Assembly (NCBI GenBank): GCA_028284265.1
Contig: JANQRZ010000024.1
Location: 128,132-192,131, forward strand
Length of the DNA: 64,000 bases
Source: Rhodothermales bacterium
GTDB taxonomy: Bacteria; Bacteroidota; Rhodothermia; Rhodothermales; JANQRZ01
Direction of reading: 5' to 3'
Position 1 is the first letter of the stretch. Every line of letters begins with the position of its first letter. The position numbers were made by a program, and so were the translations under genes. Below, one piece after another: positions 1 through 64,000 of this stretch. Under the pieces are notes generated by a model. It was not told the DNA's origin and ran no database searches. It worked only from the letters and a program-made list of their open reading frames with translations.

Positions 1-478
1 TCTCGTCAAGCAGGCGCAGGTTCTCCTCGACCGACCGGTCGCGGTAGGGCGAGGGCGTTCCCGGCTCGGTGACCGTGCCCCGGTTTTCGCGGATTTCTTC
101 CTCGCTCTGGCTGTCCACATACGCCAGCCCTTTCTTGACGAGGGCGACGGCCCACTCGTAGAACTGCCCGAAGTAGTCCGAGGCGTAGCGCACCTCGACC
201 GGCTCGAACCCGAGCCAGCGCACGGCGTCTTCGAGGGCGCGGGCGAATTCCTCGCTCTCGGTCTCCGGGTTCGTGTCGTCGAAGCGGAGATACGTCTGCC
301 CGCCGAACTCTTTGGCGAGGCCGAAGTTGAGGCAGATGCTCTGCGCGTGCCCGAGGTGCGGGTAGCCGTTCGGCTCGGGCGGGAAGCGCGTCACTACGCG
401 CCCGTCATAGGTCCCGGCCTCGACGTCGGCGGCGATGATCTCGCGGAGAAAGTTGGATGGGTGGGTGTTTGTCTCCAC
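1..478 (-). CDS. glnS: glutaminyl-tRNA synthetase, 5' part (runs off the window)
   Basis: Class I aminoacyl-tRNA synthetase that charges tRNA-Gln with glutamine. Only the N-terminal 159 residues are inside the window; the gene continues past base 1. Visible are the nucleotide-binding motif PEPNGYPHLGHA (the HIGH-type HLGH at residues 41-44) and RFDDTNPE, which together are typical of GlnRS/GluRS and in this form favour GlnRS. No in-frame ATG lies near the start of homology, so I place the start at the GTG at 478-476 (M-E-T-N-T-H). GlnRS rather than GluRS-Gln is inferred from the wording of the motifs; the discriminating C-terminal part is not visible. Confidence 0.88.
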   Translation of the reverse strand, partial: METNTHPSNFLREIIAADVEAGTYDGRVVTRFPPEPNGYPHLGHAQSICLNFGLAKEFGGQTYLRFDDTNPETESEEFARALEDAVRWLGFEPVEVRYASDYFGQFYEWAVALVKKGLAYVDSQSEEEIRENRGTVTEPGTPSPYRDRSVEENLRLLDE

Positions 479-498
479 GGAGTAGGTAGGTAGAGAAA

Positions 499-551
499 AG
501 AAGGAGGAGATAGAAAAGATAGAAGAGAAAAACCCTCTCTCTCCTCCTTCT
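499..551 (-). terminator. imperfect long hairpin between the DinB gene and glnS
   Basis: A purine-rich left arm (AGAAGGAGGAGA, 499-510) pairs exactly with TCTCCTCCTTCT at 540-551, with a 29-base partly self-complementary centre. It lies just past the stop of the DinB-like gene on the minus strand and upstream of glnS, so it may end the DinB transcript. There is no clear T-run, and the flanks are strongly polypurine/polypyrimidine, so this could also be low-complexity sequence. Confidence 0.4.
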
Positions 552-575
552 GTTCTCTCTCCTCTATCTCTTCTC

Positions 576-1067
576 TCACCCGCCCCATATGCCAAGCGCC
601 TTCCGCAACTGGACGAGTTGGCCGAGGTGGTAGGCGTTGTGGTCGGCGACGACGAACACCTCGCGCAACATCGTCAGCCCCGGCGCATGGTCGATCTCGG
701 CGTAGAGATCGGTTGCTTCGTCTTCGATACGGGCAATGAGCGTGTCGAGGTCGTCTAGGAATCCAGAGCGCGTTGCCTCCCACTGTTCCAACGAAGCAGG
801 TCCGTCAGGCCAAGAGTCTGCGAGCGAAGGCACCTCATGGTCCGGGTTTTGGAAGTAGCCTACGACATCGCGCTGATCGAACCAGAGGTGGTAGACGACG
901 TCCCAGAGCGAATGGCCGAAGCCGTCGGGACGCTCGTGGACTCGCTCGAACGGAATGTCGGCTAGGGCGTCGGTCGGGGACACGTGCGGCGCGCCGCTGC
1001 GGAGGAGGGCGACCAGTTCGTCGCGGAGGCGGGCGTCCGGGTCGAGGCCGGGTTCGGGGTGAGGCAT
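576..1067 (-). CDS. DinB-like four-helix-bundle protein (putative metal-dependent)
   Basis: 163 residues, the usual size of the DinB/YfiT superfamily. The family folds as a four-helix bundle with a three-histidine metal site and is linked to thiol-dependent transferase chemistry (bacillithiol and mycothiol enzymes) or DNA-damage expression; the substrate cannot be read from sequence. Likely ligands are H60 (in WDVVYHLWF) and H143 and H147 (in ADHNAYHLGQ), the conserved HxxxH near the C-terminus. The ATG at 1067 is chosen because homology begins there; the frame stays open upstream only over sequence antisense to mazG. It is divergent from mazG with about 105 bp between them. Confidence 0.75.
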   Translation of the reverse strand: MPHPEPGLDPDARLRDELVALLRSGAPHVSPTDALADIPFERVHERPDGFGHSLWDVVYHLWFDQRDVVGYFQNPDHEVPSLADSWPDGPASLEQWEATRSGFLDDLDTLIARIEDEATDLYAEIDHAPGLTMLREVFVVADHNAYHLGQLVQLRKALGIWGG

Positions 1068-1172
1068 GGAGCTGAAGAGTGATGGACGTGAGATCGTAAA
1101 GATAGAGAGCCGTGGCGCAGGCGAGCCGCATGAGTCCGTACTTTCCGCTCCCTTTCGTTTTCGAGCCAGCCT

Positions 1173-2009
1173 GTGAACACTGCCGATCTTCAGCTCACCG
1201 ACGAAGACCGCGCCGCCGCCGTGCCCGAGTTGTGGTCCGACTTCGTCGCTGTCGTCCGCCGCCTTCGCCGGGACTGCCCGTGGGACCGCGAGCAGACGCA
1301 CGACTCCGTCAAACACCTCCTCATCGAAGAAGCCTACGAAGCCGTCGATGCCATCGACGAGGCAGACTGGCCGGAGCTAGGCGGCGAACTCGGCGACCTC
1401 TTGCTCCACGTCGTCTTCCACAGCGAGATCGCCGAGACCACAACCGGGGCCTTTACGCTCGAAGACGTGATCCGGCGCGAGATGGAGAAGCTCGTCCGGC
1501 GGCACCCACATGTGTTTGGGGATACCACGGTGAGTGGGACGGGTGAGGTGCTCCGCAACTGGGAACAGATCAAGCAGCAGGAGCGCGCCGGTCAGGGCGA
1601 AGCGAGACGGTCGGTACTCGACGGTGTGCCGCGTCAGTTGCCTGCGCTCCTCCGCGCCCAGCGGGTGCAGGAGAAAGCCGCTGGGGTCGGGTTCGATTTT
1701 CCCGAAGCTGCCGGGGCGTGGGAGAAGGTGGAGGAAGAGGTCCGTGAATTGCGCGCCCTCGTCGAGCGCAGAGCGACGGTAGAGGAGCGTGAGGACGAGT
1801 TCGGCGATGTGCTCTTCGCGCTCGTCAACTACGCCCGCTTCTCCGGGGTCACGCCCGAGAACGCGCTCCGCCGGACGCTCGACAAGTTTCAGCGGCGCTT
1901 CCGGCACGTCGAAACCCGCCTCGCGGAGCAAGGCCGCTCGTTCGATGTCGCCGATCTTGCCGAGATGGACGGCTACTGGGATGAGGCCAAGGCCTTGGAA
2001 ACGGATTGA
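1173..2009 (+). CDS. mazG: nucleoside triphosphate pyrophosphohydrolase MazG
   Basis: 278 residues, full length for the two-domain MazG that hydrolyses (d)NTPs to the monophosphate and pyrophosphate, cleaning the nucleotide pool or modulating the stringent response. The N-terminal all-alpha NTP-PPase domain has the Mg-binding signature EExxE (E52, E53, E56) followed by ExxD (E72, D75) within GELGDLLLHVVFH. A second MazG repeat follows around residues 170-260 (EVRELRALVERR, EDEFGDVLFALVNYAR). Start is GTG at 1173, supported by the usual start of homology at the WSDF / CPWD region. Transcribed alone, divergent from the DinB-like gene. Confidence 0.93.
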   Translation: MNTADLQLTDEDRAAAVPELWSDFVAVVRRLRRDCPWDREQTHDSVKHLLIEEAYEAVDAIDEADWPELGGELGDLLLHVVFHSEIAETTTGAFTLEDVIRREMEKLVRRHPHVFGDTTVSGTGEVLRNWEQIKQQERAGQGEARRSVLDGVPRQLPALLRAQRVQEKAAGVGFDFPEAAGAWEKVEEEVRELRALVERRATVEEREDEFGDVLFALVNYARFSGVTPENALRRTLDKFQRRFRHVETRLAEQGRSFDVADLAEMDGYWDEAKALETD

Positions 2010-2076
2010 CGGAGGGTGCCAGCGTTTTGCGTAAGTACATTTAGTCATCATCTACTTCCAAGCCAGCACGAACGTC

Positions 2077-3510
2077 ATGCTGTTCCGTCAGATATTCGAC
2101 CCGTCCCTTGCGCAGTACGCTTACCTCGTCGGTTGTCAGAAGACGAAGGAAGCGCTCATCATCGACCCCGAGCGCGACATCGACCGCTACGTCGAGGCCG
2201 CCCAGCGCGAGGGCCTTCGGGTCGTCGCCGTCGCCGAGACGCACATCCACGCCGACTTTCTCTCGGGTGCTCGCGAGTTCGCCGAGCAGCACGGCGTCAA
2301 GGTCTACCTCTCCGCTGAGGGCGGTCCCGACTGGACCTACGGCTGGGGCGAGGGATATGACGTGCAACTGCTCCGCGACCGGGACACGTTCCGTATTGGC
2401 AATATCAAGATCGAGGCGCTGCACACGCCCGGTCACACGCCGGAGCACCTGAGCTACCTCATCACCGACGAGGGCGGCGGAGCCAGCGAGCCGCTCGGCC
2501 TCGCCTCCGGCGACTTCGTGTTCGTCGGCGACCTCGGGCGGCCTGACCTGCTGGAGACGGCAGCGGGCGAAGTTGGCGCGCGCGAACCGGCAGCGCGGGC
2601 ACTGTATGAGTCCGTCCAACAACTGGCAGGATTGCCCGGCTACCTCCAAGTCTGGCCGGGGCACGGTGCGGGCAGTGCGTGCGGCAAAGCGCTCGGCTCG
2701 GTGCCCCAATCGACGCTCGGGTATGAGATGATGCAGAACCGCTCGATTCTCGCGTCCAAGAGGGGAGAGGGCGCGTTCGTTGAAGAGATCCTCGACGGTC
2801 AGCCGGAGCCGCCGCTCTACTTCGCCCGAATGAAGCGCGAGAACAGAGACGGTCCGGCGCTACTCGGTAGCCTTCCGGTGCCTGCCGCGATCGCTGCCTC
2901 CGATCTGGATAGACTAGGCGAGGACACGGTCGTCATCGATACACGGCCCCGACACACGTTTATCAAAGGGCACCTCGACGGTTCGGTCCTCGCGCCGCTC
3001 GGGGCCAGTTTTGCCACCGTCGCCGGGTCGTATGTGATGCCGGGTAAGTCCATCGTGCTCGTCGTCGAAGAGAGCCAAGCAGAGGAAGCGATTCGTTCAC
3101 TCGTCCGCATCGGGCTGGATGAGGTGCAGGGCATCATCACGCCGGATACGCTGACGGAGTACGGTAGCGGCAACGACAAGCTGCGGATGCTCAAGGCCAT
3201 CGACTTCGATGAGGTGGACGGTCGGCGGCACTACACGAACGCTGCTGTGCTCGATGTGCGGCGGCAGGAGGAATGGAGTCGCGGGCAGATCCCCGATGCC
3301 ATCCACATCCCGCACGTCCGCCTGCTGGACCACCTCGACGAATTGCCCCGCGACAAGACGCTCCTCGTCCACTGCCAGAGTGGGGTCCGAAGCGCTGTCG
3401 CCAGCGCGCTGCTCGCCGCGCACGGCTTCTATGTGATCTACGTTGACGATCACTTCTCGAACTGGAAGGAGCGGGAAAAGGAAGAGGGCGTCGTTGCCGG
3501 AGTACACTGA
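2077..3510 (+). CDS. metallo-beta-lactamase-fold hydrolase with two rhodanese domains (persulfide dioxygenase-like)
   Basis: 477 residues. The N-terminal half is an MBL domain of the ETHE1/persulfide-dioxygenase type: THIHADFLSG (H56, H58, D60) replaces the usual HxHxDH, followed by HTPGHTPEHL and FVGDLGRPDLL. Two rhodanese domains follow. The first (from about residue 285, VIDTRPRHTFIKGHL) has no active-site cysteine; the last has the loop HCQSGVRSA with C433. The combination suggests oxidation of glutathione or low-molecular-weight persulfide plus sulfur transfer, that is sulfide detoxification in the cytosol, but the substrate is inferred. It precedes the nuo block with a 132-bp gap and is probably a separate unit. 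Confidence 0.88.
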   Translation: MLFRQIFDPSLAQYAYLVGCQKTKEALIIDPERDIDRYVEAAQREGLRVVAVAETHIHADFLSGAREFAEQHGVKVYLSAEGGPDWTYGWGEGYDVQLLRDRDTFRIGNIKIEALHTPGHTPEHLSYLITDEGGGASEPLGLASGDFVFVGDLGRPDLLETAAGEVGAREPAARALYESVQQLAGLPGYLQVWPGHGAGSACGKALGSVPQSTLGYEMMQNRSILASKRGEGAFVEEILDGQPEPPLYFARMKRENRDGPALLGSLPVPAAIAASDLDRLGEDTVVIDTRPRHTFIKGHLDGSVLAPLGASFATVAGSYVMPGKSIVLVVEESQAEEAIRSLVRIGLDEVQGIITPDTLTEYGSGNDKLRMLKAIDFDEVDGRRHYTNAAVLDVRRQEEWSRGQIPDAIHIPHVRLLDHLDELPRDKTLLVHCQSGVRSAVASALLAAHGFYVIYVDDHFSNWKEREKEEGVVAGVH

Positions 3511-3642
3511 CGCCGCTTGCCGTGACCGGTCGTTCTTGCTTTCTTCCACACTGCCCGGTTGATGGTATGGTGTCGTTTCTCTAACTTCCGACGATCCGAA
3601 CCATCGGCCTCACCTCACTCGCCCCGACCGGCCCTTCACCCC

Positions 3643-4152
3643 ATGCTCGGACCCATTCTGTTCTTCGTGTTCGCCGTGCTCGCGCTCGTCGGCGCACTCG
3701 GAATGCTGATCGCCCGCAACCCGGTCGTCAGTGCGTTGTGGATGGTGCTGAACCTGTTCTCAATTGCGTGCCTCTATCTCACGCTGAACGCGCAGTTCAT
3801 CGCTCTCATCCAGATTCTGGTCTATGCCGGGGCGATCATGGTGTTGTTCCTGTTCGTCATCATGCTGCTCAACCTCGGTGAGGTGCCGCGCCTTCCGGCG
3901 TTTGACTGGCGCAAGGGCATCGCTTTTCTGCTCGGCGTAGGTGTGCTGGCCCAGTTGCTTTATGTCGTCGCTCTCGGTCTCGGCGTCGCGCCGGAGATGG
4001 CGGCGGCCACCGAAGCGGAGGCGAACGGAACGGCGGCAGCGGTCGGCCTCGTCCTTTTTACGGAGTATGCCTTCGCGCTCCAGATCATCGCCGTGCTCCT
4101 GCTGGCTGCCACGATTGGGGCTGTCCTGCTCGCCAAGAAACGCTTCGTGTAG
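3643..4152 (+). CDS. nuoJ: NADH-quinone oxidoreductase subunit J
   Basis: 169 residues, membrane subunit of respiratory complex I. Five hydrophobic segments are visible, with the conserved stretch around LIQILVYAGAIMVLFLFVIMLL that contains the pi-bulge helix region of the family. I choose ATG 3643 because it starts directly at the first membrane helix (MLGPILFF); an upstream start at 3559 would add a non-conserved arginine/proline-rich tail. It opens the run nuoJ-K-L-M-nhaD-pcd-nuoN. The NuoA-I genes are not upstream here, so the complex I genes are split on this chromosome or their other part is elsewhere. Confidence 0.92.
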   Translation: MLGPILFFVFAVLALVGALGMLIARNPVVSALWMVLNLFSIACLYLTLNAQFIALIQILVYAGAIMVLFLFVIMLLNLGEVPRLPAFDWRKGIAFLLGVGVLAQLLYVVALGLGVAPEMAAATEAEANGTAAAVGLVLFTEYAFALQIIAVLLLAATIGAVLLAKKRFV

Positions 4153-4182
4153 CGTCCGACCTTCCGACTCCAGACCAACCGA

Positions 4183-4488
4183 ATGGAAATCACCCTCAAC
4201 TGGTACCTCTCGCTCTCGGCGGTCCTCTTTGTGATCGGCGTGCTCGGGGTGCTCTTGCGGCGCAACGCGATCATCATCTTCCTCTCGATTGAGCTGATGC
4301 TCAACGCGGTCAACCTGACACTCGTCGCCTTCAGTCAGGCCTTCGCCGATGTGGACGGCCTCGTGCTGGTGTTCTTCGTGATGAGCGTCGCGGCGGCTGA
4401 GGCAGCGGTGGGGCTGGCGATTGTGATCGCGCTCTTCCGCAACAAAACGACGGTCAACGTCAACGAGATCAATCTCTTCAGGGGCTAA
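4183..4488 (+). CDS. nuoK: NADH-quinone oxidoreductase subunit K
   Basis: 101 residues with three membrane helices, standard length for the MrpC-like NuoK. The two buried glutamates used in proton translocation are present: E37 in [12 protein letters not shown] and E73 in [13 protein letters not shown], matching the E36/E72 pair known in E. coli. It lies 30 bp after nuoJ and 17 bp before nuoL, so it is surely co-transcribed. Confidence 0.95.
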
Positions 4489-4505
4489 CCGCCACCACTC
4501 CCTTC

Positions 4506-6542
4506 ATGGAAGCAACATCCGTCCGTCTCATCCTCCTGCTGCCGCTTCTCGGCGCGGCGATCAACGGCATGATGGGGCTGTTCGCCCCGGCCTACCGGAA
4601 GCAGGAGACGATTATCGGAGCCATCGGGACGCTCGCGGTCGCCGTGCCCTTTGTGCTCACCGTGCTGCTCTTCCTAGGGCACGACCACGGCGCCCACATC
4701 GTCTCGACGTACACCTGGATGGCGGCGGGCGACCTGTCGATTTCGTTCGACTACCGAGTCGACGCGCTGTCGCTGATTATGACGCTCATCGTGACGGGGA
4801 TCGGGGCGCTGATCCACCTGTATTCGATGGGGTACATGCACGGCGACGGCGGGTACTGGCGCTTCTTCGCCTACCTGAACCTGTTCATCTTCGCGATGCT
4901 CAACCTCGTGCTCGCGGAGAACCTGCTGGTGCTGTTCCTCGGGTGGGAGGGCGTCGGGCTGTGCTCGTACCTCCTGATCGGGTACTGGTACACCGACCTC
5001 AAAAACTCGGCGGCGGCCAACAAGGCGTTCATCGTGAACCGCATCGGCGACTTCGCCTTCCTGCTGGCGATGTTCCTGCTCTATCAGGCGATGACGACAG
5101 CGGGTGTGGCTCCGTTCGGGCTGGACTTCACGACGATCTTCGAGAACGCCGACGTACTCGCAAGCGGGACCGTCGCGTTGATCGTCCTCCTCCTCTTCAT
5201 CGGGGCGACGGGCAAGAGCGCGCAGATTCCGCTTTTCGTCTGGCTCCCCGACGCTATGGCCGGGCCGACGCCTGTCTCCGCGCTGATTCACGCCGCGACG
5301 ATGGTGACGAGTGGCTTGTACCTCCTCGCTCGCCTCTCGCCGGTCGTGCTCGAAGCGCCGGGCGTGATGATGCTCATCGCCTTCGTCGGGGCGATCACGG
5401 CGATTATGGCGGCGACGATTGCGATTACGCAGAACGACATCAAGAAGGTGCTCGCCTACTCGACGGTCTCGCAGCTCGGGTATATGTTCGTCGCGGCGGG
5501 GGTCGGGGCGTTCTTCGTTGCCATCTTTCACGTCCTCACCCACGCCTTCTTCAAGGCGTGCCTCTTCCTCGGCTCCGGCTCGGTGATCCACGCGATGCAC
5601 CACGTCGAGCACGACCTAGAGCACAAGGGCGTCCTGCCGAGCAGCGACCTTCCCTACGACGGACACTTCGACGCGCAGGACATGCGGACGATGGGAGGGC
5701 TGAAGAACCATATGCCGATTACGCGCTGGACCTTCCTGATTTCGACGCTTGCCATCGCGGGCATACCATTTCTCGCTGGCTTCTTCTCGAAGGACGAGAT
5801 TCTATTCAAGGCGTTCGAGTTAGGCTACAACGGAGCAACGTGGGCCTTCGTCGTTTGGGGTATTGGCATCGTGACGGCGATTCTGACGGCGATTTACATG
5901 ATGCGCTGCTACATGCTCACCTTTGAGGGGCGGGAGCGCTGGCCGGGTGCGATGGACACGAAGCCGCACGAGAGTCCGTGGACGATGACGGTACCGCTCG
6001 TCGTGCTTGCCATCGGGGCGGCACTCACGGGCTACATCGGCTTGCCGCCTCTGATTGCAGAAGTGCTCGGGACCGAAAGCTGGATCCACCACTACCTCGG
6101 AGCCGAGTACGGCGGTCCCGTTGCCGAGTTCAAGGCCGAGCACCACGTTCCACACTTGACCGAAGGGATCCTACTCGGCGTCGGTGCCCTGATCGCGGTC
6201 GTTGGCGTCTGGCTGGCATGGGCGAACTACCGCAAGAGTGGGCTGGAGACCGACAACACGATCCGTCGCCGCCTCGGCGCGGTCTACACGCTGTTCGCCA
6301 ACAAGTACTTCGTCGACGAAGCCTACGACGCGACCGTCGTCAAGCCGATCACCGAAGGCTCGCGCAAGGGCCTCGCGCCGTTCGACCAAAACGTGGTGGA
6401 CGGGACCGTGAACGGACTGGCGAAGTCGGTGAGCGGCCTGAGTGGGTGGTGGCGTGGGATGCAGACCGGCATCGTGCAGAACTACGCCCTCGCCCTCGTG
6501 CTTGGGGTTGTCGTCGTCGTCGCGCTGATGATCTTCGTCTGA
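4506..6542 (+). CDS. nuoL: NADH-quinone oxidoreductase subunit L
   Basis: 678 residues, the largest antiporter-like membrane subunit of complex I, distal end of the proton-pumping arm. Key residues are in place: E148 in LGWEGVGLCSYLLIG, and K237 in GATGKSAQIPLFVWLPDAM followed by the AGPTPVSALIHAATMV signature. The C-terminal part holds the lateral amphipathic helix and a final anchor helix (LALVLGVVVVVALMIFV). An extended soluble loop with HHVEHDLEHKG lies around residues 362-375. Start ATG 4506 is at the first helix. Confidence 0.96.
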   Translation: MEATSVRLILLLPLLGAAINGMMGLFAPAYRKQETIIGAIGTLAVAVPFVLTVLLFLGHDHGAHIVSTYTWMAAGDLSISFDYRVDALSLIMTLIVTGIGALIHLYSMGYMHGDGGYWRFFAYLNLFIFAMLNLVLAENLLVLFLGWEGVGLCSYLLIGYWYTDLKNSAAANKAFIVNRIGDFAFLLAMFLLYQAMTTAGVAPFGLDFTTIFENADVLASGTVALIVLLLFIGATGKSAQIPLFVWLPDAMAGPTPVSALIHAATMVTSGLYLLARLSPVVLEAPGVMMLIAFVGAITAIMAATIAITQNDIKKVLAYSTVSQLGYMFVAAGVGAFFVAIFHVLTHAFFKACLFLGSGSVIHAMHHVEHDLEHKGVLPSSDLPYDGHFDAQDMRTMGGLKNHMPITRWTFLISTLAIAGIPFLAGFFSKDEILFKAFELGYNGATWAFVVWGIGIVTAILTAIYMMRCYMLTFEGRERWPGAMDTKPHESPWTMTVPLVVLAIGAALTGYIGLPPLIAEVLGTESWIHHYLGAEYGGPVAEFKAEHHVPHLTEGILLGVGALIAVVGVWLAWANYRKSGLETDNTIRRRLGAVYTLFANKYFVDEAYDATVVKPITEGSRKGLAPFDQNVVDGTVNGLAKSVSGLSGWWRGMQTGIVQNYALALVLGVVVVVALMIFV

Positions 6543-6557
6543 CCGGATGTAATCCTG

Positions 6558-6585
6558 TACGGGCGGGTTTCAAACCCGCCCCTAC
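6558..6585. repeat. palindromic intergenic repeat (GTACGGGC ... GCCCCTAC)
   Basis: A near-perfect palindrome inside the nuoL-nuoM gap: GGGCGGGTTT (6561-6570), one base, then AAACCCGCCC (6572-6581), closing with CCCTAC. The outer edges GTACGGGC/GCCCCTAC resemble the ends of the element at 50103-50183 (GTAGGGGC/GCCCCTAC). It could act as an mRNA-stabilising or attenuating hairpin within the operon or be a mobile palindromic repeat; there is no T-run, so it should not stop transcription strongly. Confidence 0.7.
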
Positions 6586-6597
6586 CCATCGCCTAAC

Positions 6598-8190
6598 ATG
6601 GACTTTCTCGCAAGCCTTCCGCACCTCGTCTCGTGGGTGATCTTCTTGCCCGCGATTGGCGCGCTCGTGCTTCTCTTTGTGCCGAGCGACAACGCGGTGC
6701 GCTGGACCTCGCTCGGCGTGACGGTGCTCACGTTCCTCATTTCGCTCGGGCTGTGGGCGGGGTTCGATGCAGAGGCCCTCTCGGCGACAGGGCCACAGCT
6801 TGTGGAGCAGGTGCAGTGGTTTCCCGGCGTGGACATCACCTACTTCGTCGGGATCGATGGGCTGAACCTGCTGCTGATTCTGCTGACGACGCTGCTCGGG
6901 CCGATCATCGTGCTCTCGTCGTGGACCTACATCGGCAAGCAGATCAAGGGCTACTACGCGCTGCTGCTGATCCTTGAGACCGGCGTGCTCGGCGTCTTCG
7001 CGTCATTCGACCTCTTCCTGTTCTACATCTTCTTCGAGCTGACGCTGATCCCGATGTACTTCATCATCGGCATCTGGGGCGGCGAGAACCGGATCTACGC
7101 GGCGGTGAAGTTCGTGATCTACACGCTCTTCGGGTCGCTGCTGATGCTGGTCGGCGTGCTGTGGCTCGGGTTTGCCGCAGGCGATGCGGTCAACGACGGT
7201 GTGTTCACGACGAACTGGTACACGCTCGTCTCCTACTCGATTCCGCTCGGCGCACAGACGTGGCTGTTCCTGCTCTTCGCGCTCGCCTTCTGCATCAAAG
7301 TTCCGCTCTTCCCGTTCCACACCTGGCTTCCCGACGCCCACGTTCAGGCCCCGACGGGTGGGTCTGTCGTGCTGGCCGGGGTGCTGCTGAAGATGGGGAC
7401 CTATGGCCTCGTTCGCTTCTGTTTGCCCTTCTTCCCAAACGCTGCGCAGACCTTCGCTTGGCCGATAGCGATTCTCGCACTCATCGGGATCGTTTACGGT
7501 GCGCTCGTGGCCTATGCGCAGGAAGACGCAAAGAAGCTTGTCGCCTACTCGTCGGTGGCGCACCTCGGGTTCGTGGTGCTCGGCATCTTCGCCTTCACGA
7601 CGGAGGCGCTGCAGGGCGCGATGATCCAGATGGTCAACCACGGGCTTTCGACCGGGGCGCTCTTCCTCATCATCGGGATGCTCTATGAGCGGCGGCACAC
7701 GCGCCTCATGGCTGACTACGGCGGCATCGCCAAGTCGGTGCCGATCCTGACGTTCTTTATGGTGTTTAGTGTGCTCGCGTCGGTCGGGCTGCCGGGACTC
7801 AACGGGTTCGTGGGCGAGTTTCTGATTCTGCTCGGGACGTTCAAGAGCGAGGTGATCGGTGGTTGGGCGATCACACTCATTGCCACCACCGGCGTCATCT
7901 TCGCGGCGGTGTATCTGCTGACGATGCTCTACAAGACGTTCTACGGCGAACTCGACAAGGACTCGCCGAACGCGACGATGCCGGACCTGAACGCGCGCGA
8001 GATCGGGCTTCTGCTTCCGCTCGCGGTGCTTATGTTCTGGCTCGGCTTCGGTCCGGCTCCGTTCCTCGAAAAGAGCGAGCGGACGGTCAACCTCTTGCTG
8101 GAGACGATTGAGACGAAGCGTATCGCGGCCATTGAAGCCGAGCGCGAAGCGGTCGTCGCGCTGCCGCTCTCTGCCGACGACCTGCCCTAG
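6598..8190 (+). CDS. nuoM: NADH-quinone oxidoreductase subunit M
   Basis: 530 residues, second antiporter-like subunit of complex I, about 14 membrane helices. The conserved glutamate E147 lies in YIFFELTLIPMYFIIG and the lysine helix reads CIKVPLFPFHTWLPDAH followed by VQAPTGGSVVLAGVLLK. The C-terminal tail after the last helix is charged and Ala/Glu-rich (IEAEREAVVALPLSADD), longer than needed for the core and probably cytoplasmic. Separated from nuoL by the palindromic repeat and from the antiporter gene by 31 bp. Confidence 0.96.
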   Translation: MDFLASLPHLVSWVIFLPAIGALVLLFVPSDNAVRWTSLGVTVLTFLISLGLWAGFDAEALSATGPQLVEQVQWFPGVDITYFVGIDGLNLLLILLTTLLGPIIVLSSWTYIGKQIKGYYALLLILETGVLGVFASFDLFLFYIFFELTLIPMYFIIGIWGGENRIYAAVKFVIYTLFGSLLMLVGVLWLGFAAGDAVNDGVFTTNWYTLVSYSIPLGAQTWLFLLFALAFCIKVPLFPFHTWLPDAHVQAPTGGSVVLAGVLLKMGTYGLVRFCLPFFPNAAQTFAWPIAILALIGIVYGALVAYAQEDAKKLVAYSSVAHLGFVVLGIFAFTTEALQGAMIQMVNHGLSTGALFLIIGMLYERRHTRLMADYGGIAKSVPILTFFMVFSVLASVGLPGLNGFVGEFLILLGTFKSEVIGGWAITLIATTGVIFAAVYLLTMLYKTFYGELDKDSPNATMPDLNAREIGLLLPLAVLMFWLGFGPAPFLEKSERTVNLLLETIETKRIAAIEAEREAVVALPLSADDLP

Positions 8191-8221
8191 TTCTGCCGCT
8201 CTCACCCTCACCCCGCCCGCC

Positions 8222-9799
8222 ATGCTCTCCGCCCTGCGCTTGCCCCGCGTTCTGCTGATCGTGCTGCTGCTCGGCGTGGGTGTTGCTCCGGTCGTAGGAC
8301 AGACAGCGCAGAGCGATACGGTTGAGATGCTGGAGCAGGAGCCGGTAGCAGACCCGGAGACCGAGCTGGGTCTTGAAGAGCCGGATGCTGCCGAGGCTGA
8401 GGCGATGCACGAGGAGGCCGCGCATGGCGAAGACGGGGAGCATGGCGATGACCACGGACATGGGGCCGATCCGCCGATCTGGCTCGTGATCCCATTCGCA
8501 GCGCTGCTCTTGATGATTGCCACCGGGCCGCTGTTTTATCTCCACCACTGGCATCACCACTACCCGAAGTATGCCGCCGCATTTGGGGCGGCTGTCGCGG
8601 GGTACTACCTCTTCGTGCTCCACTCGCCGATCCCGATGGTCCACGCGCTGGAGGAATACATCGCCTTCATCGCGCTCGTCGGGTCGCTCTTCATCGCTTC
8701 CTCGGGCATCTTTATCAACGTCAACGCCAAGGGGACGCCGTTTGCGAACGTCGTACTCCTTCTGATCGGCTCCATCGTCGCCAACCTGATCGCCACGACC
8801 GGCGCAGCGATCCTGTTCATCCGCCCGTTCCTTCGGCTGAACCAAGGACGGCTGCGGCCCTACCACATCGTCTTCTTCATCTTCCTCGTCGCCAACGTGG
8901 GCGGGGGGTTGACGCCGATTGGAGACCCGCCGCTGTTTCTTGGCTTCCTGCGCGGGGTGCCGTTCTTCTGGACGCTCTTCAACGTGCTCCACATCTGGAT
9001 TCCGACGGTCATCATCCTGCTCGGCATCTTCTACATCATCGACAAGCGTAACAAGGCCGTCAGCACGGCGACGGTGGAGCCGGGGGCCGCAACGTTCTCG
9101 ATCATCGGCAAGAAGAACTTCATCTTCGTTGCCGTCATCATCGCTAGCGTGTTCATTGATCCCGGTGTTCTCAGCTTCGTGCCGGAGCTGCACATCGGCG
9201 ATGCGCACATGCCGTTTGGCATCCGCGAGGTCATCATGCTCTCGGTGATGTTCGTCGCCTACAAGCTCGGTAACAAGGAGGCGCTGCAGAAGAACGAGTT
9301 CACCTTCGAGCCGATCCGCGAGGTGGGCTGGCTCTTCCTTGGCATCTTCGCCACGATGCAGCCTGCGCTCTCGCTCATCTCGTCGTATGCCCGCGACAAT
9401 GCCGAGGCGCTTTCGCAGACCGCCTTCTACTGGGGGACGGGCATTCTCTCCGGCGTGCTCGACAACGCGCCGACCTACCTCAACTTCCTCGCTGCCTCCA
9501 TGGGCAAGTTCAACCTCGATGTGAACGACCCGGCGGCGGTGCAGGCGTTTGCTGACGGGGCCTCTGCCGCGGGGCCAGAAACCGTGATCTATCTCACCGC
9601 GATCTCGGTAGCGGCGGTGTTCTTCGGTGCGCTGACCTACATCGGGAACGCTCCGAACTTCATGGTCAAGGCGATCTGCGAAGCCAATGGGGCCGACGCG
9701 CCGACCTTCGGCGGCTACATCGCTAAGTATTCCATCCCGATCCTGATTCCGGTCTACGCGGTCGTCTGGCTGGTCTTCTTCAGCGGCTACCTATTCTAG
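8222..9799 (+). CDS. nhaD: NhaD-type Na+/H+ antiporter inserted in the complex I operon
   Basis: 525 residues. A signal-like first helix (LLIVLLLGVGVAPVVG) is followed by an acidic, His-rich extracytoplasmic stretch (about residues 30-80, with HGEDGEHGDDHGHG) and then about eleven membrane helices of the ion-transporter superfamily. Recognisable NhaD-family sequence includes SGIFINVNAKGTP, NVGGGLTPIGDPPLFLGFL and GVLDNAPTYLNFLA. It lies 31 bp after nuoM and 2 bp before the pcd gene. I recall that Rhodothermus marinus has the same order. Its coupling to complex I (Na+ handling beside proton pumping) is inference. ATG 8222 chosen because it starts the signal-like helix. Confidence 0.9.
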   Translation: MLSALRLPRVLLIVLLLGVGVAPVVGQTAQSDTVEMLEQEPVADPETELGLEEPDAAEAEAMHEEAAHGEDGEHGDDHGHGADPPIWLVIPFAALLLMIATGPLFYLHHWHHHYPKYAAAFGAAVAGYYLFVLHSPIPMVHALEEYIAFIALVGSLFIASSGIFINVNAKGTPFANVVLLLIGSIVANLIATTGAAILFIRPFLRLNQGRLRPYHIVFFIFLVANVGGGLTPIGDPPLFLGFLRGVPFFWTLFNVLHIWIPTVIILLGIFYIIDKRNKAVSTATVEPGAATFSIIGKKNFIFVAVIIASVFIDPGVLSFVPELHIGDAHMPFGIREVIMLSVMFVAYKLGNKEALQKNEFTFEPIREVGWLFLGIFATMQPALSLISSYARDNAEALSQTAFYWGTGILSGVLDNAPTYLNFLAASMGKFNLDVNDPAAVQAFADGASAAGPETVIYLTAISVAAVFFGALTYIGNAPNFMVKAICEANGADAPTFGGYIAKYSIPILIPVYAVVWLVFFSGYLF

Positions 9800-9801
9800 C
9801 A

Positions 9802-10089
9802 ATGTCCCGCGACCCACTTTCCGACGAGCAGATCCAAACCGCCCTCGCCGACCTGTCGGGGTGGGCGTACAAGAACGACACCCTCGCCAAGACCTTCACC
9901 TTCGACAATTTTCGGGCGGCGCTTGCCTTCATCGTTCGTCTTGGCTTCGAGGCGGAGGAGCGCGACCACCACCCGAACCTCACCAACGTCTACAACCGCG
10001 TTGAGATCGCGCTCACCACGCACGATGCGGACAATCGGGTCACACAGAAGGATGTGGACCTGGCAACTGCCATCGAGCGACTGAGCTAG
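9802..10089 (+). CDS. 4a-hydroxytetrahydrobiopterin dehydratase (pterin-4a-carbinolamine dehydratase)
   Basis: 95 residues, full length for the PCD/DCoH family, which dehydrates 4a-hydroxytetrahydropterin during aromatic amino-acid hydroxylation. The family pattern is complete: E52-x3-H56-H57-P58, Y64, H74 and an Asp near residue 86 (EERDHHPNLTNVYNRVEIAL, then TTHDADNRVTQKDVD). No aromatic amino-acid hydroxylase is in the window. Its place between nhaD (2 bp) and nuoN (13 bp) makes co-expression with complex I certain by position, but the reason is unknown; a role in cofactor repair or complex assembly has no sequence evidence. Confidence 0.93.
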   Translation: MSRDPLSDEQIQTALADLSGWAYKNDTLAKTFTFDNFRAALAFIVRLGFEAEERDHHPNLTNVYNRVEIALTTHDADNRVTQKDVDLATAIERLS

Positions 10090-10102
10090 CCTAGAAACCT
10101 GC

Positions 10103-11587
10103 ATGTACGCTTCCTTTCTCACTGATCTTGCTGCGGCGTTCCCGACCGTGCTCGTCGCGGTGCTCGGTATTGTGGTCGTGCTCTACGACTCCTTCCGCAA
10201 CGACGCACCGGCGATTCCGTGGATCACAGGTGGCGGTATCGCTGTGGCGCTCGCGCTCGAACTGCTGCACCTCGGCGATCCCGGTGAACCGATCCTGTGG
10301 AATCAACTCTACGCGGGTGGATTCGCCTCCTATGTCAACAGTGTCATCTTGCTCGGTGCCTTTGCGAGTGTGATCCTCTCGGTGCCGTACCTGAAGCGCA
10401 TCAATCGCAACTATGGCGAGGTGCACGCGCTGATTCTTTTCGCCACCTGCGGGATGATGGTGCTCGCCTCGTCGGCCAGCCTCGTCAGCGTGTTCGTCGG
10501 GTTGGAGACGATGTCGATCTGCCTCTACGTGCTCACCGGCCTCGTCCGCGAGGAGCCGACGGCCAACGAGAGTGCGCTGAAATACTTCCTCCTCGGCGCA
10601 TTCTCGACCGGGTTCTTCCTCTACGGCATCGCGCTGATCTATGGCGCAACGGGGACGATGGTGCTCGCCGAGATGCCGGCAGAGCTTGAAGCGACCGGGC
10701 GGACTGGGTTTATGTACGCCGGTCTCGCGCTGCTCCTGATCGGGTTCTTCTTCAAGGTCTCAGCGGTGCCGTTCCACATGTGGACGCCTGATGTCTATCA
10801 GGGTGCGCCGACGACGATCACCGGGTTCATGTCCACGACCTCGAAGGCGGCGGCCTTCGCCGCGCTCATCCTCGTCCTCTCGCAGGCGATGAAGGGGGCC
10901 GAACTGGTGGCGCAATGGTCGGTGGTCATCGCGGCGGTGGCGGCGGTGACGATGATCCTCGGCAACGTCTTGGCGATCAGTCAGACCAACGTCAAGCGGA
11001 TGCTGGCCTATTCGTCGGTGGCGCACGCGGGCTACGTCCTCACGGGCCTCGCGGCGGGTACGCCTGAAGGCTACAGTGGGGCGCTCTACTATCTCCTCGC
11101 CTACACGCTGATGAACCTCGGGGCGTTCGGCGTGATGGCCGCGCTCGAATGGGACGATGAGCAGGGGGCCGAGCAGACGCTTGACTCGCTCGCGGGCGTC
11201 GGCTATCGCAAGCCGATCCTCGGCGTGACGATGGGGGTGTTCATGTTCGCCCTCACCGGCTTCCCGCCGCTCGCCGGGTTCATCGGCAAGTACATGGTCT
11301 TTGCTGCTGTCGTGGATTCGGGCGATACATGGCTGGCGTTTGTCGGCGTGACGGCGAGTATCGTCTCGGCGTTCTACTACCTCCGCGTGCTCGTGGCCTT
11401 CTGGATGCGCTCGGAGGAGGACAGCCCGGAGCGGGTGCGGCAGTCGGCGTTCCCGGTCTCGAACCTCACCGCGCTCGTGCTCGTCGGGTGCGCGGTGGCG
11501 CTGCTGTTCTTTGGTGTGCTGCCCGGCGGCGTGCTGGAAACGACGCAGTCGTTCTTCGTCGAAGCGGCTGTGGCGTTTGGGGGGTAA
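10103..11587 (+). CDS. nuoN: NADH-quinone oxidoreductase subunit N
   Basis: 494 residues, third antiporter-like membrane subunit of complex I, about 14 helices. Family motifs include FVGLETMSICLYVLTG (the helix-5 glutamate), FKVSAVPFHMWTPDVYQGAPTT (the helix-7 lysine and following loop) and AISQTNVKRMLAYSSVAHAGY. It is the last complex I gene of the block; a perfect 10-bp inverted repeat follows about 20 bp after its stop. Confidence 0.96.
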   Translation: MYASFLTDLAAAFPTVLVAVLGIVVVLYDSFRNDAPAIPWITGGGIAVALALELLHLGDPGEPILWNQLYAGGFASYVNSVILLGAFASVILSVPYLKRINRNYGEVHALILFATCGMMVLASSASLVSVFVGLETMSICLYVLTGLVREEPTANESALKYFLLGAFSTGFFLYGIALIYGATGTMVLAEMPAELEATGRTGFMYAGLALLLIGFFFKVSAVPFHMWTPDVYQGAPTTITGFMSTTSKAAAFAALILVLSQAMKGAELVAQWSVVIAAVAAVTMILGNVLAISQTNVKRMLAYSSVAHAGYVLTGLAAGTPEGYSGALYYLLAYTLMNLGAFGVMAALEWDDEQGAEQTLDSLAGVGYRKPILGVTMGVFMFALTGFPPLAGFIGKYMVFAAVVDSGDTWLAFVGVTASIVSAFYYLRVLVAFWMRSEEDSPERVRQSAFPVSNLTALVLVGCAVALLFFGVLPGGVLETTQSFFVEAAVAFGG

Positions 11588-11605
11588 GGTAGTTTGTGGT
11601 TCCTC

Positions 11606-11649
11606 GTTTCTCGTTGAGCATGAACGACTGCGTGTACCAAACGAGAAAC
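11606..11649 (+). terminator. inverted repeat after nuoN (possible terminator or operator)
   Basis: GTTTCTCGTT (11606-11615) and AACGAGAAAC (11640-11649) form a perfect 10-bp inverted repeat with a 24-base spacer; a further GCGAGAAAC follows at about 11655. It lies between nuoN and the next gene. Without a T-run and with a long loop, termination is uncertain; a regulator site for the downstream gene is as likely. Confidence 0.4.
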
Positions 11650-11664
11650 AATAAGCGAGAAACA

Positions 11665-12231
11665 ATGCAAGACCTCATCCGCGAGTTGCTCCCGCAGGCC
11701 CCGCAGCACGGACTCTACCGCGCCCCGTCGATTCCCGACGACAAGCTCCGGGCGGCGATCCGCGACTATGCATCGGAGGTATCCGCGGAAGCAGTGCTTG
11801 CACTCTACGATGCGACGCGCCTCGGCTCGGCGAAGGACGGGGCACTCTTCCTGTCGGATCGACTCGTCTACCAGAACAACGATCTGACCCCGGCACAGAC
11901 GATCCGCTACGAGGACATCGTCCGCGTCGCCGAGAAGCGCCTCTTCCTCGGCGGTCGCAAAGTCGAACTCGACGTTAACCAAGGTCGTGCCACCACGACC
12001 CACGCACTCGACTTCTCCGCTCGGGCCGAGGCAGCCGAGTTCGTCGCCCGCTTCCTCAACGAAGCCATGCTTGCCTCAGCTCGCGCCGACGCAGGGGCAC
12101 GTCTCCCCGACGAAAGCACGCCGGGGACTGATGTGGAAGCCGTGGAGCGTGTGCTCGGCGAGCTTCGTGCTGCCGGGACGCTTGCCGAGGAGGACTACCG
12201 TCGGCTGATGGCTGTGCTGCGCGACAGGTAG
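11665..12231 (+). CDS. PH-like domain protein with a SHOCT-like C-terminus, function unknown
   Basis: 188 residues, no signal peptide. The middle (about residues 50-110: DGALFLSDRLVYQNND ... IRYEDIVRVAEKR) has the alternating beta pattern of bacterial PH-like/GRAM-type domains that sense or bind membranes. The last 35 residues (VERVLGELRAAGTLAEEDYRRLM) look like the short SHOCT helical hairpin found at the ends of such proteins. ATG 11665 is preferred over an upstream in-frame start at 11596 because the extra residues overlap the inverted repeat. It follows nuoN on the same strand; no link to complex I can be shown. Confidence 0.65.
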   Translation: MQDLIRELLPQAPQHGLYRAPSIPDDKLRAAIRDYASEVSAEAVLALYDATRLGSAKDGALFLSDRLVYQNNDLTPAQTIRYEDIVRVAEKRLFLGGRKVELDVNQGRATTTHALDFSARAEAAEFVARFLNEAMLASARADAGARLPDESTPGTDVEAVERVLGELRAAGTLAEEDYRRLMAVLRDR

Positions 12232-12277
12232 GTTTGGCACCACGGTCTAGTGCACACAAGCACGATCAAAGCAGACG

Positions 12278-13006
12278 CTACCGTTTAAACTCGACGACAA
12301 GGAATTCGGCGATGGTGTCGCCTGCGTTCTCGACGGTGTGGTCGCCGGGGGCGTGAGTGTGGGCCTCGCCTGTCTCGAAACGCTGCTCGCGTGTCCCGTC
12401 CGGGCCGGTAAACTCGACGGTGTAACCCGAGAGCGAATAGACGGCACGGGCATAGCCTTGGTGCGGCGGAAGGGCAGCACTAGGCTGAAGTGTGATGCGG
12501 TGGACCTCGGCGAAGGCATCGTCGAGAAGAACTTCGTCCGTGACGCCGTCACCCACTTCGGGTATATCGGTGTCACCTTCGGAGGCGGTCTCGGGGAGCA
12601 CGCCGCGCCGCTCGAAGACGACGAACTCAGCTGGTGCCTCGCCTTCATTCGTAACCGAGTGGATGCCCGCGTCGTGGCGGTGAACCTCGCCTGCGCCGAA
12701 CGACCGTTCCTCACGCTCACCATCGGTGGCGAAGACGAGAGCTGGGAGGTCGGTGAGGGCGTAGACGATGCGCTCGCCACCTTCGTGTGGCGGAAGCGAA
12801 TCCCCGGGCGCGAGGGTCACACGATGGACGTGAATCGGATCGTCGGCGAGCAAGCTCTCGACCGATGCACTGCCAGTGGCGGACAGATCGTCGGGCACGT
12901 TGGCCGACATGTCGTCCATTGCGGTATCGGTGTTGGTCGCGGCAGTGTCAGGTGCGTCCGCGCAACCGACGGCAAGGAGAAGGGAGAAGAGGAGTGTGTA
13001 GCGCAT
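12278..13006 (-). CDS. bicupin lipoprotein, function unknown
   Basis: 242 residues. The start MRYTLLFSLLLAVGCADAPD is a lipoprotein signal with lipobox AVGC, so the protein should be anchored on the outside of a membrane. The rest is two related cupin-like repeats, about residues 55-135 (VHRVTLAPGDSLPPHEGGER, GEVHRHDAGIHSVTNEG) and 160-242 (VHRITLQPSAALPPHQGYAR, GEAHTHAPGDHTVENAG), each with histidines in cupin metal positions. The frame stays open upstream across a second lipoprotein-like leader (see 13007-13192). Last gene of the minus-strand metal locus. Catalysis or binding role unknown. Confidence 0.8.
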   Translation of the reverse strand: MRYTLLFSLLLAVGCADAPDTAATNTDTAMDDMSANVPDDLSATGSASVESLLADDPIHVHRVTLAPGDSLPPHEGGERIVYALTDLPALVFATDGEREERSFGAGEVHRHDAGIHSVTNEGEAPAEFVVFERRGVLPETASEGDTDIPEVGDGVTDEVLLDDAFAEVHRITLQPSAALPPHQGYARAVYSLSGYTVEFTGPDGTREQRFETGEAHTHAPGDHTVENAGDTIAEFLVVEFKR

Positions 13007-13192
13007 GATTGGGTAGGGTTGGTGGGTGATTCGGCAGAGTATAGGCACAGCAAGAGCAATTGGGTTGGGCAGACCGGCGGCCTCGTCACTCGGAGTGGCA
13101 CCCTCTTCGTCCGCCGGACCGCACGCCGCCAGTACGAGACTGACGGCGAGCAGCCCGAGACGGACCGGCATCGTAAAGTAGACGTCCCTCAT
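13007..13192 (-). other. in-frame second lipoprotein leader upstream of the bicupin gene
   Basis: Translation from ATG 13192 or 13171 reads a complete lipoprotein signal (MPVRLGLLAVSLVLAACG, lipobox LAAC) and then about 40 residues without a stop directly into the bicupin start. Either a neighbouring small lipoprotein gene lost its stop or most of its body, leaving a leader fused in frame, or the bicupin protein truly starts here. A protein with two successive lipoprotein signals would be odd, so I treat it as a remnant. Confidence 0.45.
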
Positions 13193-13289
13193 GGCGTCAC
13201 TCCGATGCCGAATCGGAAGGCTCGCGGAGCGGCTACGAGGAAGGCGCGAAGAGAAGCAAGCGCATGGCGGTATGGGGTGTGAGGGTGAG

Positions 13290-14747
13290 CTAGGGAGCGA
13301 GGGCGCGGGGTTGCAGAGAGATAGCGAGACCAAGCATGAGGGACACCGCCAGCGCGAGGCCGAGTAGTGGCCCCGCTGCCTGTCGGACGGCCTCGCCCGA
13401 GGTTTCAGGTGACGGCTCGAACTGAGGCGCGTAGGGGTAGTCGGCGGCGCGGAAGGGGGTGTCGGCAAAGACCAGCGGCTCGAAGTGAGCGCGCCACCGC
13501 TCTTGGTAGGCTTCCACCGCGTCGAGCGCACGTTGCTGCTGTGCGTCGCCCGTCCCGGCGAGGTCAAGGAAGGCCGCGTGCGCGAGAACGGTTGGCGAGA
13601 GCGCCCCGACCGTGCGGACGAACGTAGTCTGCTGCGCGCGGCGCTCAGCGAACTGCGTTACGACTGGTCCGACGGCCTCGGCCACGAGCGCGTCGCGGGC
13701 GATTGCCATCACAGCGAACGATTCGCTCACGTCGTCGTCCATCGCGTCAGCCATCTCGGGGTGATCGGCTAGAAACTGCGCTACCGGCTCTGTGCCGCGC
13801 TGGCGGACATCGGCCTCGGCCGTCCGCGTAGCGGCGACGAACGTGGCGCGTGTCGGGGCTGGGTGCATCTGGCTGGCAAGGAGCGTCACAGCGGCTGGGA
13901 ACAAGACGCCCAGCCCGAGCCAGCACACGGCCAGCACCACGGCATTCGACGCCGCTGACCGGCCTCGGGCATCTACTGCGGCGGCCAGCCCAAGCCAGAA
14001 CAAGCCGTAGAGCAGCGCCACCACGGTCCACAGCGCCCATCGCCCCAGATCGCCTCCTGCGAGCACGAACCCTGCGGTTGTCGCCACGATGACCAAGAGG
14101 GCTAGGAGCCCGCCGCGCGCGAGTAGCTTCCCTGCCACGAGCGCTCGTCGGGAGACGGGCTGCGCGAGCACGAGTCGTAGCGTTCCCCGTTCACGCTCCG
14201 AGGCCGTCAGGTCGTAGCCGAGTGCGAGCGCTAACAGCGGCAACAGGTAGAGCAGCACGAAGGCGAGGTCGAAGGCACCGGCGGCGAGCCGGAGTGGGCT
14301 TGTGAGGGCCTCGCTCGACCCAACGGCGATCCTGTTCCCGGCTGTGACCCGGTGCGAAGCCGGGTACAGGTCGGCTTGGCCCACAGCGAGCGCCGAGAGT
14401 GGGGTCGGCTCCGTCGTCACGTTGCGGCCATAGAACATCCCCACGGCGTAGGGCGAGCGGACCCCACGTGGGGAGCGCGGCCCCCACTCGTACGTGTCGA
14501 GAGGCAGGCCCTCGGCCTGCATGGCCTGCTCGATGGAGTCGGCCTCGGCTTGGCCCTCGGTCCAGCGCTCGGCATCGGCGGTGAGCACGGCGCGGGCCGC
14601 CTCGGCACGCTCGATGCGGAGGCTCAGCCCGGAGGCGAGGGCATAGGCCGTGGCCGCGAGGAAGACGACCGACGCCCAGAAGGCTGTGCGGTCGGCGCGG
14701 AGCAGCCGGGCCTCGGTGCGTGCGACGGTGAGGAGTGGCGATGGCAT
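13290..14747 (-). CDS. ABC-2 type transporter permease, DUF3526-like (NosY-type)
   Basis: 485 residues. One N-terminal helix (FWASVVFLAATAYALASGL), a large extracytoplasmic domain of about 120 residues, then five to six C-terminal helices with the family marker YDLTASERERGTLRLVLAQPVSRRALVAGKLLA and a terminal helix. This is the shape of DUF3526/NosY permeases working with a small ATPase. It lies 25 bp after the related permease at 14773 and probably pairs with it as a heterodimer driven by the ATPase at 16203. The substrate is unknown; neighbours point to a metal or a metal-linked protein. ATG 14747 starts at homology. Confidence 0.85.
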   Translation of the reverse strand: MPSPLLTVARTEARLLRADRTAFWASVVFLAATAYALASGLSLRIERAEAARAVLTADAERWTEGQAEADSIEQAMQAEGLPLDTYEWGPRSPRGVRSPYAVGMFYGRNVTTEPTPLSALAVGQADLYPASHRVTAGNRIAVGSSEALTSPLRLAAGAFDLAFVLLYLLPLLALALGYDLTASERERGTLRLVLAQPVSRRALVAGKLLARGGLLALLVIVATTAGFVLAGGDLGRWALWTVVALLYGLFWLGLAAAVDARGRSAASNAVVLAVCWLGLGVLFPAAVTLLASQMHPAPTRATFVAATRTAEADVRQRGTEPVAQFLADHPEMADAMDDDVSESFAVMAIARDALVAEAVGPVVTQFAERRAQQTTFVRTVGALSPTVLAHAAFLDLAGTGDAQQQRALDAVEAYQERWRAHFEPLVFADTPFRAADYPYAPQFEPSPETSGEAVRQAAGPLLGLALAVSLMLGLAISLQPRALAP

Positions 14748-14772
14748 GGGTAGCGGCGATGGGGGGTGTGGT

Positions 14773-16191
14773 TTATCGGGGATCGAGAGGCATCCGGGTG
14801 ACCGCGGCGGGCACAGCGAGCACAAGCCCGACGAGCCACAAGCCGAGGAAGGCGAGGGCGAGGCCGTGCCCGCCGAGTGCCCAGCCTGCGCTCGGTGCTT
14901 CATAGTCGAAGGGCGGAATCCCAGCCCAGACCTCCTCGCCGACGACGTACTCGCGGTCCCACGACCCGCCGGGTGCTGCGTGGTCGATAAGGTTCTGGTT
15001 CAGCGTCTGCACGTAGCCGTAGCGGTAGGTCTCGGCGGCCTCGGCGAAGTGACGGTGGTGCCGGTAGTCGGTCCCTGTGAGTGCCGTCGAGAGCGGTGCG
15101 ACGGCGAGGAGCGGCGCGATGACCCCGCCTGCCTGTGCCACGCGGCTCTGTCCCTCGAAGCCATCGGCGAGCCGCTCGAAGAGCGCCCGGTACATCTCCG
15201 TCTCCTCCTGTTCGCCCTCATAGAGCCGCACAGCTGGCATGTTGACCGAGATCGAGTCGAGCGTCGAGACGCCTTCTTCAGCGAGCAGCCGCTCCGTCAC
15301 GCGCACCGTGCGATCCTCCCACGACATCGCGTCGACCTCAGCCTTGCCCTCAGCGAACGCCTCGGCCGTGAGGCCCGGGTGGACCCGCTCCGACACATCT
15401 GCTGCCAGCCGGGGCGCGATGAAGCCGTTGGCGAACCAGAACCCGAGTAAGATCAGTAGTGCCGACCGGGGCGACCGGGCGAGCGCGCTGACCAGCAGCG
15501 ACACCCCTACGAACACGGCGAAGTACGCGAGGTAGACGAGCGCCAGCAGCGCCACGCGCGGTAGGCTCCACGCCGCCGTTTCGGGCGGTGCGAACAGGGC
15601 CATCGCGGCAGCGCCGAGGATTGCAGCCGGGATCAGGACGAGTGCCAACGGGGCTGCAGCGCCGAGCGCTTTGCCTGCCGCGAGTGCCTGGCGCGATACC
15701 CCGAGGCTTAGGAGCGGACGCAGCGTGCCGCGCTCCCGCTCGCCCGCGAACGCCCCGAACGTGAGCAGCACGATGAGCAGCGGAACCAGCCATTGCAGTA
15801 CCGCTGCCGCCGTCAGTTCGCCCAAGCGAGCCGCTGCCGAAGCGTCCTCCGCCGGGCGATACCGCGCGTCTTGAATAGCGTGGCCCTCCATGAAAAGGGC
15901 GACGCCGGTGTAAGCGGTCAGTCCCCGGTCGACAGCCAAGAGCGGCGTGACCGGTTTGAATGCATATGTCCCGAAGTGAGCCGCCGAGTGGGGGTTCTTC
16001 TCTTCCTGGCCGGTCCACACGCCGCGCTCCGCCTCGGCGGCCTCGGTGTGCTGCGCGGTGAGTCGCTCGGTGTGGACCCAGCCGGTCGCGAGGGCACCTA
16101 TGAGCAGAATGAGAACGATAGCCGTGGTCCACCAGAAGCGTCCGTCGCGGAGCGTTTCAGCGGCTTCTTTCTTGGCGATGGCGAGGGTCAT
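14773..16191 (-). CDS. ABC-2 type transporter permease, DUF3526-like (NosY-type)
   Basis: 472 residues with the same plan as its neighbour: N-terminal helix (WWTTAIVLILLIGALATGW), an extracytoplasmic domain, then five helices. The marker AGERERGTLRPLLSLGVSRQALAAGKALG is shared with the second permease, showing that the two are paralogues. The large soluble region from about residue 265 to 435 carries WEDRTVRVTERLLAEEG and is typical of DUF3526. Starts 11 bp after the ATPase gene, so the three form one operon. Confidence 0.86.
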   Translation of the reverse strand: MTLAIAKKEAAETLRDGRFWWTTAIVLILLIGALATGWVHTERLTAQHTEAAEAERGVWTGQEEKNPHSAAHFGTYAFKPVTPLLAVDRGLTAYTGVALFMEGHAIQDARYRPAEDASAAARLGELTAAAVLQWLVPLLIVLLTFGAFAGERERGTLRPLLSLGVSRQALAAGKALGAAAPLALVLIPAAILGAAAMALFAPPETAAWSLPRVALLALVYLAYFAVFVGVSLLVSALARSPRSALLILLGFWFANGFIAPRLAADVSERVHPGLTAEAFAEGKAEVDAMSWEDRTVRVTERLLAEEGVSTLDSISVNMPAVRLYEGEQEETEMYRALFERLADGFEGQSRVAQAGGVIAPLLAVAPLSTALTGTDYRHHRHFAEAAETYRYGYVQTLNQNLIDHAAPGGSWDREYVVGEEVWAGIPPFDYEAPSAGWALGGHGLALAFLGLWLVGLVLAVPAAVTRMPLDPR

Positions 16192-16202
16192 GGGATCAGG
16201 GG

Positions 16203-16937
16203 TCAGGCGGTAACAGGGGCTTCAGCCTCGCGGACGTGGCCGAGGTAGAGCGCTTCGAGGTCGGTGCTCTGGAGGGCCTCGCCTGCGATTTCTTCGCGGA
16301 GCTGTCCGTCTACGAGCACGCCGACGCGGCTGGCGGTATCCTTGACGCGGAAGAGGTCGTGCGTCGCCATGAGCACGGCGGCTCCGTCATCGGCCAGCCG
16401 ACGGACGAGGCCTGAGAACTCGACCGATGCTGAGGGGTCGAGGCCGCTCGTCGGCTCGTCCAGCAGCAGCGCCTTCGCGCCTTTCGCGAGGGCGAGCGCA
16501 ACGCCGACCTTCTGCCGCATCCCTTTCGAGTAGGTCCCGGCGCGGCGGTCGTGGGCTTCGCGCTGCAAGCCCGCCCGGTCGAGGAAATCCGCCCGTTCGG
16601 CGTCTTTCAGTGCGATCCCCGCGAGCGCGGCGAAATACCCGAGATTCTCGGCCCCGGTCAGCGACGGGTAGAGGGCGACCTGTTCCGGTAGGTAGGCCAG
16701 CCGCCGCTTCGTCTCCAGCGCTTCGGCCTGCACGTCGAGGCCGTCCACGAGCGCAGCCCCGCCATCAGGCGCGAGAAAGCCGAGAAACAGGTTGATCGTC
16801 GTCGTCTTCCCCGCTCCGTTTGGGCCGAGCAAGGCGTACACCTCGCCCGGACCGATGGCGAGGTCGAGGGCATCGAGGGCCAGGGTAGCGTCGAAGCGCT
16901 TGGTGAGACCACGGGCCTCCAGAATGGGATTGGACAT
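16203..16937 (-). CDS. ABC transporter ATP-binding protein (NosF/CcmA-like)
   Basis: 244 residues, a complete single nucleotide-binding domain. Walker A GPNGAGKTT (residues 38-46), signature YSKGMRQKVG, Walker B ALLLDEPTSGLD and the switch ATHD are all present. It drives the two DUF3526 permeases downstream. It begins 5 bp after the His-rich mini-lipoprotein gene, so these four genes are co-transcribed. In the nitrous-oxide reductase locus the analogous NosFY pair serves copper-site maturation; a metal role here is inference from that likeness and from the neighbours. Confidence 0.93.
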   Translation of the reverse strand: MSNPILEARGLTKRFDATLALDALDLAIGPGEVYALLGPNGAGKTTTINLFLGFLAPDGGAALVDGLDVQAEALETKRRLAYLPEQVALYPSLTGAENLGYFAALAGIALKDAERADFLDRAGLQREAHDRRAGTYSKGMRQKVGVALALAKGAKALLLDEPTSGLDPSASVEFSGLVRRLADDGAAVLMATHDLFRVKDTASRVGVLVDGQLREEIAGEALQSTDLEALYLGHVREAEAPVTA

Positions 16938-16941
16938 GAGG

Positions 16942-17136
16942 CTACTCGGTAGAGGTCGACGAGGTCAGGTTGAACCCGGTATGGTTAGGGAGGGTGTGCA
17001 TCGCTGCATCGTGCGTGTGAGCGTCGTGCACATGAGGTTTGTGTGCGTGATTGCCCGGCGCGTGGTGTGGGTGTGAGGCGCACCCCGAGTGGGGTAGCGC
17101 AGCCGAGAGTAGGAGCACGAGAGCGAAAGCGCGCAT
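16942..17136 (-). CDS. small histidine-rich lipoprotein, putative metal binder
   Basis: 64 residues. A signal (MRAFALVLLLSAALPHSGC) ends in a slightly non-standard lipobox HSGC, followed by a tail in which about one residue in four is His (HPHHAPGNHAHKPHVHDAH). Such tails bind zinc, copper or nickel at low affinity. It sits between cobW (57 bp) and the ABC ATPase (5 bp). Likely a metal buffer or delivery lipoprotein at the membrane; the metal cannot be told from sequence. Easily missed by gene callers because of its size. Confidence 0.72.
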   Translation of the reverse strand: MRAFALVLLLSAALPHSGCASHPHHAPGNHAHKPHVHDAHTHDAAMHTLPNHTGFNLTSSTSTE

Positions 17137-17192
17137 GACTAGCAGGTGTTGGATAAGAGGGCGTTGTGGAATGGACCGAGACTGGGCATGAG

Positions 17193-18428
17193 TCAGGCGA
17201 AGGATTCGGTGAAGGGGCAGTCGGCCCACGCCGCCTCGCCGATGTGGAACTCCTCTTCGGTCAGCAGGCAGACGTCAAGGGCCGTCCGGAGCTTGGACTC
17301 ATCGAGGCCGATCCCGATGAAGACGATCTCTTGGCGTCGGTCGCCGAGCCGCTCGTCCCACACCCGCTCGGTGTCGGCGATGAGGCCGGGGTCGGTAGGC
17401 CAGCGCTCGCGCGGGACGTCGGCCCACCATCGGCCGACGGCGTGGAACTGGCGGTGGCGGCCAGCTTGACTCCAGACCCACATCGTCTGGGGGGCCGAGG
17501 GGAGCCAGAACACGCCCTTCGAGCGGAGCACGCCCGGTGCGTCGGGCAGGGCAGGCCAGCGGCTCTCCAGAAAGCGCCACAGCCGGGCCGGGTGGAACGG
17601 CACCCGCGCCCGGTACACGAACGAGGTCACGCCGTACTCCTCGGTCTCGGGGACGTGTTCGCCGCGCATCTCGGCCAGCCAGCCCGGTGCCTCGGCGGCT
17701 TCGTCGAAGCTGAACCGGCCTGTTTCCAAGACCTCTTCGAGCGGCACCTCACCGTGCGTGGCACGGAGGAGATGGGCGCGCGGGTTGAGTCGCCGCAGCG
17801 CAGCCTCGACAACATCGGCTTCGCCTGCCGAGACCGTGTCGAGCTTGTTGAGCACGATCACGTCGGCGAATTCGATCTGGTCGAGGAGGAGTTCGCCGAT
17901 CGAGCGGACATCACCCTCACCGGCTTCAAGGCCCCGGTCGCGCAGGCGCTCGACCGAGGCGATCTCGCCGAGCAGGTTGCCTGCATCGACGACCGTCACG
18001 AGCGTGTCGAGCCGGGCGACGTCGCTGAGCGAGCGGCCCGTTTCGTCCTCGAACGTGAACGTCTCGGCGACTGGGAGCGGCTCCGAGATGCCCGACGACT
18101 CGATCAGGATCGCGTCGAAGCGGTCCTCGCGGGCGAGGCGCGACACCTCAACGAGGAGGTCTTCGCGGAGCGTGCAGCAGATGCATCCGTTCGACATCTC
18201 GACGAGGCGGGCGTCGGTGCGCTGCAAGGCGGCTTCGCCCTGACGCACGAGCGCGGCGTCGACGTTGACCTCGGACATATCGTTGACGATGACGGCGACG
18301 CGGTGGCCCTCGCGGTTGGCGAGGACGTGGTTGAGGAGCGTGGTCTTCCCGGCTCCCAGGAAGCCGGAGAGCACGGTGACTGGGACAGGACGGGAAGCGC
18401 CGTTAGCGGCGCTGGGGAGATCAGGCAT
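17193..18428 (-). CDS. CobW/COG0523 family GTPase, putative zinc metallochaperone
   Basis: 411 residues, typical of the larger COG0523 members. Walker [16 protein letters not shown] (G22-T30), the metal-binding GCICC (C82, C84, C85) and the switch region [15 protein letters not shown] are intact. The C-terminal CobW_C domain follows from about residue 270 ([17 protein letters not shown]). GTP hydrolysis is coupled to metal transfer, in zinc-starved cells usually to target enzymes such as methionine aminopeptidase. The neighbouring MerC, His-rich and DUF3299 genes favour zinc over cobalt or nickel. Its start overlaps the merC stop by 8 bp. Confidence 0.92.
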
Positions 18429-18801
18429 GAGCGTGAGGGAGTCGGAGGTTGAGGACGTGCCCGGCTACGAGGGCGAGAGAGCCAAGGATGGTGAGGATTG
18501 TCTCGCCCTGCTCACCAATTCCCTCGCCGAGCACAACGGCTCCCACAAGGAGCGCGAGACCACTGACGAGAAGCAGCGGCACGACGGGCTGGCGGTGTCG
18601 CCGGTAACCGGGCAGTGCGACTGCCAGAACGACGACCGCCAGCGCGATGGTTAGCCCGACGTGGACGCGCTCGGAGGCGGCCCACGCGAGCGCGCCCGTC
18701 GCAATGAGCGGGAGAGCGAGGCAGTGAATGAGGCACAGCACCGAGAGTGCAATGCCGATAGCGTCGAAACGTGAGCGAGCAGAAAGTGTGGTCATGGTCA
18801 T
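18421..18801 (-). CDS. MerC-domain membrane protein
   Basis: 126 residues, four membrane helices. The first helix carries the MerC metal pair with an intervening His, [12 protein letters not shown] (C23, H26, C27), and the C-terminus ends PHAHA. MerC proteins move mercury or, in many genomes lacking mer genes, sit in zinc- or copper-linked operons. No other mer gene is visible here. Two starts are possible (18801 or 18795, M-T-M-T); the longer is given. The stop overlaps the cobW start by 8 bp, a sign of translational coupling. Confidence 0.85.
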
Positions 18802-18815
18802 TTTAGTGATCGGAT

Positions 18816-20015
18816 TCAGGCAGCGTGAGCGAGGCGTTCGGCGGCGAGGCGTGCGCCGACAATGTTGCGGGCGACGGGGCCGAGTTCGAGTTCGGCAAGC
18901 GGGCCGGTGACGTAGAGGCCGTCGGCCCAGCGAAGCCCGGCGTCCACGATGGGGTAGCCACACGCGCTGCACCGAAGCCCGAGTGCTTCGACGGCAGCGT
19001 CCAGCCACGCTCCACCCGGACGTTGTGCCTCGAAGCCCGTTGCGAGCACGACGAGGTCCGTGAGGAGCGTGCCTGGCGGCGCATTCAGGCGGAGCCGCAC
19101 CAAGCCTGCTGGTCCGGTTGAGGTGTCCGTGACCTCGGCGACGTGGTAGGCCAGCCGAGCATCGGCGACCGCATAGCCGAGTTTGCGCTGCACCGCAGGA
19201 GGCACCGAGCCGCGGTGGCGTGCGTCGTCTACGGTGGACCGCCGCTGCACGGGGCACGGCTGCTGGAGGAAGGCGGAGAGGTTCTTCGGCCCCATCCAGC
19301 CTGGGTCGCTGTCGAGTTGATGGACGCGGGCTGGGTGCCGAGCCAAAAGCGTCACCGTACCGGGCTGCTGTTTGGCCAGCGCGAGAGCCGCTTGGGTAGC
19401 CGAAATGCCGCCTCCCACGACAACGGCATGACGCCATCCAAGCAGCGCCTCGCGCTGGAATCCTTCGTCAAAGAGGTGATGTACGGGGCCGCCCGCGTCG
19501 CGTAGCGACTGTGCCCAGCCCGGCCAGCACGGTTGCTCGCTCAGCCCGAGCGCGAGCAGCACCCGCCGGGCCTTGAGGGTGCCGTCGTCCGTCTCTACTA
19601 GCCAGCCGCCACTCGCTCGTCCGAGGCCGTCGGCCCGACCTCGCACGCGAAGGTCGCCGAGCCGCTGATTCTGCACTACGCACTGCGTGTGCCGTTGGAA
19701 TAGCGCATACGACGGGCGATTGTACGGACGAGCGAACCGCGCCCACGACCTCCCCTTCGGGGTCTTCGCAAACCGCTTGAGCGCATACGGGTCGAGGCCG
19801 AGGTGATGGACGAGCGACGACCGCATGTACCTCATGCCCACGTTCGCCGTCATCTGATCCCACCGTGCCAAAGGCGTAGGGTGGGGATCGAGCACGCGCA
19901 CACGGTCGCGCCGCCACCCGAGGCGGCCGGTGAGCACGTTCGAGAGGTACGTGCCGTGAACGCCCCCGCCAACGATGAGCCAGTCGAGCATAGGTTTTCG
20001 AAGGGAGAACATCAT
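18816..20015 (-). CDS. FAD/NAD(P)-binding oxidoreductase, SidA/monooxygenase-like
   Basis: 399 residues. An N-terminal FAD-binding GxGxxG (LIVGGGVHGTYLSN, from residue 13), a second dinucleotide motif near residue 190 (HAVVVGGGISATQAALALA) and a C-terminal ATGFE-type motif (VVLATGFEAQRP) describe a flavoprotein related to N-hydroxylating monooxygenases (SidA/IucD group) and COG2072 enzymes. The substrate is unknown. In a metal locus one could imagine a metallophore or thiol-modifying enzyme, but this is speculative. Start overlaps the stop of the DUF3299 gene by 4 bp. Three Met codons (1, 2, 9) could be the start. Confidence 0.75.
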   Translation of the reverse strand: MMFSLRKPMLDWLIVGGGVHGTYLSNVLTGRLGWRRDRVRVLDPHPTPLARWDQMTANVGMRYMRSSLVHHLGLDPYALKRFAKTPKGRSWARFARPYNRPSYALFQRHTQCVVQNQRLGDLRVRGRADGLGRASGGWLVETDDGTLKARRVLLALGLSEQPCWPGWAQSLRDAGGPVHHLFDEGFQREALLGWRHAVVVGGGISATQAALALAKQQPGTVTLLARHPARVHQLDSDPGWMGPKNLSAFLQQPCPVQRRSTVDDARHRGSVPPAVQRKLGYAVADARLAYHVAEVTDTSTGPAGLVRLRLNAPPGTLLTDLVVLATGFEAQRPGGAWLDAAVEALGLRCSACGYPIVDAGLRWADGLYVTGPLAELELGPVARNIVGARLAAERLAHAA

Positions 20016-20560
20016 CGTACCTGCTTCGCCTCAGCCATGCGGTAGAACATGCCGTAGGGATCGTCGCGGAGCAGTTCGAGACGGCCTTCGATGGGGATCA
20101 CGTCGTAGGTGAAATTCACCCCGCTTTCCGCCTTGACCTCAACAACCGAGTTGGGGCCACCGGGGAGGTGGAAGAAGCAGCCGTCGCCGGGATAGAGGCT
20201 GACGAGGAAGTGCGTATGTTTCTCCTCCAGCCCGAGCGGGATCATGTAGCCGCTGAGGCGAACGACCGTCCCGTCGAGTTCCTCGACCTCAGGGGGGAAC
20301 GCTGGCAGCCAGCGCACGCCCTCCGGTGTTGTGGTTTCCTTGAACTCGGCCTGTATGAGCAACTGCCAGATCGGATCATCCGGCTGGAGGGGCGCGGCGT
20401 CCCATCCTTCGCTGACGACGCGGCCCGTCGCCGTCGCCGTTCCTTGCGCGGGTTCAGTGGCTCCGCCTGGTCCTACGCCGACGAGCCACACGGCGAGGAA
20501 AAGCCCGGCCAGTGCTAGCGCGTAGCTGATCGGTTGCAGAATCGAAGAGAAGAGAGGCAT
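20012..20560 (-). CDS. DUF3299 protein, exported, in the metal locus
   Basis: 182 residues. An N-terminal membrane/signal helix (YALALAGLFLAVWLVGVG) is followed by a DUF3299 domain of about 110 residues: EELDGTVVRLSGYMIPL, THFLVSLYPGDGCFFHLPGG. The family usually follows FtsX-type transporters of the zinc-regulated type (I recall a DUF3299 member in the zrgABCDE zinc-uptake operon of Vibrio cholerae). That fits the genes just upstream here. Probably periplasmic and membrane-anchored; biochemical role unknown. Confidence 0.82.
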   Translation of the reverse strand: MPLFSSILQPISYALALAGLFLAVWLVGVGPGGATEPAQGTATATGRVVSEGWDAAPLQPDDPIWQLLIQAEFKETTTPEGVRWLPAFPPEVEELDGTVVRLSGYMIPLGLEEKHTHFLVSLYPGDGCFFHLPGGPNSVVEVKAESGVNFTYDVIPIEGRLELLRDDPYGMFYRMAEAKQVR

Positions 20561-20587
20561 GAAATCGCTGGTATGGTGAAGTCAAGG

Positions 20588-21952
20588 TCAGCCCCGTGCC
20601 AAGGTGCGAGCGATGTCGGTGCGGTAGGCTTGGTAGGCTGGGATGAGGGCGGCCACGACCCCGGCCCCCAGCGCGAGGGCGATGACGAGCAGCTCGCCGG
20701 GGACGAAGGTGAAGCCACTCAAGTCGAGGCCTTGTGCGCGTTCAACGGCTCCGCCCAGACCGGCGGCGGCGAGGTGGCCGAGCACGAGGCCGAGCAATGT
20801 GCCCATGCCAGCCAAAAGAAGCCCTTCGAGCAGCACATGCCCCATGAGCTTGCGCCGCGACGCGCCGAGCGTCCGCATCATCGCGAGGTCGTAGCGGCGG
20901 TCCTTAAGCGCGTTCAGGAGCGCCACGAAGACACTCAGCACGGCCACAAAGATGAGCACCAGCCCAAAGGCGCGGATCGCGCCGAACCCCACACCTAGGA
21001 GGTCGAAAAGACGGGCAGTCTCGAAGGCTGGTGCTGCGGCTTGAAGGTCGGTCTGCGTGTTGACGTAGCGGGGGAACGAGAGAGCCGCCAGCGGCGAGGC
21101 GTAGCGGATCAGGACGGCGGTGTATTCCTGGGCCGGAGCGGCCTGCGTCGGCCCAGCTAGACTAGGCGGGCCGGACGCTGGAGAAGGAGCGGTCTGGACC
21201 TCGTCGTGCTCGTCGTCGTGAGTATGCTCGTCATCATAGGCGTGCTCATGTTCGTCGTCGCTGTGGGCGTGTTCGTCATCATCTTGCCCGTCGCTGTGCT
21301 CGGCATCATCGTCGTGTTCGTGCTCTTCGCCGTGGGCACCGTGTACGTCCCACACGGTCTCGATGCTCGTTAGGATGAGGCGGTCCAGGATGGTGCCCGT
21401 CTCGGCGAACACGCCGGCCACCTCAATGGGGTGCTCGTCGTGGGCCTCGCCACCGGCCCCGAGTCCGTGGGCGCTGTAGAATGTGTCGCCTACGTTGAGG
21501 TCCGCCTCGCGGGCGACGACCGCGCCGAGCGTGGCCTCCATCTCGCCCGACCACAGCGCACCGCGCTCGACCTCGCCGCCGTAGTGACCGGCGTAAGCGG
21601 GCGTGGCCCCGATGATACGAAACCCTCGGTACGAGTCGCCGAGGGCAAGCGGCATGGCCTCCGCGACGGCTCGGTCCGCCATGATGGCTTCCGCCTCGGC
21701 GATCGGGATATTGCCCGTCGGGGCGTCGATGTGGTAGACCGCTGAGAGGATGAGTTGGAGCGGGCTGCCCTTCGCGCCGACCACGAGGTCGATCCCTTCG
21801 GCGTTGCGCACGAGGTTCTGCTCGACGCGGTCGCTCACCACGAGCAGCACGATGATCGTAGCGATGCCGAGCGCGAGGATCAGTACGTTCAGCGCGCTGC
21901 TGAGCGGGCGCTGGCGGAGGTACGAGGCGCTGAGTTTGAAAAGGTTCATCAT
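20588..21952 (-). CDS. FtsX-type ABC permease with a large His/Asp-rich loop
   Basis: 454 residues, MacB/LolC-like layout: helix 1 (ALNVLILALGIATIIVLLVV), an extracytoplasmic MacB_PCD domain, and three C-terminal FtsX helices (ALKDRRYDLAMMRTLGASRRKLMGHVLLEG is the coupling region). Residues about 202-255 form an inserted loop almost only of His, Asp and Glu (HGEEHEHDDDAEH, HTHDDEHDE), facing the outside, a likely metal-collecting tether. Works with the LolD-like ATPase whose stop overlaps this start by 4 bp. Together with DUF3299 and the His-rich secreted protein this resembles zinc-uptake systems of the Zrg kind. Confidence 0.88.
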   Translation of the reverse strand: MMNLFKLSASYLRQRPLSSALNVLILALGIATIIVLLVVSDRVEQNLVRNAEGIDLVVGAKGSPLQLILSAVYHIDAPTGNIPIAEAEAIMADRAVAEAMPLALGDSYRGFRIIGATPAYAGHYGGEVERGALWSGEMEATLGAVVAREADLNVGDTFYSAHGLGAGGEAHDEHPIEVAGVFAETGTILDRLILTSIETVWDVHGAHGEEHEHDDDAEHSDGQDDDEHAHSDDEHEHAYDDEHTHDDEHDEVQTAPSPASGPPSLAGPTQAAPAQEYTAVLIRYASPLAALSFPRYVNTQTDLQAAAPAFETARLFDLLGVGFGAIRAFGLVLIFVAVLSVFVALLNALKDRRYDLAMMRTLGASRRKLMGHVLLEGLLLAGMGTLLGLVLGHLAAAGLGGAVERAQGLDLSGFTFVPGELLVIALALGAGVVAALIPAYQAYRTDIARTLARG

Positions 21953-22665
21953 CGCTCCGGCTGGTCTTCGGGTTGACCGAGCACATCGTTGGCTTCGGTC
22001 GCGCGGCTTGCGTCAGCCGAAACGGTGGGTGGTGCGTCATCGAGGTCGAGCCGGTGATTGAAGGCCCCCGCGATGCGCGCATCGTGCGTGGCGACGACGA
22101 GCGTAGCCTCGTGCGCTGCGGCCCGCTCGCGCAGCAGCCCAAGCACCTGCTCGGCCCGGAGGTCGTCGAGGCTCGATGTCGGCTCATCGGCCAGAAGGAG
22201 GCGAGGCCGGTTCATCACCGCCCGCGCAATCGCAACACGCTGCCGCTGGCCGACCGACAACTCGTGCGGGTACGATCCCGCTTTCTCCCGCACATCGAGG
22301 CTGTTTAGTACCTCACGAGCACGCTCCACATCCTGTGGCAGCCCAGCCATGTAGGGCGCAAGTAGCAGGTTCTGCTCCACCGTCAGCGTCGGCAAGAGGT
22401 GCATCTGCTGGAAGACGATGCCGATGTGTCGACCCCGGAAGCGGTCAAGTGCATCGCCCCGTAGCGCGCCTAGCTCCTCGCCCGCCACGACCGCGCGGCC
22501 TTCGCTCGGGCGGAGCAGGCCAGCTAGGATGTGGAGGAGGGTCGTCTTACCACTGCCCGAGCGACCAAGCACGAGGTGGTGCTCGCCCTGGGCAATGCTG
22601 AGATGAGGAAGGTTGAGAACGGCAGCCCGGTCATACCGGTGCCGAATGTGTTCGAGAAGGACCAT
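21949..22665 (-). CDS. LolD/MacB-type ABC ATPase
   Basis: 238 residues from ATG 22665 (an ATG at 22689 in frame adds an arginine-rich MRRRRAGV that I doubt). Walker [12 protein letters not shown] (34-44), Q-loop FQQMHLLP, signature [14 protein letters not shown], Walker [13 protein letters not shown] and switch ATHD are all present. This is the ATPase partner of the FtsX-type permease, overlapping it by ATGA. A C-terminal tail of about 25 charged residues is not conserved. Confidence 0.92.
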
Positions 22666-22790
22666 GACGCCTGCACGCCGTCGCCGCACGAGTGCGCGGC
22701 CGATGGGAGATCAGTGAGGCGAGCGAGGAGGGCGGGGAAGCCGACCTCAACCAGAGCGCAGACGAAGAGACAGACAGTAGCGAGGGTTGT

Positions 22791-22825
22791 GGTATACGGT
22801 GTGCCCGGGAGACGTGGCGTATACC
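22791..22825. promoter_or_regulatory. paired GTATAC inverted repeat upstream of the FtsX-type transporter operon
   Basis: GGTATACG (22791-22798) and CGTATACC (22818-22825) form a perfect 8-bp inverted repeat with a 19-base spacer, in the 254-bp gap upstream of the ABC ATPase. Each arm is itself built on the palindrome GTATAC, so two dimers could bind 27 bp apart. A position upstream of a putative metal-uptake operon fits an operator (Zur/Fur-like or other), but the sequence matches no consensus I can name. A single CGTATACC also occurs at 47751, upstream of the transaldolase gene. Confidence 0.4.
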
Positions 22826-22919
22826 ATCACGCACTTCTGCTACCTCTGCTTGGAATCGGACGCGGTGGTCCGACTCGTTGCTCACGCGCAGCGCGCTGGC
22901 GCTTTAGGCTCGCAGTGGG

Positions 22920-23267
22920 CTACACCGCGGTCGGTGGGCCACGCTCCTCGGGCGTGGCGATGTCGCGTTGGATCGCCGGGTCCTCCGGTGATTGAACTGC
23001 CTGTTCAAGCCCTACAACTCCTAGGTAGGATGGTAGGACGGCAGGCTCAGAGCCTAGAACCTTCTGAATGTGAGCACAACCGAGACACTCGGCCGTGTGC
23101 TCGGCTTCGGTGGTTGTGGCAGCATGGCTATAACCATCGGCGACCTCAACCGGAGCCTCGTGTTCCTCAAGTCCGTGACTCGCCCAGTGCGCGGCAGGCC
23201 CTAGCGCGCCGCCCACAAGGACGACCGCCAGCAAAACCGACGCGAAGAGGGGACGGAAGGTGCTCAT
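22920..23267 (-). CDS. secreted His/Cys protein, DUF2946-like
   Basis: 115 residues. A signal peptide (MSTFRPLFASVLLAVVLVGG) is followed by scattered His (AAHWASHGLEEHE, YSHAATTTEAEH) and a CxxC (C61, C64 in ECLGCAH), and the C-terminus carries RGPP, which resembles the RxPP ending of DUF2946 proteins, small exported proteins often next to copper/zinc genes. It heads the transporter block and may be its metal-binding partner. ATG 23267 starts directly at the signal peptide; an upstream in-frame start would add 33 residues of unlikely sequence. Confidence 0.7.
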   Translation of the reverse strand: MSTFRPLFASVLLAVVLVGGALGPAAHWASHGLEEHEAPVEVADGYSHAATTTEAEHTAECLGCAHIQKVLGSEPAVLPSYLGVVGLEQAVQSPEDPAIQRDIATPEERGPPTAV

Positions 23268-23350
23268 GCGGACAAGGTACGTCGTGGGTAGGCGGGCAGC
23301 AAGAAAAGCAGACCGCCTTGTGCTGCATATTCGGATTCCAAAATTTGAGG

Positions 23351-24100
23351 TTACTCTCGCGTGCACGCGAGTACAGAGAGGTCTACGGTTGCTCCGGCTG
23401 ATCGAAGCGGTGCGGCGGCAGCAACTGCGGTAGCTCCTGTAGTGAACACATCGTCAACGAGCAGCACGCGCTGACCGGAAAGGTGTTCCACCTCTTGAAG
23501 CCCGAAGGCCCCGTCGACATTCTGCCACCGGGCGGACTGGGAGAGGGTCGTCTGTGAGCGGGTCGGGCGCGTGCGCGTCAACAAGTCGGTGCGGAGTGGC
23601 ACATCGAGAACCTCTGCAATGCCAGCGGCGAGGCGCTCGCTCTGGTTGTAGCCGCGCTCCAACCGTCGCGGACGATGCAGTGGTACTGGCACGACGAGAC
23701 CAGGGACCGGATATCCTGCCTCCCGCCACGCCTCGCCGACGAGGCGGCCAAGCCGAACACCCAGCGTCGGTCGGTTGCCATACTTGAGTGCGTGCTGGAT
23801 CTGCTGAAGCGTCCCACCCTCATCGAACAGCCAGAGCGCAGAGACGTGGCTGAACGCAGAAGCGGGCAGTCGGTCGAGGCGGGCGCGCAACGTTCCGGGT
23901 TCGGCGCGGGGGAGGCGACGGAGACACGCCGAACAGAGTGGTAGAGAGGCTTCCGCATCGGGCAAACGCACCTCGCACCCCAGACACAGCGGCGGATACA
24001 GCACGCCAAGGAGCGCTCGTCCGAAGGTCCGCAGTAGGCGCACGGGGCCGGAGGAAGGTGTAGCCTTCACGGGTTTTTCCTGTGCCCCAAGCGGGCACAT
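23351..24100 (-). CDS. comF: ComF family phosphoribosyltransferase-like protein
   Basis: 249 residues. N-terminal zinc ribbon with two CxxC pairs (CLGC, CSAC) followed by a PRTase domain with the PRPP loop VLLVDDVFTTGATAVA near residue 215 and the GYNQSERLA motif. ComF proteins help internalise DNA during natural transformation in competent bacteria, and are present in many species where this is untested. Adjacent to and in the same direction as the metal locus, with an 83-bp gap, but probably unrelated to it. Confidence 0.92.
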   Translation of the reverse strand: MCPLGAQEKPVKATPSSGPVRLLRTFGRALLGVLYPPLCLGCEVRLPDAEASLPLCSACLRRLPRAEPGTLRARLDRLPASAFSHVSALWLFDEGGTLQQIQHALKYGNRPTLGVRLGRLVGEAWREAGYPVPGLVVPVPLHRPRRLERGYNQSERLAAGIAEVLDVPLRTDLLTRTRPTRSQTTLSQSARWQNVDGAFGLQEVEHLSGQRVLLVDDVFTTGATAVAAAAPLRSAGATVDLSVLACTRE

Positions 24101-24177
24101 CGGGTTGGGGGACAGAGGGAGAGATATCTTCGGAAGCTAAGGCTTCTAGACTCGTTTTTCTTTGACCCCGACGCGAC

Positions 24178-24411
24178 ATGGCCCGAGACCGACGCGGTAT
24201 GCTTATCAAGAACCTCAGCGAGCGCCCGCTCACGATCCGCATGGCGACGCGGAAGCTGGAGTTGGAGGCCGGAGAAGAAATCGCGGTCACGGCTGAGGAG
24301 GTACGGGACACGGTGCTCCGCGAGCACTTGCAGATTCGCAGCATTGCGGTTGTTCGTCCGACGACGAACGAGGAGAACGAGCAGTTGGAGCAGGAGCTTG
24401 AGGGGCCGTAG
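24178..24411 (+). CDS. small conserved-looking protein, function unknown
   Basis: 77 residues (70 if the internal Met in RRGMLIKNL is used). No signal or membrane helix. Sequence reads as a small beta-rich domain (MLIKNLSERPLTIRM, LELEAGEEIAVTAEEV, LQIRSIAVVRP) with an acidic Glu-rich tail. It has the codon pattern of a real gene and lies 21 bp before the glycosyltransferase gene on the same strand, so it is probably co-transcribed with it. I do not recognise a family. Confidence 0.6.
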   Translation: MARDRRGMLIKNLSERPLTIRMATRKLELEAGEEIAVTAEEVRDTVLREHLQIRSIAVVRPTTNEENEQLEQELEGP

Positions 24412-24432
24412 GGACCTAAAGGGGCAAGTGCC

Positions 24433-25551
24433 ATGAACGTCCTCGCTCTGGAGCCGTGGTACGGCGGTTCGCACCGTCGCTTCCTTGATGGGCTGGCCCG
24501 GCACAGCGGCCACGACTTTCGCCTCGCTACGATGTCGAACCGCTACTGGAAGTGGCGGATGCAGGGCGGGGCCGTCACGCTCGCCGCAAAGGCGCGGGAG
24601 ATCGCCGACGAGGGATTTGTGCCGGATGTGATCTTTGCCTCGTCGATGGTGAACCTCCCAGCGTTCCTAGCGCTCACGCGGGACCTGTTCGCCGGCACGC
24701 CGGTCGTGCTCTACTTCCATGAGAACCAACTTACCTATCCGCTCCGTGAGGATGAGGCGCGCGACTTTACCTACGCCTATATCAACTACCTCTCGGCTCT
24801 CGCTGCCGACCGCGTCGTCTTCAACTCGGCGTTCCACCGCGACGAGTTTTTCGAGGCACTGCCCGAACTGCTGCGCCGCTTCCCGGACTACACCCATCTC
24901 CGCACAGCCCAGCGCCTACGTGACAAGAGCCGTGTTCTCCACCTCGGCCTCGACCTTGATGCGCTCGACGCGCATGCCGGGCGGAAGCGGGCTGGCGATC
25001 CGCTGATCGTCCTCTGGAATCAGCGCTGGGAGCATGACAAGAACCCCGAGGCATTCTTCCGCACGATGAATCGGCTCGACGATGCCGGGTGCCAGTTCCG
25101 GTTGATCCTCGCGGGCGAGCGTTTCGAGGTCCAGCCGCCCGCTTTCGAGACCGCGTTCCGTCGCTACGCCGACCGAATTATCCACTACGGCTACGCCGAA
25201 GACATCGCCGAATACGCAGGCCTGCTACATCGTGCCGACCTCGTCGTATCCACCGCCCGCCACGAGTTTTTCGGGGTCGCCATGATGGAGGCGATCCGCT
25301 GCGGCTGCCACCCGCTGCTGCCCCGACGCCTGACCTATCCCGAACTCATCCCGGACCAGCTTCACCGCCCGCTGCTCCACGCTCCGATTCTCTACGAAAC
25401 TGACGACGACCTTTTCGAGATCATGCGTCGGATTCTGACCGGCCAAGAGCGCCCGCTGCCCGAATCAGTGCTCGCCGAGATTCCCGAGCCGTTTGCGTGG
25501 CCGATTCATGTCCACGCCTATGACACCCTGCTCGAAAGCGTAGGCCAATAA
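24433..25551 (+). CDS. tRNA-queuosine alpha-mannosyltransferase-like glycosyltransferase (DUF3524/GTDC1 family)
   Basis: 372 residues. The N-terminus MNVLALEPWYGGSHRRFLDG, then HDFRLATMSNRYWKWRMQGG and YFHENQLTYPLRE, is diagnostic of the GTDC1/DUF3524 family, whose animal members mannosylate queuosine in tRNA-Asp. The C-terminal GT-B domain has the donor site (WNQRWEHDKNPEAFF, STARHEFFGVAMMEAIRCG). In bacteria the acceptor is presumed to be queuosine tRNA but this is inference. No queuosine genes are in the window. A strong terminator follows immediately. Confidence 0.86.
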   Translation: MNVLALEPWYGGSHRRFLDGLARHSGHDFRLATMSNRYWKWRMQGGAVTLAAKAREIADEGFVPDVIFASSMVNLPAFLALTRDLFAGTPVVLYFHENQLTYPLREDEARDFTYAYINYLSALAADRVVFNSAFHRDEFFEALPELLRRFPDYTHLRTAQRLRDKSRVLHLGLDLDALDAHAGRKRAGDPLIVLWNQRWEHDKNPEAFFRTMNRLDDAGCQFRLILAGERFEVQPPAFETAFRRYADRIIHYGYAEDIAEYAGLLHRADLVVSTARHEFFGVAMMEAIRCGCHPLLPRRLTYPELIPDQLHRPLLHAPILYETDDDLFEIMRRILTGQERPLPESVLAEIPEPFAWPIHVHAYDTLLESVGQ

Positions 25552-25553
25552 AG

Positions 25554-25586
25554 AAGCGGAGGCACCCGTGGGCACCTCCGCTTTCC
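25554..25586 (+). terminator. terminator after the glycosyltransferase gene
   Basis: AAGCGGAGG (25554-25562) pairs with CCTCCGCTT (25575-25583), the stem extended by further G-C pairs around a GTG loop after a two-base mismatch, and followed by TTCCT on the plus strand. The A-rich left flank also allows some activity for the convergent sigma-factor gene. Confidence 0.75.
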
Positions 25587-25608
25587 TGTGGTGGGGGACG
25601 ATTGGTAG

Positions 25609-26373
25609 CTAGGCCGCCGTGCGTGTCTCAAGGAGGTGACCGCGCAGCGTCCGGAGAATCTTCGAGAGAATCTGCGAGATGCGAGCTTCGGTCAGGTTCA
25701 GTTGGCCGGCGATCTCGCGCAGTGTCAGGTTCTCGAAGTAGTAGAGCGAGACGATCCGCTGCTCGCGCTCCGGGAACTCCTCGATCAGTCGGGCGACGTG
25801 CTCGTAGAGGGACATGCGCTCAAAGCGCTCGTGGTCCTCGGTCGGGGTCGGGTGGGGAATCGTTTCGAGGGGCGCGACGCCGCGACCACGCTCGTTGTGA
25901 TGCTCGGCGTGCAGGGACATCGTGAAGCGACGCTGGGCGTCGGAGAGCAGGCCGTGGTAGTCGCTCATGCTGAGGCCGAGATGGTCGGCGACCTGCCGAG
26001 CGTGCGGCTCGGTGCCGAGTTCCTGCTGAAGCTGGGAGGCTGCAAGTTGGGCTTCGGCCACGCGGCGGCGGCGGTCCCGGCTCAGCAAGTCGATCGTGCG
26101 GAGGAAATCAATGAATGCTCCTCGGATGCGAGCATAGGCGAACGAGGCAAACGAGGTCCCGCGCTCGGCATCGTAGCTGTCGAGTGCTTGCAGCATCCCG
26201 AACATCCCAGCGTTGACGAGGTCCTCGCGCGTGGCGAGCGGGTGGTCCGGCAGCGTGATGCGTCGCGCCATCGAGCGGACAAGCGGGTAGGCAGCTACCG
26301 CGACGGCCTGTCGGTTTTCAGGGGACGGGTCGGCAGCGTGACGGGCAGCAGCAGGTTGTAGCTCGTAGGCCAT
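25609..26373 (-). CDS. sigma-70 family factor of the FliA/WhiG/SigB type
   Basis: 254 residues with regions 2, 3 and 4. Region 2 reads DHPLATREDLVNAGMFGMLQALDSYDAERGTSFASFAYARIRGAFIDFLR; region 3 contains LGTEPHARQVADHLGLSM; region 4 holds the helix-turn-helix LTLREIAGQLNLTEARISQILSKILR. Region 1 is missing, as in group 3 sigma factors. No flagellar or sporulation genes are near, so the regulon is unknown (stress or motility would be guesses). Preceded on the same strand by a small membrane protein. Confidence 0.88.
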   Translation of the reverse strand: MAYELQPAAARHAADPSPENRQAVAVAAYPLVRSMARRITLPDHPLATREDLVNAGMFGMLQALDSYDAERGTSFASFAYARIRGAFIDFLRTIDLLSRDRRRRVAEAQLAASQLQQELGTEPHARQVADHLGLSMSDYHGLLSDAQRRFTMSLHAEHHNERGRGVAPLETIPHPTPTEDHERFERMSLYEHVARLIEEFPEREQRIVSLYYFENLTLREIAGQLNLTEARISQILSKILRTLRGHLLETRTAA

Positions 26374-26438
26374 GGGAAGTAGGGGCTGAGGCGCGGTGGT
26401 GGGCCGGCCAGAACGTGGTGGTGGTAGAGGGAGAGCGT

Positions 26439-26690
26439 CTAGGCGTCGCGTTGGGTCGAGGGAGTCTCTGCAGGGGTGGGCTGAGTCGCTTGCGGAAGCT
26501 CCGGCGCAGCACCAAGCGCCCGGTCAAGGGCGAGTAGCACAACAGCGACCGTAGCTGTAGCGAGTAGACCGGCGACGAGCGCATCTGCGAGCGACGGGAA
26601 AACGTGCAGCCGCCCTACGAAGAAGAGGATGCCAGTGAGGACGGCGTAGTGCAGAAAGAAGTCGCGCATGGTCTCGAAGCGGAGGGACAT
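26439..26690 (-). CDS. small two-helix membrane protein, function unknown
   Basis: 83 residues with two hydrophobic helices (FFLHYAVLTGILFFVG and ALVAGLLATATVAVVLLAL), then a Pro/Thr/Ala-rich soluble tail. It is 65 bp upstream of the sigma-factor gene on the same strand. Such a protein could be a membrane-bound partner of the sigma factor, but nothing in the sequence shows it. Start ATG 26690. Confidence 0.55.
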   Translation of the reverse strand: MSLRFETMRDFFLHYAVLTGILFFVGRLHVFPSLADALVAGLLATATVAVVLLALDRALGAAPELPQATQPTPAETPSTQRDA

Positions 26691-27065
26691 TCGACGATGA
26701 CTGATTCTCCCTTCGACAAGGAGAATGCCATTTCACCTGCGATCCTTGCTCTGACCAAGCCCAAGTGCTCCTCTGGCGCGACGAGGCAGCGCGAGGGCAA
26801 AACGGGTCGTATCCGCTTAAACGGCCCAGAAAAACGCGCTCTACGGTTTACCAAATGCCAGAAGTAAATTCTGATAGGGCCGAGCGCGAGGCCCTGAAAA
26901 AGAATAGTGCCGGTCTCATATCGACCATGCCACGCCGCGAGTTAAGCGGTTCCAATCGTAACCGGTTCGGTAGTTACGGAAAGAATCGGCGGGTGGCGGG
27001 AAGCCCAGCGTGACGTGCTACGGGCTTGTCTTCATCCTCATTCTCATCTTGAAACGCCTTGCGGC
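26691..27065. other. 375-bp gap with no gene seen
   Basis: No open frame here has a plausible start, composition or domain. The base composition falls from about 60% GC near the small membrane gene to a lower value around 26840-26960. A short interrupted inverted repeat (ATTCTCC at 26704-26710 and GGAGAAT at 26720-26726) lies next to the start of the small membrane gene and could be a regulator site. Otherwise nothing is recognised. Confidence 0.6.
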
Positions 27066-28295
27066 TTACGTTACCGGCCCGGCCTCGACGGGTGCCTCGT
27101 GCTGGAAGTAGACACGGCTCTTAAGAGCCTCGGCAATTATGTCGAAGGCGCGGTCTACTTCGTCCTTGGAGTTCCAGACGAAAGGCGCGAGACGGAGGTA
27201 GCGTTGCTGGCGGCTGTCGGTATAGACGTGCCGATCTTTGAGCCACGCGCAGAGCAGGTCGGCACGCTCGGCTTTGAGGATCACCATCGCACCCCGGCGG
27301 TCGGCTTCGTGCGGAGAACGGAGCGTCAGGCCAGCAGCCTCAGCCCGTTCGATGGCACGCTCGGTGAGGGCGAGAGAGTGCGTGCGTACCTCGTCTAGGC
27401 CTAGGTCGAGCAGGAGGCGGACGCCTTCGACCGCGTGGTAGAGTGACGCCACCGCGGTCGTCCCGCCGAGGAAGCGGCGACGCACGTCGGGGTGTGGCTC
27501 AGGAGCCACGTTGAACCCGAACGGGTCGGCATCGGCGAACCACCCGGCGAGGCGCGGGGTGAGGGTGAGGCCGGGGCGAACATAGAGGTAGGCGTTGCCC
27601 GAGGAGCCACACGCCTCTTTGAGGAGGCCGCCGAAGTAGACATCGCAGTTCGTCTCTGTCACATTCACCGGCATCGTTGACGCCGCGTGGTATCCGTCGA
27701 TGGCGAAGAGCGCATCGTGCGCGTGGGCACGTTCGGCGACGGTGCGGAGGAAGTCGTGGTCCAGCTTTTCGCCCGACGTGAAGCCGACGTGGCTGAGGAT
27801 GACGAGCGCCGTATCAGGGCCTATCGCGTTGAGCACGGCCTCGCGGTCGACGAAGCCACCAGAAGCAGGCGGGACGATGCGGGCCTCGATATCCTTTAGA
27901 CCCTGCCACTGCTGGACCGAATGCAGCACCGACGGAAACTCCTTCTCAGTGACGACGACCTCGTGTCCGTGCGCGAACGGTTCGGGGCAGGAGAGGAGGC
28001 ACTGCACCGTCCAGTGGACGTGTGGCTGCATGATGCAACTCCCCGCCGGAGCACCAAGCAGGGGAGCGATGAACTGGTCGCCGAGGTACTCCGGCAGCGT
28101 CCACCACCCAACGGCTCTTTCATCGCCGGGTTGCCAGCGATTGGGGACCTCGTTCCATGCGTCCACGCCGCGCGTTTTCCAGTCTTCGACGAAGCCCTCC
28201 ATCATCGCGGGGACTGTCTTCGGCATTAGCCCGTGGGTGAAAGCGCGGAACTCGATGGCGGGATCGTCGGGCAGGAAGAAATGGTCGCGTAGCAT
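27066..28295 (-). CDS. kynureninase-like PLP-dependent enzyme (class V aminotransferase fold)
   Basis: 409 residues. Start region HGLMPKTVPAMMEGFVEDW with RGVDAW, and PLP-site elements VILSHVGFTSGEKLDH, AIDGYHAASTMP and LLKEACGSSGNAYLYV (the lysine expected to bind PLP) resemble kynureninase, which cleaves kynurenine to anthranilate and alanine. The lysine neighbourhood differs from the classical GYKYLNGGPG loop, so another hydrolase or aminotransferase activity is possible. No tryptophan-degradation genes are adjacent. ATG 28295 begins at homology; longer starts run into rpmA antisense sequence. Confidence 0.75.
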   Translation of the reverse strand: MLRDHFFLPDDPAIEFRAFTHGLMPKTVPAMMEGFVEDWKTRGVDAWNEVPNRWQPGDERAVGWWTLPEYLGDQFIAPLLGAPAGSCIMQPHVHWTVQCLLSCPEPFAHGHEVVVTEKEFPSVLHSVQQWQGLKDIEARIVPPASGGFVDREAVLNAIGPDTALVILSHVGFTSGEKLDHDFLRTVAERAHAHDALFAIDGYHAASTMPVNVTETNCDVYFGGLLKEACGSSGNAYLYVRPGLTLTPRLAGWFADADPFGFNVAPEPHPDVRRRFLGGTTAVASLYHAVEGVRLLLDLGLDEVRTHSLALTERAIERAEAAGLTLRSPHEADRRGAMVILKAERADLLCAWLKDRHVYTDSRQQRYLRLAPFVWNSKDEVDRAFDIIAEALKSRVYFQHEAPVEAGPVT

Positions 28296-28348
28296 GGGGC
28301 TTGGGGCAGTGGAAGAGATATGCAAAGCTACGCGAGGACCGGATACAA

Positions 28349-28381
28349 AGAGGCCGCGTCGGGAGTCCCAACGCGGCCTCT
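28349..28381 (-). terminator. hairpin downstream of rpmA
   Basis: A perfect 11-bp inverted repeat, AGAGGCCGCGT (28349-28359) and ACGCGGCCTCT (28371-28381), with an 11-base loop, lies just after the rpmA stop and before the kynureninase-like start, followed on the minus strand by a modest T-rich run (TTTGTAT). Good candidate terminator for the ribosomal protein operon. Confidence 0.72.
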
Positions 28382-28407
28382 GGAGTCTAGCAGGCTCGGA
28401 GGTCGAG

Positions 28408-28662
28408 CTATGCAGGATCGACGTGAACCACCTTGCGGTCTTGGCGGCCCCGTGCGAAGCGGACGGTGCCATCGACCTTCGCAAAGAGCGTGTCGTCGTT
28501 GCCGCGCCCGACGTTGAGGCCGGGGTGGAACTTGGTGCCGCGCTGGCGGACGATGATCGCACCGGCGGTGATGGCCTGGCTGCCATACACCTTCACGCCG
28601 AGCATCTGTGGGTTGGAGTCGCGGCCGTTCTTGGAGGAGCCTACGCCTTTCTTATGTGCCAT
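28408..28662 (-). CDS. rpmA: 50S ribosomal protein L27
   Basis: 84 residues. [20 protein letters not shown] followed by [21 protein letters not shown] is the standard L27 sequence; the N-terminal tail reaches the peptidyl-transferase centre. Begins 27 bp after the rplU stop, the usual rplU-rpmA order. A hairpin follows the stop. Confidence 0.98.
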
Positions 28663-28689
28663 GAGTCTGGGGGTCTGGAGTCGGTCGGA

Positions 28690-29001
28690 CTAGCTGAGGT
28701 TGAGGGCGTCAATCGAGAGCTTTGTGTAGGGCTGGCGGTGGCCGTTCTTGACGCGGTAGCCTTTGCGGCGCTTCTTCTTGAAGACGATCACCTTGTCGCC
28801 CTTGACGTGGTCGAGGACGGTCGCCGTGACGGACGCGCCGTCAACGGTCGGGGCACCGACTTGGACATCGTCACCGGAGACGAGGAGGACGCGGTCGAGG
28901 GTGAGGGTGTCGCCGATCTCGGCCTTCTGGCGCGGGGCGTAGAGGGTGGTGTTCTCCTGGACCTTGAACTGCTTGCCGGAGATATCAACGATTGCGTACA
29001 T
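28690..29001 (-). CDS. rplU: 50S ribosomal protein L21
   Basis: 103 residues. [20 protein letters not shown] and the C-terminal [19 protein letters not shown] are L21 hallmarks; the protein binds 23S rRNA. The frame stays open for 24 codons upstream of ATG 29001 but that part is Arg/Pro-rich and not L21, so the ATG at 29001 is used. First gene of the rplU-rpmA operon. Confidence 0.98.
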
Positions 29002-29237
29002 GGGATTGCGGGCTTGGGGGCCCTCGGCGCGACGGGCCGGGAGGCAGGCCGTCCGAGGGGCGCGGGTAGTCAAAGACTTGCTAAACTACGGCACGATCTA
29101 CCGCATTGCTAGCGTCGCGTTGCGCTCAATATCCCGAACGAGAAGAATTCAAGCAGGCTTGACGAGCGGCGTCCGCCCTCGAAATCACGCCTCGGCGTAC
29201 TCTACAAAATCACCCTACTGTGTTCCTTTCGTCTCCG

Positions 29238-29906
29238 ATGTTCATCCTCAATCTGCCGCCTTCGGGCCTCAGCCTCACGCCCGGTAAGGTCCTCTGTATC
29301 GGTCGCAACTACGCCGAGCACGTCCGCGAGATGGGCGACGTGACCGGCCTGCCGACGGAGCCCGTCGTTTTCTTGAAGCCCTCCACAGCACTTGTCGCGT
29401 CCGAGGGTGAGGTCGTGATCCCCCCGCAGTCGGAGGACGTGCATCACGAGGTCGAGATCGTAGCGGTGATCGGGCGAGGAGGCAAGAATATCCCTGAAGA
29501 ACAAGCGCTGGACCACGTCGGTGCCTATGCCCTCGGTCTCGACATGACGGCGCGCGACGTGCAGCGCCGCGCGAAGGATGCAGGCAAACCGTGGGCGGTG
29601 GCGAAGGGCTTCGACACGTTTGCGCCGCTCGGGCCGCTTACGCCAGCAGCAGAGATCACAGACCCGCAGGCGCTCGACCTCCGGCTCACGGTTAACGGCG
29701 AGATGCGGCAGGACGGTCGGACAGCAGATATGATTTTCCCGGTGGCTTGGCTAGTGTCGTACCTCTCGCGCATCTTCACACTGGAGCCGGGTGACCTGAT
29801 CTATACCGGCACGCCCGAAGGCGTCGGTCCCGTGACTCCCGGCGATGTGCTGGAGGCGACGAGCGGCGGGGGACTGGCTCCGCTTTGCGTGACCGTGCGC
29901 GGATAA
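29238..29906 (+). CDS. fumarylacetoacetate hydrolase family protein (FahA-like)
   Basis: 222 residues, compact single-domain FAH member. The metal site is the ExE in HHEVEIVAVIGRG together with GLDMTARDVQ, and the substrate-facing PWAVAKGFDTFAPLGP, DGRTADMIFP and YTGTPEGVGPV follow. Bacterial members of this size often act as acylpyruvases or oxaloacetate decarboxylases/tautomerases, so the substrate is left open. A GTG at 29220 could be an alternative start; the ATG at 29238 starts MFILNLP at homology. Followed 24 bp later by a metallo-hydrolase on the same strand. Confidence 0.9.
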   Translation: MFILNLPPSGLSLTPGKVLCIGRNYAEHVREMGDVTGLPTEPVVFLKPSTALVASEGEVVIPPQSEDVHHEVEIVAVIGRGGKNIPEEQALDHVGAYALGLDMTARDVQRRAKDAGKPWAVAKGFDTFAPLGPLTPAAEITDPQALDLRLTVNGEMRQDGRTADMIFPVAWLVSYLSRIFTLEPGDLIYTGTPEGVGPVTPGDVLEATSGGGLAPLCVTVRG

Positions 29907-29930
29907 GCAACTCTATTGAAGGATGGCACT

Positions 29931-30782
29931 ATGAAAATCGGCGACTACACGCTCCATGAGATTCATGCTGGTCGGCTCGGCCTTGATGGCGGGGCGATGT
30001 TCGGCATCATCCCGAAGCCGCTGTGGGAACGGCGCATCCCGGCAGATGGCCGCAACCGGATTCCGCTCGCCATGCGGTGCCTTCTCTTGGAAGGTGACGG
30101 GCGGCTCGTGCTCATCGACAACGGGGTGGGCGACAAGTACGACGCCAAGTTCGGCGACATCTACGCCGTGGACCAAGAGTCGTCGGAGTTGCACCGCTCA
30201 CTCGCGATGGCAGGCTTCGGCGCGGACGAGATCACCGATGTCATCCTGACGCACCTCCATTTCGATCACTGCGGCGGCTCCACCGTCCGCGACGCTGACG
30301 GCTCACTCCGTGTTGCTTTTCCGAACGCGACGTTTCATGTGCAGCGCGATCACTGGGACTGGGCGCACCGTAGCCCGCGCGAAGGAGCCTCCTTTCTGAG
30401 CGAGAACCTGGATCCGCTGGAAGCGTCCGGGCAGCTCCAGTTGGTCGACGGTCCCGGCGAGGTGCTGCCCGGCATCGAGGCTTTGGTGATGAACGGGCAC
30501 ACGCAGGGCCAGCAACTCCTCAAAATCAGCGACGCCGAGCAGACGCTCATCTTTGTGGCCGACCTCATTCCCACAGCAGCACACATTCCGCCGATCTGGG
30601 TGATGGCGTATGACATCGCTCCGCTCGATACCCTCGCCGAGAAGACTTCCTTCTTGGAAGAAGCCGTACAGAGAGAATGGCTTCTCTTCTTCGAGCACGA
30701 CACCGAAGTCGCCACAGCAGGCATCCGCAAGGGCACGCGAGGCTTCGAGGCAATAGACCCGTCGGGTAATCTCGGAGGATGA
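29931..30782 (+). CDS. metallo-beta-lactamase-fold hydrolase (lactonase/quorum-quenching type fold)
   Basis: 283 residues. Metal-binding THLHFDHCGG, then FPNATFHVQRDHWDWA, MNGHTQGQQLL and FVADLIPTAAHIP place it in the AttM/AhlA-like branch of the MBL superfamily, which includes lactonases and glyoxalase-like enzymes. Substrate unknown. ATG 29931 follows a near TTG at 29916; the shorter form matches the usual N-terminus (MKIGDYTLHEIHAG). Probably in one unit with the FAH-family gene (24 bp apart). Confidence 0.88.
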   Translation: MKIGDYTLHEIHAGRLGLDGGAMFGIIPKPLWERRIPADGRNRIPLAMRCLLLEGDGRLVLIDNGVGDKYDAKFGDIYAVDQESSELHRSLAMAGFGADEITDVILTHLHFDHCGGSTVRDADGSLRVAFPNATFHVQRDHWDWAHRSPREGASFLSENLDPLEASGQLQLVDGPGEVLPGIEALVMNGHTQGQQLLKISDAEQTLIFVADLIPTAAHIPPIWVMAYDIAPLDTLAEKTSFLEEAVQREWLLFFEHDTEVATAGIRKGTRGFEAIDPSGNLGG

Positions 30783-31100
30783 CGTTTCGGCGACAAGATG
30801 CCAACCTGCGCTGGCTAGAGGACAGACGGGTGCTCGGTTTGGGCGTGCTGGCATAGCCTTTGAGCCTCTGGCTGACCGGGCGCACTCGTGCTGTCAGAAG
30901 GTGTGCGCAGGGGTGGTTTAGTCCGCCGTGACTCTGTAGTTATCGCCCCTCGTCGGAAAAATTGTTTACTCTCCCTATGCTTCGTATGGTGAAAGCCCTT
31001 ACATTTGCGATTGGCTCATAGGGTTTTCCACTACGGGGCTTTGGCGGTTCCCTTAGGGCTCACAAGAACTCGCCAAGCTCACTACCCCCACCCACCGCTC
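30783..31100 (+). promoter_or_regulatory. 318-bp upstream region with a TAnnTTTG-like -7 box
   Basis: The gap before the DHp gene contains no gene. TACATTTG at 31000-31007 is an exact match to the Bacteroidota -7 pattern TAnnTTTG, about 100 bp upstream of the start; a -33 TTG at the usual distance is not clear (ATG/TTCG there). The A/T-rich run GAAAAATTGTTTACT near 30957-30971 also looks promoter-like. Nothing else is recognised. Confidence 0.4.
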
Positions 31101-31454
31101 ATGACCGAACCGACACCGCAGGCCCACGGACCTACCTCGAAGATGGACCCCGCGTCCATGCTTTCTGAGTCCGGTCCCCTTCGTATTACGGTAGATGACG
31201 AAGCGACGCTCTATGCGGATCTGCTGGCGAATCTTTCGAAGGTAGTCCACAGCGTCAACAACCCACTCTCTATCATCTCCGGGCATGCGCAGTTGTTAAT
31301 GGAACTGTCCCACTCGGAGGGGCTTGATCCAGAGATCGTCGGCTATCTCCAGAACATCGAAGAGGCCAGTCAGCGGCTGGTGGTTGAGCTTGATAGGCTA
31401 CGGGATGTGAGGGGCGAAGTCCGACCCAATGACGTGGGTGGTGACGGGGTGTAG
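31101..31454 (+). CDS. stand-alone histidine-kinase DHp (HisKA) domain without ATPase
   Basis: 117 residues. After a 35-residue polar N-terminus, residues 40-107 match a HisKA dimerisation and phosphotransfer domain: LANLSKVVHSVNNPLSIISG with the phospho-acceptor candidate H50 in an H-box HSVNNPLS, followed by the second helix YLQNIEEASQRLVVELDRLR. The protein stops there, with no HATPase_c, receiver or membrane helix, so it cannot phosphorylate itself. It could be a phosphotransfer relay, a dimerising partner or a decoy. A small terminator follows, and the TPR-HTH gene 190 bp downstream reads in the same direction. ATG 31101 begins the plausible coding part. Confidence 0.78.
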   Translation: MTEPTPQAHGPTSKMDPASMLSESGPLRITVDDEATLYADLLANLSKVVHSVNNPLSIISGHAQLLMELSHSEGLDPEIVGYLQNIEEASQRLVVELDRLRDVRGEVRPNDVGGDGV

Positions 31455-31466
31455 AAAGGGGGACAG

Positions 31467-31490
31467 AACCGGTATAAAAGAGCCGGTTTT
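31467..31490 (+). terminator. terminator after the DHp gene
   Basis: AACCGG (31467-31472) pairs with CCGGTT (31483-31488) around TATAAAAGAG, followed by TT. It lies just past the DHp stop. A further inverted pair TTTCCGCT (31502-31509) / AGCGGAAA (31529-31536) follows and might be a second hairpin or an operator for the next gene. Confidence 0.55.
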
Positions 31491-31644
31491 GGGGCTGGAT
31501 TTTTCCGCTATCATGTTTAAGAGGGCACAGCGGAAATCCGATAAATAGGGTGTACTCCCTCGCGCGTGGCGCAGACTGAATTGCGCACTCGCCGCACGTT
31601 CGAGGGTTGCTTGTCGTCCCACCCCCAAGCAATCCCTAACTGAT

Positions 31645-32655
31645 ATGCCCTCTGTACCCATGGTCCCCGCGCACGAGCGCGAGCACATTGAGATAGCCGG
31701 TGAATATCTCGGTGCCCACCTCTCGGACGCCCACCAGGACCGATGGAATCGTGCTGTTCGAGCAATTGAGGAGGCGCGGGTATATGATGCCTTTCTCGAA
31801 TTCAATGAGCTTCTCAAAGAAGCCGACCTTGACGCCGTAGGCCGCACGCACGTCCAGCTTCAAGCCGTCCGATGCCTCCGCGACGCGCCCATCGAGCGCG
31901 TCAAAACAGAACTCGCGTTCATTGAGCCACACACGGCTTACCAGACGGTCGTGTTGGACTACCGGCTCGGCTGGCTGATGCGTCACCGTCTCGGATCCAC
32001 GGCGGCGGCGGAGCAATATTTCGACCGAGTGAAGGAAGAGGCCCGGAGGCTCGGCGTCCGCGCTTGGGAGATTGCCGTACTCCTGCAAAAGGCGGATGCC
32101 GCTGCCGAAGAGGGTACGCCGGAAGATGCCGTCGAAGCGTACAACCGCGTCTATAACCTCAGCCGCCGCAACGGGTACGTCGAGTACATCCCGAAAGCGC
32201 TGCTCGGCAAGGGCGTGGTTCAGATCAAGAACGGACAGCGCGCCGAGGGCGAAGAGGACCTGCAGAAGGCCTACGAACTCGCCTGCCGCAACAAACTCGT
32301 CGGCGAACAGGGGCTAGTGCTGCGCGCTCTGGCGAACGTCTACCATCGGGAGTTCAAGTTCTACGGCCTCGCGCTGGAGTACTACGAACAGGCCCGCGTC
32401 ATCTTCGCTTCGATCCCTGTGTGGAACTCGATCACCGAGGGGCTGGAGCGGGAGACCAACGCCTGCCAGACCGAACTAGAAGAACTTGACATTGCCAAGA
32501 TTCTCGGGCCAGTGCCGATCACGAAGCTGCGGCAGGAATACCTCACGAGCCTCGTCAATGGTTTCGTTGGGATTCCCGGCATCGACAACCGCTCGCAGCT
32601 CGGTGAGCGCATTGGGCTGACCCGGCAGGCCATTCACCGGAATATCAACAGCTAG
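31645..32655 (+). CDS. TPR protein with a C-terminal helix-turn-helix, putative regulator
   Basis: 336 residues, no signal peptide. Residues about 40-290 form an alpha-helical TPR-like array (YDAFLEFNELLKEADLD, AAAEQYFDRVKEEARR, PEDAVEAYNRVYNLSRR, LALEYYEQARVIFA). The last 25 residues (SQLGERIGLTRQAIHRNI) read as a Fis-like helix-turn-helix. This is the plan of a TPR-sensing transcription regulator, without receiver domain. A strong terminator follows. The neighbour upstream is the DHp-only gene, suggesting the two work together, which is inference. Confidence 0.75.
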   Translation: MPSVPMVPAHEREHIEIAGEYLGAHLSDAHQDRWNRAVRAIEEARVYDAFLEFNELLKEADLDAVGRTHVQLQAVRCLRDAPIERVKTELAFIEPHTAYQTVVLDYRLGWLMRHRLGSTAAAEQYFDRVKEEARRLGVRAWEIAVLLQKADAAAEEGTPEDAVEAYNRVYNLSRRNGYVEYIPKALLGKGVVQIKNGQRAEGEEDLQKAYELACRNKLVGEQGLVLRALANVYHREFKFYGLALEYYEQARVIFASIPVWNSITEGLERETNACQTELEELDIAKILGPVPITKLRQEYLTSLVNGFVGIPGIDNRSQLGERIGLTRQAIHRNINS

Positions 32656-32677
32656 GCGGATCTAGAACACAGAATCG

Positions 32678-32713
32678 CGGGGCCGTGCCGAGAGGGGCGG
32701 CCCCGTTTTATTT
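32678..32713 (+). terminator. strong terminator after the TPR-HTH gene
   Basis: CGGGGCCG (32678-32685) pairs with CGGCCCCG (32698-32705), with a 12-base inner part that can extend the stem, followed by TTTTATTT on the plus strand. Typical intrinsic terminator. Confidence 0.88.
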
Positions 32714-32769
32714 AGAGTAGAAGGCTCTGATGTGAGCAAAAAGCGAACACCGGGGAAGCCAATCTGCCC

Positions 32770-32800
32770 TTGTGCCTAGCCCGTAACGGCCCTATATTCG
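32770..32800 (+). promoter_or_regulatory. candidate promoter for porU (TTG-N20-TATATTCG)
   Basis: TTG at 32770-32772 and TATATTCG at 32793-32800 are 20 bp apart, close to the Bacteroidota -33/-7 layout (TAnnTTTG with one mismatch). It sits about 130 bp before the porU start and after the terminator of the previous gene. Whether the Rhodothermota sigma factor uses this consensus here is an assumption. Confidence 0.42.
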
Positions 32801-32927
32801 CAAGCCGCGACGGAAACTGTCCTTCCACTCATCTACGGGGCCACACCCCGGAACCTGCCTATCGAAGCAAGGTGCTACCCCCGGTAACTGATTCCTCGGT
32901 TACTTCCTGCTGACGCTCTTCCAGCCT

Positions 32928-35900
32928 TTGTGGCTTGGCACTGTGCACCTTTCTTATTCGTTCGATAGGCTCTCGCTGGCATTCCGTTGCTGGATCGCTG
33001 CCCTCTGTGGTGCGATATGCTGGGGAACGCCTGCCGTACAGGCGCAGAACGTAGCCTTCACGCCGCAGCTTGGCGTTGAGCGGCCGAGCGATACCGAGCG
33101 ACCGCCTGTCCTCCGCGTGGTGGAGCAGACCGATCAGGGCATCGTGTTCGAGGTGCGCGTCGACTGGCCGGAGCCACTGGCTGATGCCGTGCGTGCGTCG
33201 GACGATCTGGCGCGTGTGGCGCTCCGTGCGGTCCGGGGCGATGGGCGCGTGTCGGAGTTCCTCAACCTGCCAACCCTCGCCCAGCCTATAGTCGAGATTC
33301 TCGCGGCAGATTTTGATGAGGTGGCCTATGTCGCACGGCGCGATGATCCCGAACTCGACGCGCTCGTCGGACCGGCGGTCGATGTGGTGTCGGTGGGTAT
33401 GGAGCGGCGGCGACCGGCAGGGACGTTTGTGGCCCGACTGCTCCGCTACGACCCCGAGCGCGGCACGCTGCGGCGCTATCGGCGGATCGTGGCAGCAGTT
33501 CGCTTCGCCGAGGCACGCTCGTCTGGTTCGCTCACAGCCATCAGCCGGTTCGACCCTGTTGACAACCCGCACCTTGAGGTCGGGCAGAGTGTGCTGGCGT
33601 CGGGGACGTGGCTGAAGGTGCCAGTGACGAAGGAAGGCATCTACCGAGTCGACCGCGCCCTACTTAGTGATGCTGGGCTTTCGCCCGACAACATCGACCC
33701 GAACGATGTCGCCGTGTTTGGCAACGGCGGAGCGCCGGTGCCCGCGCTCAACAGCGACGAGCGCATCGCGGACCTCGCTGAGAACGCCTCGTTCGTTGTG
33801 GGTGGCGGCGATGGGGCCTTCAATAGTGGCGACGGGGTGTATTTCTACGGAGCCGCGCCGAACGGCTGGCGCTGGGACGCGGACGCCGCGGAGGAGGGCG
33901 ACCCCGGCTGGCGGCACTGGATCAACGTCTTCTCGAATGAGAACTACTACTTTATCCGCGTCGATGGCGGCGGACAGCGCGTCGGCAACCCCGGTTTCCT
34001 AGGACTGCCGGGCGCGACGGTCCTGAGTCAGATCACAGGACGCACCTTTGAGGAACGCGACCTGCCCGATGGAATGATCGACCGCGATGGTGGTGGGTCT
34101 GGGCTGGACTGGATGGGAGCCGAGGTGGCCTCGTCGCGCCCGTCCGCTGTCGTGCTCGACACGATCCCGGCGGGGATTCTCGCGGGCACGGTGCAGTACC
34201 GGGCACGGGTGGCTACGCGTAGTACGTCGTCGTCCCTCGTCTTCCAGAGCGGGGGACAGGAGCTTGCCACCCTCACGCCTCGCAGTGGGAGCCGACTTGC
34301 CGGAGACCGAATCGGGCTGTTCGAGCAAACGGTCGGCGAGGGCGTGCGGCTGCGGCTGGACCTGACGCTCGGCACCAACGGCACGCAGGGGTGGATTGAT
34401 TACGTCGAGGCATTCTACCCGAAAGCACTGCGGGCCGAGAACGATTACCTTCGCTTCAACACGCCCGGCGGACAGGCTGGAACTTTTGAGTTTGTCCTTT
34501 CCGGGTTCTCCGCCGAGCCGCAGGTGTGGGACATCACCGATCCCCAAGCCATCCGCCGCCTAGGTGTTCAGCCCAGCGGTGGGAGCTATCGCGTTCAGGT
34601 CGAGACAATGGACCCTGACAGCCCACGCGAGTTGGTGGCTTTCACGACCGGCAGTGCGGCAATCCGCACGCTCGCCTCTAGCACGTCGGTGCCGAACCAA
34701 AACCTGCATGCTGTGGGCGGCTTCCCAGACTACGTGATCGTTGTTCCCGCCGAGTTTCGGGCGGCGGCTGATGAACTGGCCGCGTACCGGGCGCAGGATG
34801 GACTGCGGCCCCTCGTCGTAGACGTGGAGCAGATCTTCAACGAGTTCTCTGGCGGCCTGCAGGATATGCGTGCCGTGCGGGATTACTTCCGCTTCCTCTA
34901 CGACCGTGCCGAGACCGACGACGAACTCCTGCGTTATGCGCTTCTCTTGGGCGATGGGCACTACGATTTCCGTGGCATCCGCCCCAACGGCGACCAGAAC
35001 AACTGGGTCCCGACCTACCAGACCGAAAACATGTTCGACCGCGTCCGGTCCTACACCAGCGACGACTACTTCGGTCTGCTCGATGCAGAGGAAGGAATTT
35101 GGGCAAACCTCAGCTTCGACCGGGTGGACCGGGTAGATATTGGCATCGGTCGGTTCCCGGTGCGAACGGCGGAGGAAGCCTCGGCGATGGTCGAGAAGAT
35201 CAAGCGCTACGAGAACCCCTCGACGCGCGGTGCGTGGCGCACCCGCGTCACGTTCGTCGCCGATGACCAAGAGCCAAACGATTGGGACGACGACCTCCAC
35301 GTTCAGAACGCGGAGTTGCTGGCTGACACAACAAACGTGGTCGCGCCGGACCTGAACATCCAGAAGGTGTATTCGATGACCTACCCGCGTGTGCAGACGG
35401 CGCTCGGCGCACGCTATCCCGAAGCGCAGGCCGACATCCGGCGCATCTTCGACGAGGGCACGCTCATCTGGAACTACAGTGGGCACGGTGGGGCCAGTGC
35501 CCTCGCCGATGAGAAACTCCTCACCAAAGAGGAAATCATCGAACTCGATAATGCCGACCGCCTCACCATTGCGATCACGGCGACCTGTTCCTTTGGGCGC
35601 TACGACGTGATCAACGACCAGAGTGGAGCCGAGATGTTCTTCCTGAACCCCAATGGTGGGGCCTCGGCGGTGTTCACGACGACGCGCCTCGTCTACACCG
35701 GGACCGACCCCAACTCGGTAAACCTCGGTTTGAACCGGGTGCTGGTCGAATTCTTATTCAGCCGGGAAGAGAGTGGACTACCCCGTCGCCTCGGTGATGT
35801 GTACCGCCTGACAAAGCGAACGGAACCCGGCTCTGAGGAGAACAACCGCAAGTTTGCCTTCCTCGGCGATCCGGCGATGCGGATTCAGTTGCCCGAGCGA

Positions 35901-37133
35901 CCCGTCGCCGTTACGACGGTCAACGGCCAAACCGTCGGCGCAGATGCTTCAGGCGGCGGCATCGCTCCGACGACGCTTCAGTCGAATCAGCCGACGCTCT
36001 CGGCAGGTGCGACCTCGGCGGGCGCTACGCTCGGGACAGCCAAGACGACACCCCTCCGCTCTGGCGCAATGCCCACGTTGCGTGCGCTCGAAGAAGCTGA
36101 GGTGTCCGGTGAGGTGCTCGGTTTCGACGGTGTCCGCGATGCCAGCTATAACGGGGAAGTCGAGGTCGCCATCTTTGACGCGGAGCGGACGGTGGCGTTG
36201 CCGGAGGATGCGGTCAACTATGTGCGCAGCGGAACGGTTCAGTTCCGCAGCGACCTGATCTATCGAGGTCGGGCGACGGTCCGCGATGGAGCATGGACGA
36301 TCCGCTTCGTCGTCCCTCGTGACATCTCCTACTCCGATGCACCCGGTCGCATTTCGGTTTATGCCACCGATGGCTCGGGCCGCGACGGCTTCGGTGCCAC
36401 CGAAGGCTTTATCGTCGGCGGCACGGCGGCCAACCCGATCCAAGACAACGAGCCGCCGCGCGTCGATCTGTTCATGAACGACACGACGTTCGTGCCCGGC
36501 GGTCTCGTCGGGAGCACGCCGGTGCTTATCGCCAAGCTGTTCGACCAGAACGGAATCAATACTGTAGGGGCAGGGGTCGGGCACGATTTGCTGCTGACGA
36601 TTGACGGGGCTGAGCAGGATGCTATCGACATCGGGCGCTTCTACCGGGGCGACCTCGACTCCTTCCGCAGCGGCACCGTCGAGTTCGAGTTACCCGAGCA
36701 GACGCCGGGTCCGCACACGCTCACGCTCCGCGCTTGGGACGTTGCCAACAACTCCTCGACTGTCATTCTCGACTACTTCGTTGAGCCAGATGGCGAGTTG
36801 GTGCTCCGCAACGTCTACAACTACCCGAACCCGACGAACGGGCCGACACGCTTCATCTTCGAGCACAACCAGCCGCCGGGTACGCTCGCTCGTGTTCAGC
36901 TTCGCATCTACACGCTCTCGGGTCGCCCCGTTCGCACGCTCGATGCTGAGGAGACCCTTGTGACAGGCGTGCTCAACGGGTCGGTCGTTCAGATTCCGTG
37001 GGATGGTCGGGACGAGGACTTCGACACGCTCGCCACGGGTATCTACCTGTACAAAGTCCGTGTTGAGGTAGAGCGCCCGGATGGCGAGACACAGGTCTCC
37101 GAGCGAATCGAGCGCCTCGCCGTGATACGATGA
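32928..37133 (+). CDS. porU: type IX secretion sortase PorU (gingipain-like C25 peptidase)
   Basis: 1401 residues if the TTG at 32928 is used; a GTG at 32943 gives 1396 and keeps the signal peptide (WIAALCGAICWGTPAVQAQ). PorU cleaves the C-terminal sorting domain of type IX cargo and attaches cargo to lipopolysaccharide on the cell surface. The peptidase C25 domain spans about residues 600-1010: LLGDGHYDFRG, catalytic His853 in WNYSGHGGASAL and Cys887 in ITATCSFGRYD. The N-terminal third is the PorU beta region; the C-terminus (YNYPNPTNGPTRF ... GIYLYKVRV) resembles a type IX sorting domain. porV follows 158 bp later. Confidence 0.93.
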   Translation: MWLGTVHLSYSFDRLSLAFRCWIAALCGAICWGTPAVQAQNVAFTPQLGVERPSDTERPPVLRVVEQTDQGIVFEVRVDWPEPLADAVRASDDLARVALRAVRGDGRVSEFLNLPTLAQPIVEILAADFDEVAYVARRDDPELDALVGPAVDVVSVGMERRRPAGTFVARLLRYDPERGTLRRYRRIVAAVRFAEARSSGSLTAISRFDPVDNPHLEVGQSVLASGTWLKVPVTKEGIYRVDRALLSDAGLSPDNIDPNDVAVFGNGGAPVPALNSDERIADLAENASFVVGGGDGAFNSGDGVYFYGAAPNGWRWDADAAEEGDPGWRHWINVFSNENYYFIRVDGGGQRVGNPGFLGLPGATVLSQITGRTFEERDLPDGMIDRDGGGSGLDWMGAEVASSRPSAVVLDTIPAGILAGTVQYRARVATRSTSSSLVFQSGGQELATLTPRSGSRLAGDRIGLFEQTVGEGVRLRLDLTLGTNGTQGWIDYVEAFYPKALRAENDYLRFNTPGGQAGTFEFVLSGFSAEPQVWDITDPQAIRRLGVQPSGGSYRVQVETMDPDSPRELVAFTTGSAAIRTLASSTSVPNQNLHAVGGFPDYVIVVPAEFRAAADELAAYRAQDGLRPLVVDVEQIFNEFSGGLQDMRAVRDYFRFLYDRAETDDELLRYALLLGDGHYDFRGIRPNGDQNNWVPTYQTENMFDRVRSYTSDDYFGLLDAEEGIWANLSFDRVDRVDIGIGRFPVRTAEEASAMVEKIKRYENPSTRGAWRTRVTFVADDQEPNDWDDDLHVQNAELLADTTNVVAPDLNIQKVYSMTYPRVQTALGARYPEAQADIRRIFDEGTLIWNYSGHGGASALADEKLLTKEEIIELDNADRLTIAITATCSFGRYDVINDQSGAEMFFLNPNGGASAVFTTTRLVYTGTDPNSVNLGLNRVLVEFLFSREESGLPRRLGDVYRLTKRTEPGSEENNRKFAFLGDPAMRIQLPERPVAVTTVNGQTVGADASGGGIAPTTLQSNQPTLSAGATSAGATLGTAKTTPLRSGAMPTLRALEEAEVSGEVLGFDGVRDASYNGEVEVAIFDAERTVALPEDAVNYVRSGTVQFRSDLIYRGRATVRDGAWTIRFVVPRDISYSDAPGRISVYATDGSGRDGFGATEGFIVGGTAANPIQDNEPPRVDLFMNDTTFVPGGLVGSTPVLIAKLFDQNGINTVGAGVGHDLLLTIDGAEQDAIDIGRFYRGDLDSFRSGTVEFELPEQTPGPHTLTLRAWDVANNSSTVILDYFVEPDGELVLRNVYNYPNPTNGPTRFIFEHNQPPGTLARVQLRIYTLSGRPVRTLDAEETLVTGVLNGSVVQIPWDGRDEDFDTLATGIYLYKVRVEVERPDGETQVSERIERLAVIR

Positions 37134-37291
37134 GCCTCGTCTCAAACGTATAAACCATCTCTCGTCCCAGAGTATGCAGAAACGTAGAACACATTGCCTT
37201 CCCGTCTTTCCATTGGTACCCTAAGGAACGTCGATTGCGTTTCTAGGAGTACCGGCACGCCGTTTACTTCTTTCGTCCGAAACCAGAACCT

Positions 37292-38455
37292 ATGACTACC
37301 CTATCCCTCCGCACGGCGCGCCGCGTCCTGCTCACGTTCCTGCTCGTCTCCGGCCTCGGGGCGGGGAGCGTTCTCGCTCAGAACATCGTATACACAACGG
37401 CGGTGCCGTTCCTCCAGATCGAGCCTGACAGCCGGGCTGCGGGTATGGGGAATGCAGGCGTCGGCCTCGCCGACAACGCGAGTGCCGTCTTCTGGAACCC
37501 CGCCGGTCTCGCCTCACAGCGTGGAGCCGAAGTTTCGCTCACGCACTCGAACTGGCTCCCGGCCATCACATCGGACCTCTTCTACGAGTACCTCGTCGGG
37601 AAGTATCACTTCGAAGGCATCGGGACGTTCGGTGGGCACATCACATTCTTCAACCTCGGTGAGCAGGAGTATCGGGATGAGAACAACGTAGACCTCGGCA
37701 CCTTCCGTTCCTACGAGTTGGCAACGGGCATCTCCTACGCCCGGCAAGTGACGCGGGGCCTCGCGCTCGGCACCGGCTTCCGCTTCATCTACTCCAACCT
37801 TTCCGGTGGGCGGGATGTGGGGAGCACGCAGACCAAGGCAGGCGTCTCGGTCGGCGTCGACCTCGCGGCGCTCTACAAGTTCAAGCCGTTCGAACTCGGC
37901 AGCGTTCCGGTGACGACGAGCCTCGGCTTCAACCTCGCCAACATGGGGCCGGCCATCGGCTACACCGTCGGCAGCGACGGGCGCAACGACCCGATCCCGA
38001 CGAACCTCCGTTTCGGTGGAGCCTTCAGCGCCCAACTCGACGAGTTCAACAAGGTGAACCTCGCGGTGGACTTTAACAAGACGCTGGTTGATTTCGACAG
38101 CACCGGCTCGAAGTCCTTCGCCGAGGCCATCTTCTCATCTTGGAAGTCCATCCGCGTGGCAACGAGCAACGCGCCCATCGACAAAGACGACCCGACGACA
38201 TTCGAGGATGTCAGCGTCCTACGTCAGATCACCGTCGGCTCGGGCATCGAGTACTGGTACAACGACCTGTTCGCGTTCCGGTCGGGCTTCTTCTACGAGG
38301 ACCCCTTCAACGGCAACCGGAAGTTCCTCACCTTCGGTGCGGGCATCCGCTACAACCTGATCGGGGTGGATTTCTCGTACATCTATCCGCTCGAAGAGGA
38401 GTCGCCGCTGGCGAACACGCTACGGTTCTCGCTCCTGCTCAACGTGCTGCGGTAG
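37292..38455 (+). CDS. porV: type IX secretion outer-membrane protein PorV
   Basis: 387 residues, signal peptide (LLTFLLVSGLGAGSVLAQ) then a FadL-like outer-membrane barrel. PorV family motifs: TAVPFLQIEPDSRAAGMGNAG, NASAVFWNPAGLASQ and VSLTHSNWLPAITSDLFYEYL. PorV carries cargo from the translocon to PorU; the two genes are adjacent, as in many type IX genomes. The C-terminal strands end in SLLLNVLR. A strong terminator follows at 38481, so porV ends this unit. Confidence 0.93.
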   Translation: MTTLSLRTARRVLLTFLLVSGLGAGSVLAQNIVYTTAVPFLQIEPDSRAAGMGNAGVGLADNASAVFWNPAGLASQRGAEVSLTHSNWLPAITSDLFYEYLVGKYHFEGIGTFGGHITFFNLGEQEYRDENNVDLGTFRSYELATGISYARQVTRGLALGTGFRFIYSNLSGGRDVGSTQTKAGVSVGVDLAALYKFKPFELGSVPVTTSLGFNLANMGPAIGYTVGSDGRNDPIPTNLRFGGAFSAQLDEFNKVNLAVDFNKTLVDFDSTGSKSFAEAIFSSWKSIRVATSNAPIDKDDPTTFEDVSVLRQITVGSGIEYWYNDLFAFRSGFFYEDPFNGNRKFLTFGAGIRYNLIGVDFSYIYPLEEESPLANTLRFSLLLNVLR

Positions 38456-38480
38456 GGCACCGGACGAGCGCGTACCTTTC

Positions 38481-38520
38481 AGGGTGCCGGTAGCAAGCTG
38501 CTGCTACCGGCACCCTTACG
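38481..38520 (+). terminator. strong terminator after porV
   Basis: Perfect 15-bp inverted repeat AGGGTGCCGGTAGCA (38481-38495) and TGCTACCGGCACCCT (38502-38516) with the 6-base loop AGCTGC, followed by TACGTTTT. Textbook intrinsic terminator for the porU-porV unit. Confidence 0.9.
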
Positions 38521-38567
38521 TTTTATGCAATCTCTGACCGACTCACGCTGCGGTCCACGAATACCGT

Positions 38568-40052
38568 ATGACCGACCTGACCGTGTTTGTGCTCTTCGGG
38601 CTGGGGTTGCTGGCGACGGTTGGGGTGGGGGAGGTGCTCCGGGCGAAGGTCGGGTGGGAGCCGGAGGCCTCGCGGCGTTTGGTCCACATGGTGACGGGTC
38701 TGCTGGTGGCCCTGTGCCCGCTGTGGTTCGAGTCCCCGACGTGGATCTACGTGCTCGCCGGAGCCTTCGTGCTGGTGAACCTGTGGGCGGTGCCGCGTCG
38801 AGTGTTTCCGGGGATGCACGCCATAAAGCGGCGAAGCTGGGGGACGGTCACGTTTCCGCTTGCGCTCCTCTTAGCCCTCTGGACTTGCTGGACCCTCGAT
38901 CCGGCGCGTGTCTATATCCTCCAGACTGCGTTTCTCGTCCTCGCCGTGGCTGACCCGCTTGCGTCGCTCGTTGGAACGCGGCTGGCGAAGCCGGGCCGGT
39001 TCATGATTGGGAAGAATGAGAAGTCGGTGGCAGGCTCATTGGTGTTCTTCATCGCAGCGTTTGCGGCGACAGCAGGTATGCTCGCAGTCGTTGGGTCGCA
39101 CACGGCTTCCGTAGTTATTCTGCCCTGTGCGTTCGTTGTGGCAATGCTTGCGACGGGAGCCGAACTACTGGCGACGCGAGGGTGGGACAACTTCTTCATC
39201 GTTGTCGCAGTCATCGTTCCGCTCACACTGCTGCACGGCGATCCGGGAATAGTCGACTCGTTGGTGGTGGCCCTGTGTATCGCCGCTGCATTCGGTTGGG
39301 CAGCGTATGCCGTGCGATTCCTCGATGGGTCGGGTGCGCTAGCGGCGACGGGGCTTGCCGTCTCTGTTCTCGTGCTTGGCCCGGCGTGGGTACTGCCGGG
39401 GGCGACGTTCTTCGTGCTGTCGAGTCTGCTCTCCAAGATCGGGCAGTATCGCAAGGCGGAGGCTTCGGCAGGCAACGATAAGGGGAGCCGACGCGATGCA
39501 GGGCAGGTCTATGCCAATGGTGGCGTCGCGTGGGCATTGCTCATCGCCTACATATTTGTACCTGCTGAGGCGCTGTACTGGGGCTTCGTCGGAGCCTTCG
39601 CGGCTGCTGCTGCCGATACGTGGGGCACCGAGATCGGCACGCTCGTCGGTGGGCCGACGAGGCTCATCTGGAGCGGTCAGCAGGTCGCCTCGGGCACATC
39701 GGGAGGCGTCTCGGTCGCCGGAACGCTCGGCGCGCTGGCCGGGGCGGGCGTCGTCTTTCTCAGTGCCGTGCTCGTAGCCGATGGGTACCTCGTCACGATC
39801 AGCATTGGGATGGCGGCTTTACTCGTCGTGGGCGGTGGTTTTCTGGCTTCGCTGGTGGACAGTCTGATTGGTGCCACGGTGCAGGCGCTCTACTGCGCCC
39901 CGGACGGCCGACTCACCGAGCGGGCGCAGGGCGAGGGTCGGTCTCACGCGCTTGTGCGCGGTCAGCGCTGGATCACGAACGACCGGGTCAATCTCGCTTG
40001 CACCCTTACCGGAGGAATACTGGCAGTGATCGGGGCCTCGTTGTTCGGATAG
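38568..40052 (+). CDS. polyprenol kinase-like / DUF92 fusion (VTE5-VTE6-like)
   Basis: 494 residues, about 12 membrane helices. The N-terminal half (about 1-235) is a dolichol/phytol-kinase-like domain: EASRRLVHMVTGLL, KRRSWGTVTFPLALL, ADPLASLVGTRLAK, KSVAGSLVFF. The C-terminal half (about 245-494) is DUF92: RDAGQVYANGGVAWALL, FAAAAADTWGTEIG and TSGGVSVAGTLGALAGAG, GFLASLVDSLIGATVQ. In plants and cyanobacteria VTE5 phosphorylates phytol and the DUF92 protein VTE6 phosphorylates phytyl phosphate. A fusion would make one protein turning a prenol into its diphosphate. The prenol used is unknown. Confidence 0.85.
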   Translation: MTDLTVFVLFGLGLLATVGVGEVLRAKVGWEPEASRRLVHMVTGLLVALCPLWFESPTWIYVLAGAFVLVNLWAVPRRVFPGMHAIKRRSWGTVTFPLALLLALWTCWTLDPARVYILQTAFLVLAVADPLASLVGTRLAKPGRFMIGKNEKSVAGSLVFFIAAFAATAGMLAVVGSHTASVVILPCAFVVAMLATGAELLATRGWDNFFIVVAVIVPLTLLHGDPGIVDSLVVALCIAAAFGWAAYAVRFLDGSGALAATGLAVSVLVLGPAWVLPGATFFVLSSLLSKIGQYRKAEASAGNDKGSRRDAGQVYANGGVAWALLIAYIFVPAEALYWGFVGAFAAAAADTWGTEIGTLVGGPTRLIWSGQQVASGTSGGVSVAGTLGALAGAGVVFLSAVLVADGYLVTISIGMAALLVVGGGFLASLVDSLIGATVQALYCAPDGRLTERAQGEGRSHALVRGQRWITNDRVNLACTLTGGILAVIGASLFG

Positions 40053-40158
40053 CTGGCCTCGAACCGGGCGAAGCACGTCTCGCCCTTGTCGACCGCCGTT
40101 TCACCGTCCTCTGTATACCGTCCGTACTTTCTGCTTCCTGACTCTCCGACACCTGCTT

Positions 40159-41493
40159 ATGCCCTGGTACAAGAAGCTGCACTGGCAAATCATCATTGGT
40201 CTCATCCTTGGCCTGATTTACGGCGTTATCGCGGCGGCGCAAGGGTGGGGGCAGTTCACCGCCGACTGGATCGCGCCGTTTGGGACGATCTTTCTGAACG
40301 CGCTCAAGCTGATCGCCGTGCCGCTCGTGCTGGCGTCGCTGATCCTCGGGGTGGCCTCGCTGAGTGACTTGCGGAAGCTCTCGCGGATCGGCGGCAAGAC
40401 AATTGGTATCTACCTCGGCACGACCGCCGTGGCTGTTACGCTCGGTCTCGTGATCGTGAATCTGTTGCAGCCGGGGAGTGCAATTCCCGACACGCTCCAG
40501 GCCGAACTCGGCGCAGCCTACGCAGGCGATGCAGCGATGCGCTCCGAGGCGGCAGCAGCAGCGGCCCAGCGTGGCCCGCTCCAGTTCCTCGTAGACATTG
40601 TGCCGGGCAACCTGTTCTCGGCGATCTCGAACAATAGCAATATGCTTCAGGTCGTCTTTGTTGCGCTGTTCATCGGAATTGGGCTGATCCAGATCCCGCG
40701 TGAGAAGGCCGAGCCGGTCCTCGCGGTCGTCGAGGGGCTGAACGACCTCATCATCCGGCTCGTCGATGTCATCATGCTGATGGCTCCGGTCGGTGTCTTC
40801 GCGCTCCTCGCCGGGACGATCACGCAGGTCGCGGGCGATGACGTGAACCGAATCATCGAGTTGCTCGGTGCACTCGGATACTACTGCATCGCGGTAGTCG
40901 CTGGCCTCGTGCTCCATATGCTCGTGACCTACGCGATCCTGCTCAAGAGCTTCACGCCGATGTCGCTCAAGACCTTCTACAGCGGCATCGGTCCGGCACA
41001 ACTCGTCGCGTTCTCAACCTCGTCGAGCGGGGCTACGCTGCCGGTGACGATGGAGCGATGCGAGGAGAAGCTCGGCGTCAGCGAGGAGGTGTCGTCGTTC
41101 GTGCTTCCGCTCGGGGCGACCATCAATATGGACGGGACGGCGCTCTATCAGGCGGTCGCAGCCGTCTTCATCGCGCAGGCTCTTGGGATGGATCTCAACC
41201 TTGCAGCGCAGCTCACCATTGTGCTGACCGCTGTGCTTGCCTCGATCGGGACGGCGGCGGTGCCGGGGGCGGGGATCATCATGCTCGTCATCATCCTCGA
41301 AGCCGTCGGCGTGCCGTCGGCGGGTATTGCACTGATTCTCGGCGTGGATCGGATTCTCGATATGCTCCGCACCGTCACCAACGTCACCGGCGATGCGACC
41401 GTGGCGACTGTCATTGCCGCCAGCGAGAATCAACTCGGAGCACCCAATCTGAGCGAGAGCGCCGACCGCGTGCGCGTGGTCGCCGAAGGGTAA
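40159..41493 (+). CDS. dicarboxylate/amino-acid:cation symporter (DAACS, GltP/DctA family)
   Basis: 444 residues, eight membrane helices and two re-entrant hairpins. The substrate-binding signatures of the GltPh fold are present: STSSSGATLPVTMERCEE (hairpin 1), INMDGTALYQAVAAVF (helix 7) and PGAGIIMLVIILEAVGVP (hairpin 2), with DRILDMLRTVTNVTGDATVAT (helix 8; the Asp and Asn usually contact substrate and Na+). Transports C4-dicarboxylates or acidic amino acids with H+ or Na+. A hydrophilic insert between helices 3 and 4 (AEAAAAAAQRGP region) is longer than usual. Start ATG 40159. Confidence 0.93.
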   Translation: MPWYKKLHWQIIIGLILGLIYGVIAAAQGWGQFTADWIAPFGTIFLNALKLIAVPLVLASLILGVASLSDLRKLSRIGGKTIGIYLGTTAVAVTLGLVIVNLLQPGSAIPDTLQAELGAAYAGDAAMRSEAAAAAAQRGPLQFLVDIVPGNLFSAISNNSNMLQVVFVALFIGIGLIQIPREKAEPVLAVVEGLNDLIIRLVDVIMLMAPVGVFALLAGTITQVAGDDVNRIIELLGALGYYCIAVVAGLVLHMLVTYAILLKSFTPMSLKTFYSGIGPAQLVAFSTSSSGATLPVTMERCEEKLGVSEEVSSFVLPLGATINMDGTALYQAVAAVFIAQALGMDLNLAAQLTIVLTAVLASIGTAAVPGAGIIMLVIILEAVGVPSAGIALILGVDRILDMLRTVTNVTGDATVATVIAASENQLGAPNLSESADRVRVVAEG

Positions 41494-41560
41494 TGGGCAG
41501 ACCCTACGAGCGGACCGATAATTGCAGACCGTGACCCGCATACTCAGCCACGGTTTCCCT

Positions 41561-43090
41561 ATGTGTCGCATGATATTCCTGCTCGCTCTCGTTCTGGCTG
41601 CGCCCTTTGCGGACGCTCGGACTGTGCCCGGTTCGTCAGTCCACGATCCGGGGCCGATGCTCGTGCGAAGCCCTGCGAGTGTCGCCCTGCTCGAAGAGGG
41701 ACGGGGCCAGATGGTGGCCTTCCGGCTCGATGCGGCCGAGGCGACGTTCGAGCGGCTCGAAGCGGTGGAGGCAGCCCGCCCGGCAGCGCGGCTGCACCTC
41801 GCCAAGATCGCTCTCTGGCGAGCGATGATTCTGGAGCAGGGCGACCTCTACGACCGGTTCTTCGAGCGGAGCGACGCGCTGCTTGACGTGCTCAAAGAGA
41901 CGCCGGACTCGCCGTGGCGCACGCACTTTCGTGCCGAGACCGAACTGCACCGGGCGATCATTCATGCTAAGAAAACACAGTACACGCGGGCCGCGCTTGC
42001 ACTCCGGCAGGCGTACAACCACTTCGAGAAAAACACCGAGGAGCATCCGACCTTCTACGAATCGACGTGGGGCATGGGGCTGTGTCACGCGACAATCGGC
42101 CTCGTGCCGAAGTCGTTTCGATGGGTGGTCAAGCTGATGGGCTTTCGCGGGACCGTGCAGCAGGGGCTGGATGAGATGGAAATTTCTGCCGAGCGTAGCC
42201 TCTACTACCGCGACGAAGCTGCCGCCTTCTTCGCTCTCACCGACCAGATCGTGAATGAGTCGAAGCGGGGCGGCATGGCCGCACTTGAAGCAGTGGAAGC
42301 GCGTTATCCAGACAGCCCCGTCGTGAACTACATCCTCGGCTTCTCGCTCATCAGCCAGCGCCGCGCCGCCGAAGCCGAGCAGCGACTCCGCCGCGCGGAT
42401 CGCCTGCTCCAGCAGCCCGGTGTTTTCCCGATGCCCTACGTCGATTATGCGCTCGGACAGGCGCTCTTCCGGCAGGACAAGTTCGAGTCGGCGGCGCGCT
42501 ACTTCCAGCGCTACGTGCGGACGTTCCCCGGCGAGGCGCTGATGGCGCAGGCCAACCTGCAAGCCGGACTTGCGCTCGAACTCTCCGGTCGCCGTTCGGA
42601 GGCACTTCCGTACTACGAGCGCGTCCGGGTCCGCGAGGATTTTGATAGCGACGCCGCTGCCCGCCGCGAGGCGGATGCCCGACTCGAAGCCCCGCTATCG
42701 GACCGCGAGCGGACGCTGCTGCTCGGGAGCAATGCGTTCGACAGTGGGCGCTATGAGGAGGCGGTTCGGACACTCCAGCCTGTCTTCGGCGATGCCGGGG
42801 CTTCTGAGGTCGAGCGCGCCGAAGCGGCGTACCGCAGCGGGCGTGCCTACCAACTGCTTGGTGCATGGCATGAGGCGCTCCGGCACTACGGTTTCGCCGT
42901 CACCAACCCCGGCGATCCGCTGGCGAAGTGGGGACCGTGGGCGCAGTATTACATTGGCGAAGTTCACGAGGCGCAGGGCGACCGTGTCGCTGCCCGCGCT
43001 GCCTACGAACAAGCTCTCGCCAACGACGAACCCTTCGCGTATAACAAGGCGCTCGAACAGCGCGCCAAAGCCGCCCTCGACCGTCTCTGA
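41561..43090 (+). CDS. secreted TPR-repeat protein, function unknown
   Basis: 509 residues. Signal peptide MIFLLALVLAAPFADA after a short start; then tetratricopeptide repeats across the whole length (EAEQRLRRADRLLQQPG, FESAARYFQRYVRTFPGEAL, QLLGAWHEALRHYGFA, GDRVAARAAYEQALAND). A non-repeat section (GLCHATIGLVPKSFRWVVKLMGF) near residue 200 may touch the membrane. ATG 41561 or 41570 fits the signal. The next gene starts 3 bp after its stop, so it is co-transcribed with the metalloprotease. Confidence 0.8.
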   Translation: MCRMIFLLALVLAAPFADARTVPGSSVHDPGPMLVRSPASVALLEEGRGQMVAFRLDAAEATFERLEAVEAARPAARLHLAKIALWRAMILEQGDLYDRFFERSDALLDVLKETPDSPWRTHFRAETELHRAIIHAKKTQYTRAALALRQAYNHFEKNTEEHPTFYESTWGMGLCHATIGLVPKSFRWVVKLMGFRGTVQQGLDEMEISAERSLYYRDEAAAFFALTDQIVNESKRGGMAALEAVEARYPDSPVVNYILGFSLISQRRAAEAEQRLRRADRLLQQPGVFPMPYVDYALGQALFRQDKFESAARYFQRYVRTFPGEALMAQANLQAGLALELSGRRSEALPYYERVRVREDFDSDAAARREADARLEAPLSDRERTLLLGSNAFDSGRYEEAVRTLQPVFGDAGASEVERAEAAYRSGRAYQLLGAWHEALRHYGFAVTNPGDPLAKWGPWAQYYIGEVHEAQGDRVAARAAYEQALANDEPFAYNKALEQRAKAALDRL

Positions 43091-43093
43091 TTT

Positions 43094-44623
43094 ATGTCTC
43101 GACTGACTCGTCTTTTCTACCTTCTCGCCTGCGGCCTGCTCATCGTCTCGCTCGTCCGTCCAGCTGCCGCCCAGGGGGGCACCGTCTTCGGTTGGGCACC
43201 AGCAGACACGCTCCGCGCCGACTTCGAGGCTCCGCCGGTTCGCTCGGTGCGGACAGTGCGCGAGCCGCGCCGGTCAGCAGCGAGTGCCACGTTCGAGGTC
43301 CAGTATGTCGAGCCGTTTCCCGCCGAGGCGCGGGCTGCGTTCCAGCTTGCGGTGGATATCTGGAGCGAGCGCATCGAGTCGGCGGTGCCCATCGTCATCC
43401 GGGCCGAGTGGGAGCCTGCAGCCGAAGCGGACATTCTCGGTACGGCATCGCCTCGCGTGATCGCCAACTTTGCGGGGGTGCCACCCGACCTGCGCGACAC
43501 GTGGTTTGCTTCGGCGCTCGCGGATGCACGCGCCGGACAAGATGTAGACCCCGGCAACCCCGACATTAGCGCCAGCTTCAACAGCACTTTTCCGAGTTGG
43601 TACTTCGGCCTTGACGCCAACCCGCCCAGTGGAGAGTTCGATCTCGTCACCGTCATCCTTCATGAGCTAGGGCACGGGCTGGGGTTCATTGGCTCGATGA
43701 CGGTCGAGGGCGAGGTCGGAAGCTGGGGGATTGGGAGCCAAGGTTATCCCGTGATCTACGACCGCTTCGCCGAGCGTGGCGACGGTACGCCGCTTCTAGA
43801 CCTCAATAATTTCTCCGTGCCGCTTGCCGATGCTCTCGTGAGCGGCTCCATTTTCTTCAACGGCTCCACGGCGCAGGCGCAGGGGGGCGGGCGGCCAGAG
43901 ATTTACGCTCCTGCCGCATGGCAGCCGGGGTCGTCATTCTCGCACCTCGATGAGCAGGCGTATGCCGCGGGCACGCTCAACGGACTTATGACGCCGCGCT
44001 TCAGTCGGGGCGAGGCTATCCATGACCCCGGCCCGATCATGTGCGGCGCGCTCCGCGACATGGGTTGGAATCTCAGCGCTGCGTGCGAAGCCATTGCCTT
44101 CTCGGCGGGAGTGGACGGGCGTGACGTGATCCTGACGTTTTTCCTACCAGACGACTCCGGGTTTGTCTCCGGCGTCATGGAGCGCGAGGAAGACGGTGTC
44201 TTTCAGCCGGTAAACGTGACGTTCCCGACACTCGACCCTGTGGCAGCGGGCACCTACACCGTCCGCATTGGGGAGCTTGGTCCGGGGACGTACACCTTTC
44301 GACTTCGTCTCCAGAACACAGACGGCACGGAGTTCGTCATCGACGCTGCTCCAGTGCAGGTCTTCGGTGCGGCCAACGCGCTTGATGTATTCCCCAATCC
44401 GATGATCGGGGACGCGACGGTTCGGGTAGATGTCCGCGAGGTGCAGGACGTGAGTGTCCGGGTCTATGACGCGCGCGGGCGGCTCGTCGCCACACTGCTA
44501 GAAGACACGCAGGGACCGGCGACTGCGACACTCAACGGGCGAGGCCTCGCCGCCGGAGTGTACTTCGTCCGTGTCGAAGGCGAGAGCTTCAGCGAGACGA
44601 AGGCCGTCACGATCCTGCGCTAG
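43094..44623 (+). CDS. secreted zinc metalloprotease with type IX sorting domain
   Basis: 509 residues. Signal peptide (LLACGLLIVSLVRPAAAQ), then a zincin domain with HELGHGLGFIGS (H190, E191, H194), and about residues 430-509 a type IX type A sorting domain (LDVFPNPMIGDATVRV, VYDARGRLVATLLED, LAAGVYFVRVEGESF). It should be exported by the PorU/PorV system encoded upstream. The third metal ligand is not assigned; SFSHLDEQAY near residue 285 is one candidate. Converges with the kelch-like gene with a 7-bp gap. Confidence 0.9.
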   Translation: MSRLTRLFYLLACGLLIVSLVRPAAAQGGTVFGWAPADTLRADFEAPPVRSVRTVREPRRSAASATFEVQYVEPFPAEARAAFQLAVDIWSERIESAVPIVIRAEWEPAAEADILGTASPRVIANFAGVPPDLRDTWFASALADARAGQDVDPGNPDISASFNSTFPSWYFGLDANPPSGEFDLVTVILHELGHGLGFIGSMTVEGEVGSWGIGSQGYPVIYDRFAERGDGTPLLDLNNFSVPLADALVSGSIFFNGSTAQAQGGGRPEIYAPAAWQPGSSFSHLDEQAYAAGTLNGLMTPRFSRGEAIHDPGPIMCGALRDMGWNLSAACEAIAFSAGVDGRDVILTFFLPDDSGFVSGVMEREEDGVFQPVNVTFPTLDPVAAGTYTVRIGELGPGTYTFRLRLQNTDGTEFVIDAAPVQVFGAANALDVFPNPMIGDATVRVDVREVQDVSVRVYDARGRLVATLLEDTQGPATATLNGRGLAAGVYFVRVEGESFSETKAVTILR

Positions 44624-44630
44624 CAGTTAA

Positions 44631-46265
44631 CTACTGCACGCGCACAAGCGATTGGGTAGCGCTCAGACCATCGCCGTGTACCCGGACGACGTAGACGCCC
44701 GCCGGAAGGTCTTCGCCTCGAAGCGTAAATGTGTGGCGCTGGTTGGCCGCGAGCGGCCCCTCGTGCAGTTGCGCCACCCGGCGACCGAGTACGTCGAACA
44801 CATCGACAGCCACGGACGCTGCCCGGTCGAGCACGAGGGCCACCGTCGCGTCTGTGCGGAACGGGTTGGGGTAGGGCGCTTCGAGGTCGACCGTGACAGG
44901 GGTGTTCGACGGCTCAGTGGACGGCAGGAAGGTCGAGGTGAGGTAGACCGCAAAGACACGGTCGCTCGCGCTCGTCTCCGTCGTGACGGCTCCCATCCAG
45001 CCGGGGTTCAGCGTGATGGACTCGATGCCGCCGACGATGTAGCCCATGAGGGTGCGGCCCTCTAGTTCGCGCAGTGGGACAATGCCGAGCGACGAAGCGG
45101 CAACATCGGCAGGAATCAGCACGGCGTTTGAGCCGAGGAGGCCCGGCATCTGGGTCGTCATCACGGTTTCGTAGCTCGCGCCATTCTCAACGATCTCGTG
45201 CGTCAAGGTGACGATGTCGTCTGTGAACGGGATGAGTTGGTCCTCGACGACCTCGCCCGCATCCTCATCGTAATAGAACTGTGCGATGCCCCCGAAGAAC
45301 ACCGTGTGCATCGTGCTGGTCACGGTATCAAAGAGTGGCAGGGCCGGTGCCGTGTAATGCGCGAATTGCTGCTCGAACGAGCTTTCGGCATAGGTCGGGG
45401 TGACCTCGGACGGCATGAAATAAACCTGCGTGCGGTGGGGAAGCGGCGGGCCGGGCTGGAAAACGCCGCCGTACATCCCGTAGCCCTCGATGAGGTCGTC
45501 GCCCTCGCGGAGATACGTGGGGGCCACCGTCAGGTCGCGGCGATGGAGAATCTCTTCATCGGTGAGCCGGTAGCGTTCGTCGATCTCTAGGGTCCCGCCT
45601 GAATCGGTGATGGCAGCAGCAAATATCTCCTGTGTGTAGGTCTGCGTGAAGTTGCCGTTGCTGCCGGGGCTGTACTCGCCGTCGAAGCGATGACCGCCAA
45701 AGAGGAGGTACTCACCGTCGATCTCGCGCAGTTCCCCGCCGGTTACGGCGAGGCGCTCGTCTTCCGTCTGGCGGATATGAGGCGCTAGGAGGCCGCCGTC
45801 CGTCACGGCTTCGATCATGCCGGGTACGTCAATCGCCGTCAGCGTCGGGAATGTGATCTTCTCGCTCGTTGCTGAGTCCGTGCCGTAGCCGCCGACGATG
45901 TAGAGCGTCTCGCCGTCTTGGTGGTACTGCGCGTTGGTCACCTTCAGCGGATCGGCTATCGCAGCGTCCAGTTCATCGAGCGAGCGCGACCACACCTGGT
46001 CGGCGGTGAGATCCACCACCCAGACCGCGTCGTTGGCCTGCTCGGCGGAGAATGCGCCGGACTCAACGACTTGGTGGAGGCCATCCACGCGGCCCGTGAT
46101 GAACAGCCACTTTCCGTCGTGCTCGGCCCACGCAAAGGAATGGAGGCCCGGCATATCGGTCACATCCAACTCGACGAGTTCGACGAAGAACGGGAGGTCA
46201 TCGGGGTTTTGCGCCGCCACAGGGACGGCGGCGAGCACAGCGAGGAGCAAAAGCAGGAGACGCAT
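44631..46265 (-). CDS. kelch/beta-propeller-like protein with type IX sorting domain
   Basis: 544 residues. Signal peptide MRLLLLLLAVLAAVPVAAQ, then repeated glycine-pair beta strands like kelch blades (WLFITGRVDGLHQVV, TLYIVGGYGTDSAT, EYLLFGGHRFDGEY) and a C-terminal type IX type A domain (EAPYPNPFRTDATVALVL, VFDVLGRRVAQLHEG, LPAGVYVVRVHGDGL). A second predicted cargo near porU/porV, on the opposite strand. Ligand and role unknown. Confidence 0.85.
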   Translation of the reverse strand: MRLLLLLLAVLAAVPVAAQNPDDLPFFVELVELDVTDMPGLHSFAWAEHDGKWLFITGRVDGLHQVVESGAFSAEQANDAVWVVDLTADQVWSRSLDELDAAIADPLKVTNAQYHQDGETLYIVGGYGTDSATSEKITFPTLTAIDVPGMIEAVTDGGLLAPHIRQTEDERLAVTGGELREIDGEYLLFGGHRFDGEYSPGSNGNFTQTYTQEIFAAAITDSGGTLEIDERYRLTDEEILHRRDLTVAPTYLREGDDLIEGYGMYGGVFQPGPPLPHRTQVYFMPSEVTPTYAESSFEQQFAHYTAPALPLFDTVTSTMHTVFFGGIAQFYYDEDAGEVVEDQLIPFTDDIVTLTHEIVENGASYETVMTTQMPGLLGSNAVLIPADVAASSLGIVPLRELEGRTLMGYIVGGIESITLNPGWMGAVTTETSASDRVFAVYLTSTFLPSTEPSNTPVTVDLEAPYPNPFRTDATVALVLDRAASVAVDVFDVLGRRVAQLHEGPLAANQRHTFTLRGEDLPAGVYVVRVHGDGLSATQSLVRVQ

Positions 46266-46344
46266 TGGGGGACAGGTTAGATAGACGCTGGTTCCCCGAT
46301 GCTACGCCTAGATGTCGCGCTCGTCAACCGAAAAGCGCGTGTAT

Positions 46345-47610
46345 TCAGGCGGCTTGACCCTTGCGGCGGGCGTAGGCGGTCTCGGCAAGCGTAGCCAAGA
46401 GCGTTCGGTCGATGTCGGTCAGCGGAACCCCCCGGCGTTCCATAACAGCCTCGGCCACGCGCAGCGCTTTCTCCAGCCGGTAGTCCACAAAACCGTCGGC
46501 ACCGCCCCATGAGAAGTCCGGAACATAGCGCGGCGGAAAGCCGCCACCGTAGAGGTTGCAGAAGACACCGACCACCGTGCCGGTGTTGAACATCGTGTTG
46601 ATCGAGCACTTCGAGTGATCGCCCATCACGAGGCCGAGCCGTCCTCGCTCCGTGCCGACAAAGGCTTCGGCGACGCAGTCCCACATATTCACATCGCCGT
46701 AGTCATTCTTGAGGTTCGACGTATTGGTGTCCGCGCCGAGGTTGCACCAGCGGCCGATGTAGGAGTTGCCCATGTACCCATCATGGACCTTGTTCGAGTA
46801 GGACTGGACGATGCTCGCCTTGACCTCGCCGCCGAGTTCGGCGTGGGGACCAGCGGCGAGTCCGTCCACGCGCGCACCTGCGCGCAGCTTGGCGTTCGGC
46901 CCGAGGTAGAGGGGACCAAAGACGATGGCTCCTTCGCCAATGGCTGCACCTTTGGCGAGATAGATCGGGCCACCCTCAGCGTTGAGGATGGCACCGGGGC
47001 GGACGCTGGCACCGGGGGCGAAGTACATGTTGTCCGGCTCCAGCAGGATGGCGCTCTTGTGAACCGCAGCGCCATCGTGTCCTCGGTGTCCGAGCGTCGC
47101 AACGTCATCCGCGATGCGCTCCCGCACATCGTCGAGCAGGTGCCAGAGGCGGTCGATGAATGTAGCTCCTTCTACCTGTTCCTCTTGCAATCCCTCGAAC
47201 TGGGGCGGCCCGATGGCATCCGTTGCAAGCAGATCCATCGGTGGGTTCGGGTGCCAGGCCGCGACGATGGTGTCGCCCTGACGGAACATGCGGCCTGCTT
47301 CGCTAGGGGAGGCCGCTGCACGTATCCGGTCCAGCAGGTCACCAGGCTGGGTGAGCCACCGCTGGTTGACGAAGAGCACGCCGTTGTGGTCGTCGGGCAG
47401 TGAGTTGACGAGGGCAGTCGGATGGTCTTGTGCTGTCACACCTGCCACGAGCGAGCGCGTGTGGAAGACGAGGCCGTCGTGTGGAAGGGCGCGCCGCTGG
47501 CGTTCGGCGAGGGTCTGGATGCCGATGCGAAGGTCGCCTACCGCACGGGTAGACGCGAGCGGTGCGAGGTGGTGGACAGTAGCGTCTTCGAACAGACAGA
47601 GGTGGGACAT
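46345..47610 (-). CDS. GlmU-like protein (sugar-1-phosphate nucleotidylyltransferase-like with left-handed beta-helix)
   Basis: 421 residues. N-terminal half is a degenerate nucleotidyltransferase-like part (LCLFEDATVHHLAPLASTRAVGDLRIG, the Bacteroidota GlmU-like form without the classical GXGTRM loop), C-terminal half (from about 205) a hexapeptide-repeat left-handed beta-helix (VRPGAILNAEGGPIYLAKG, VGTERGRLGLVMGDHSKCSINT). Matches the short GlmU family in Bacteroidota annotated as UDP-GlcNAc diphosphorylase/acetyltransferase. ATG 47610 chosen over GTG 47616. Confidence 0.85.
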   Translation of the reverse strand: MSHLCLFEDATVHHLAPLASTRAVGDLRIGIQTLAERQRRALPHDGLVFHTRSLVAGVTAQDHPTALVNSLPDDHNGVLFVNQRWLTQPGDLLDRIRAAASPSEAGRMFRQGDTIVAAWHPNPPMDLLATDAIGPPQFEGLQEEQVEGATFIDRLWHLLDDVRERIADDVATLGHRGHDGAAVHKSAILLEPDNMYFAPGASVRPGAILNAEGGPIYLAKGAAIGEGAIVFGPLYLGPNAKLRAGARVDGLAAGPHAELGGEVKASIVQSYSNKVHDGYMGNSYIGRWCNLGADTNTSNLKNDYGDVNMWDCVAEAFVGTERGRLGLVMGDHSKCSINTMFNTGTVVGVFCNLYGGGFPPRYVPDFSWGGADGFVDYRLEKALRVAEAVMERRGVPLTDIDRTLLATLAETAYARRKGQAA

Positions 47611-47794
47611 GGACACGCGGTGGTCGGGAGGGGCAGCCGGAAAACTACGCCACTCGGTACTTGTTCGGCACCGCTGGGTACGGCTGGCTTGGGTATCGTC
47701 GGCTCACAGAAAAATAGAAAGGCTTCGTGCGAACGACCATGCGAGGATGGCGTATACCCCCCTCGCCTCTTTCCCTCTCTAGCCTGCCGCAGCC

Positions 47795-48460
47795 ATGAAG
47801 TTTTTCATCGACACCGCTGACCTCGACGAAATCCGCGAGGCCGCCGACATGGGCGTTCTCGATGGCGTCACCACCAACCCGTCCCTCGCCATGAAGGCCG
47901 GAGCCTCAAATTTCGAGGAGCACATCTACAAAATCTGCGAACTCGCCGACGATGTCTCCGCCGAGGTCGTCTCCACCGAGTACGATGCGATGGTAGCGGA
48001 GGGCCGCAAGCTTGCCCAGATTCACGAGCACGTCACCGTCAAGGTGCCGATGATCCGCGAAGGTGTCAAGGCCATCGAGACACTCTCCAACGAGGGCATC
48101 CGTATCAACTGCACGCTCATCTTCTCGCCGACGCAGGCACTCGTCGCAGCCAAAGCCGGGGCCACCTACGTCAGCCCGTTCATCGGGCGGCTCGATGACA
48201 TCTCCTCGAATGGGATGGATCTCATCGCGTCGATCCGTACCATCTTCGACAACTACGCCTACGACACCCAGATCCTCGCTGCGAGCATTCGTCACCCGAT
48301 GCACGTCGTCGAGGCCGCCGAACTCGGTGCCGATGTGGCGACGATGCCGTTCGACACGCTTGACAAGCTCATCAAGCACCCGCTGACCGACCGTGGTTTG
48401 GAAAAATTCCTGGCGGACTGGGACAAGCTGCAGGAGCAGAAGGCAGGACAGCCAGCCTAG
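47795..48460 (+). CDS. transaldolase / fructose-6-phosphate aldolase (TalC/MipB type)
   Basis: 221 residues, short TalC-type fold. Schiff-base K83 lies in [65 protein letters not shown] and [21 protein letters not shown] are family landmarks. Acts in the non-oxidative pentose phosphate pathway or as a fructose-6-phosphate aldolase; the distinction needs assay. A modest hairpin follows the stop. Confidence 0.95.
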
Positions 48461-48477
48461 GCTATCGCTTGCTGGAC

Positions 48478-48512
48478 GAGGGGAACTCGCGGTTGCTCGG
48501 GTTCCCTTCTTG
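48478..48512 (+). terminator. probable terminator after the transaldolase gene
   Basis: GAGGGGAAC (48478-48486) pairs with GTTCCCTTC (48501-48509), one mismatch, followed by TTG. A 14-base loop with TCG repeats at its ends can extend the stem. Confidence 0.6.
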
Positions 48513-48667
48513 ATGTGGCACGCTACCAGTCGCCATGATTCGGTAAGAAATCGTTCCACTGTGCTGTGAAGATTGGGGAAGGCTGACGAGGACGGGTCAG
48601 GGGAAAGAACTTGCGGCTGCCGCAAGGATTCAAGCGGGCTGATCTCATAGACCGAACGACGTAGACG

Positions 48668-50065
48668 ATGCACTACCTCGCGCTGGGGAGCACGGACGAC
48701 ATTGGAGCGAGCTGTCACTACCTCAATCTCGCAGGCACCGGCCTCATCCTAGACGCAGGCGTAGACCCCGAGACCGACGGCGTCGAAAGTCTGCCCGAAC
48801 TGAGCCTGATCCACGACCGGATGGGTCGCCCGGTGGACCACGTCCTCGTCACGCACGCCCACCACGACCACCTCGGTGCGCTGCCGGTGCTGGTTCAGCA
48901 GTTCCCGAACGTCGGCGTTCATATGACCAAGCCGACGCAGATGCTGGCCGAGGTGCTGCTTCCGTCGTCGGCTCGGTTGCAGCGCCGCCGCCTGATGGAA
49001 GGCTCGACGACCGCGCGCCCGCTTTTTGATGCCGACACCGTGGAAGCGCTCGGCTATCTCTACGAAGGCCACAACCTCGACGCGAAGTTTGACCTGACGG
49101 GGGCGAGGGGCGAGGGCGAAGTGACAGGCCAGTTCTACCATGCCGGGCACGTCCTTGGCGCGGCGGGTGTTTTCCTCGAAGTGCAGGAAGCGGGGCAGCG
49201 CCGCCGCATCTTTTACACGAGCGACACCCACCTTCGCTCGCAGACCATCATCCCCGGTGGTGAGTACCCGGAAGACCCCATCGATCTGCTCCTACTGGAG
49301 TCCACGCTAGGGTCCGATGAAGAGGCCGAGCAGACGACCCGCCGTGAGCAGGAGAAGCTCTTCGGCGAGGCCATCGCCCGGGCGCTCGAACGCGGCGGTA
49401 CGGTGCTCGTCCCAGTCTTCGCGCTCGGTCGGGCACAGGAAATCCTCGCCCTCATCGACCGCTATAAGCAGCGCCGTATCATCCCCGATGAAACGCCCGT
49501 CTACACGAACGGCCAGATGCGCGCCGTTGCCGACCTCTACGACCGCACCCGTCTCGCCTCGCCCCGACTGAACCCCGACTTCGAGGTGTTCGGCGTCGAC
49601 CAACAGCGCTTCCCGCGCAGCGACGCCCGCGCCCGGCAGGCCCTCAGCAAGCCGAGTATCCACGTCACCTCCAGCGGGATGCTCTTCGAGCGCACCCTCT
49701 CGAACAAACTCGCCCAGCAGCTTGTCGAGGACGAGCGGCACGGCATCTTCTTCGTCGGTTTCTCCAAGGAAGGCTCGCCCGGCGACCGTCTTCAACGGGC
49801 TGCCGCCGAAGGCACCGAGGTTATCCTCGATGCGACGAACGGGCAAGAGGCGCAGCCCGTCCGCGCCGAGGTGGCCCGGTTCCGGTTCAGTGGGCACTCG
49901 CATCGGCAGGACCTCGTCGAACTCGTCGGCAAGCTTCGTCCGAAGAAGGTGGTGCTCGTCCACGGTGAGACCGAGGCGAAGCAGTGGATGCGCGACACGA
50001 TTCAGCGGCTCTATCCCGGCACGGAAGTGATCCTCCCGAAGCAGGGCGTCGAGATCGAACTGTAG
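48668..50065 (+). CDS. beta-CASP family ribonuclease-like protein (CPSF73/YSH1-like)
   Basis: 465 residues. MBL part with VTHAHHDHLGALP (H63, H65, D67, H68), GHVLGAAGVFLEVQ, YTSDTHLRS; the beta-CASP part with VPVFALGRAQEIL, VYTNGQMRAVADLY, HVTSSGMLFERT and GHSHRQDLVELVGKLRPKKVVLVHGE. These proteins process or degrade RNA from the 5' end or as endonucleases. The KH domain of archaeal CPSF is absent. Length is normal for bacterial members. Start ATG 48668. Confidence 0.9.
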   Translation: MHYLALGSTDDIGASCHYLNLAGTGLILDAGVDPETDGVESLPELSLIHDRMGRPVDHVLVTHAHHDHLGALPVLVQQFPNVGVHMTKPTQMLAEVLLPSSARLQRRRLMEGSTTARPLFDADTVEALGYLYEGHNLDAKFDLTGARGEGEVTGQFYHAGHVLGAAGVFLEVQEAGQRRRIFYTSDTHLRSQTIIPGGEYPEDPIDLLLLESTLGSDEEAEQTTRREQEKLFGEAIARALERGGTVLVPVFALGRAQEILALIDRYKQRRIIPDETPVYTNGQMRAVADLYDRTRLASPRLNPDFEVFGVDQQRFPRSDARARQALSKPSIHVTSSGMLFERTLSNKLAQQLVEDERHGIFFVGFSKEGSPGDRLQRAAAEGTEVILDATNGQEAQPVRAEVARFRFSGHSHRQDLVELVGKLRPKKVVLVHGETEAKQWMRDTIQRLYPGTEVILPKQGVEIEL

Positions 50066-50102
50066 GTTTGGGCAGGTCTAGCCGATTTTGTATTCGGCAC
50101 CC

Positions 50103-50183
50103 GTAGGGGCAGACTCCGGTGTATGCTCTTGGTCGAAGAGACCACCAACCTCAAACAGGGCGAACACGTAGGTTCGCCCCTAC
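50103..50183. repeat. 81-bp palindromic element with 8-bp terminal inverted repeats
   Basis: Ends are GTAGGGGC (50103-50110) and GCCCCTAC (50176-50183). Inside, GGGCGAAC (50158-50165) and GTTCGCCC (50172-50179) form a hairpin with the loop ACGTAG. Edge sequence and hairpin style match the shorter palindrome at 6558-6585, so both may belong to one dispersed repeat family (MITE- or REP-like). It lies just before the DUF3267 gene and would be inside its reading frame if the earlier ATG at 50123 were used, so I use 50192. Confidence 0.75.
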
Positions 50184-50191
50184 CTGTTTCG

Positions 50192-50767
50192 ATGGAACCG
50201 CAAGAAATCGAAGGCACCGAAGACCGGACGGCGACGGTTGCCGCGGCGAATGCCTATGCGCTTGCCTTTGTGCTACCCGCCCTCGTGGCGCTCGTGGCGG
50301 CCTATGCGCTGATCTGGGGATGGTCCGCGCTCGGCGATGGGTTCAACGCACTCATCTATCCGTTCTGGCGGTTCCTCCTGATCTTCGTCGCGGGCATCGT
50401 CGTCCACGAGGCGCTGCACGGCATCGCATGGCGGCTCACGGCAGCCCCGAAAGGAACCATCAGCTTCGGGTTTCAGGTCAAGACGCTGACGCCTTACGCC
50501 CACTGCTCGGCGGCACTTCCGGCGCGGGCGTACCGCATCGGGGCCGCGACACCGGGCGTCATGCTCGGCCTCGTCCCGGCGCTCGTCGGGCTGGGGTTCG
50601 AGATGGGGGCGACGTTCTGGTTCGGGACGTTCTTCACGCTCGCCGCGGGCGGCGATGCGCTCATCCTGTGGCTCTTGCGCGGCGTACCGAGTGACCATCT
50701 CGTGAAAGATCATCCGTCGCTGCCCGGCTGCTTGCTTTTGCCGGTCGGCACCGAACGCGCGGCTTAA
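50192..50767 (+). CDS. DUF3267-like membrane metalloprotease-like protein
   Basis: 191 residues, four membrane helices. Helix 2 holds an HExxH site, VVHEALHGIAW (H72, E73, H76), as in DUF3267 and other site-2-like families; a further ALPARAYRIGAATPGVMLG follows. If active it would cut a membrane or exported substrate; no substrate is evident. The next gene starts 8 bp after its stop, so the two are in one unit, though no function links them. Confidence 0.8.
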   Translation: MEPQEIEGTEDRTATVAAANAYALAFVLPALVALVAAYALIWGWSALGDGFNALIYPFWRFLLIFVAGIVVHEALHGIAWRLTAAPKGTISFGFQVKTLTPYAHCSAALPARAYRIGAATPGVMLGLVPALVGLGFEMGATFWFGTFFTLAAGGDALILWLLRGVPSDHLVKDHPSLPGCLLLPVGTERAA

Positions 50768-50775
50768 CTTTGGGC

Positions 50776-53715
50776 ATGCCCGCCACCACGCCCCTCGCCG
50801 ACTTCGCTTCTGCTCTTCGCCCTCGACTCGCGGGCGACCTCTGCCTCGACCAGATGACGCGAGGCCTGTATGCTACCGATGCCTCGATGTATCAGATCGA
50901 GCCGGTCGGCGTGCTCCTGCCGCGCCACGCGGACGATGTGCAGGCTGCTATCGAAGAGGCCGCGCGGTTCGGTATCCCGGTGCTGCCGCGCGGGAGCGGA
51001 TCGAGTCTCGCCGGATCGGCGGTCGGGGCGGCGCTTGTGATCGACACCTCGCGGTGGCTCGATGGAGTCGGGGCCATTGACGTGGAGGCGAAGACGGTGA
51101 CGGTGCAGCCGGGCGTCGTGCTCGACCTGCTGAATGCGCGGCTCGCAGCGCACGGGCTGATGGTCGGGCCAGACCCGGCGTCGTCGTCCCGCGCCACGCT
51201 CGGCGGGATGGTCGGGACGAACGCGACGGGGACGCACTCGATTCGCTACGGGTCGGTCGTCGATCACGTCCGAGGCCTCGACGCTTTTCTGCCCGACGGC
51301 ACGGCGGTCACGTTCGCCGATCTCGACGATGCGGGCTGGCAGCACAAGCTGAAAAGTGGCGGGGCGGAGGGCGATCTCTACCGTCGTCTCGACCTTCTCC
51401 TCGCCGAGCACGGAGAGGCGGTCCGGCGCGACACGCCTGCGTGGTGGCGACGGGCAGGCGGCTACCGCCTCGAACGGTTGCTCAATAGCGGGGGAGATGG
51501 AGCCACATCGCGCAACCTCGCGCACCTCCTTTGCGGGAGCGAAGGCACGCTCGCTTTTACGACCTCCATCACCCTCGGTCTCGTCGACAAGCCGAAGCGG
51601 ACAGCGCTCGGGGTCGCGCATTTCGAGAGCCGCCGCGCCGCGCTCGAAGCCGTCGAGCCGATCCTCGAAACCGACCCGGCGGCCATCGAACTCTTCGACC
51701 GGATCGCGCTACACCGCGCCCGCGAGGTTGAGGAGTATCGACCCAAGCTCCACTTTGTTCAAGGCGATCCGGGAGCGTTGCTGATCGTCGAATACTACGG
51801 CGACACTGAGGCCGAACTCGCGGCGAAGCTCGATGAGCTTTCGCGAACGCTGGAGGGCGGCGTCATCACGCAGTGCCTCGTCGGCGCGCAGATCCGCGAT
51901 GTGTGGGACGTGCGGAAAGTCGGCCTCGGCCTCGCGATGAGCGCCCGGCTGCCGGTGCAGGCGCAGGCGTTTATCGAGGACGCCGCTGTCCCTGTGGCGA
52001 ACCTACCGGACTACATCACCCGGCTCGAAGGCGTCCTCGAACAGGAAGGTACCGATGCGATTGTGTACGCCCACGCTTCAGCGGGCTGTCTCCACGTCCG
52101 CCCCTTTCTCGACATCAAAGATGCTGCCGACATCGCGGCGATGGAGCGCATCACGGCGGCCTCGGCGGACCTCGTCAAAGAATACGGTGGGATCATCTCA
52201 TCGGAGCACGGCGATGGCCTCGCCCGAAGTTGGCTCGCGCCGAGTTTCTACGGCGCGGACCTCTACGCGGCCTACCGCGCTGTCAAAGACGCCTTCGATC
52301 CAGAGAGCCGCTTCAATCCGGGCCGTGTCGTTGAGGCCCCGCCGATGACGGAGCATCTCCGCTACGGTCCGACTTACGACACGATACCTGTGCTGTCCGA
52401 CCTCGACTTCGGACCCGGCGGGTTTGCGGCGGCGGCGGAGGCGTGCAACGGCAACGGACAATGCCGCAAGCGCGACGCCGGGACGATGTGCCCGAGCTTC
52501 ATGGTGACGAGGGAGGAGAAGGACTCGACACGGGGGCGGGCCAATGCACTTCGCCTCGCGCTCTCGGGTGCGCTCCCGCCCGAGGCGCTGACCGGGCCGG
52601 AGATGAAGGAGGTGATGGACCTCTGCATCTCATGCAAGGCCTGCAGGGCCGAGTGCCCGGCGTCGGTCGATATGGCGAAGCTCAAGGCCGCGTGGCAGCA
52701 CGAATACTGGAAGGCCAACCCGATGCCGCTGCGGACGAAGCTGCTGGCGAACCTTCCGCGCCTCGCCCGCCGCCTTGCCGGACCTCTCGCGCCGCTCGTC
52801 AACAGAGCCAGGTCGCTGAAGCCCGCCCACGCAACCCTCAAACGCCTCGGCCTCACAACCGAGCGTGCGCTACCGACTTTTGCTCGCGACCCTTTCGCCC
52901 CTCCGCGTTCCTCGGTTCCTGCGGACGCCCTCGGAAAGCTGTCCCCCTCGAAGGGGGGCAGTTCGGCGCAGCCGGGAGCGAAGCGACTGCAAGACGGACA
53001 GGGGGTCGTGCTCTACGCCGACACGTTCAATCGCTACATGGAGCCGGACGTGGCCCGATCAGCTCAAGTGGTACTTGAGGCGGCAGGCTTCGCCGTTGTC
53101 GTGCCGCCGTACCGATGCTGCGGGCGGACCTACCTCTCGAAAGGCATCCTCGATCAAGCCAAGAAGCTGGCTCGTGAGGCCATCGACACGCTTGCGCCAT
53201 ATGCCGAGGCCGGGCTGCCTATCATCGGGCTGGAGCCGAGTTGCGTGCTCACGCTTCGCGACGAGTTCCTCGCGTTCTTCCCCGACGACCCGAAGGCGCA
53301 GGCGGTGGCGAATGTGGCCGTCACGTTTGAGGAGTTCGTCGCCGCTGAAGCCAAGACTTTCGAGGCGCTGCCGTGGCGCGATGCGGGGCGGGTGTTACTT
53401 CACGGACACTGCCACCAGAAAGCGCTGAGTGGGATCGCGCCGAGTGTAGCCTGTCTGGAGACCGCCGGGTTCGAGGTCGAGTTCGTGGACGCCGGCTGCT
53501 GTGGGATGGCCGGGGCGTTCGGCTATGAGGCGGAGCACATTGACGTCTCGAAAGCGATGGCCGAGCGTGTCCTTGCGCCCGCCGTCCGTGCGACCGATGC
53601 TGCGACCTTCATTGCCGCCGCCGGGACCTCCTGCCGTGCGCAGATCGACGATACGACTGGACGTACAGCACAGCACCCCGCTGAGTTGATGCGGGACCTG
53701 CTCGGGCTAGGCTAG
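50776..53715 (+). CDS. FAD-linked oxidase fused to Fe-S subunit (D-lactate/2-hydroxyacid dehydrogenase-like)
   Basis: 979 residues. Residues 1-540 are a GlcD/Dld-type flavoprotein: PP-loop GIPVLPRGSGSSLAGSAVG and SSRATLGGMVGTNATGTHSIRYGSVVDHV, then SSEHGDGLARSWL. The rest is a GlpC/GlcF-like Fe-S part with two 4Fe-4S groups (CNGNGQCRKRDAG...CP near 557, CISCKACRAECPASVD near 617) and two CCG domains (YRCCGRTYLSKG, DAGCCGMAGAFGYEAEH). The fusion is like the Ydij/Dld-II proteins that oxidise D-lactate or D-2-hydroxyglutarate and pass electrons to quinone. ATG 50776 chosen over an earlier TTG. Confidence 0.92.
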   Translation: MPATTPLADFASALRPRLAGDLCLDQMTRGLYATDASMYQIEPVGVLLPRHADDVQAAIEEAARFGIPVLPRGSGSSLAGSAVGAALVIDTSRWLDGVGAIDVEAKTVTVQPGVVLDLLNARLAAHGLMVGPDPASSSRATLGGMVGTNATGTHSIRYGSVVDHVRGLDAFLPDGTAVTFADLDDAGWQHKLKSGGAEGDLYRRLDLLLAEHGEAVRRDTPAWWRRAGGYRLERLLNSGGDGATSRNLAHLLCGSEGTLAFTTSITLGLVDKPKRTALGVAHFESRRAALEAVEPILETDPAAIELFDRIALHRAREVEEYRPKLHFVQGDPGALLIVEYYGDTEAELAAKLDELSRTLEGGVITQCLVGAQIRDVWDVRKVGLGLAMSARLPVQAQAFIEDAAVPVANLPDYITRLEGVLEQEGTDAIVYAHASAGCLHVRPFLDIKDAADIAAMERITAASADLVKEYGGIISSEHGDGLARSWLAPSFYGADLYAAYRAVKDAFDPESRFNPGRVVEAPPMTEHLRYGPTYDTIPVLSDLDFGPGGFAAAAEACNGNGQCRKRDAGTMCPSFMVTREEKDSTRGRANALRLALSGALPPEALTGPEMKEVMDLCISCKACRAECPASVDMAKLKAAWQHEYWKANPMPLRTKLLANLPRLARRLAGPLAPLVNRARSLKPAHATLKRLGLTTERALPTFARDPFAPPRSSVPADALGKLSPSKGGSSAQPGAKRLQDGQGVVLYADTFNRYMEPDVARSAQVVLEAAGFAVVVPPYRCCGRTYLSKGILDQAKKLAREAIDTLAPYAEAGLPIIGLEPSCVLTLRDEFLAFFPDDPKAQAVANVAVTFEEFVAAEAKTFEALPWRDAGRVLLHGHCHQKALSGIAPSVACLETAGFEVEFVDAGCCGMAGAFGYEAEHIDVSKAMAERVLAPAVRATDAATFIAAAGTSCRAQIDDTTGRTAQHPAELMRDLLGLG

Positions 53716-54299
53716 AAGAGAAACACCGTCGCGCCGAGACGGAAGCCGAAGCGGTTGGCGGTCGGGCTGTCCACGCCTGCGTCGGAGCCGTAGAAGCTCG
53801 ACTGGACAAACCCCTCACCCGTCACGCCGACGCTCGGCGACACCATGTAGAGCAGCCCAAGGCTCGCGCCGAGCGCAACCCCGGAGGCGCGGAACTCCAG
53901 CGGGGGGGGGCCTTCGGGCGTGGCGAAGTCAGTGCTGGCCCGCGAGTAGCCCACGAGCGCGGTGACGAAGGGGTAAAAGGGGTGCTGCTCGCGCCCGAAG
54001 TAGTAGCTCACGTTCGGACCGATGGTGAGGATCGACGAGTCGGCCACGTTGCTCGACGTGTTCTCGTAGGCGAACGTGGTTCCGATGGCGAGGCGGTCGG
54101 CGAGGAAATACCCGAGGCGCGGGTCGAGGACGATGGCGCTCGTGCGACTGCCATCGGCGTTCGCCTGAAGGTCGCCGCCGAGGCGGGCAAAGCCGATGGT
54201 GCCGCCGACTTGCAGGGTGCCCCGGTCGAGCGGGAGACGTTGGGCGAGAGCGTTGGGTACGAAGAGGCCCGCAGCGAGAGCCAGAAGAATCAGGCGCAT
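53712..54299 (-). CDS. small outer-membrane beta-barrel-like protein
   Basis: 195 residues. Signal peptide MRLILLALAAGLFVPNALAQ, then alternating beta strands and a C-terminal phenylalanine (FRLGATVFLF), the usual plan for an eight-strand OmpA/OmpW-like barrel (FARLGGDLQAN, SSILTIGPNVSYYF, VALGASLGLLYMV). Overlaps the end of the convergent Fe-S dehydrogenase by 4 bp. Function unknown. Confidence 0.78.
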   Translation of the reverse strand: MRLILLALAAGLFVPNALAQRLPLDRGTLQVGGTIGFARLGGDLQANADGSRTSAIVLDPRLGYFLADRLAIGTTFAYENTSSNVADSSILTIGPNVSYYFGREQHPFYPFVTALVGYSRASTDFATPEGPPPLEFRASGVALGASLGLLYMVSPSVGVTGEGFVQSSFYGSDAGVDSPTANRFGFRLGATVFLF

Positions 54300-54457
54300 G
54301 AGGTGGCAGGGCGAGAGGGGCGGTGGAGAGAAGGTAAGGCTGCATTCGAGGGGCGGGCACCGAATGGGTCATCGGGAGTATGTTGCAGCGTCGGTCGCTT
54401 CGGCGTGCCGCCTAGGAACAGTTTCTCATCCCTTCTTCAGACCAACTCTCCACCGCC

Positions 54458-55063
54458 ATGCGAAGCACCGGGGCCATCGTCATCCTTGTTATCGTACTCG
54501 TGGTCGGCTTCGTCGGCTGCTCCGGGTGCGGGACCTACAACTCCCTCGTCAGCGCCGACGAGGTCGTGAACGCGCAGTGGGCGAACGTCGAAAGCCAGTA
54601 CCAGCGACGCGCCGATCTCATCCCGAACCTCGTCAACACCGTGCAGGGCGCGGCGGACTTCGAGAGCAACACGCTCCAAGCTGTCACTGAGGCGCGGACT
54701 CGCGCCGTCAACGTCACCCTCTCCGCTGAGGACCTCGACAACCCGGAGGCGCTCCAGCGATTCCAAGAGGCGCAGTCGCAACTTGGAGCCGCGACGGGCG
54801 CGCTCATCAACGCCGTCCGTGAGGACTATCCCGAACTCGGCGCGACCGACGCCTTCCGCGACCTTCAGGTTCAACTCGAAGGCACCGAGAACCGAATCGC
54901 CACCGAGCGCCGCCGGTATAACGAGGTCGCCAGCGGCTTCAACCGAACCGTTCGCTCCTTCCCGACGATGCTCTGGGCGGGCCTGTTCGGGTTCGACCGA
55001 CGTGCGCTGTTCGAGGCCGAGGCGGGAGCCGAGCAGGCCCCGACAGTAGACTTCGACAGCTAG
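54458..55063 (+). CDS. LemA family protein
   Basis: 201 residues: N-terminal helix (AIVILVIVLVVGFVGC) then LemA coiled helices (NSLVSADEVVNAQWANVESQYQRRADLIPNLVNTVQG, KETENRI-like EGTENRIATERRRYNEV). Probably anchored by its helix facing outwards. Pairs with the TPM protein downstream, as in most bacteria. An 11-bp hairpin separates the two. Confidence 0.94.
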   Translation: MRSTGAIVILVIVLVVGFVGCSGCGTYNSLVSADEVVNAQWANVESQYQRRADLIPNLVNTVQGAADFESNTLQAVTEARTRAVNVTLSAEDLDNPEALQRFQEAQSQLGAATGALINAVREDYPELGATDAFRDLQVQLEGTENRIATERRRYNEVASGFNRTVRSFPTMLWAGLFGFDRRALFEAEAGAEQAPTVDFDS

Positions 55064-55073
55064 TCTTCTCATC

Positions 55074-55105
55074 CGGCAGGGGCGCGGTACGCCTCGCCCC
55101 TGCCG
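55074..55105 (+). terminator. GC hairpin between lemA and the TPM gene
   Basis: Perfect 11-bp inverted repeat CGGCAGGGGCG (55074-55084) and CGCCCCTGCCG (55095-55105) with a 10-base loop, in the 52-bp gap between lemA and the TPM gene. No T-run, so an attenuator, RNA-processing or stabilising role is more likely than a full stop. Confidence 0.5.
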
Positions 55106-55115
55106 CTGCCACATT

Positions 55116-55892
55116 ATGCGTTTCTGCTTCTGGATGGTCCTTCTTGTGCTCGCCTTCGGCGGGTCGGCGGAGGCGCAGCGCATCCCGTCGCGCCCGTCGC
55201 CGTCCGAGGGGCTGGTGATCGACCGGGCCAGCTTGCTCTCGGCCTCGGAGCGGCAGGCGCTCAACCAGCGCCTCGTCGCCTTCGACGACTCGACCTCGAA
55301 TCAGATCATCGTCGTCATCCTCCCGAGCCTCGACGGAGCCGATCCGGGGCAGTTCGCTACCGAACTCGGCCAGCATTGGGGCGTCGGGCAAGGCGGTAAG
55401 GACAATGGCGTCGTGTTCCTAGTCTCGACCGGCGACCGGGAGGTGTTCATCGCCACCGGCTACGGGTTGGAGGGCGCAATTCCCGACGCCATCGCGGGGC
55501 GCATCGTGCGCAACATCGTCGTGCCGAGCTTCCGGCAGGGGCAGTTCTACGCGGGTATCTCGCGGGCGGTGGATGCGCTCATGGCTGCCGCTGAAGGCGA
55601 ATACACCGCTGAACCCTCGCGGGACGGCCCCGGCGACGGCGTGCCCTTCGCTCTCATCGTGATCCTCGCCATCATCTTGCTTGCCCTTGTGTGGCCGCGC
55701 GTCGATTCTGATGGGAAGGGGGGGCAGCGGCGACGTCGCTCTGGGATGCCGCCAGTGATTGTCTTCCCCGGTAGCTTCGGTGGCGGGCGGAGCCGCGGCG
55801 GTGGATTCGGTGGCGGAGGTTTTGGCGGGGGTGGCTTCGGTGGTTTCGGCGGCGGCGGGTTCGGCGGTGGTGGAGCCGGAGGAGGATGGTGA
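55116..55892 (+). CDS. TPM-domain protein with a glycine-rich tail
   Basis: 258 residues. Signal peptide, TPM domain (LVIDRASLLSASERQALNQ, NQIIVVILPSLDGADPGQFATELGQHWGVGQGGKDNGVVFLVS, REVFIATGYGLEGAIPDAIAGRI), one membrane helix (ALIVILAIILLALVWP) and a C-terminal tail of about 45 residues made of GGG[FRS] repeats (FGGGGFGGGGFGG). TPM proteins occur with LemA and are linked to membrane homeostasis. The glycine tail is a usual feature of this group and probably sits in the cytoplasm or periplasm according to topology. Confidence 0.9.
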   Translation: MRFCFWMVLLVLAFGGSAEAQRIPSRPSPSEGLVIDRASLLSASERQALNQRLVAFDDSTSNQIIVVILPSLDGADPGQFATELGQHWGVGQGGKDNGVVFLVSTGDREVFIATGYGLEGAIPDAIAGRIVRNIVVPSFRQGQFYAGISRAVDALMAAAEGEYTAEPSRDGPGDGVPFALIVILAIILLALVWPRVDSDGKGGQRRRRSGMPPVIVFPGSFGGGRSRGGGFGGGGFGGGGFGGFGGGGFGGGGAGGGW

Positions 55893-55893
55893 G

Positions 55894-56217
55894 ATGAGTC
55901 GATTCAAGGCCCTGCTTGATTATCACCGGGAGGACCCGGACGATCCGTTCGTTCGGTACGCCCTGGCCCAAGAGTACCTTCGGCTCGGCGAAACAAACAC
56001 GGCCCTCGGGTATTTCGAGGGCCTGATTGCCGATCACCCCGACTACCTCGGAACCTACTACCACCTCGGGAAGCTCTACGAAAGCCTGCGCCGGAAAGAC
56101 GACGCGCTCCGCACCTACCGCGATGGGATCAAGGTAGCCAAGCAGGCTTTTGACACCCACGCCCGCGCCGAGCTTCAGGGGGCGCTGCTCGAAGCCCAAG
56201 GCATCGGTTTTGAATAG
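55894..56217 (+). CDS. small TPR protein
   Basis: 107 residues. The TPR pattern covers the whole length (FVRYALAQEYLRLGETNTALGYFEGLIADHPD, GTYYHLGKLYESLRRKDDALRTYRDGIKVAK). No signal peptide; cytoplasmic. Starts 1 bp after the TPM stop and ends 1 bp before the LysM/RlpA start, so translation of three genes is coupled. Probably a scaffold in the envelope module. Confidence 0.85.
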   Translation: MSRFKALLDYHREDPDDPFVRYALAQEYLRLGETNTALGYFEGLIADHPDYLGTYYHLGKLYESLRRKDDALRTYRDGIKVAKQAFDTHARAELQGALLEAQGIGFE

Positions 56218-57405
56218 ATGACGTTCTCTCTCTCGCAGACCATCATTCGTACGCTTCGGCGGGCCACGCTTGCCGGTGCGCTGCTGCTGGTCGCGCTCCC
56301 GGCGCTGGCGCAAAATGAAGACATCTATGTGGTACAGCAGGGCGACACGCTGTTCAAGATCGCCCAAGCCAACGGGCTGACAGTAGAACAACTCAAGGCG
56401 ATCAATGGGTTGACCTCGAATATCCTCGGCATCGGACAGCAGCTCGCCTTAGCGCCGGGTCGGGTGGGGTGGACCGACGGTGAGCTTGCAGAGCTATCTG
56501 ACCCAGACGTACCGGAACCGTCCGATGGAGACCCGTCGCTCGACATTGAGCCGATGGAAGACCGCCCTGTGGTACTCGACCCGCCGGACCCGATTCCCGC
56601 CGGACCCGCTCCGCCGCCCCCGCCCCCGGCGGTGATCTCGCGCGTCCGCATCGGCGCGGGCGCGAGGGGGGAGGTAATCGCGCCACCGCCCGTGTCTTCC
56701 GGCGAGGCGGCCACGGTCCACGTCGTGCAAGCGGGGGAGACCCTGTTTATGATTTCCCGGCGCTACGGGATGACGGTGGACGAGCTACGGACCCGCAACG
56801 GATTGGAGTCGAACCTGTTGTCCGTCGGGCAAGAGCTGGTCGTTTCCGGTGAGGCTGCGCCGCCGCCCGTCACTGTTGCGCCCCTGCCGAGCACGCCCTA
56901 CAGGCTGACCGAAAGCACCGTCCCCGACGACCGCGTTCATGTCACCCGTCAAGGCGAGACGCTCTATACCGTCGCCGCCCGCTACGGCACGACGGTCACG
57001 GACTTGCTCACGCTCAACACGCTCACCACGGCTCCGCTCCCGGCGGGTACCCTCGTCGCTCTACCGGACTCTTCCGCCGAGCGCTACTACCGCACCCCGG
57101 CTCCGATTCCGCCTGCCGACGAGACCGGCCTCGCGCTCGTCTATCCCAATTCGTACCGGGGCCGCGAGACTATCAGCGGCGAACCCTATGATCCCAACGC
57201 GCTCACGGCGAGCCACCGGACGCTACCGTTCGGGACGATGCTCCACGTCCTGTTGCCTGCCCGAGAACGCGCCGTGCTCGTCCGCGTTAACGACCGGGGG
57301 CCGGTCAGCGAAGGTTTTCTGATCGAACTGTCCGAGGCGGCTGCCGACGCGCTCGGGCAGGACCGGGGCGCCGCCGAGCGCGTCGAACTGCGCGTGATTC
57401 GATAG
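56218..57405 (+). CDS. RlpA-like septal ring lytic transglycosylase with three LysM domains
   Basis: 395 residues. Signal peptide (LAGALLLVALPALAQ), LysM 1 (YVVQQGDTLFKIAQANGLTVEQLKAING, about 37-80), a Pro/Asp-rich linker (120-160), LysM 2 (HVVQAGETLFMISRRYGMTVDELRTRNG, about 165-210), LysM 3 (HVTRQGETLYTVAARYGTTVTDLLTLN, about 240-285) and a C-terminal double-psi beta barrel (FGTMLHVLLPARERAVLVRVNDRGPVSEGFLIELSEAAADALG). The DPBB retains the NDRGP motif of RlpA with its catalytic Asp. LysM domains bind peptidoglycan. E. coli RlpA has a SPOR domain instead, so this is a LysM-targeted variant. Confidence 0.9.
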   Translation: MTFSLSQTIIRTLRRATLAGALLLVALPALAQNEDIYVVQQGDTLFKIAQANGLTVEQLKAINGLTSNILGIGQQLALAPGRVGWTDGELAELSDPDVPEPSDGDPSLDIEPMEDRPVVLDPPDPIPAGPAPPPPPPAVISRVRIGAGARGEVIAPPPVSSGEAATVHVVQAGETLFMISRRYGMTVDELRTRNGLESNLLSVGQELVVSGEAAPPPVTVAPLPSTPYRLTESTVPDDRVHVTRQGETLYTVAARYGTTVTDLLTLNTLTTAPLPAGTLVALPDSSAERYYRTPAPIPPADETGLALVYPNSYRGRETISGEPYDPNALTASHRTLPFGTMLHVLLPARERAVLVRVNDRGPVSEGFLIELSEAAADALGQDRGAAERVELRVIR

Positions 57406-57531
57406 GCGGGATGGATGAGGTTGCTGCGGTAGGGGATTAGCAATAGCGCGTGTGAAATTAGGCTGAACGGAAAACGCGCTCCGGCGTATTATTTCCCGAT
57501 CCGCTTGTCCCTACACCCATCTCTCTTTGCT

Positions 57532-58245
57532 ATGGCTACGCTCACGCCCTCCGAAATGACCATCCTCGTCGTGGACGATGAGGAAGATGTCGTCGAGATC
57601 ATCAGTCACTTTTTGCGCCAAGAGGGCTTCAACGTGCTCACGGCCCACGACGGCGAAGCCGCGCTGGAGCAGGCTACGCAAAACATCGACCTCGTCGTGC
57701 TCGACGTGATGCTGCCCGGCCTCGATGGGTTCGAGGTGGCGCGCCGCCTGCGGGGCCGCGTCGAGACCGAGATGATCCCGATTCTTTTTCTCACGGCGAA
57801 GGTCGAGGAGGAGGACCAGATCGAGGGGCTGATGGCCGGGGGCGATGCCTACCTCACCAAGCCGGTCAGTCCGCAGGTCATTCTCGCCAACGCCCGCGCC
57901 GTCCTCCGCCGCACCGGCACCGAGGAGAGCCACATTCTCACGGTCAACGACCTGATGATCTACGAGGACGAGTACCGCGCCACCCTCAGCGGCGACGACC
58001 TCGGCCTGACGCTGACCGAGTTCGAACTGCTGCGCTATCTCGTCCGCCATCCCCGTAAGGCGTTCACCCGGCAGCAACTCCTAGAGACCATCTGGAAGGA
58101 CGCGATGATGGTCACCGAGCGCACCGTGGACGCCCACATCAAGAACCTCCGCGAGAAGCTCGGCGATTTCGCCAAGCACATCCAGACCGTCCGCGGCGTC
58201 GGCTACCGCTTCGTCGAGGAGGAGCCGGAGGAGGAAGAGGTGTAG
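57532..58245 (+). CDS. response regulator, OmpR/PhoB family
   Basis: 237 residues. Receiver domain with acidic pocket D15-D16, phospho-acceptor D58 (VVLDVMLPG) and the lysine in LTKPVSP; winged-helix output with FTRQQLLETIWKDAMMVTERTVDAHIKNLREKLG and the final VRGVGYRF. An acidic tail EEEPEEEEV ends it. ATG 57532 starts MATLTPSEMTILVVDD. It is followed 64 bp later by its sensor kinase with a hairpin in the gap. Confidence 0.95.
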   Translation: MATLTPSEMTILVVDDEEDVVEIISHFLRQEGFNVLTAHDGEAALEQATQNIDLVVLDVMLPGLDGFEVARRLRGRVETEMIPILFLTAKVEEEDQIEGLMAGGDAYLTKPVSPQVILANARAVLRRTGTEESHILTVNDLMIYEDEYRATLSGDDLGLTLTEFELLRYLVRHPRKAFTRQQLLETIWKDAMMVTERTVDAHIKNLREKLGDFAKHIQTVRGVGYRFVEEEPEEEEV

Positions 58246-58252
58246 TTCAGCG

Positions 58253-58293
58253 GGCAGCGAGCAGTAGGCAGACCTTTACTCCTGCTCGCTGCC
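58253..58293 (+). terminator. perfect hairpin between response regulator and kinase genes
   Basis: GGCAGCGAGCAG (58253-58264) and CTGCTCGCTGCC (58282-58293) form a perfect 12-bp stem around a 17-base loop. The T-content after it is modest (TGTTGCTTTCTG). It could reduce kinase expression relative to the regulator (attenuation) or shield the transcript from 3' decay. Confidence 0.55.
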
Positions 58294-58309
58294 TGTTGCT
58301 TTCTGATCC

Positions 58310-59806
58310 ATGAGTCGTTTCAAAGACCTCCAGAGCTTGCTGCTACCGCGCCGTGCCTCAACGCAGACGTGGATGATGTTGACGTTCGCCCTGTTCGTGG
58401 GGGCGGCAGTGGCGTTGGTTGGGCTGTACGCCTTCCTCGTGCTGCGTGGTCAGGTGCAGGACGCGGCCCGCGAGACGCTCCGCGTGCAGGCCCGCTACCT
58501 CGCCGCCCAACTCGAAACGGTCGAGGACAGTGAGGTGCTTTTCGAGACCATCCAGCGGACGAGCACGGCCACGCCCTACCGCATCGGGGTTGCCCGAGCG
58601 GACTCACTCGTGTGGGAGATGGCCGACGGACGCATCCTCACCGACCGGACGTTCCTCGATCAGCCCGAAGTACAGCAGGCGCTCCGCAACGGGTTCGGGT
58701 ACGACGAGCGGACGGGCAACCTCGGCCCGGTGCTCTACGTCGCCCACTACAGCCCGGTCTCCGGCTACGTCGTCCGCATCGGGCAACCGGCTCCGCCGCT
58801 ATTGACCGTCGTGCAGCGGATGCAGGCGACGCTCATTATCGGGATGACGCTGGCGCTGGTGCTTGCGCTGATCGGGGCGTGGATCGCGGCGCTGCAGGTG
58901 ACGCGCCCGCTCAAGGCGATCTCACAGAGCGCTCGCCGCATCAACGAGGGCGACCTCGACCGCGAGATCGTCGTCCGCACCCGCGCCGCCGAGGTGCAGG
59001 ACCTCGCCGGAAGCCTTAACTCGATGGCCGAGCGCTTCCGGCAGGACATCTACGAGTTGCAGCGCGTGGCTCGCATCCAGAACGAGTTCATCGGCAACGT
59101 CAGTCACGAGGTCAAGAACCCCATCTTCGCGGTCGGCGGCTACCTCGAAGCACTCGACGCCGCCGATCTGCCGGACGCGCAGCGGCAGAAGTACGTCGCC
59201 AAGGGGCTGCTGAACCTCCAGCGGCTCAACAACCTGTTCGGCGACCTCATCGAGATCGCCAAGCTGGAGTACCGCGAAGATTCGATCCGCCCCGAGGTGT
59301 TCGAGCTTCAGGACTTGATCGACGAGATCGGCGAGATGCTGGAGCCGAAGGCCGAGGACAAGGGCCTCGACCTCGCCTACGACAACCGCCCCGTTGAGGT
59401 GTGGGCCGACCGAAGCCGCATCCGGCAGGTGCTCACCAACCTCATCGACAACGCGATCTCCTACTCCGAGACCGGCAGCGTGAAGTGCCGGATGCGCCGC
59501 CACCGCGACAAGGTCCGCGTCGAGGTCGTCGACACCGGGCGCGGCATCGCCGAGGACCACCTCGACCGCATCTTCGAGCGGTTCTACCGCATCGACGCCG
59601 CCCGCAGCCGGGCGCAGGGCGGGACCGGCCTCGGCCTCGCCATCGTAAAGCAGATTTTGCAGGCCCACGGCGAGGCGATCCACGTCGAGAGCACCGCCGG
59701 GCGCGGCACCCGCTTCTGGTTCGAGCTACCCCTCGCCGAGTCCGTCCCCGAGCAGCGCGGCGTCGCCAACGAGACGTTCGGCGAGGATGTCGAGGTCGTA
59801 CTTTGA
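58310..59806 (+). CDS. sensor histidine kinase, PhoR-like
   Basis: 498 residues. Helix 1 (MMLTFALFVGAAVALVGLYAFLVL), an extracytoplasmic sensor of about 110 residues, helix 2 (LIIGMTLALVLALIGAWIAAL), HAMP, then the DHp with phospho-acceptor H266 in NVSHEVKNPIFAVGG and an HATPase_c with N box NLIDNAISYS, G1 DTGRGI, F box FERFYRI and G2 GGTGLGLAIV. A complete class I sensor kinase that should phosphorylate the upstream regulator. Stimulus unknown. Confidence 0.95.
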   Translation: MSRFKDLQSLLLPRRASTQTWMMLTFALFVGAAVALVGLYAFLVLRGQVQDAARETLRVQARYLAAQLETVEDSEVLFETIQRTSTATPYRIGVARADSLVWEMADGRILTDRTFLDQPEVQQALRNGFGYDERTGNLGPVLYVAHYSPVSGYVVRIGQPAPPLLTVVQRMQATLIIGMTLALVLALIGAWIAALQVTRPLKAISQSARRINEGDLDREIVVRTRAAEVQDLAGSLNSMAERFRQDIYELQRVARIQNEFIGNVSHEVKNPIFAVGGYLEALDAADLPDAQRQKYVAKGLLNLQRLNNLFGDLIEIAKLEYREDSIRPEVFELQDLIDEIGEMLEPKAEDKGLDLAYDNRPVEVWADRSRIRQVLTNLIDNAISYSETGSVKCRMRRHRDKVRVEVVDTGRGIAEDHLDRIFERFYRIDAARSRAQGGTGLGLAIVKQILQAHGEAIHVESTAGRGTRFWFELPLAESVPEQRGVANETFGEDVEVVL

Positions 59807-59841
59807 GTCGCTTCGCTCCCTGTCGTTTGTGAAGAGGTAGG

Positions 59842-60183
59842 GTGGCGATTCCGTATAAGTATAGTTATGCTGCGTTACTGCCCGTGACTTCAGACTCGAT
59901 CATTACAGAACTGTTAGAACGTTTTCCCAAGGGGAGCTTCGCTAGCGGTGTGGTCTCGCTCCACGTCTCGTTCGGCTTCTTCGTAGACATCGGAGTGCCT
60001 GAGGCAGATGGTCTCGTTCGAGTCATCGACATCACGGATGAGCCGCGAGCCATCACGGAGGCCGACTACCCACCTATCGGTTCAGAGGTGAGAGCTTACG
60101 TTTGGGGCGTGGAGAAGGGCGGCGGGACCCGGACACAGGTGATTCTGAGTATCAAGCCCAGCCTTATGCGCGGCGCGGCATAA
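59842..60183 (+). CDS. small S1-like (OB-fold) protein, probable integron gene-cassette product
   Basis: 113 residues from GTG 59842, which has a purine-rich GAGG a few bases upstream; a GTG at 59884 would give 99 residues. Residues 29-107 look like an S1/OB RNA-binding domain: GSFASGVVSLHVSFGFFVDIG, GLVRVIDITDE, GSEVRAYVWG and QVILSIKPSL. Its codons are a little less GC-biased than the flanks (CTG-TTA-GAA-CGT-TTT). The TAA stop at 60181-60183 lies inside the attC-like site that follows, as in integron gene cassettes. Function unknown. Confidence 0.65.
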   Translation: MAIPYKYSYAALLPVTSDSIITELLERFPKGSFASGVVSLHVSFGFFVDIGVPEADGLVRVIDITDEPRAITEADYPPIGSEVRAYVWGVEKGGGTRTQVILSIKPSLMRGAA

Positions 60184-60302
60184 CCCGGCGTTGCAAGGCG
60201 ACCCTGGGCTTCACGGCTTTGCCCGCTACCTCCGCCGCGCCTACTTTGCCACCGTTCACCGTTTGCGCCGCTCAGCGCGGCTGAAGCGCCACTCCGTTAT
60301 GC
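60178..60302. mobile_element. integron attC-like recombination site
   Basis: 125 bp with the anatomy of an attC site. The outer R boxes GCATAAC (60178-60184) and GTTATGC (60296-60302) are perfectly complementary; the inner L boxes GGCGTTGCA (60187-60195) and TGAAGCGCC (60282-60290) pair with one G-T and one mismatch. The right end GCGGCTGAAGCGCC...GTTATGC resembles the conserved core seen in attC consensus primers. The S1-like ORF stops inside the left box, and the next ORF starts inside the right one. No integrase in the window. An exact GTTATGC also occurs at 59864-59870, the likely left edge of a cassette. Confidence 0.7.
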
Positions 60303-60661
60303 GCCTCTTGCTCACACTCAGTATCGTGCTGGCGGCGACTGGCGCACAGGCTCAGGTTGACACCCTGAGACTCGACACGTCCGGCGACAAGCCTGTCCTC
60401 TACCTCCGAGACCACTCGCTCTACCCCGGCACGACCCAAGCATCTACGTCGGAGTCGCTCGCTGTCGTGCGGCAGGGGCCAGAGCCGATCCCGGCGTCAT
60501 CGTCTCCACCAACTCGGCGGGATGCTCGCTTCCCCACCTTTGGCATCGTGTGGATCGTAGCAATCGGGGCCGCGATTCTCTCGACGCTGTTCGTTTCGTT
60601 GGAAGCACGACGCCGAAACCGAACGCGACGTAGGATGTGGGAAGACAGCGCCAAACGCTAA
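60299..60661 (+). CDS. small exported protein with C-terminal membrane helix, function unknown
   Basis: 120 residues. ATG 60299 lies in the right R box of the attC-like site, so the start depends on that junction. Signal peptide LLLTLSIVLAATGAQA, a Pro/Ser-rich middle (GPEPIPASSSPPTRRD) and a C-terminal helix (FGIVWIVAIGAAILSTLF) followed by an arginine-rich tail, which points to a membrane-anchored periplasmic protein. It ends next to a permease remnant on the opposite strand, sharing one base. No recognised family; it might be a second cassette whose attC has been lost. Confidence 0.6.
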   Translation: MRLLLTLSIVLAATGAQAQVDTLRLDTSGDKPVLYLRDHSLYPGTTQASTSESLAVVRQGPEPIPASSSPPTRRDARFPTFGIVWIVAIGAAILSTLFVSLEARRRNRTRRRMWEDSAKR

Positions 60662-60768
60662 AAAAACGCGGCGGCGGGGTTGGCTAGGGCGAGGGTGCGC
60701 GACTGTGACGCGACGGACACGGCGACGGTGAGCAGCACGAGCGCGTAGGCCAGCACGAACCACGGCGC
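60661..60768 (-). pseudogene. 3' remnant of an FtsX-type permease gene
   Basis: The minus-strand reading gives FVLAYALVLLTVAVSVASQS and RTLALANPA, almost identical to the end of the intact permease gene at 61395-63764, then diverges into AAAFF and a stop. Only about 35 codons of homology remain and no start is present, so this is a truncated duplicate. At the DNA level it is similar to 61400-61510. Confidence 0.85.
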
Positions 60769-60820
60769 TGGATCGGAAGAGCGACACGGGCGTTTGAGAC
60801 GGAAACCAGACTGCACGCCG

Positions 60821-61033
60821 ATGCAACGCCACGAGGTGTACCATTCCGATCCCGAGATCATGGGCGGCACCCCCGTCTTTCAGGGCACCCGTGTTCCTGT
60901 CCAGACCCTCCTCGATTACCTCGAAGGTGGAGAGACGCTTGACGAGTTCTTGGAGGGTTTCCCGGGCGTCAGCCGGGAGCAGGCTATCGCTTTCCTAGAG
61001 ATAGCGAAGGAGGCCGTACTCGCTACCGCTTGA
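60821..61033 (+). CDS. DUF433 antitoxin-like protein (orphan)
   Basis: 70 residues, full length for DUF433. MGGTPVFQGTRVPVQTLLDYLEGGETLDEFLEGFP is the typical core. DUF433 proteins usually act as antitoxins paired with a DUF5615 or PIN-like toxin downstream. Here the next 36 bp lead straight into a repeat and no toxin gene follows, so it is an orphan or a broken pair. ATG 60821 is the only Met near the start of homology. Confidence 0.85.
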   Translation: MQRHEVYHSDPEIMGGTPVFQGTRVPVQTLLDYLEGGETLDEFLEGFPGVSREQAIAFLEIAKEAVLATA

Positions 61034-61068
61034 CGGGGACAGGCCTTTGTTGAGAAACTCGGATTCCA

Positions 61069-61140
61069 GTCATCCCGGACCCCGATCCGGGATCCAGAGG
61101 ACATGCTGAATCTGTGGATCCCCGCCTTCGCGGGGATGAC
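61069..61140. repeat. palindromic repeat with GTCATCCC / GGGATGAC ends
   Basis: Starts GTCATCCCGGACCCCGATCC (61069-61088) and ends with CGCGGGGATGAC at 61140, with internal hairpins (GGACCCCGATCC region and GGATCCCCGCC). The inverted ends GTCATCCC/GGGATGAC define one unit of about 72 bp. Sequences of this type are common dispersed repeats in many bacterial genomes; here it lies downstream of the DUF433 gene. Confidence 0.72.
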
Positions 61141-61162
61141 GTGTATATGCGTGCGGAGCTTT

Positions 61163-61217
61163 TCAACAGAGTAAGCGGTCCATCGTTATCCGCGCCGCAA
61201 CACCGCTGCGTTGATCG
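61163..61217 (-). pseudogene. second remnant of a permease 3' end
   Basis: Read on the minus strand 61217-61185 gives INAAVLRRG and a TAA stop, matching the last residues of the intact permease (ANPADVLRRG). Similarity continues beyond the stop (AACAGAGTAAG here, AACAGAGCAAG after the intact gene). So this is a scar of a third copy of the gene end. Too short to be certain on its own. Confidence 0.5.
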
Positions 61218-61251
61218 CTTCCTTCCGTACATCGTGCCGTTTGCAGAATGA

Positions 61252-61357
61252 GTCATCCCGAGCGTAGTCGAGGGATCTCTTTGGGCACGTACCGTTGCGT
61301 CATCAGAGATCTCTCCACTCGCTTCGACACGCTGTGTCTGCGCTCGGTCGAGATGAC
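61252..61357. repeat. second palindromic repeat with GTCATCCC / GATGAC ends
   Basis: Begins GTCATCCCGAGCG (61252) and ends GGTCGAGATGAC (61357), with internal inverted parts (GGGATCTC / AGATCTCTC). About 106 bp and different in the middle from the element at 61069-61140, but the ends belong to the same general style. It separates the permease remnant from the intact permease stop. Confidence 0.65.
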
Positions 61358-61394
61358 AGGAATCGAGGTTGCTAACAGAGCAAGCCGCGAGCTG

Positions 61395-63764
61395 TTATCC
61401 GCGTCGCAATACGTCGGCGGGGTTGGCGAGTGCGAGGGTGCGTGACTGCGAGGCGACGGACACGGCGACGGTGAGGAGTACGAGCGCATAGGCTAGCACG
61501 AAGGGTATGGGCGTCAGCGGCATCACGTTCGCCACGTCGAGGCCAATTAGGACGCGGAGGCCGCTGTAGGTGACGGCAGTCGCAATGCCCGCTGCGACAG
61601 TCAGCATCACCAGAATCGTGCGGTTGACGAGGAAGACGATGTGCGGCACCGAGGCCCCGAGCACTTTCCGCACGCTCACCTCCTTCAGCCGCCGGGCGAT
61701 GTTCTGCGAGGCCAGCCCGAATAGTCCCATGCACGCGATCAGCAGCGCGAGGGCCGCGAGGTAGCCGATGCTCCGCGACAGGTTGAGGTAGGACCCATAC
61801 TGGAGGTCGAACACTTCGCGTTGGGCAAAGGCGTCGAACGGGAGGTTGGGCACCTGCCGGGTCCACGCGGCCTCCAGCGCGGCGCGGGCGGCGTCGGCGC
61901 TGCCCGGTGCGGCGTGAACCGTCAGGAAGCGGTACCCGGTGTCGGCGCGGAGAAAGATGGTCGGTTGAGCACGCTGGATCGGGTCGTGCAGAAAGTCTTC
62001 GACAACGCCAACGACGGTATAGAGTGTCTCGTCGAGGCGGAGCGTCTGGCCGAGCGGTTCGGTCCAGTCGCGCATATCGGCGAAGTGCTGAGTGATGACG
62101 ACGGCCTCGGCATCATCGCTTGTGCGCGCCGGGTCGAAGAAGCGCCCGCTGTGCAGACGTAATCCGAGCGCGTCCGCGTAGGTCGGCCCAACGGTATAGG
62201 CATCCGCCTCGTATTCCGTCGCCTCGTCAGCGTTGAGGGTATATGTTACCCGGCTGCGCGCCGACCCGACATGGTCTTTCGATCCAGCCACGCTGAGGAC
62301 TGTGGCTTGGCTCATCGCGGCGTCGCGCAGCAGGTCAAACTGCTCCGGGTCGGAGAGGCGAACGACGAACGTATCGTCCGGGTCGTAGCCCCACGACTGG
62401 TCGAGCAGGTAGCGCCCGTTCAGCGTCAGGAAGGCCGTCATAATCACCGCCAGAAACGCGATCACGAACTGGGCCGTCGTGAGCGTGTGCGAGAACCAGC
62501 GCCGCGAGGAGAGGTCGAGCCGCCCGCGCAGAATCCGCACCGGCTGGAACGACGTGACGTAGAACGCCGGGTAGGCTCCTGCCGCGACGCCGACGAAGGC
62601 GAGCAGCGCGACAAGGAAGCCCCACAGCCCGAGGTTCTCCGTGAAGGCCAGCTCAACTTGCATCACGAACACCTGATTGAACAGTGGCACCAGCACGCCC
62701 CACGCGAGCACGAGGCCGAGCACCAGCGCGAGGGCACAGAGTAGCAGGTTCTCCACCATGAACTGCGCGATGAGCTGTCGCTTCGTGCCGCCGACAACCT
62801 TCCGCACGCCGATCTCTTTGAGCCGCCACACCGCGCTGCCGAGCGCGATGTTGATGTAGTTGAAGCACGACAGCGCCATCATGAAGCCCGCGAGCGCGAC
62901 CATGATCATCGAGAGCGCGGGGTGCGGCGCTTCGGTCGGGCGGCGGAGGACGTGGTGAGCACCGGGGGCCGGGTCCGTCAGGCGCTCAAACGTGAAGCGC
63001 TCGATGGGCCAGTCCTCACCCGCGACCCGCTGTCGGTCGAGGTAGGGGACCGTCTGGGCAGCGAGTCCGTCGAAGTCGGCAGCGCTACGGAGCAGGAGGA
63101 AGGTGGCTCCGGTCGGGGTCGCCCAGTCGTCGGCGTGCGCCAGCAGGTCCGGCAGCTGGGCGTCGAACGATAAGAGCACGTCGAAGCGCAGGCTCGCGTT
63201 GTTCGGGAATGGGGCCGCGACGCCACCGACGGTATAGACGTCCGGCGCGGCCTCGCCCACGGTGATAGCCAGGGAGCGCCCGAGCGGGTCATCGTCCCTG
63301 AAGTATTTGCGCGCCGCCTCGTCGCTCAGGATCACCTGATCGCGCGTGGCAAGGGCATTGGGTGTGCCAGCCTGAAGCGGGAAGGTGAACACGTCGAAGA
63401 AGCTCGGATCGGCAAACCCGATGCGCTCGGTGAAGGCATACTCGTCGGTTCGCACGTCGCCGCGCTCCCAGACGAGGCGGGCCGAGCGCTCCACCTGCGG
63501 GAGATCAGCTTCCAGCGCCGGGCCGAGCGGAAGTGGAGCCGTGCCCCATGTCTGCTCGGCCTCGTCCCGCAGCACGACGTGCTCGACGAGTGCGATGCGG
63601 TCGCCGTGCTCATGCCCAGTGTCGAGCGTGTAGTAGACCTGAAGGAACAGGTAGACGACGACGCTGCTCGCGAGCGCAATCGAGAGTCCGACGATGTTGA
63701 TGACTGACGGGACCTTGTTCTTCAGCAGGCTGCGGACGGCGCTCTTGAGATAGCTCTTGAACAT
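61395..63764 (-). CDS. ABC transporter permease with two FtsX domains (MacB_PCD type)
   Basis: 789 residues. N-terminal helix (INIVGLSIALASSVVVYLFLQVYY), a MacB_PCD extracytoplasmic domain, three FtsX helices (about 285-410, with RLKEIGVRKVVGGTKRQLIAQFMVENLLL), a second MacB_PCD domain and three more FtsX helices (RRLKEVSVRKVLGASVPHIVFLVNRTILVMLTV). Such double FtsX proteins are common and often tandemly duplicated in Bacteroidota; they move lipids, peptides or antimicrobial compounds together with a separate ATPase, not found here. ATG 63764 (MFKSYLKS) is used. Two remnants of its 3' end lie downstream. Confidence 0.9.
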   Translation of the reverse strand: MFKSYLKSAVRSLLKNKVPSVINIVGLSIALASSVVVYLFLQVYYTLDTGHEHGDRIALVEHVVLRDEAEQTWGTAPLPLGPALEADLPQVERSARLVWERGDVRTDEYAFTERIGFADPSFFDVFTFPLQAGTPNALATRDQVILSDEAARKYFRDDDPLGRSLAITVGEAAPDVYTVGGVAAPFPNNASLRFDVLLSFDAQLPDLLAHADDWATPTGATFLLLRSAADFDGLAAQTVPYLDRQRVAGEDWPIERFTFERLTDPAPGAHHVLRRPTEAPHPALSMIMVALAGFMMALSCFNYINIALGSAVWRLKEIGVRKVVGGTKRQLIAQFMVENLLLCALALVLGLVLAWGVLVPLFNQVFVMQVELAFTENLGLWGFLVALLAFVGVAAGAYPAFYVTSFQPVRILRGRLDLSSRRWFSHTLTTAQFVIAFLAVIMTAFLTLNGRYLLDQSWGYDPDDTFVVRLSDPEQFDLLRDAAMSQATVLSVAGSKDHVGSARSRVTYTLNADEATEYEADAYTVGPTYADALGLRLHSGRFFDPARTSDDAEAVVITQHFADMRDWTEPLGQTLRLDETLYTVVGVVEDFLHDPIQRAQPTIFLRADTGYRFLTVHAAPGSADAARAALEAAWTRQVPNLPFDAFAQREVFDLQYGSYLNLSRSIGYLAALALLIACMGLFGLASQNIARRLKEVSVRKVLGASVPHIVFLVNRTILVMLTVAAGIATAVTYSGLRVLIGLDVANVMPLTPIPFVLAYALVLLTVAVSVASQSRTLALANPADVLRRG

Positions 63765-63853
63765 GGGCGGTGCGGCGAAAGAGGACACGCGAAGTAAGCG
63801 CGCTACGGGGTTCGCGGCTGCCTAGTTACGAGGAGCACGGTTTCGCCGTGGCG

Positions 63854-64000
63854 CTATGCTCGGTGGCGTCGTTCCAGCACAGCGGTCACGTCGCCGAGTC
63901 CTAGCCCGCGCTGCCGGAGCAACACGAGGAGGTGAAAGACGAGGTCGGCGGCTTCGCTCGCTAGCGCTTCATCATCGGCGTTCTTGGCGGCGATGACGGT
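63854..64000 (-). CDS. hisE: phosphoribosyl-ATP pyrophosphatase (hisE or hisIE), 3' part
   Basis: Only the last 48 residues are inside the window; the gene starts beyond base 64000. The sequence VIAAKNADDEALASEAADL followed by FHLLVLLRQRGLGL is the C-terminal MazG-like helix pair of HisE, which hydrolyses phosphoribosyl-ATP in histidine biosynthesis. Whether the full protein is HisE alone or the HisIE fusion cannot be seen. Confidence 0.85.
   Translation of the reverse strand, partial: TVIAAKNADDEALASEAADLVFHLLVLLRQRGLGLGDVTAVLERRHRA

Follow-up and report, generated by a model that had tools for sequence, protein, structure and literature searches.

A single integron-type gene cassette carrying an S1-domain gene in a Rhodothermales genome

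The 64-kb stretch of Rhodothermales DNA analyzed here (the window) contains an integron gene cassette of 432 bp, running on the plus strand from the G^TT at its left edge to the G^TT in the R' box of its attC site (59865–60296). The left edge corresponds to the complement of the R'' box and the right edge to R' itself, and between them lie a small gene for an S1-domain protein and most of a 125-bp attC site. The cassette is probably a single member of the lineage's chromosomal integron system, placed by an integron integrase at a secondary site resembling attI.

The attC site (60178–60302, plus strand) is delimited by an R'' box, GCATAAC (60178–60184), and an R' box, GTTATGC (60296–60302), both recognized in the sequence and by the covariance model described below. 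As the initial annotation had stated, the two heptamers are perfect complements lying 118 bp apart, start to start. GCATAAC occurs once on the plus strand of the window (60178) and GTTATGC three times (34933, 59864, and 60296). A covariance model was needed because plain DNA similarity between the site and its own genome yielded only short, weak pieces and no second full copy. The training set of this model, R1, comprised 10 attC sites drawn from five loci (L098, L102, L103, L104, and L112) that belong to other families of the order. All came from intI-adjacent arrays and none from the window or its genome; these array sites had been located near the relatives' integrases by R- and L-box pairing, in an orientation leading away from intI. 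In the training alignment, 93% of cells are paired versus 78% in shuffles, 12 pairs are changed on both sides, and pairing is far lower in slid controls; covariation in the stem is strong. R1 matches 60178–60302 with 57.6 bits (E 6.7e-13), the runner-up in the 64 kb scoring 9.5 bits, and confirms a site previously described only as attC-like. The model does not fire everywhere, since seven of 20 other genomes of the order gave no match.

Within the model, the L'' region (GCGTTGCA, 60188–60195, plus strand) pairs with the L' region (CTGAAGCGC, 60281–60289, plus strand), the latter having one inserted base. The window site forms 21 of 23 model pairs as Watson-Crick pairs, all seven of the R stem included, and ranks among the best of 49 sites by this count, which is taken from an alignment fitted to the model and leaning towards its structure. 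The pairing of the inner L boxes proposed at the outset is thereby borne out. When both window strands were scanned heuristically for R/L-box pairs, the same site was the sole candidate at threshold. Its resemblance to an array attC of L098 runs from end to end and extends to GGGCTTCACGG in the variable portion. The folding energy of the strand by itself is not diagnostic: the strand folds no better than shuffled sequence (z +0.6), and the canonical stem lies 8 kcal/mol above the minimum-energy fold, a behavior shared by some array sites. A decayed stem, as read from the minimum-energy fold, was considered and rejected, given the 21 pairs kept. An Rfam scan at gathering thresholds, against a library that may hold no attC family, returned nothing. 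On sequence evidence, the segment 60178–60302 is a genuine attC, and the identity of the cassette is nearly as secure as such evidence allows.

Insertion at G^TT predicts that the complement of a cassette's own R'' should be found at its left edge. GTTATGC at 59864–59870 (plus strand) matches this complement at 7/7 positions and is the predicted edge, the recombined tail of R', as had been suspected from the heptamer's position; the cassette therefore occupies 59865–60296. This genome and three related ones together offer 42 attC sites whose neighboring ORF is usable for the same test, and a left-edge match of at least 6/7 near the ORF start was seen at 27, against 6.5 expected from shuffled regions. 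At the other end, the ORF upstream of attC, in the same orientation, stops with a TAA (60181–60183) inside GCATAAC, again as first described, and this +5 stop geometry recurs at other attC sites. With attC, ORF end, and left edge all in place, the original reading as an integron gene cassette holds. The initial annotation had also pointed to an ORF that starts in the right box as part of the usual cassette geometry. An ORF does open with the ATG at 60299, inside GTTATGC, but the arrangement is not usual: an ATG in the R' box opens an ORF of >100 codons at only 4/46 attC sites examined, the window included.

The interval originally given began at 59842, and the start of the gene has to be revised. 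GTG 59884 is the likelier start codon because GTG 59842 lies outside the left edge of the cassette (59864/59865). The gene so delimited (59884–60183, plus strand) encodes a 99-amino-acid S1 (OB-fold) domain protein, in agreement with the earlier description of an S1-like product. Its match to PF00575, from a scan run on the longer version starting at 59842, has an E value of 2e-8 and 34.9 bits, compared with a curated cut-off of 22. The protein consists of a single S1 domain, nearest to the repeats of ribosomal protein S1 and to the S1 domain of PNPase. The GC3 of the gene is 0.66 versus 0.91 for the kinase gene upstream, as expected if it was acquired. Among 395 genomes of the phylum, its relatives are confined to ordinary S1 domains inside larger proteins, and searches of genome contig, plasmid, and viral contig collections found none. 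Tblastn searches of the fetched regions of relatives, which covered the two closest relatives in those regions, found neither the S1 gene nor the ORF to its right. A degenerate motif scan with the S1-like protein gave three matches that were judged to be chance from the reading frames there. The protein has no match in a defense library, and single-sequence structure prediction gave only a low-confidence model (pLDDT 37). Going by its fold family alone, a stand-alone S1/OB-fold protein of this kind is most likely a small RNA-binding protein.

No integron integrase match is found on the window's contig, in keeping with the initial annotation, but the genome as a whole is not free of one. A search beyond the contig, which had been suggested for both integrase and attC, located an integron integrase gene on another contig (C2:38046–38993, equivalent to L001 1501–2448), which scores 375.6 bits where the cut-off is 265. 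The gene has one nonsense codon, a TGA that falls just before AMCHTLRHSFATHLL and upstream of the catalytic H-x-x-R motif (HTLRHSF), and its product is presumably dead. Upstream of it lies an attI-like core, CTGAAGTAGTAG^TTATAC, which fits the attC at C2:34689 (R'' GTATAAC). A model refined by sites of the family counts eight attC sites in the genome, none with an E value above 1.1e-11. They fall into seven loci spread over five contigs, and two of the eight lie on the integrase contig; the site at C14:360243 was in neither training set. The attC nearest to that of the window is 23 kb downstream. The description of the cassette as solitary is therefore right for its locus but not for its genome, where it is one of eight and an integrase is present. 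There are 10 attC sites in the same-genus relative G395 and 20 in the same-family relative G396, most of them scattered, and both genomes have an integron integrase free of internal stops. Integron integrases (E 1e-60) are common in the sampled phylum, occurring in 107/395 genomes, several of which have two or three.

Comparison with these two closest relatives, another check that had been proposed, centers on the histidine kinase gene immediately upstream of the cassette, which has orthologues in both (90% in G395, 81% in G396), with no attC following either one. In G396 the kinase gene is followed by a polyphosphate-kinase-like gene and then a permease gene, and in G395 by another gene (names by inspection of translations). 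Homology to the relatives does not extend past the kinase gene, and in G396 it reappears only with the permease, leaving no clean empty site. At C8 and C20:211539, two further cassette loci of this genome, the orthologous positions in G395 and G396 likewise carry no attC, and at both the sequence right of attC matches G395 directly. The neighbor that starts in the R' box at C8 is a gene conserved in G395, and a gene starting in R' can therefore be a resident. Its counterpart in the window is an orphan ORF of 120 amino acids (60299–60661, plus strand; GC3 0.70) with a signal-peptide-like start by inspection, for which neither 30 relatives nor plasmids gave a good match; it may be either a resident gene or an attC-less second cassette. 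Because this right neighbor is an orphan, the right junction is not provably genomic.

Several other features were noted in this neighborhood and around related loci. The FtsX-like permease gene of the window (61395–63788, minus strand) has a duplicated 3' end, the copies (60669–60759 and 61412–61502) lying 743 bp apart just right of the orphan ORF and being 89% identical; G396 has a single copy. A DUF433 gene (PF04255) is located at 60821–61033, and its relatives occur in regions that contain cassette loci or are orthologous to them (L219 77%, L201 57%, and L205 44%). After ftsE, homology between C20 of G395 and C8 of this genome (L219 and L148) ends at the same AACGTTATC, with different genes beyond, and the common end is possibly a shared insertion point. 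In G395, stretches of 28–36 bp, up to 100% identical, are found on many contigs and constitute a dispersed repeat (query parts L150 9845–9886 and L148 8452–8482).

The left flank of the cassette bears on the nature of the target site. The 11 bp beside G^TT (59853–59863, plus strand) form an AT-rich core, GTATAAGTATA, that resembles the attI cores beside integrases. As a flank (GTATAAGTATAG) it has 9/11 A/T; among the background GTT sites that precede ORFs, 0.16% reach this level. Ten left flanks of scattered cassettes, nine from this genome, G395, and G396 outside intI-adjacent arrays and one with a less certain edge, have a mean of 6.0 A/T in the 11 bp before G^TT versus a background of 3.8 (resampling p ~5e-5), and several read like attI cores beside integrases (CTGAAGTAGTAG, GATATAATTATAGG). 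An ungapped position-weight matrix of left flanks did not recognize that of the window (score −3.6), so the likeness of the latter to attI is one of A/T richness and visual resemblance. Given this poor score, and given that the flanks were chosen after viewing, the attI-like character of scattered-cassette flanks is suggestive only. No attI direct-repeat boxes were seen upstream of the window's left edge. Two scattered cassettes, at L204 (G396 C20) and L188 (G395 C91), have left flanks that match the attI core together with an upstream TTATGCGGC box, on contigs with no intI match; these flanks are possibly displaced copies of attI.

Insertion by an integrase would account for the cassette as follows. 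In a circular cassette composed of the S1 gene and attC, the bottom strand of attC would fold into a hairpin, which the integrase would recombine with a secondary chromosomal G^TT preceded by an AT-rich, attI-like left half (GTATAAGTATA|G^TT). Recombination would leave TTATGC of the cassette at the left edge and attC at the right, and subsequent death of the integrase would strand the cassette. Since the integrase of this genome is truncated before the C-terminal catalytic motif, the cassette is presumably stranded now, unless an integrase acts in trans.

A less probable history, and one we regard as unlikely, makes the locus a relic: an earlier integron here, with intI, attI, and several cassettes, would have been reduced by deletions to a single cassette, a CALIN by loss. 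It would explain a left flank that looks like an attI core, and it finds parallels in the fuller attI-like flanks without intI at L204 and L188 and in the phylum genomes with two or three intI; the composition of the right ORF is also atypical. Against it, the contig has no integrase match, only 58 bp separate the kinase gene from the cassette with no attI repeats seen upstream, and there is no second attC within 23 kb. Far less likely still is that homologous or illegitimate recombination, and not an integrase, brought in the cassette as part of a longer segment that was transferred or rearranged at a kinase-permease breakpoint. The duplicated permease end does mark a rearrangement spot, and both relatives have different genes beyond the kinase, but the cassette edges lie at G^TT boundaries with a 7/7 match on the left, and other scattered cassettes have similar edges. 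A chance inverted repeat in intergenic DNA, with which the unremarkable fold energy would agree, is practically refuted by the independent model match, so far above the second-best score in the window, and by the full-length similarity to array attC sites.

The preferred reading, a single cassette inserted by integrase, places the window cassette close to several known systems. Cassettes of sedentary chromosomal integrons, of which a complete example has been reported from Salinibacter ruber M1 (PMC9024848), likewise have an attC of ~125 bp whose R and L boxes pair, a single ORF that ends at R'', edges at G^TT, and an integron-type IntI in the genome. The window cassette differs in being single and away from the integrase, which is broken, and it is not part of a complete integron, where a functional intI lies beside attI and an array. 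It is like a CALIN in having attC without intI nearby but has only one attC, whereas a CALIN comprises at least two in a cluster. IntegronFinder 2.0 calls CALINs from two attC upward by default, although single-attC ones can be true positives, and software defaults that require two would miss lone sites like that of the window. Experiments with E. coli, cited in PMC12444791, have demonstrated cassette insertion at places other than integrons, and the work on attG insertion by Loot et al. (2024; doi 10.1038/s41564-023-01548-y) is cited both there and in PMC12901181. As far as these citations describe them, attG insertions have in common with the window cassette that single cassettes lie scattered at G^TT positions outside arrays; the window cassette would be a natural case in a lineage distant from E. 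coli, its left flank resembling the lineage's own attI core. By the measures relevant to an attG-type insertion, the orthologous locus in relatives has no attC and no clean empty site, and the left flank is attI-like. In Xanthomonas genomes, CALINs are found away from the integron locus and integrases are often inactivated (PMC12444791), and the secondary sites of IntI1 are described as GNT, extendable to GTTRRRY (PMC10127599). The window site fits both descriptions.

Cassettes of this kind are known, and the interest lies in their genome-wide scatter. It is a tentative idea, which we hold to be rather less than even in its chances, that in this order the chromosomal integrase routinely disperses single cassettes to attI-like secondary sites, the genome itself, more than any one array, serving as the cassette store and the window cassette representing one such insertion. 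Genomes in which 8 to 20 attC sites lie scattered, the majority accompanied by a gene and many showing a recognizable left edge, are natural study material in which it can be asked how often cassettes insert, which sequences they target, and whether the inserted genes are retained.
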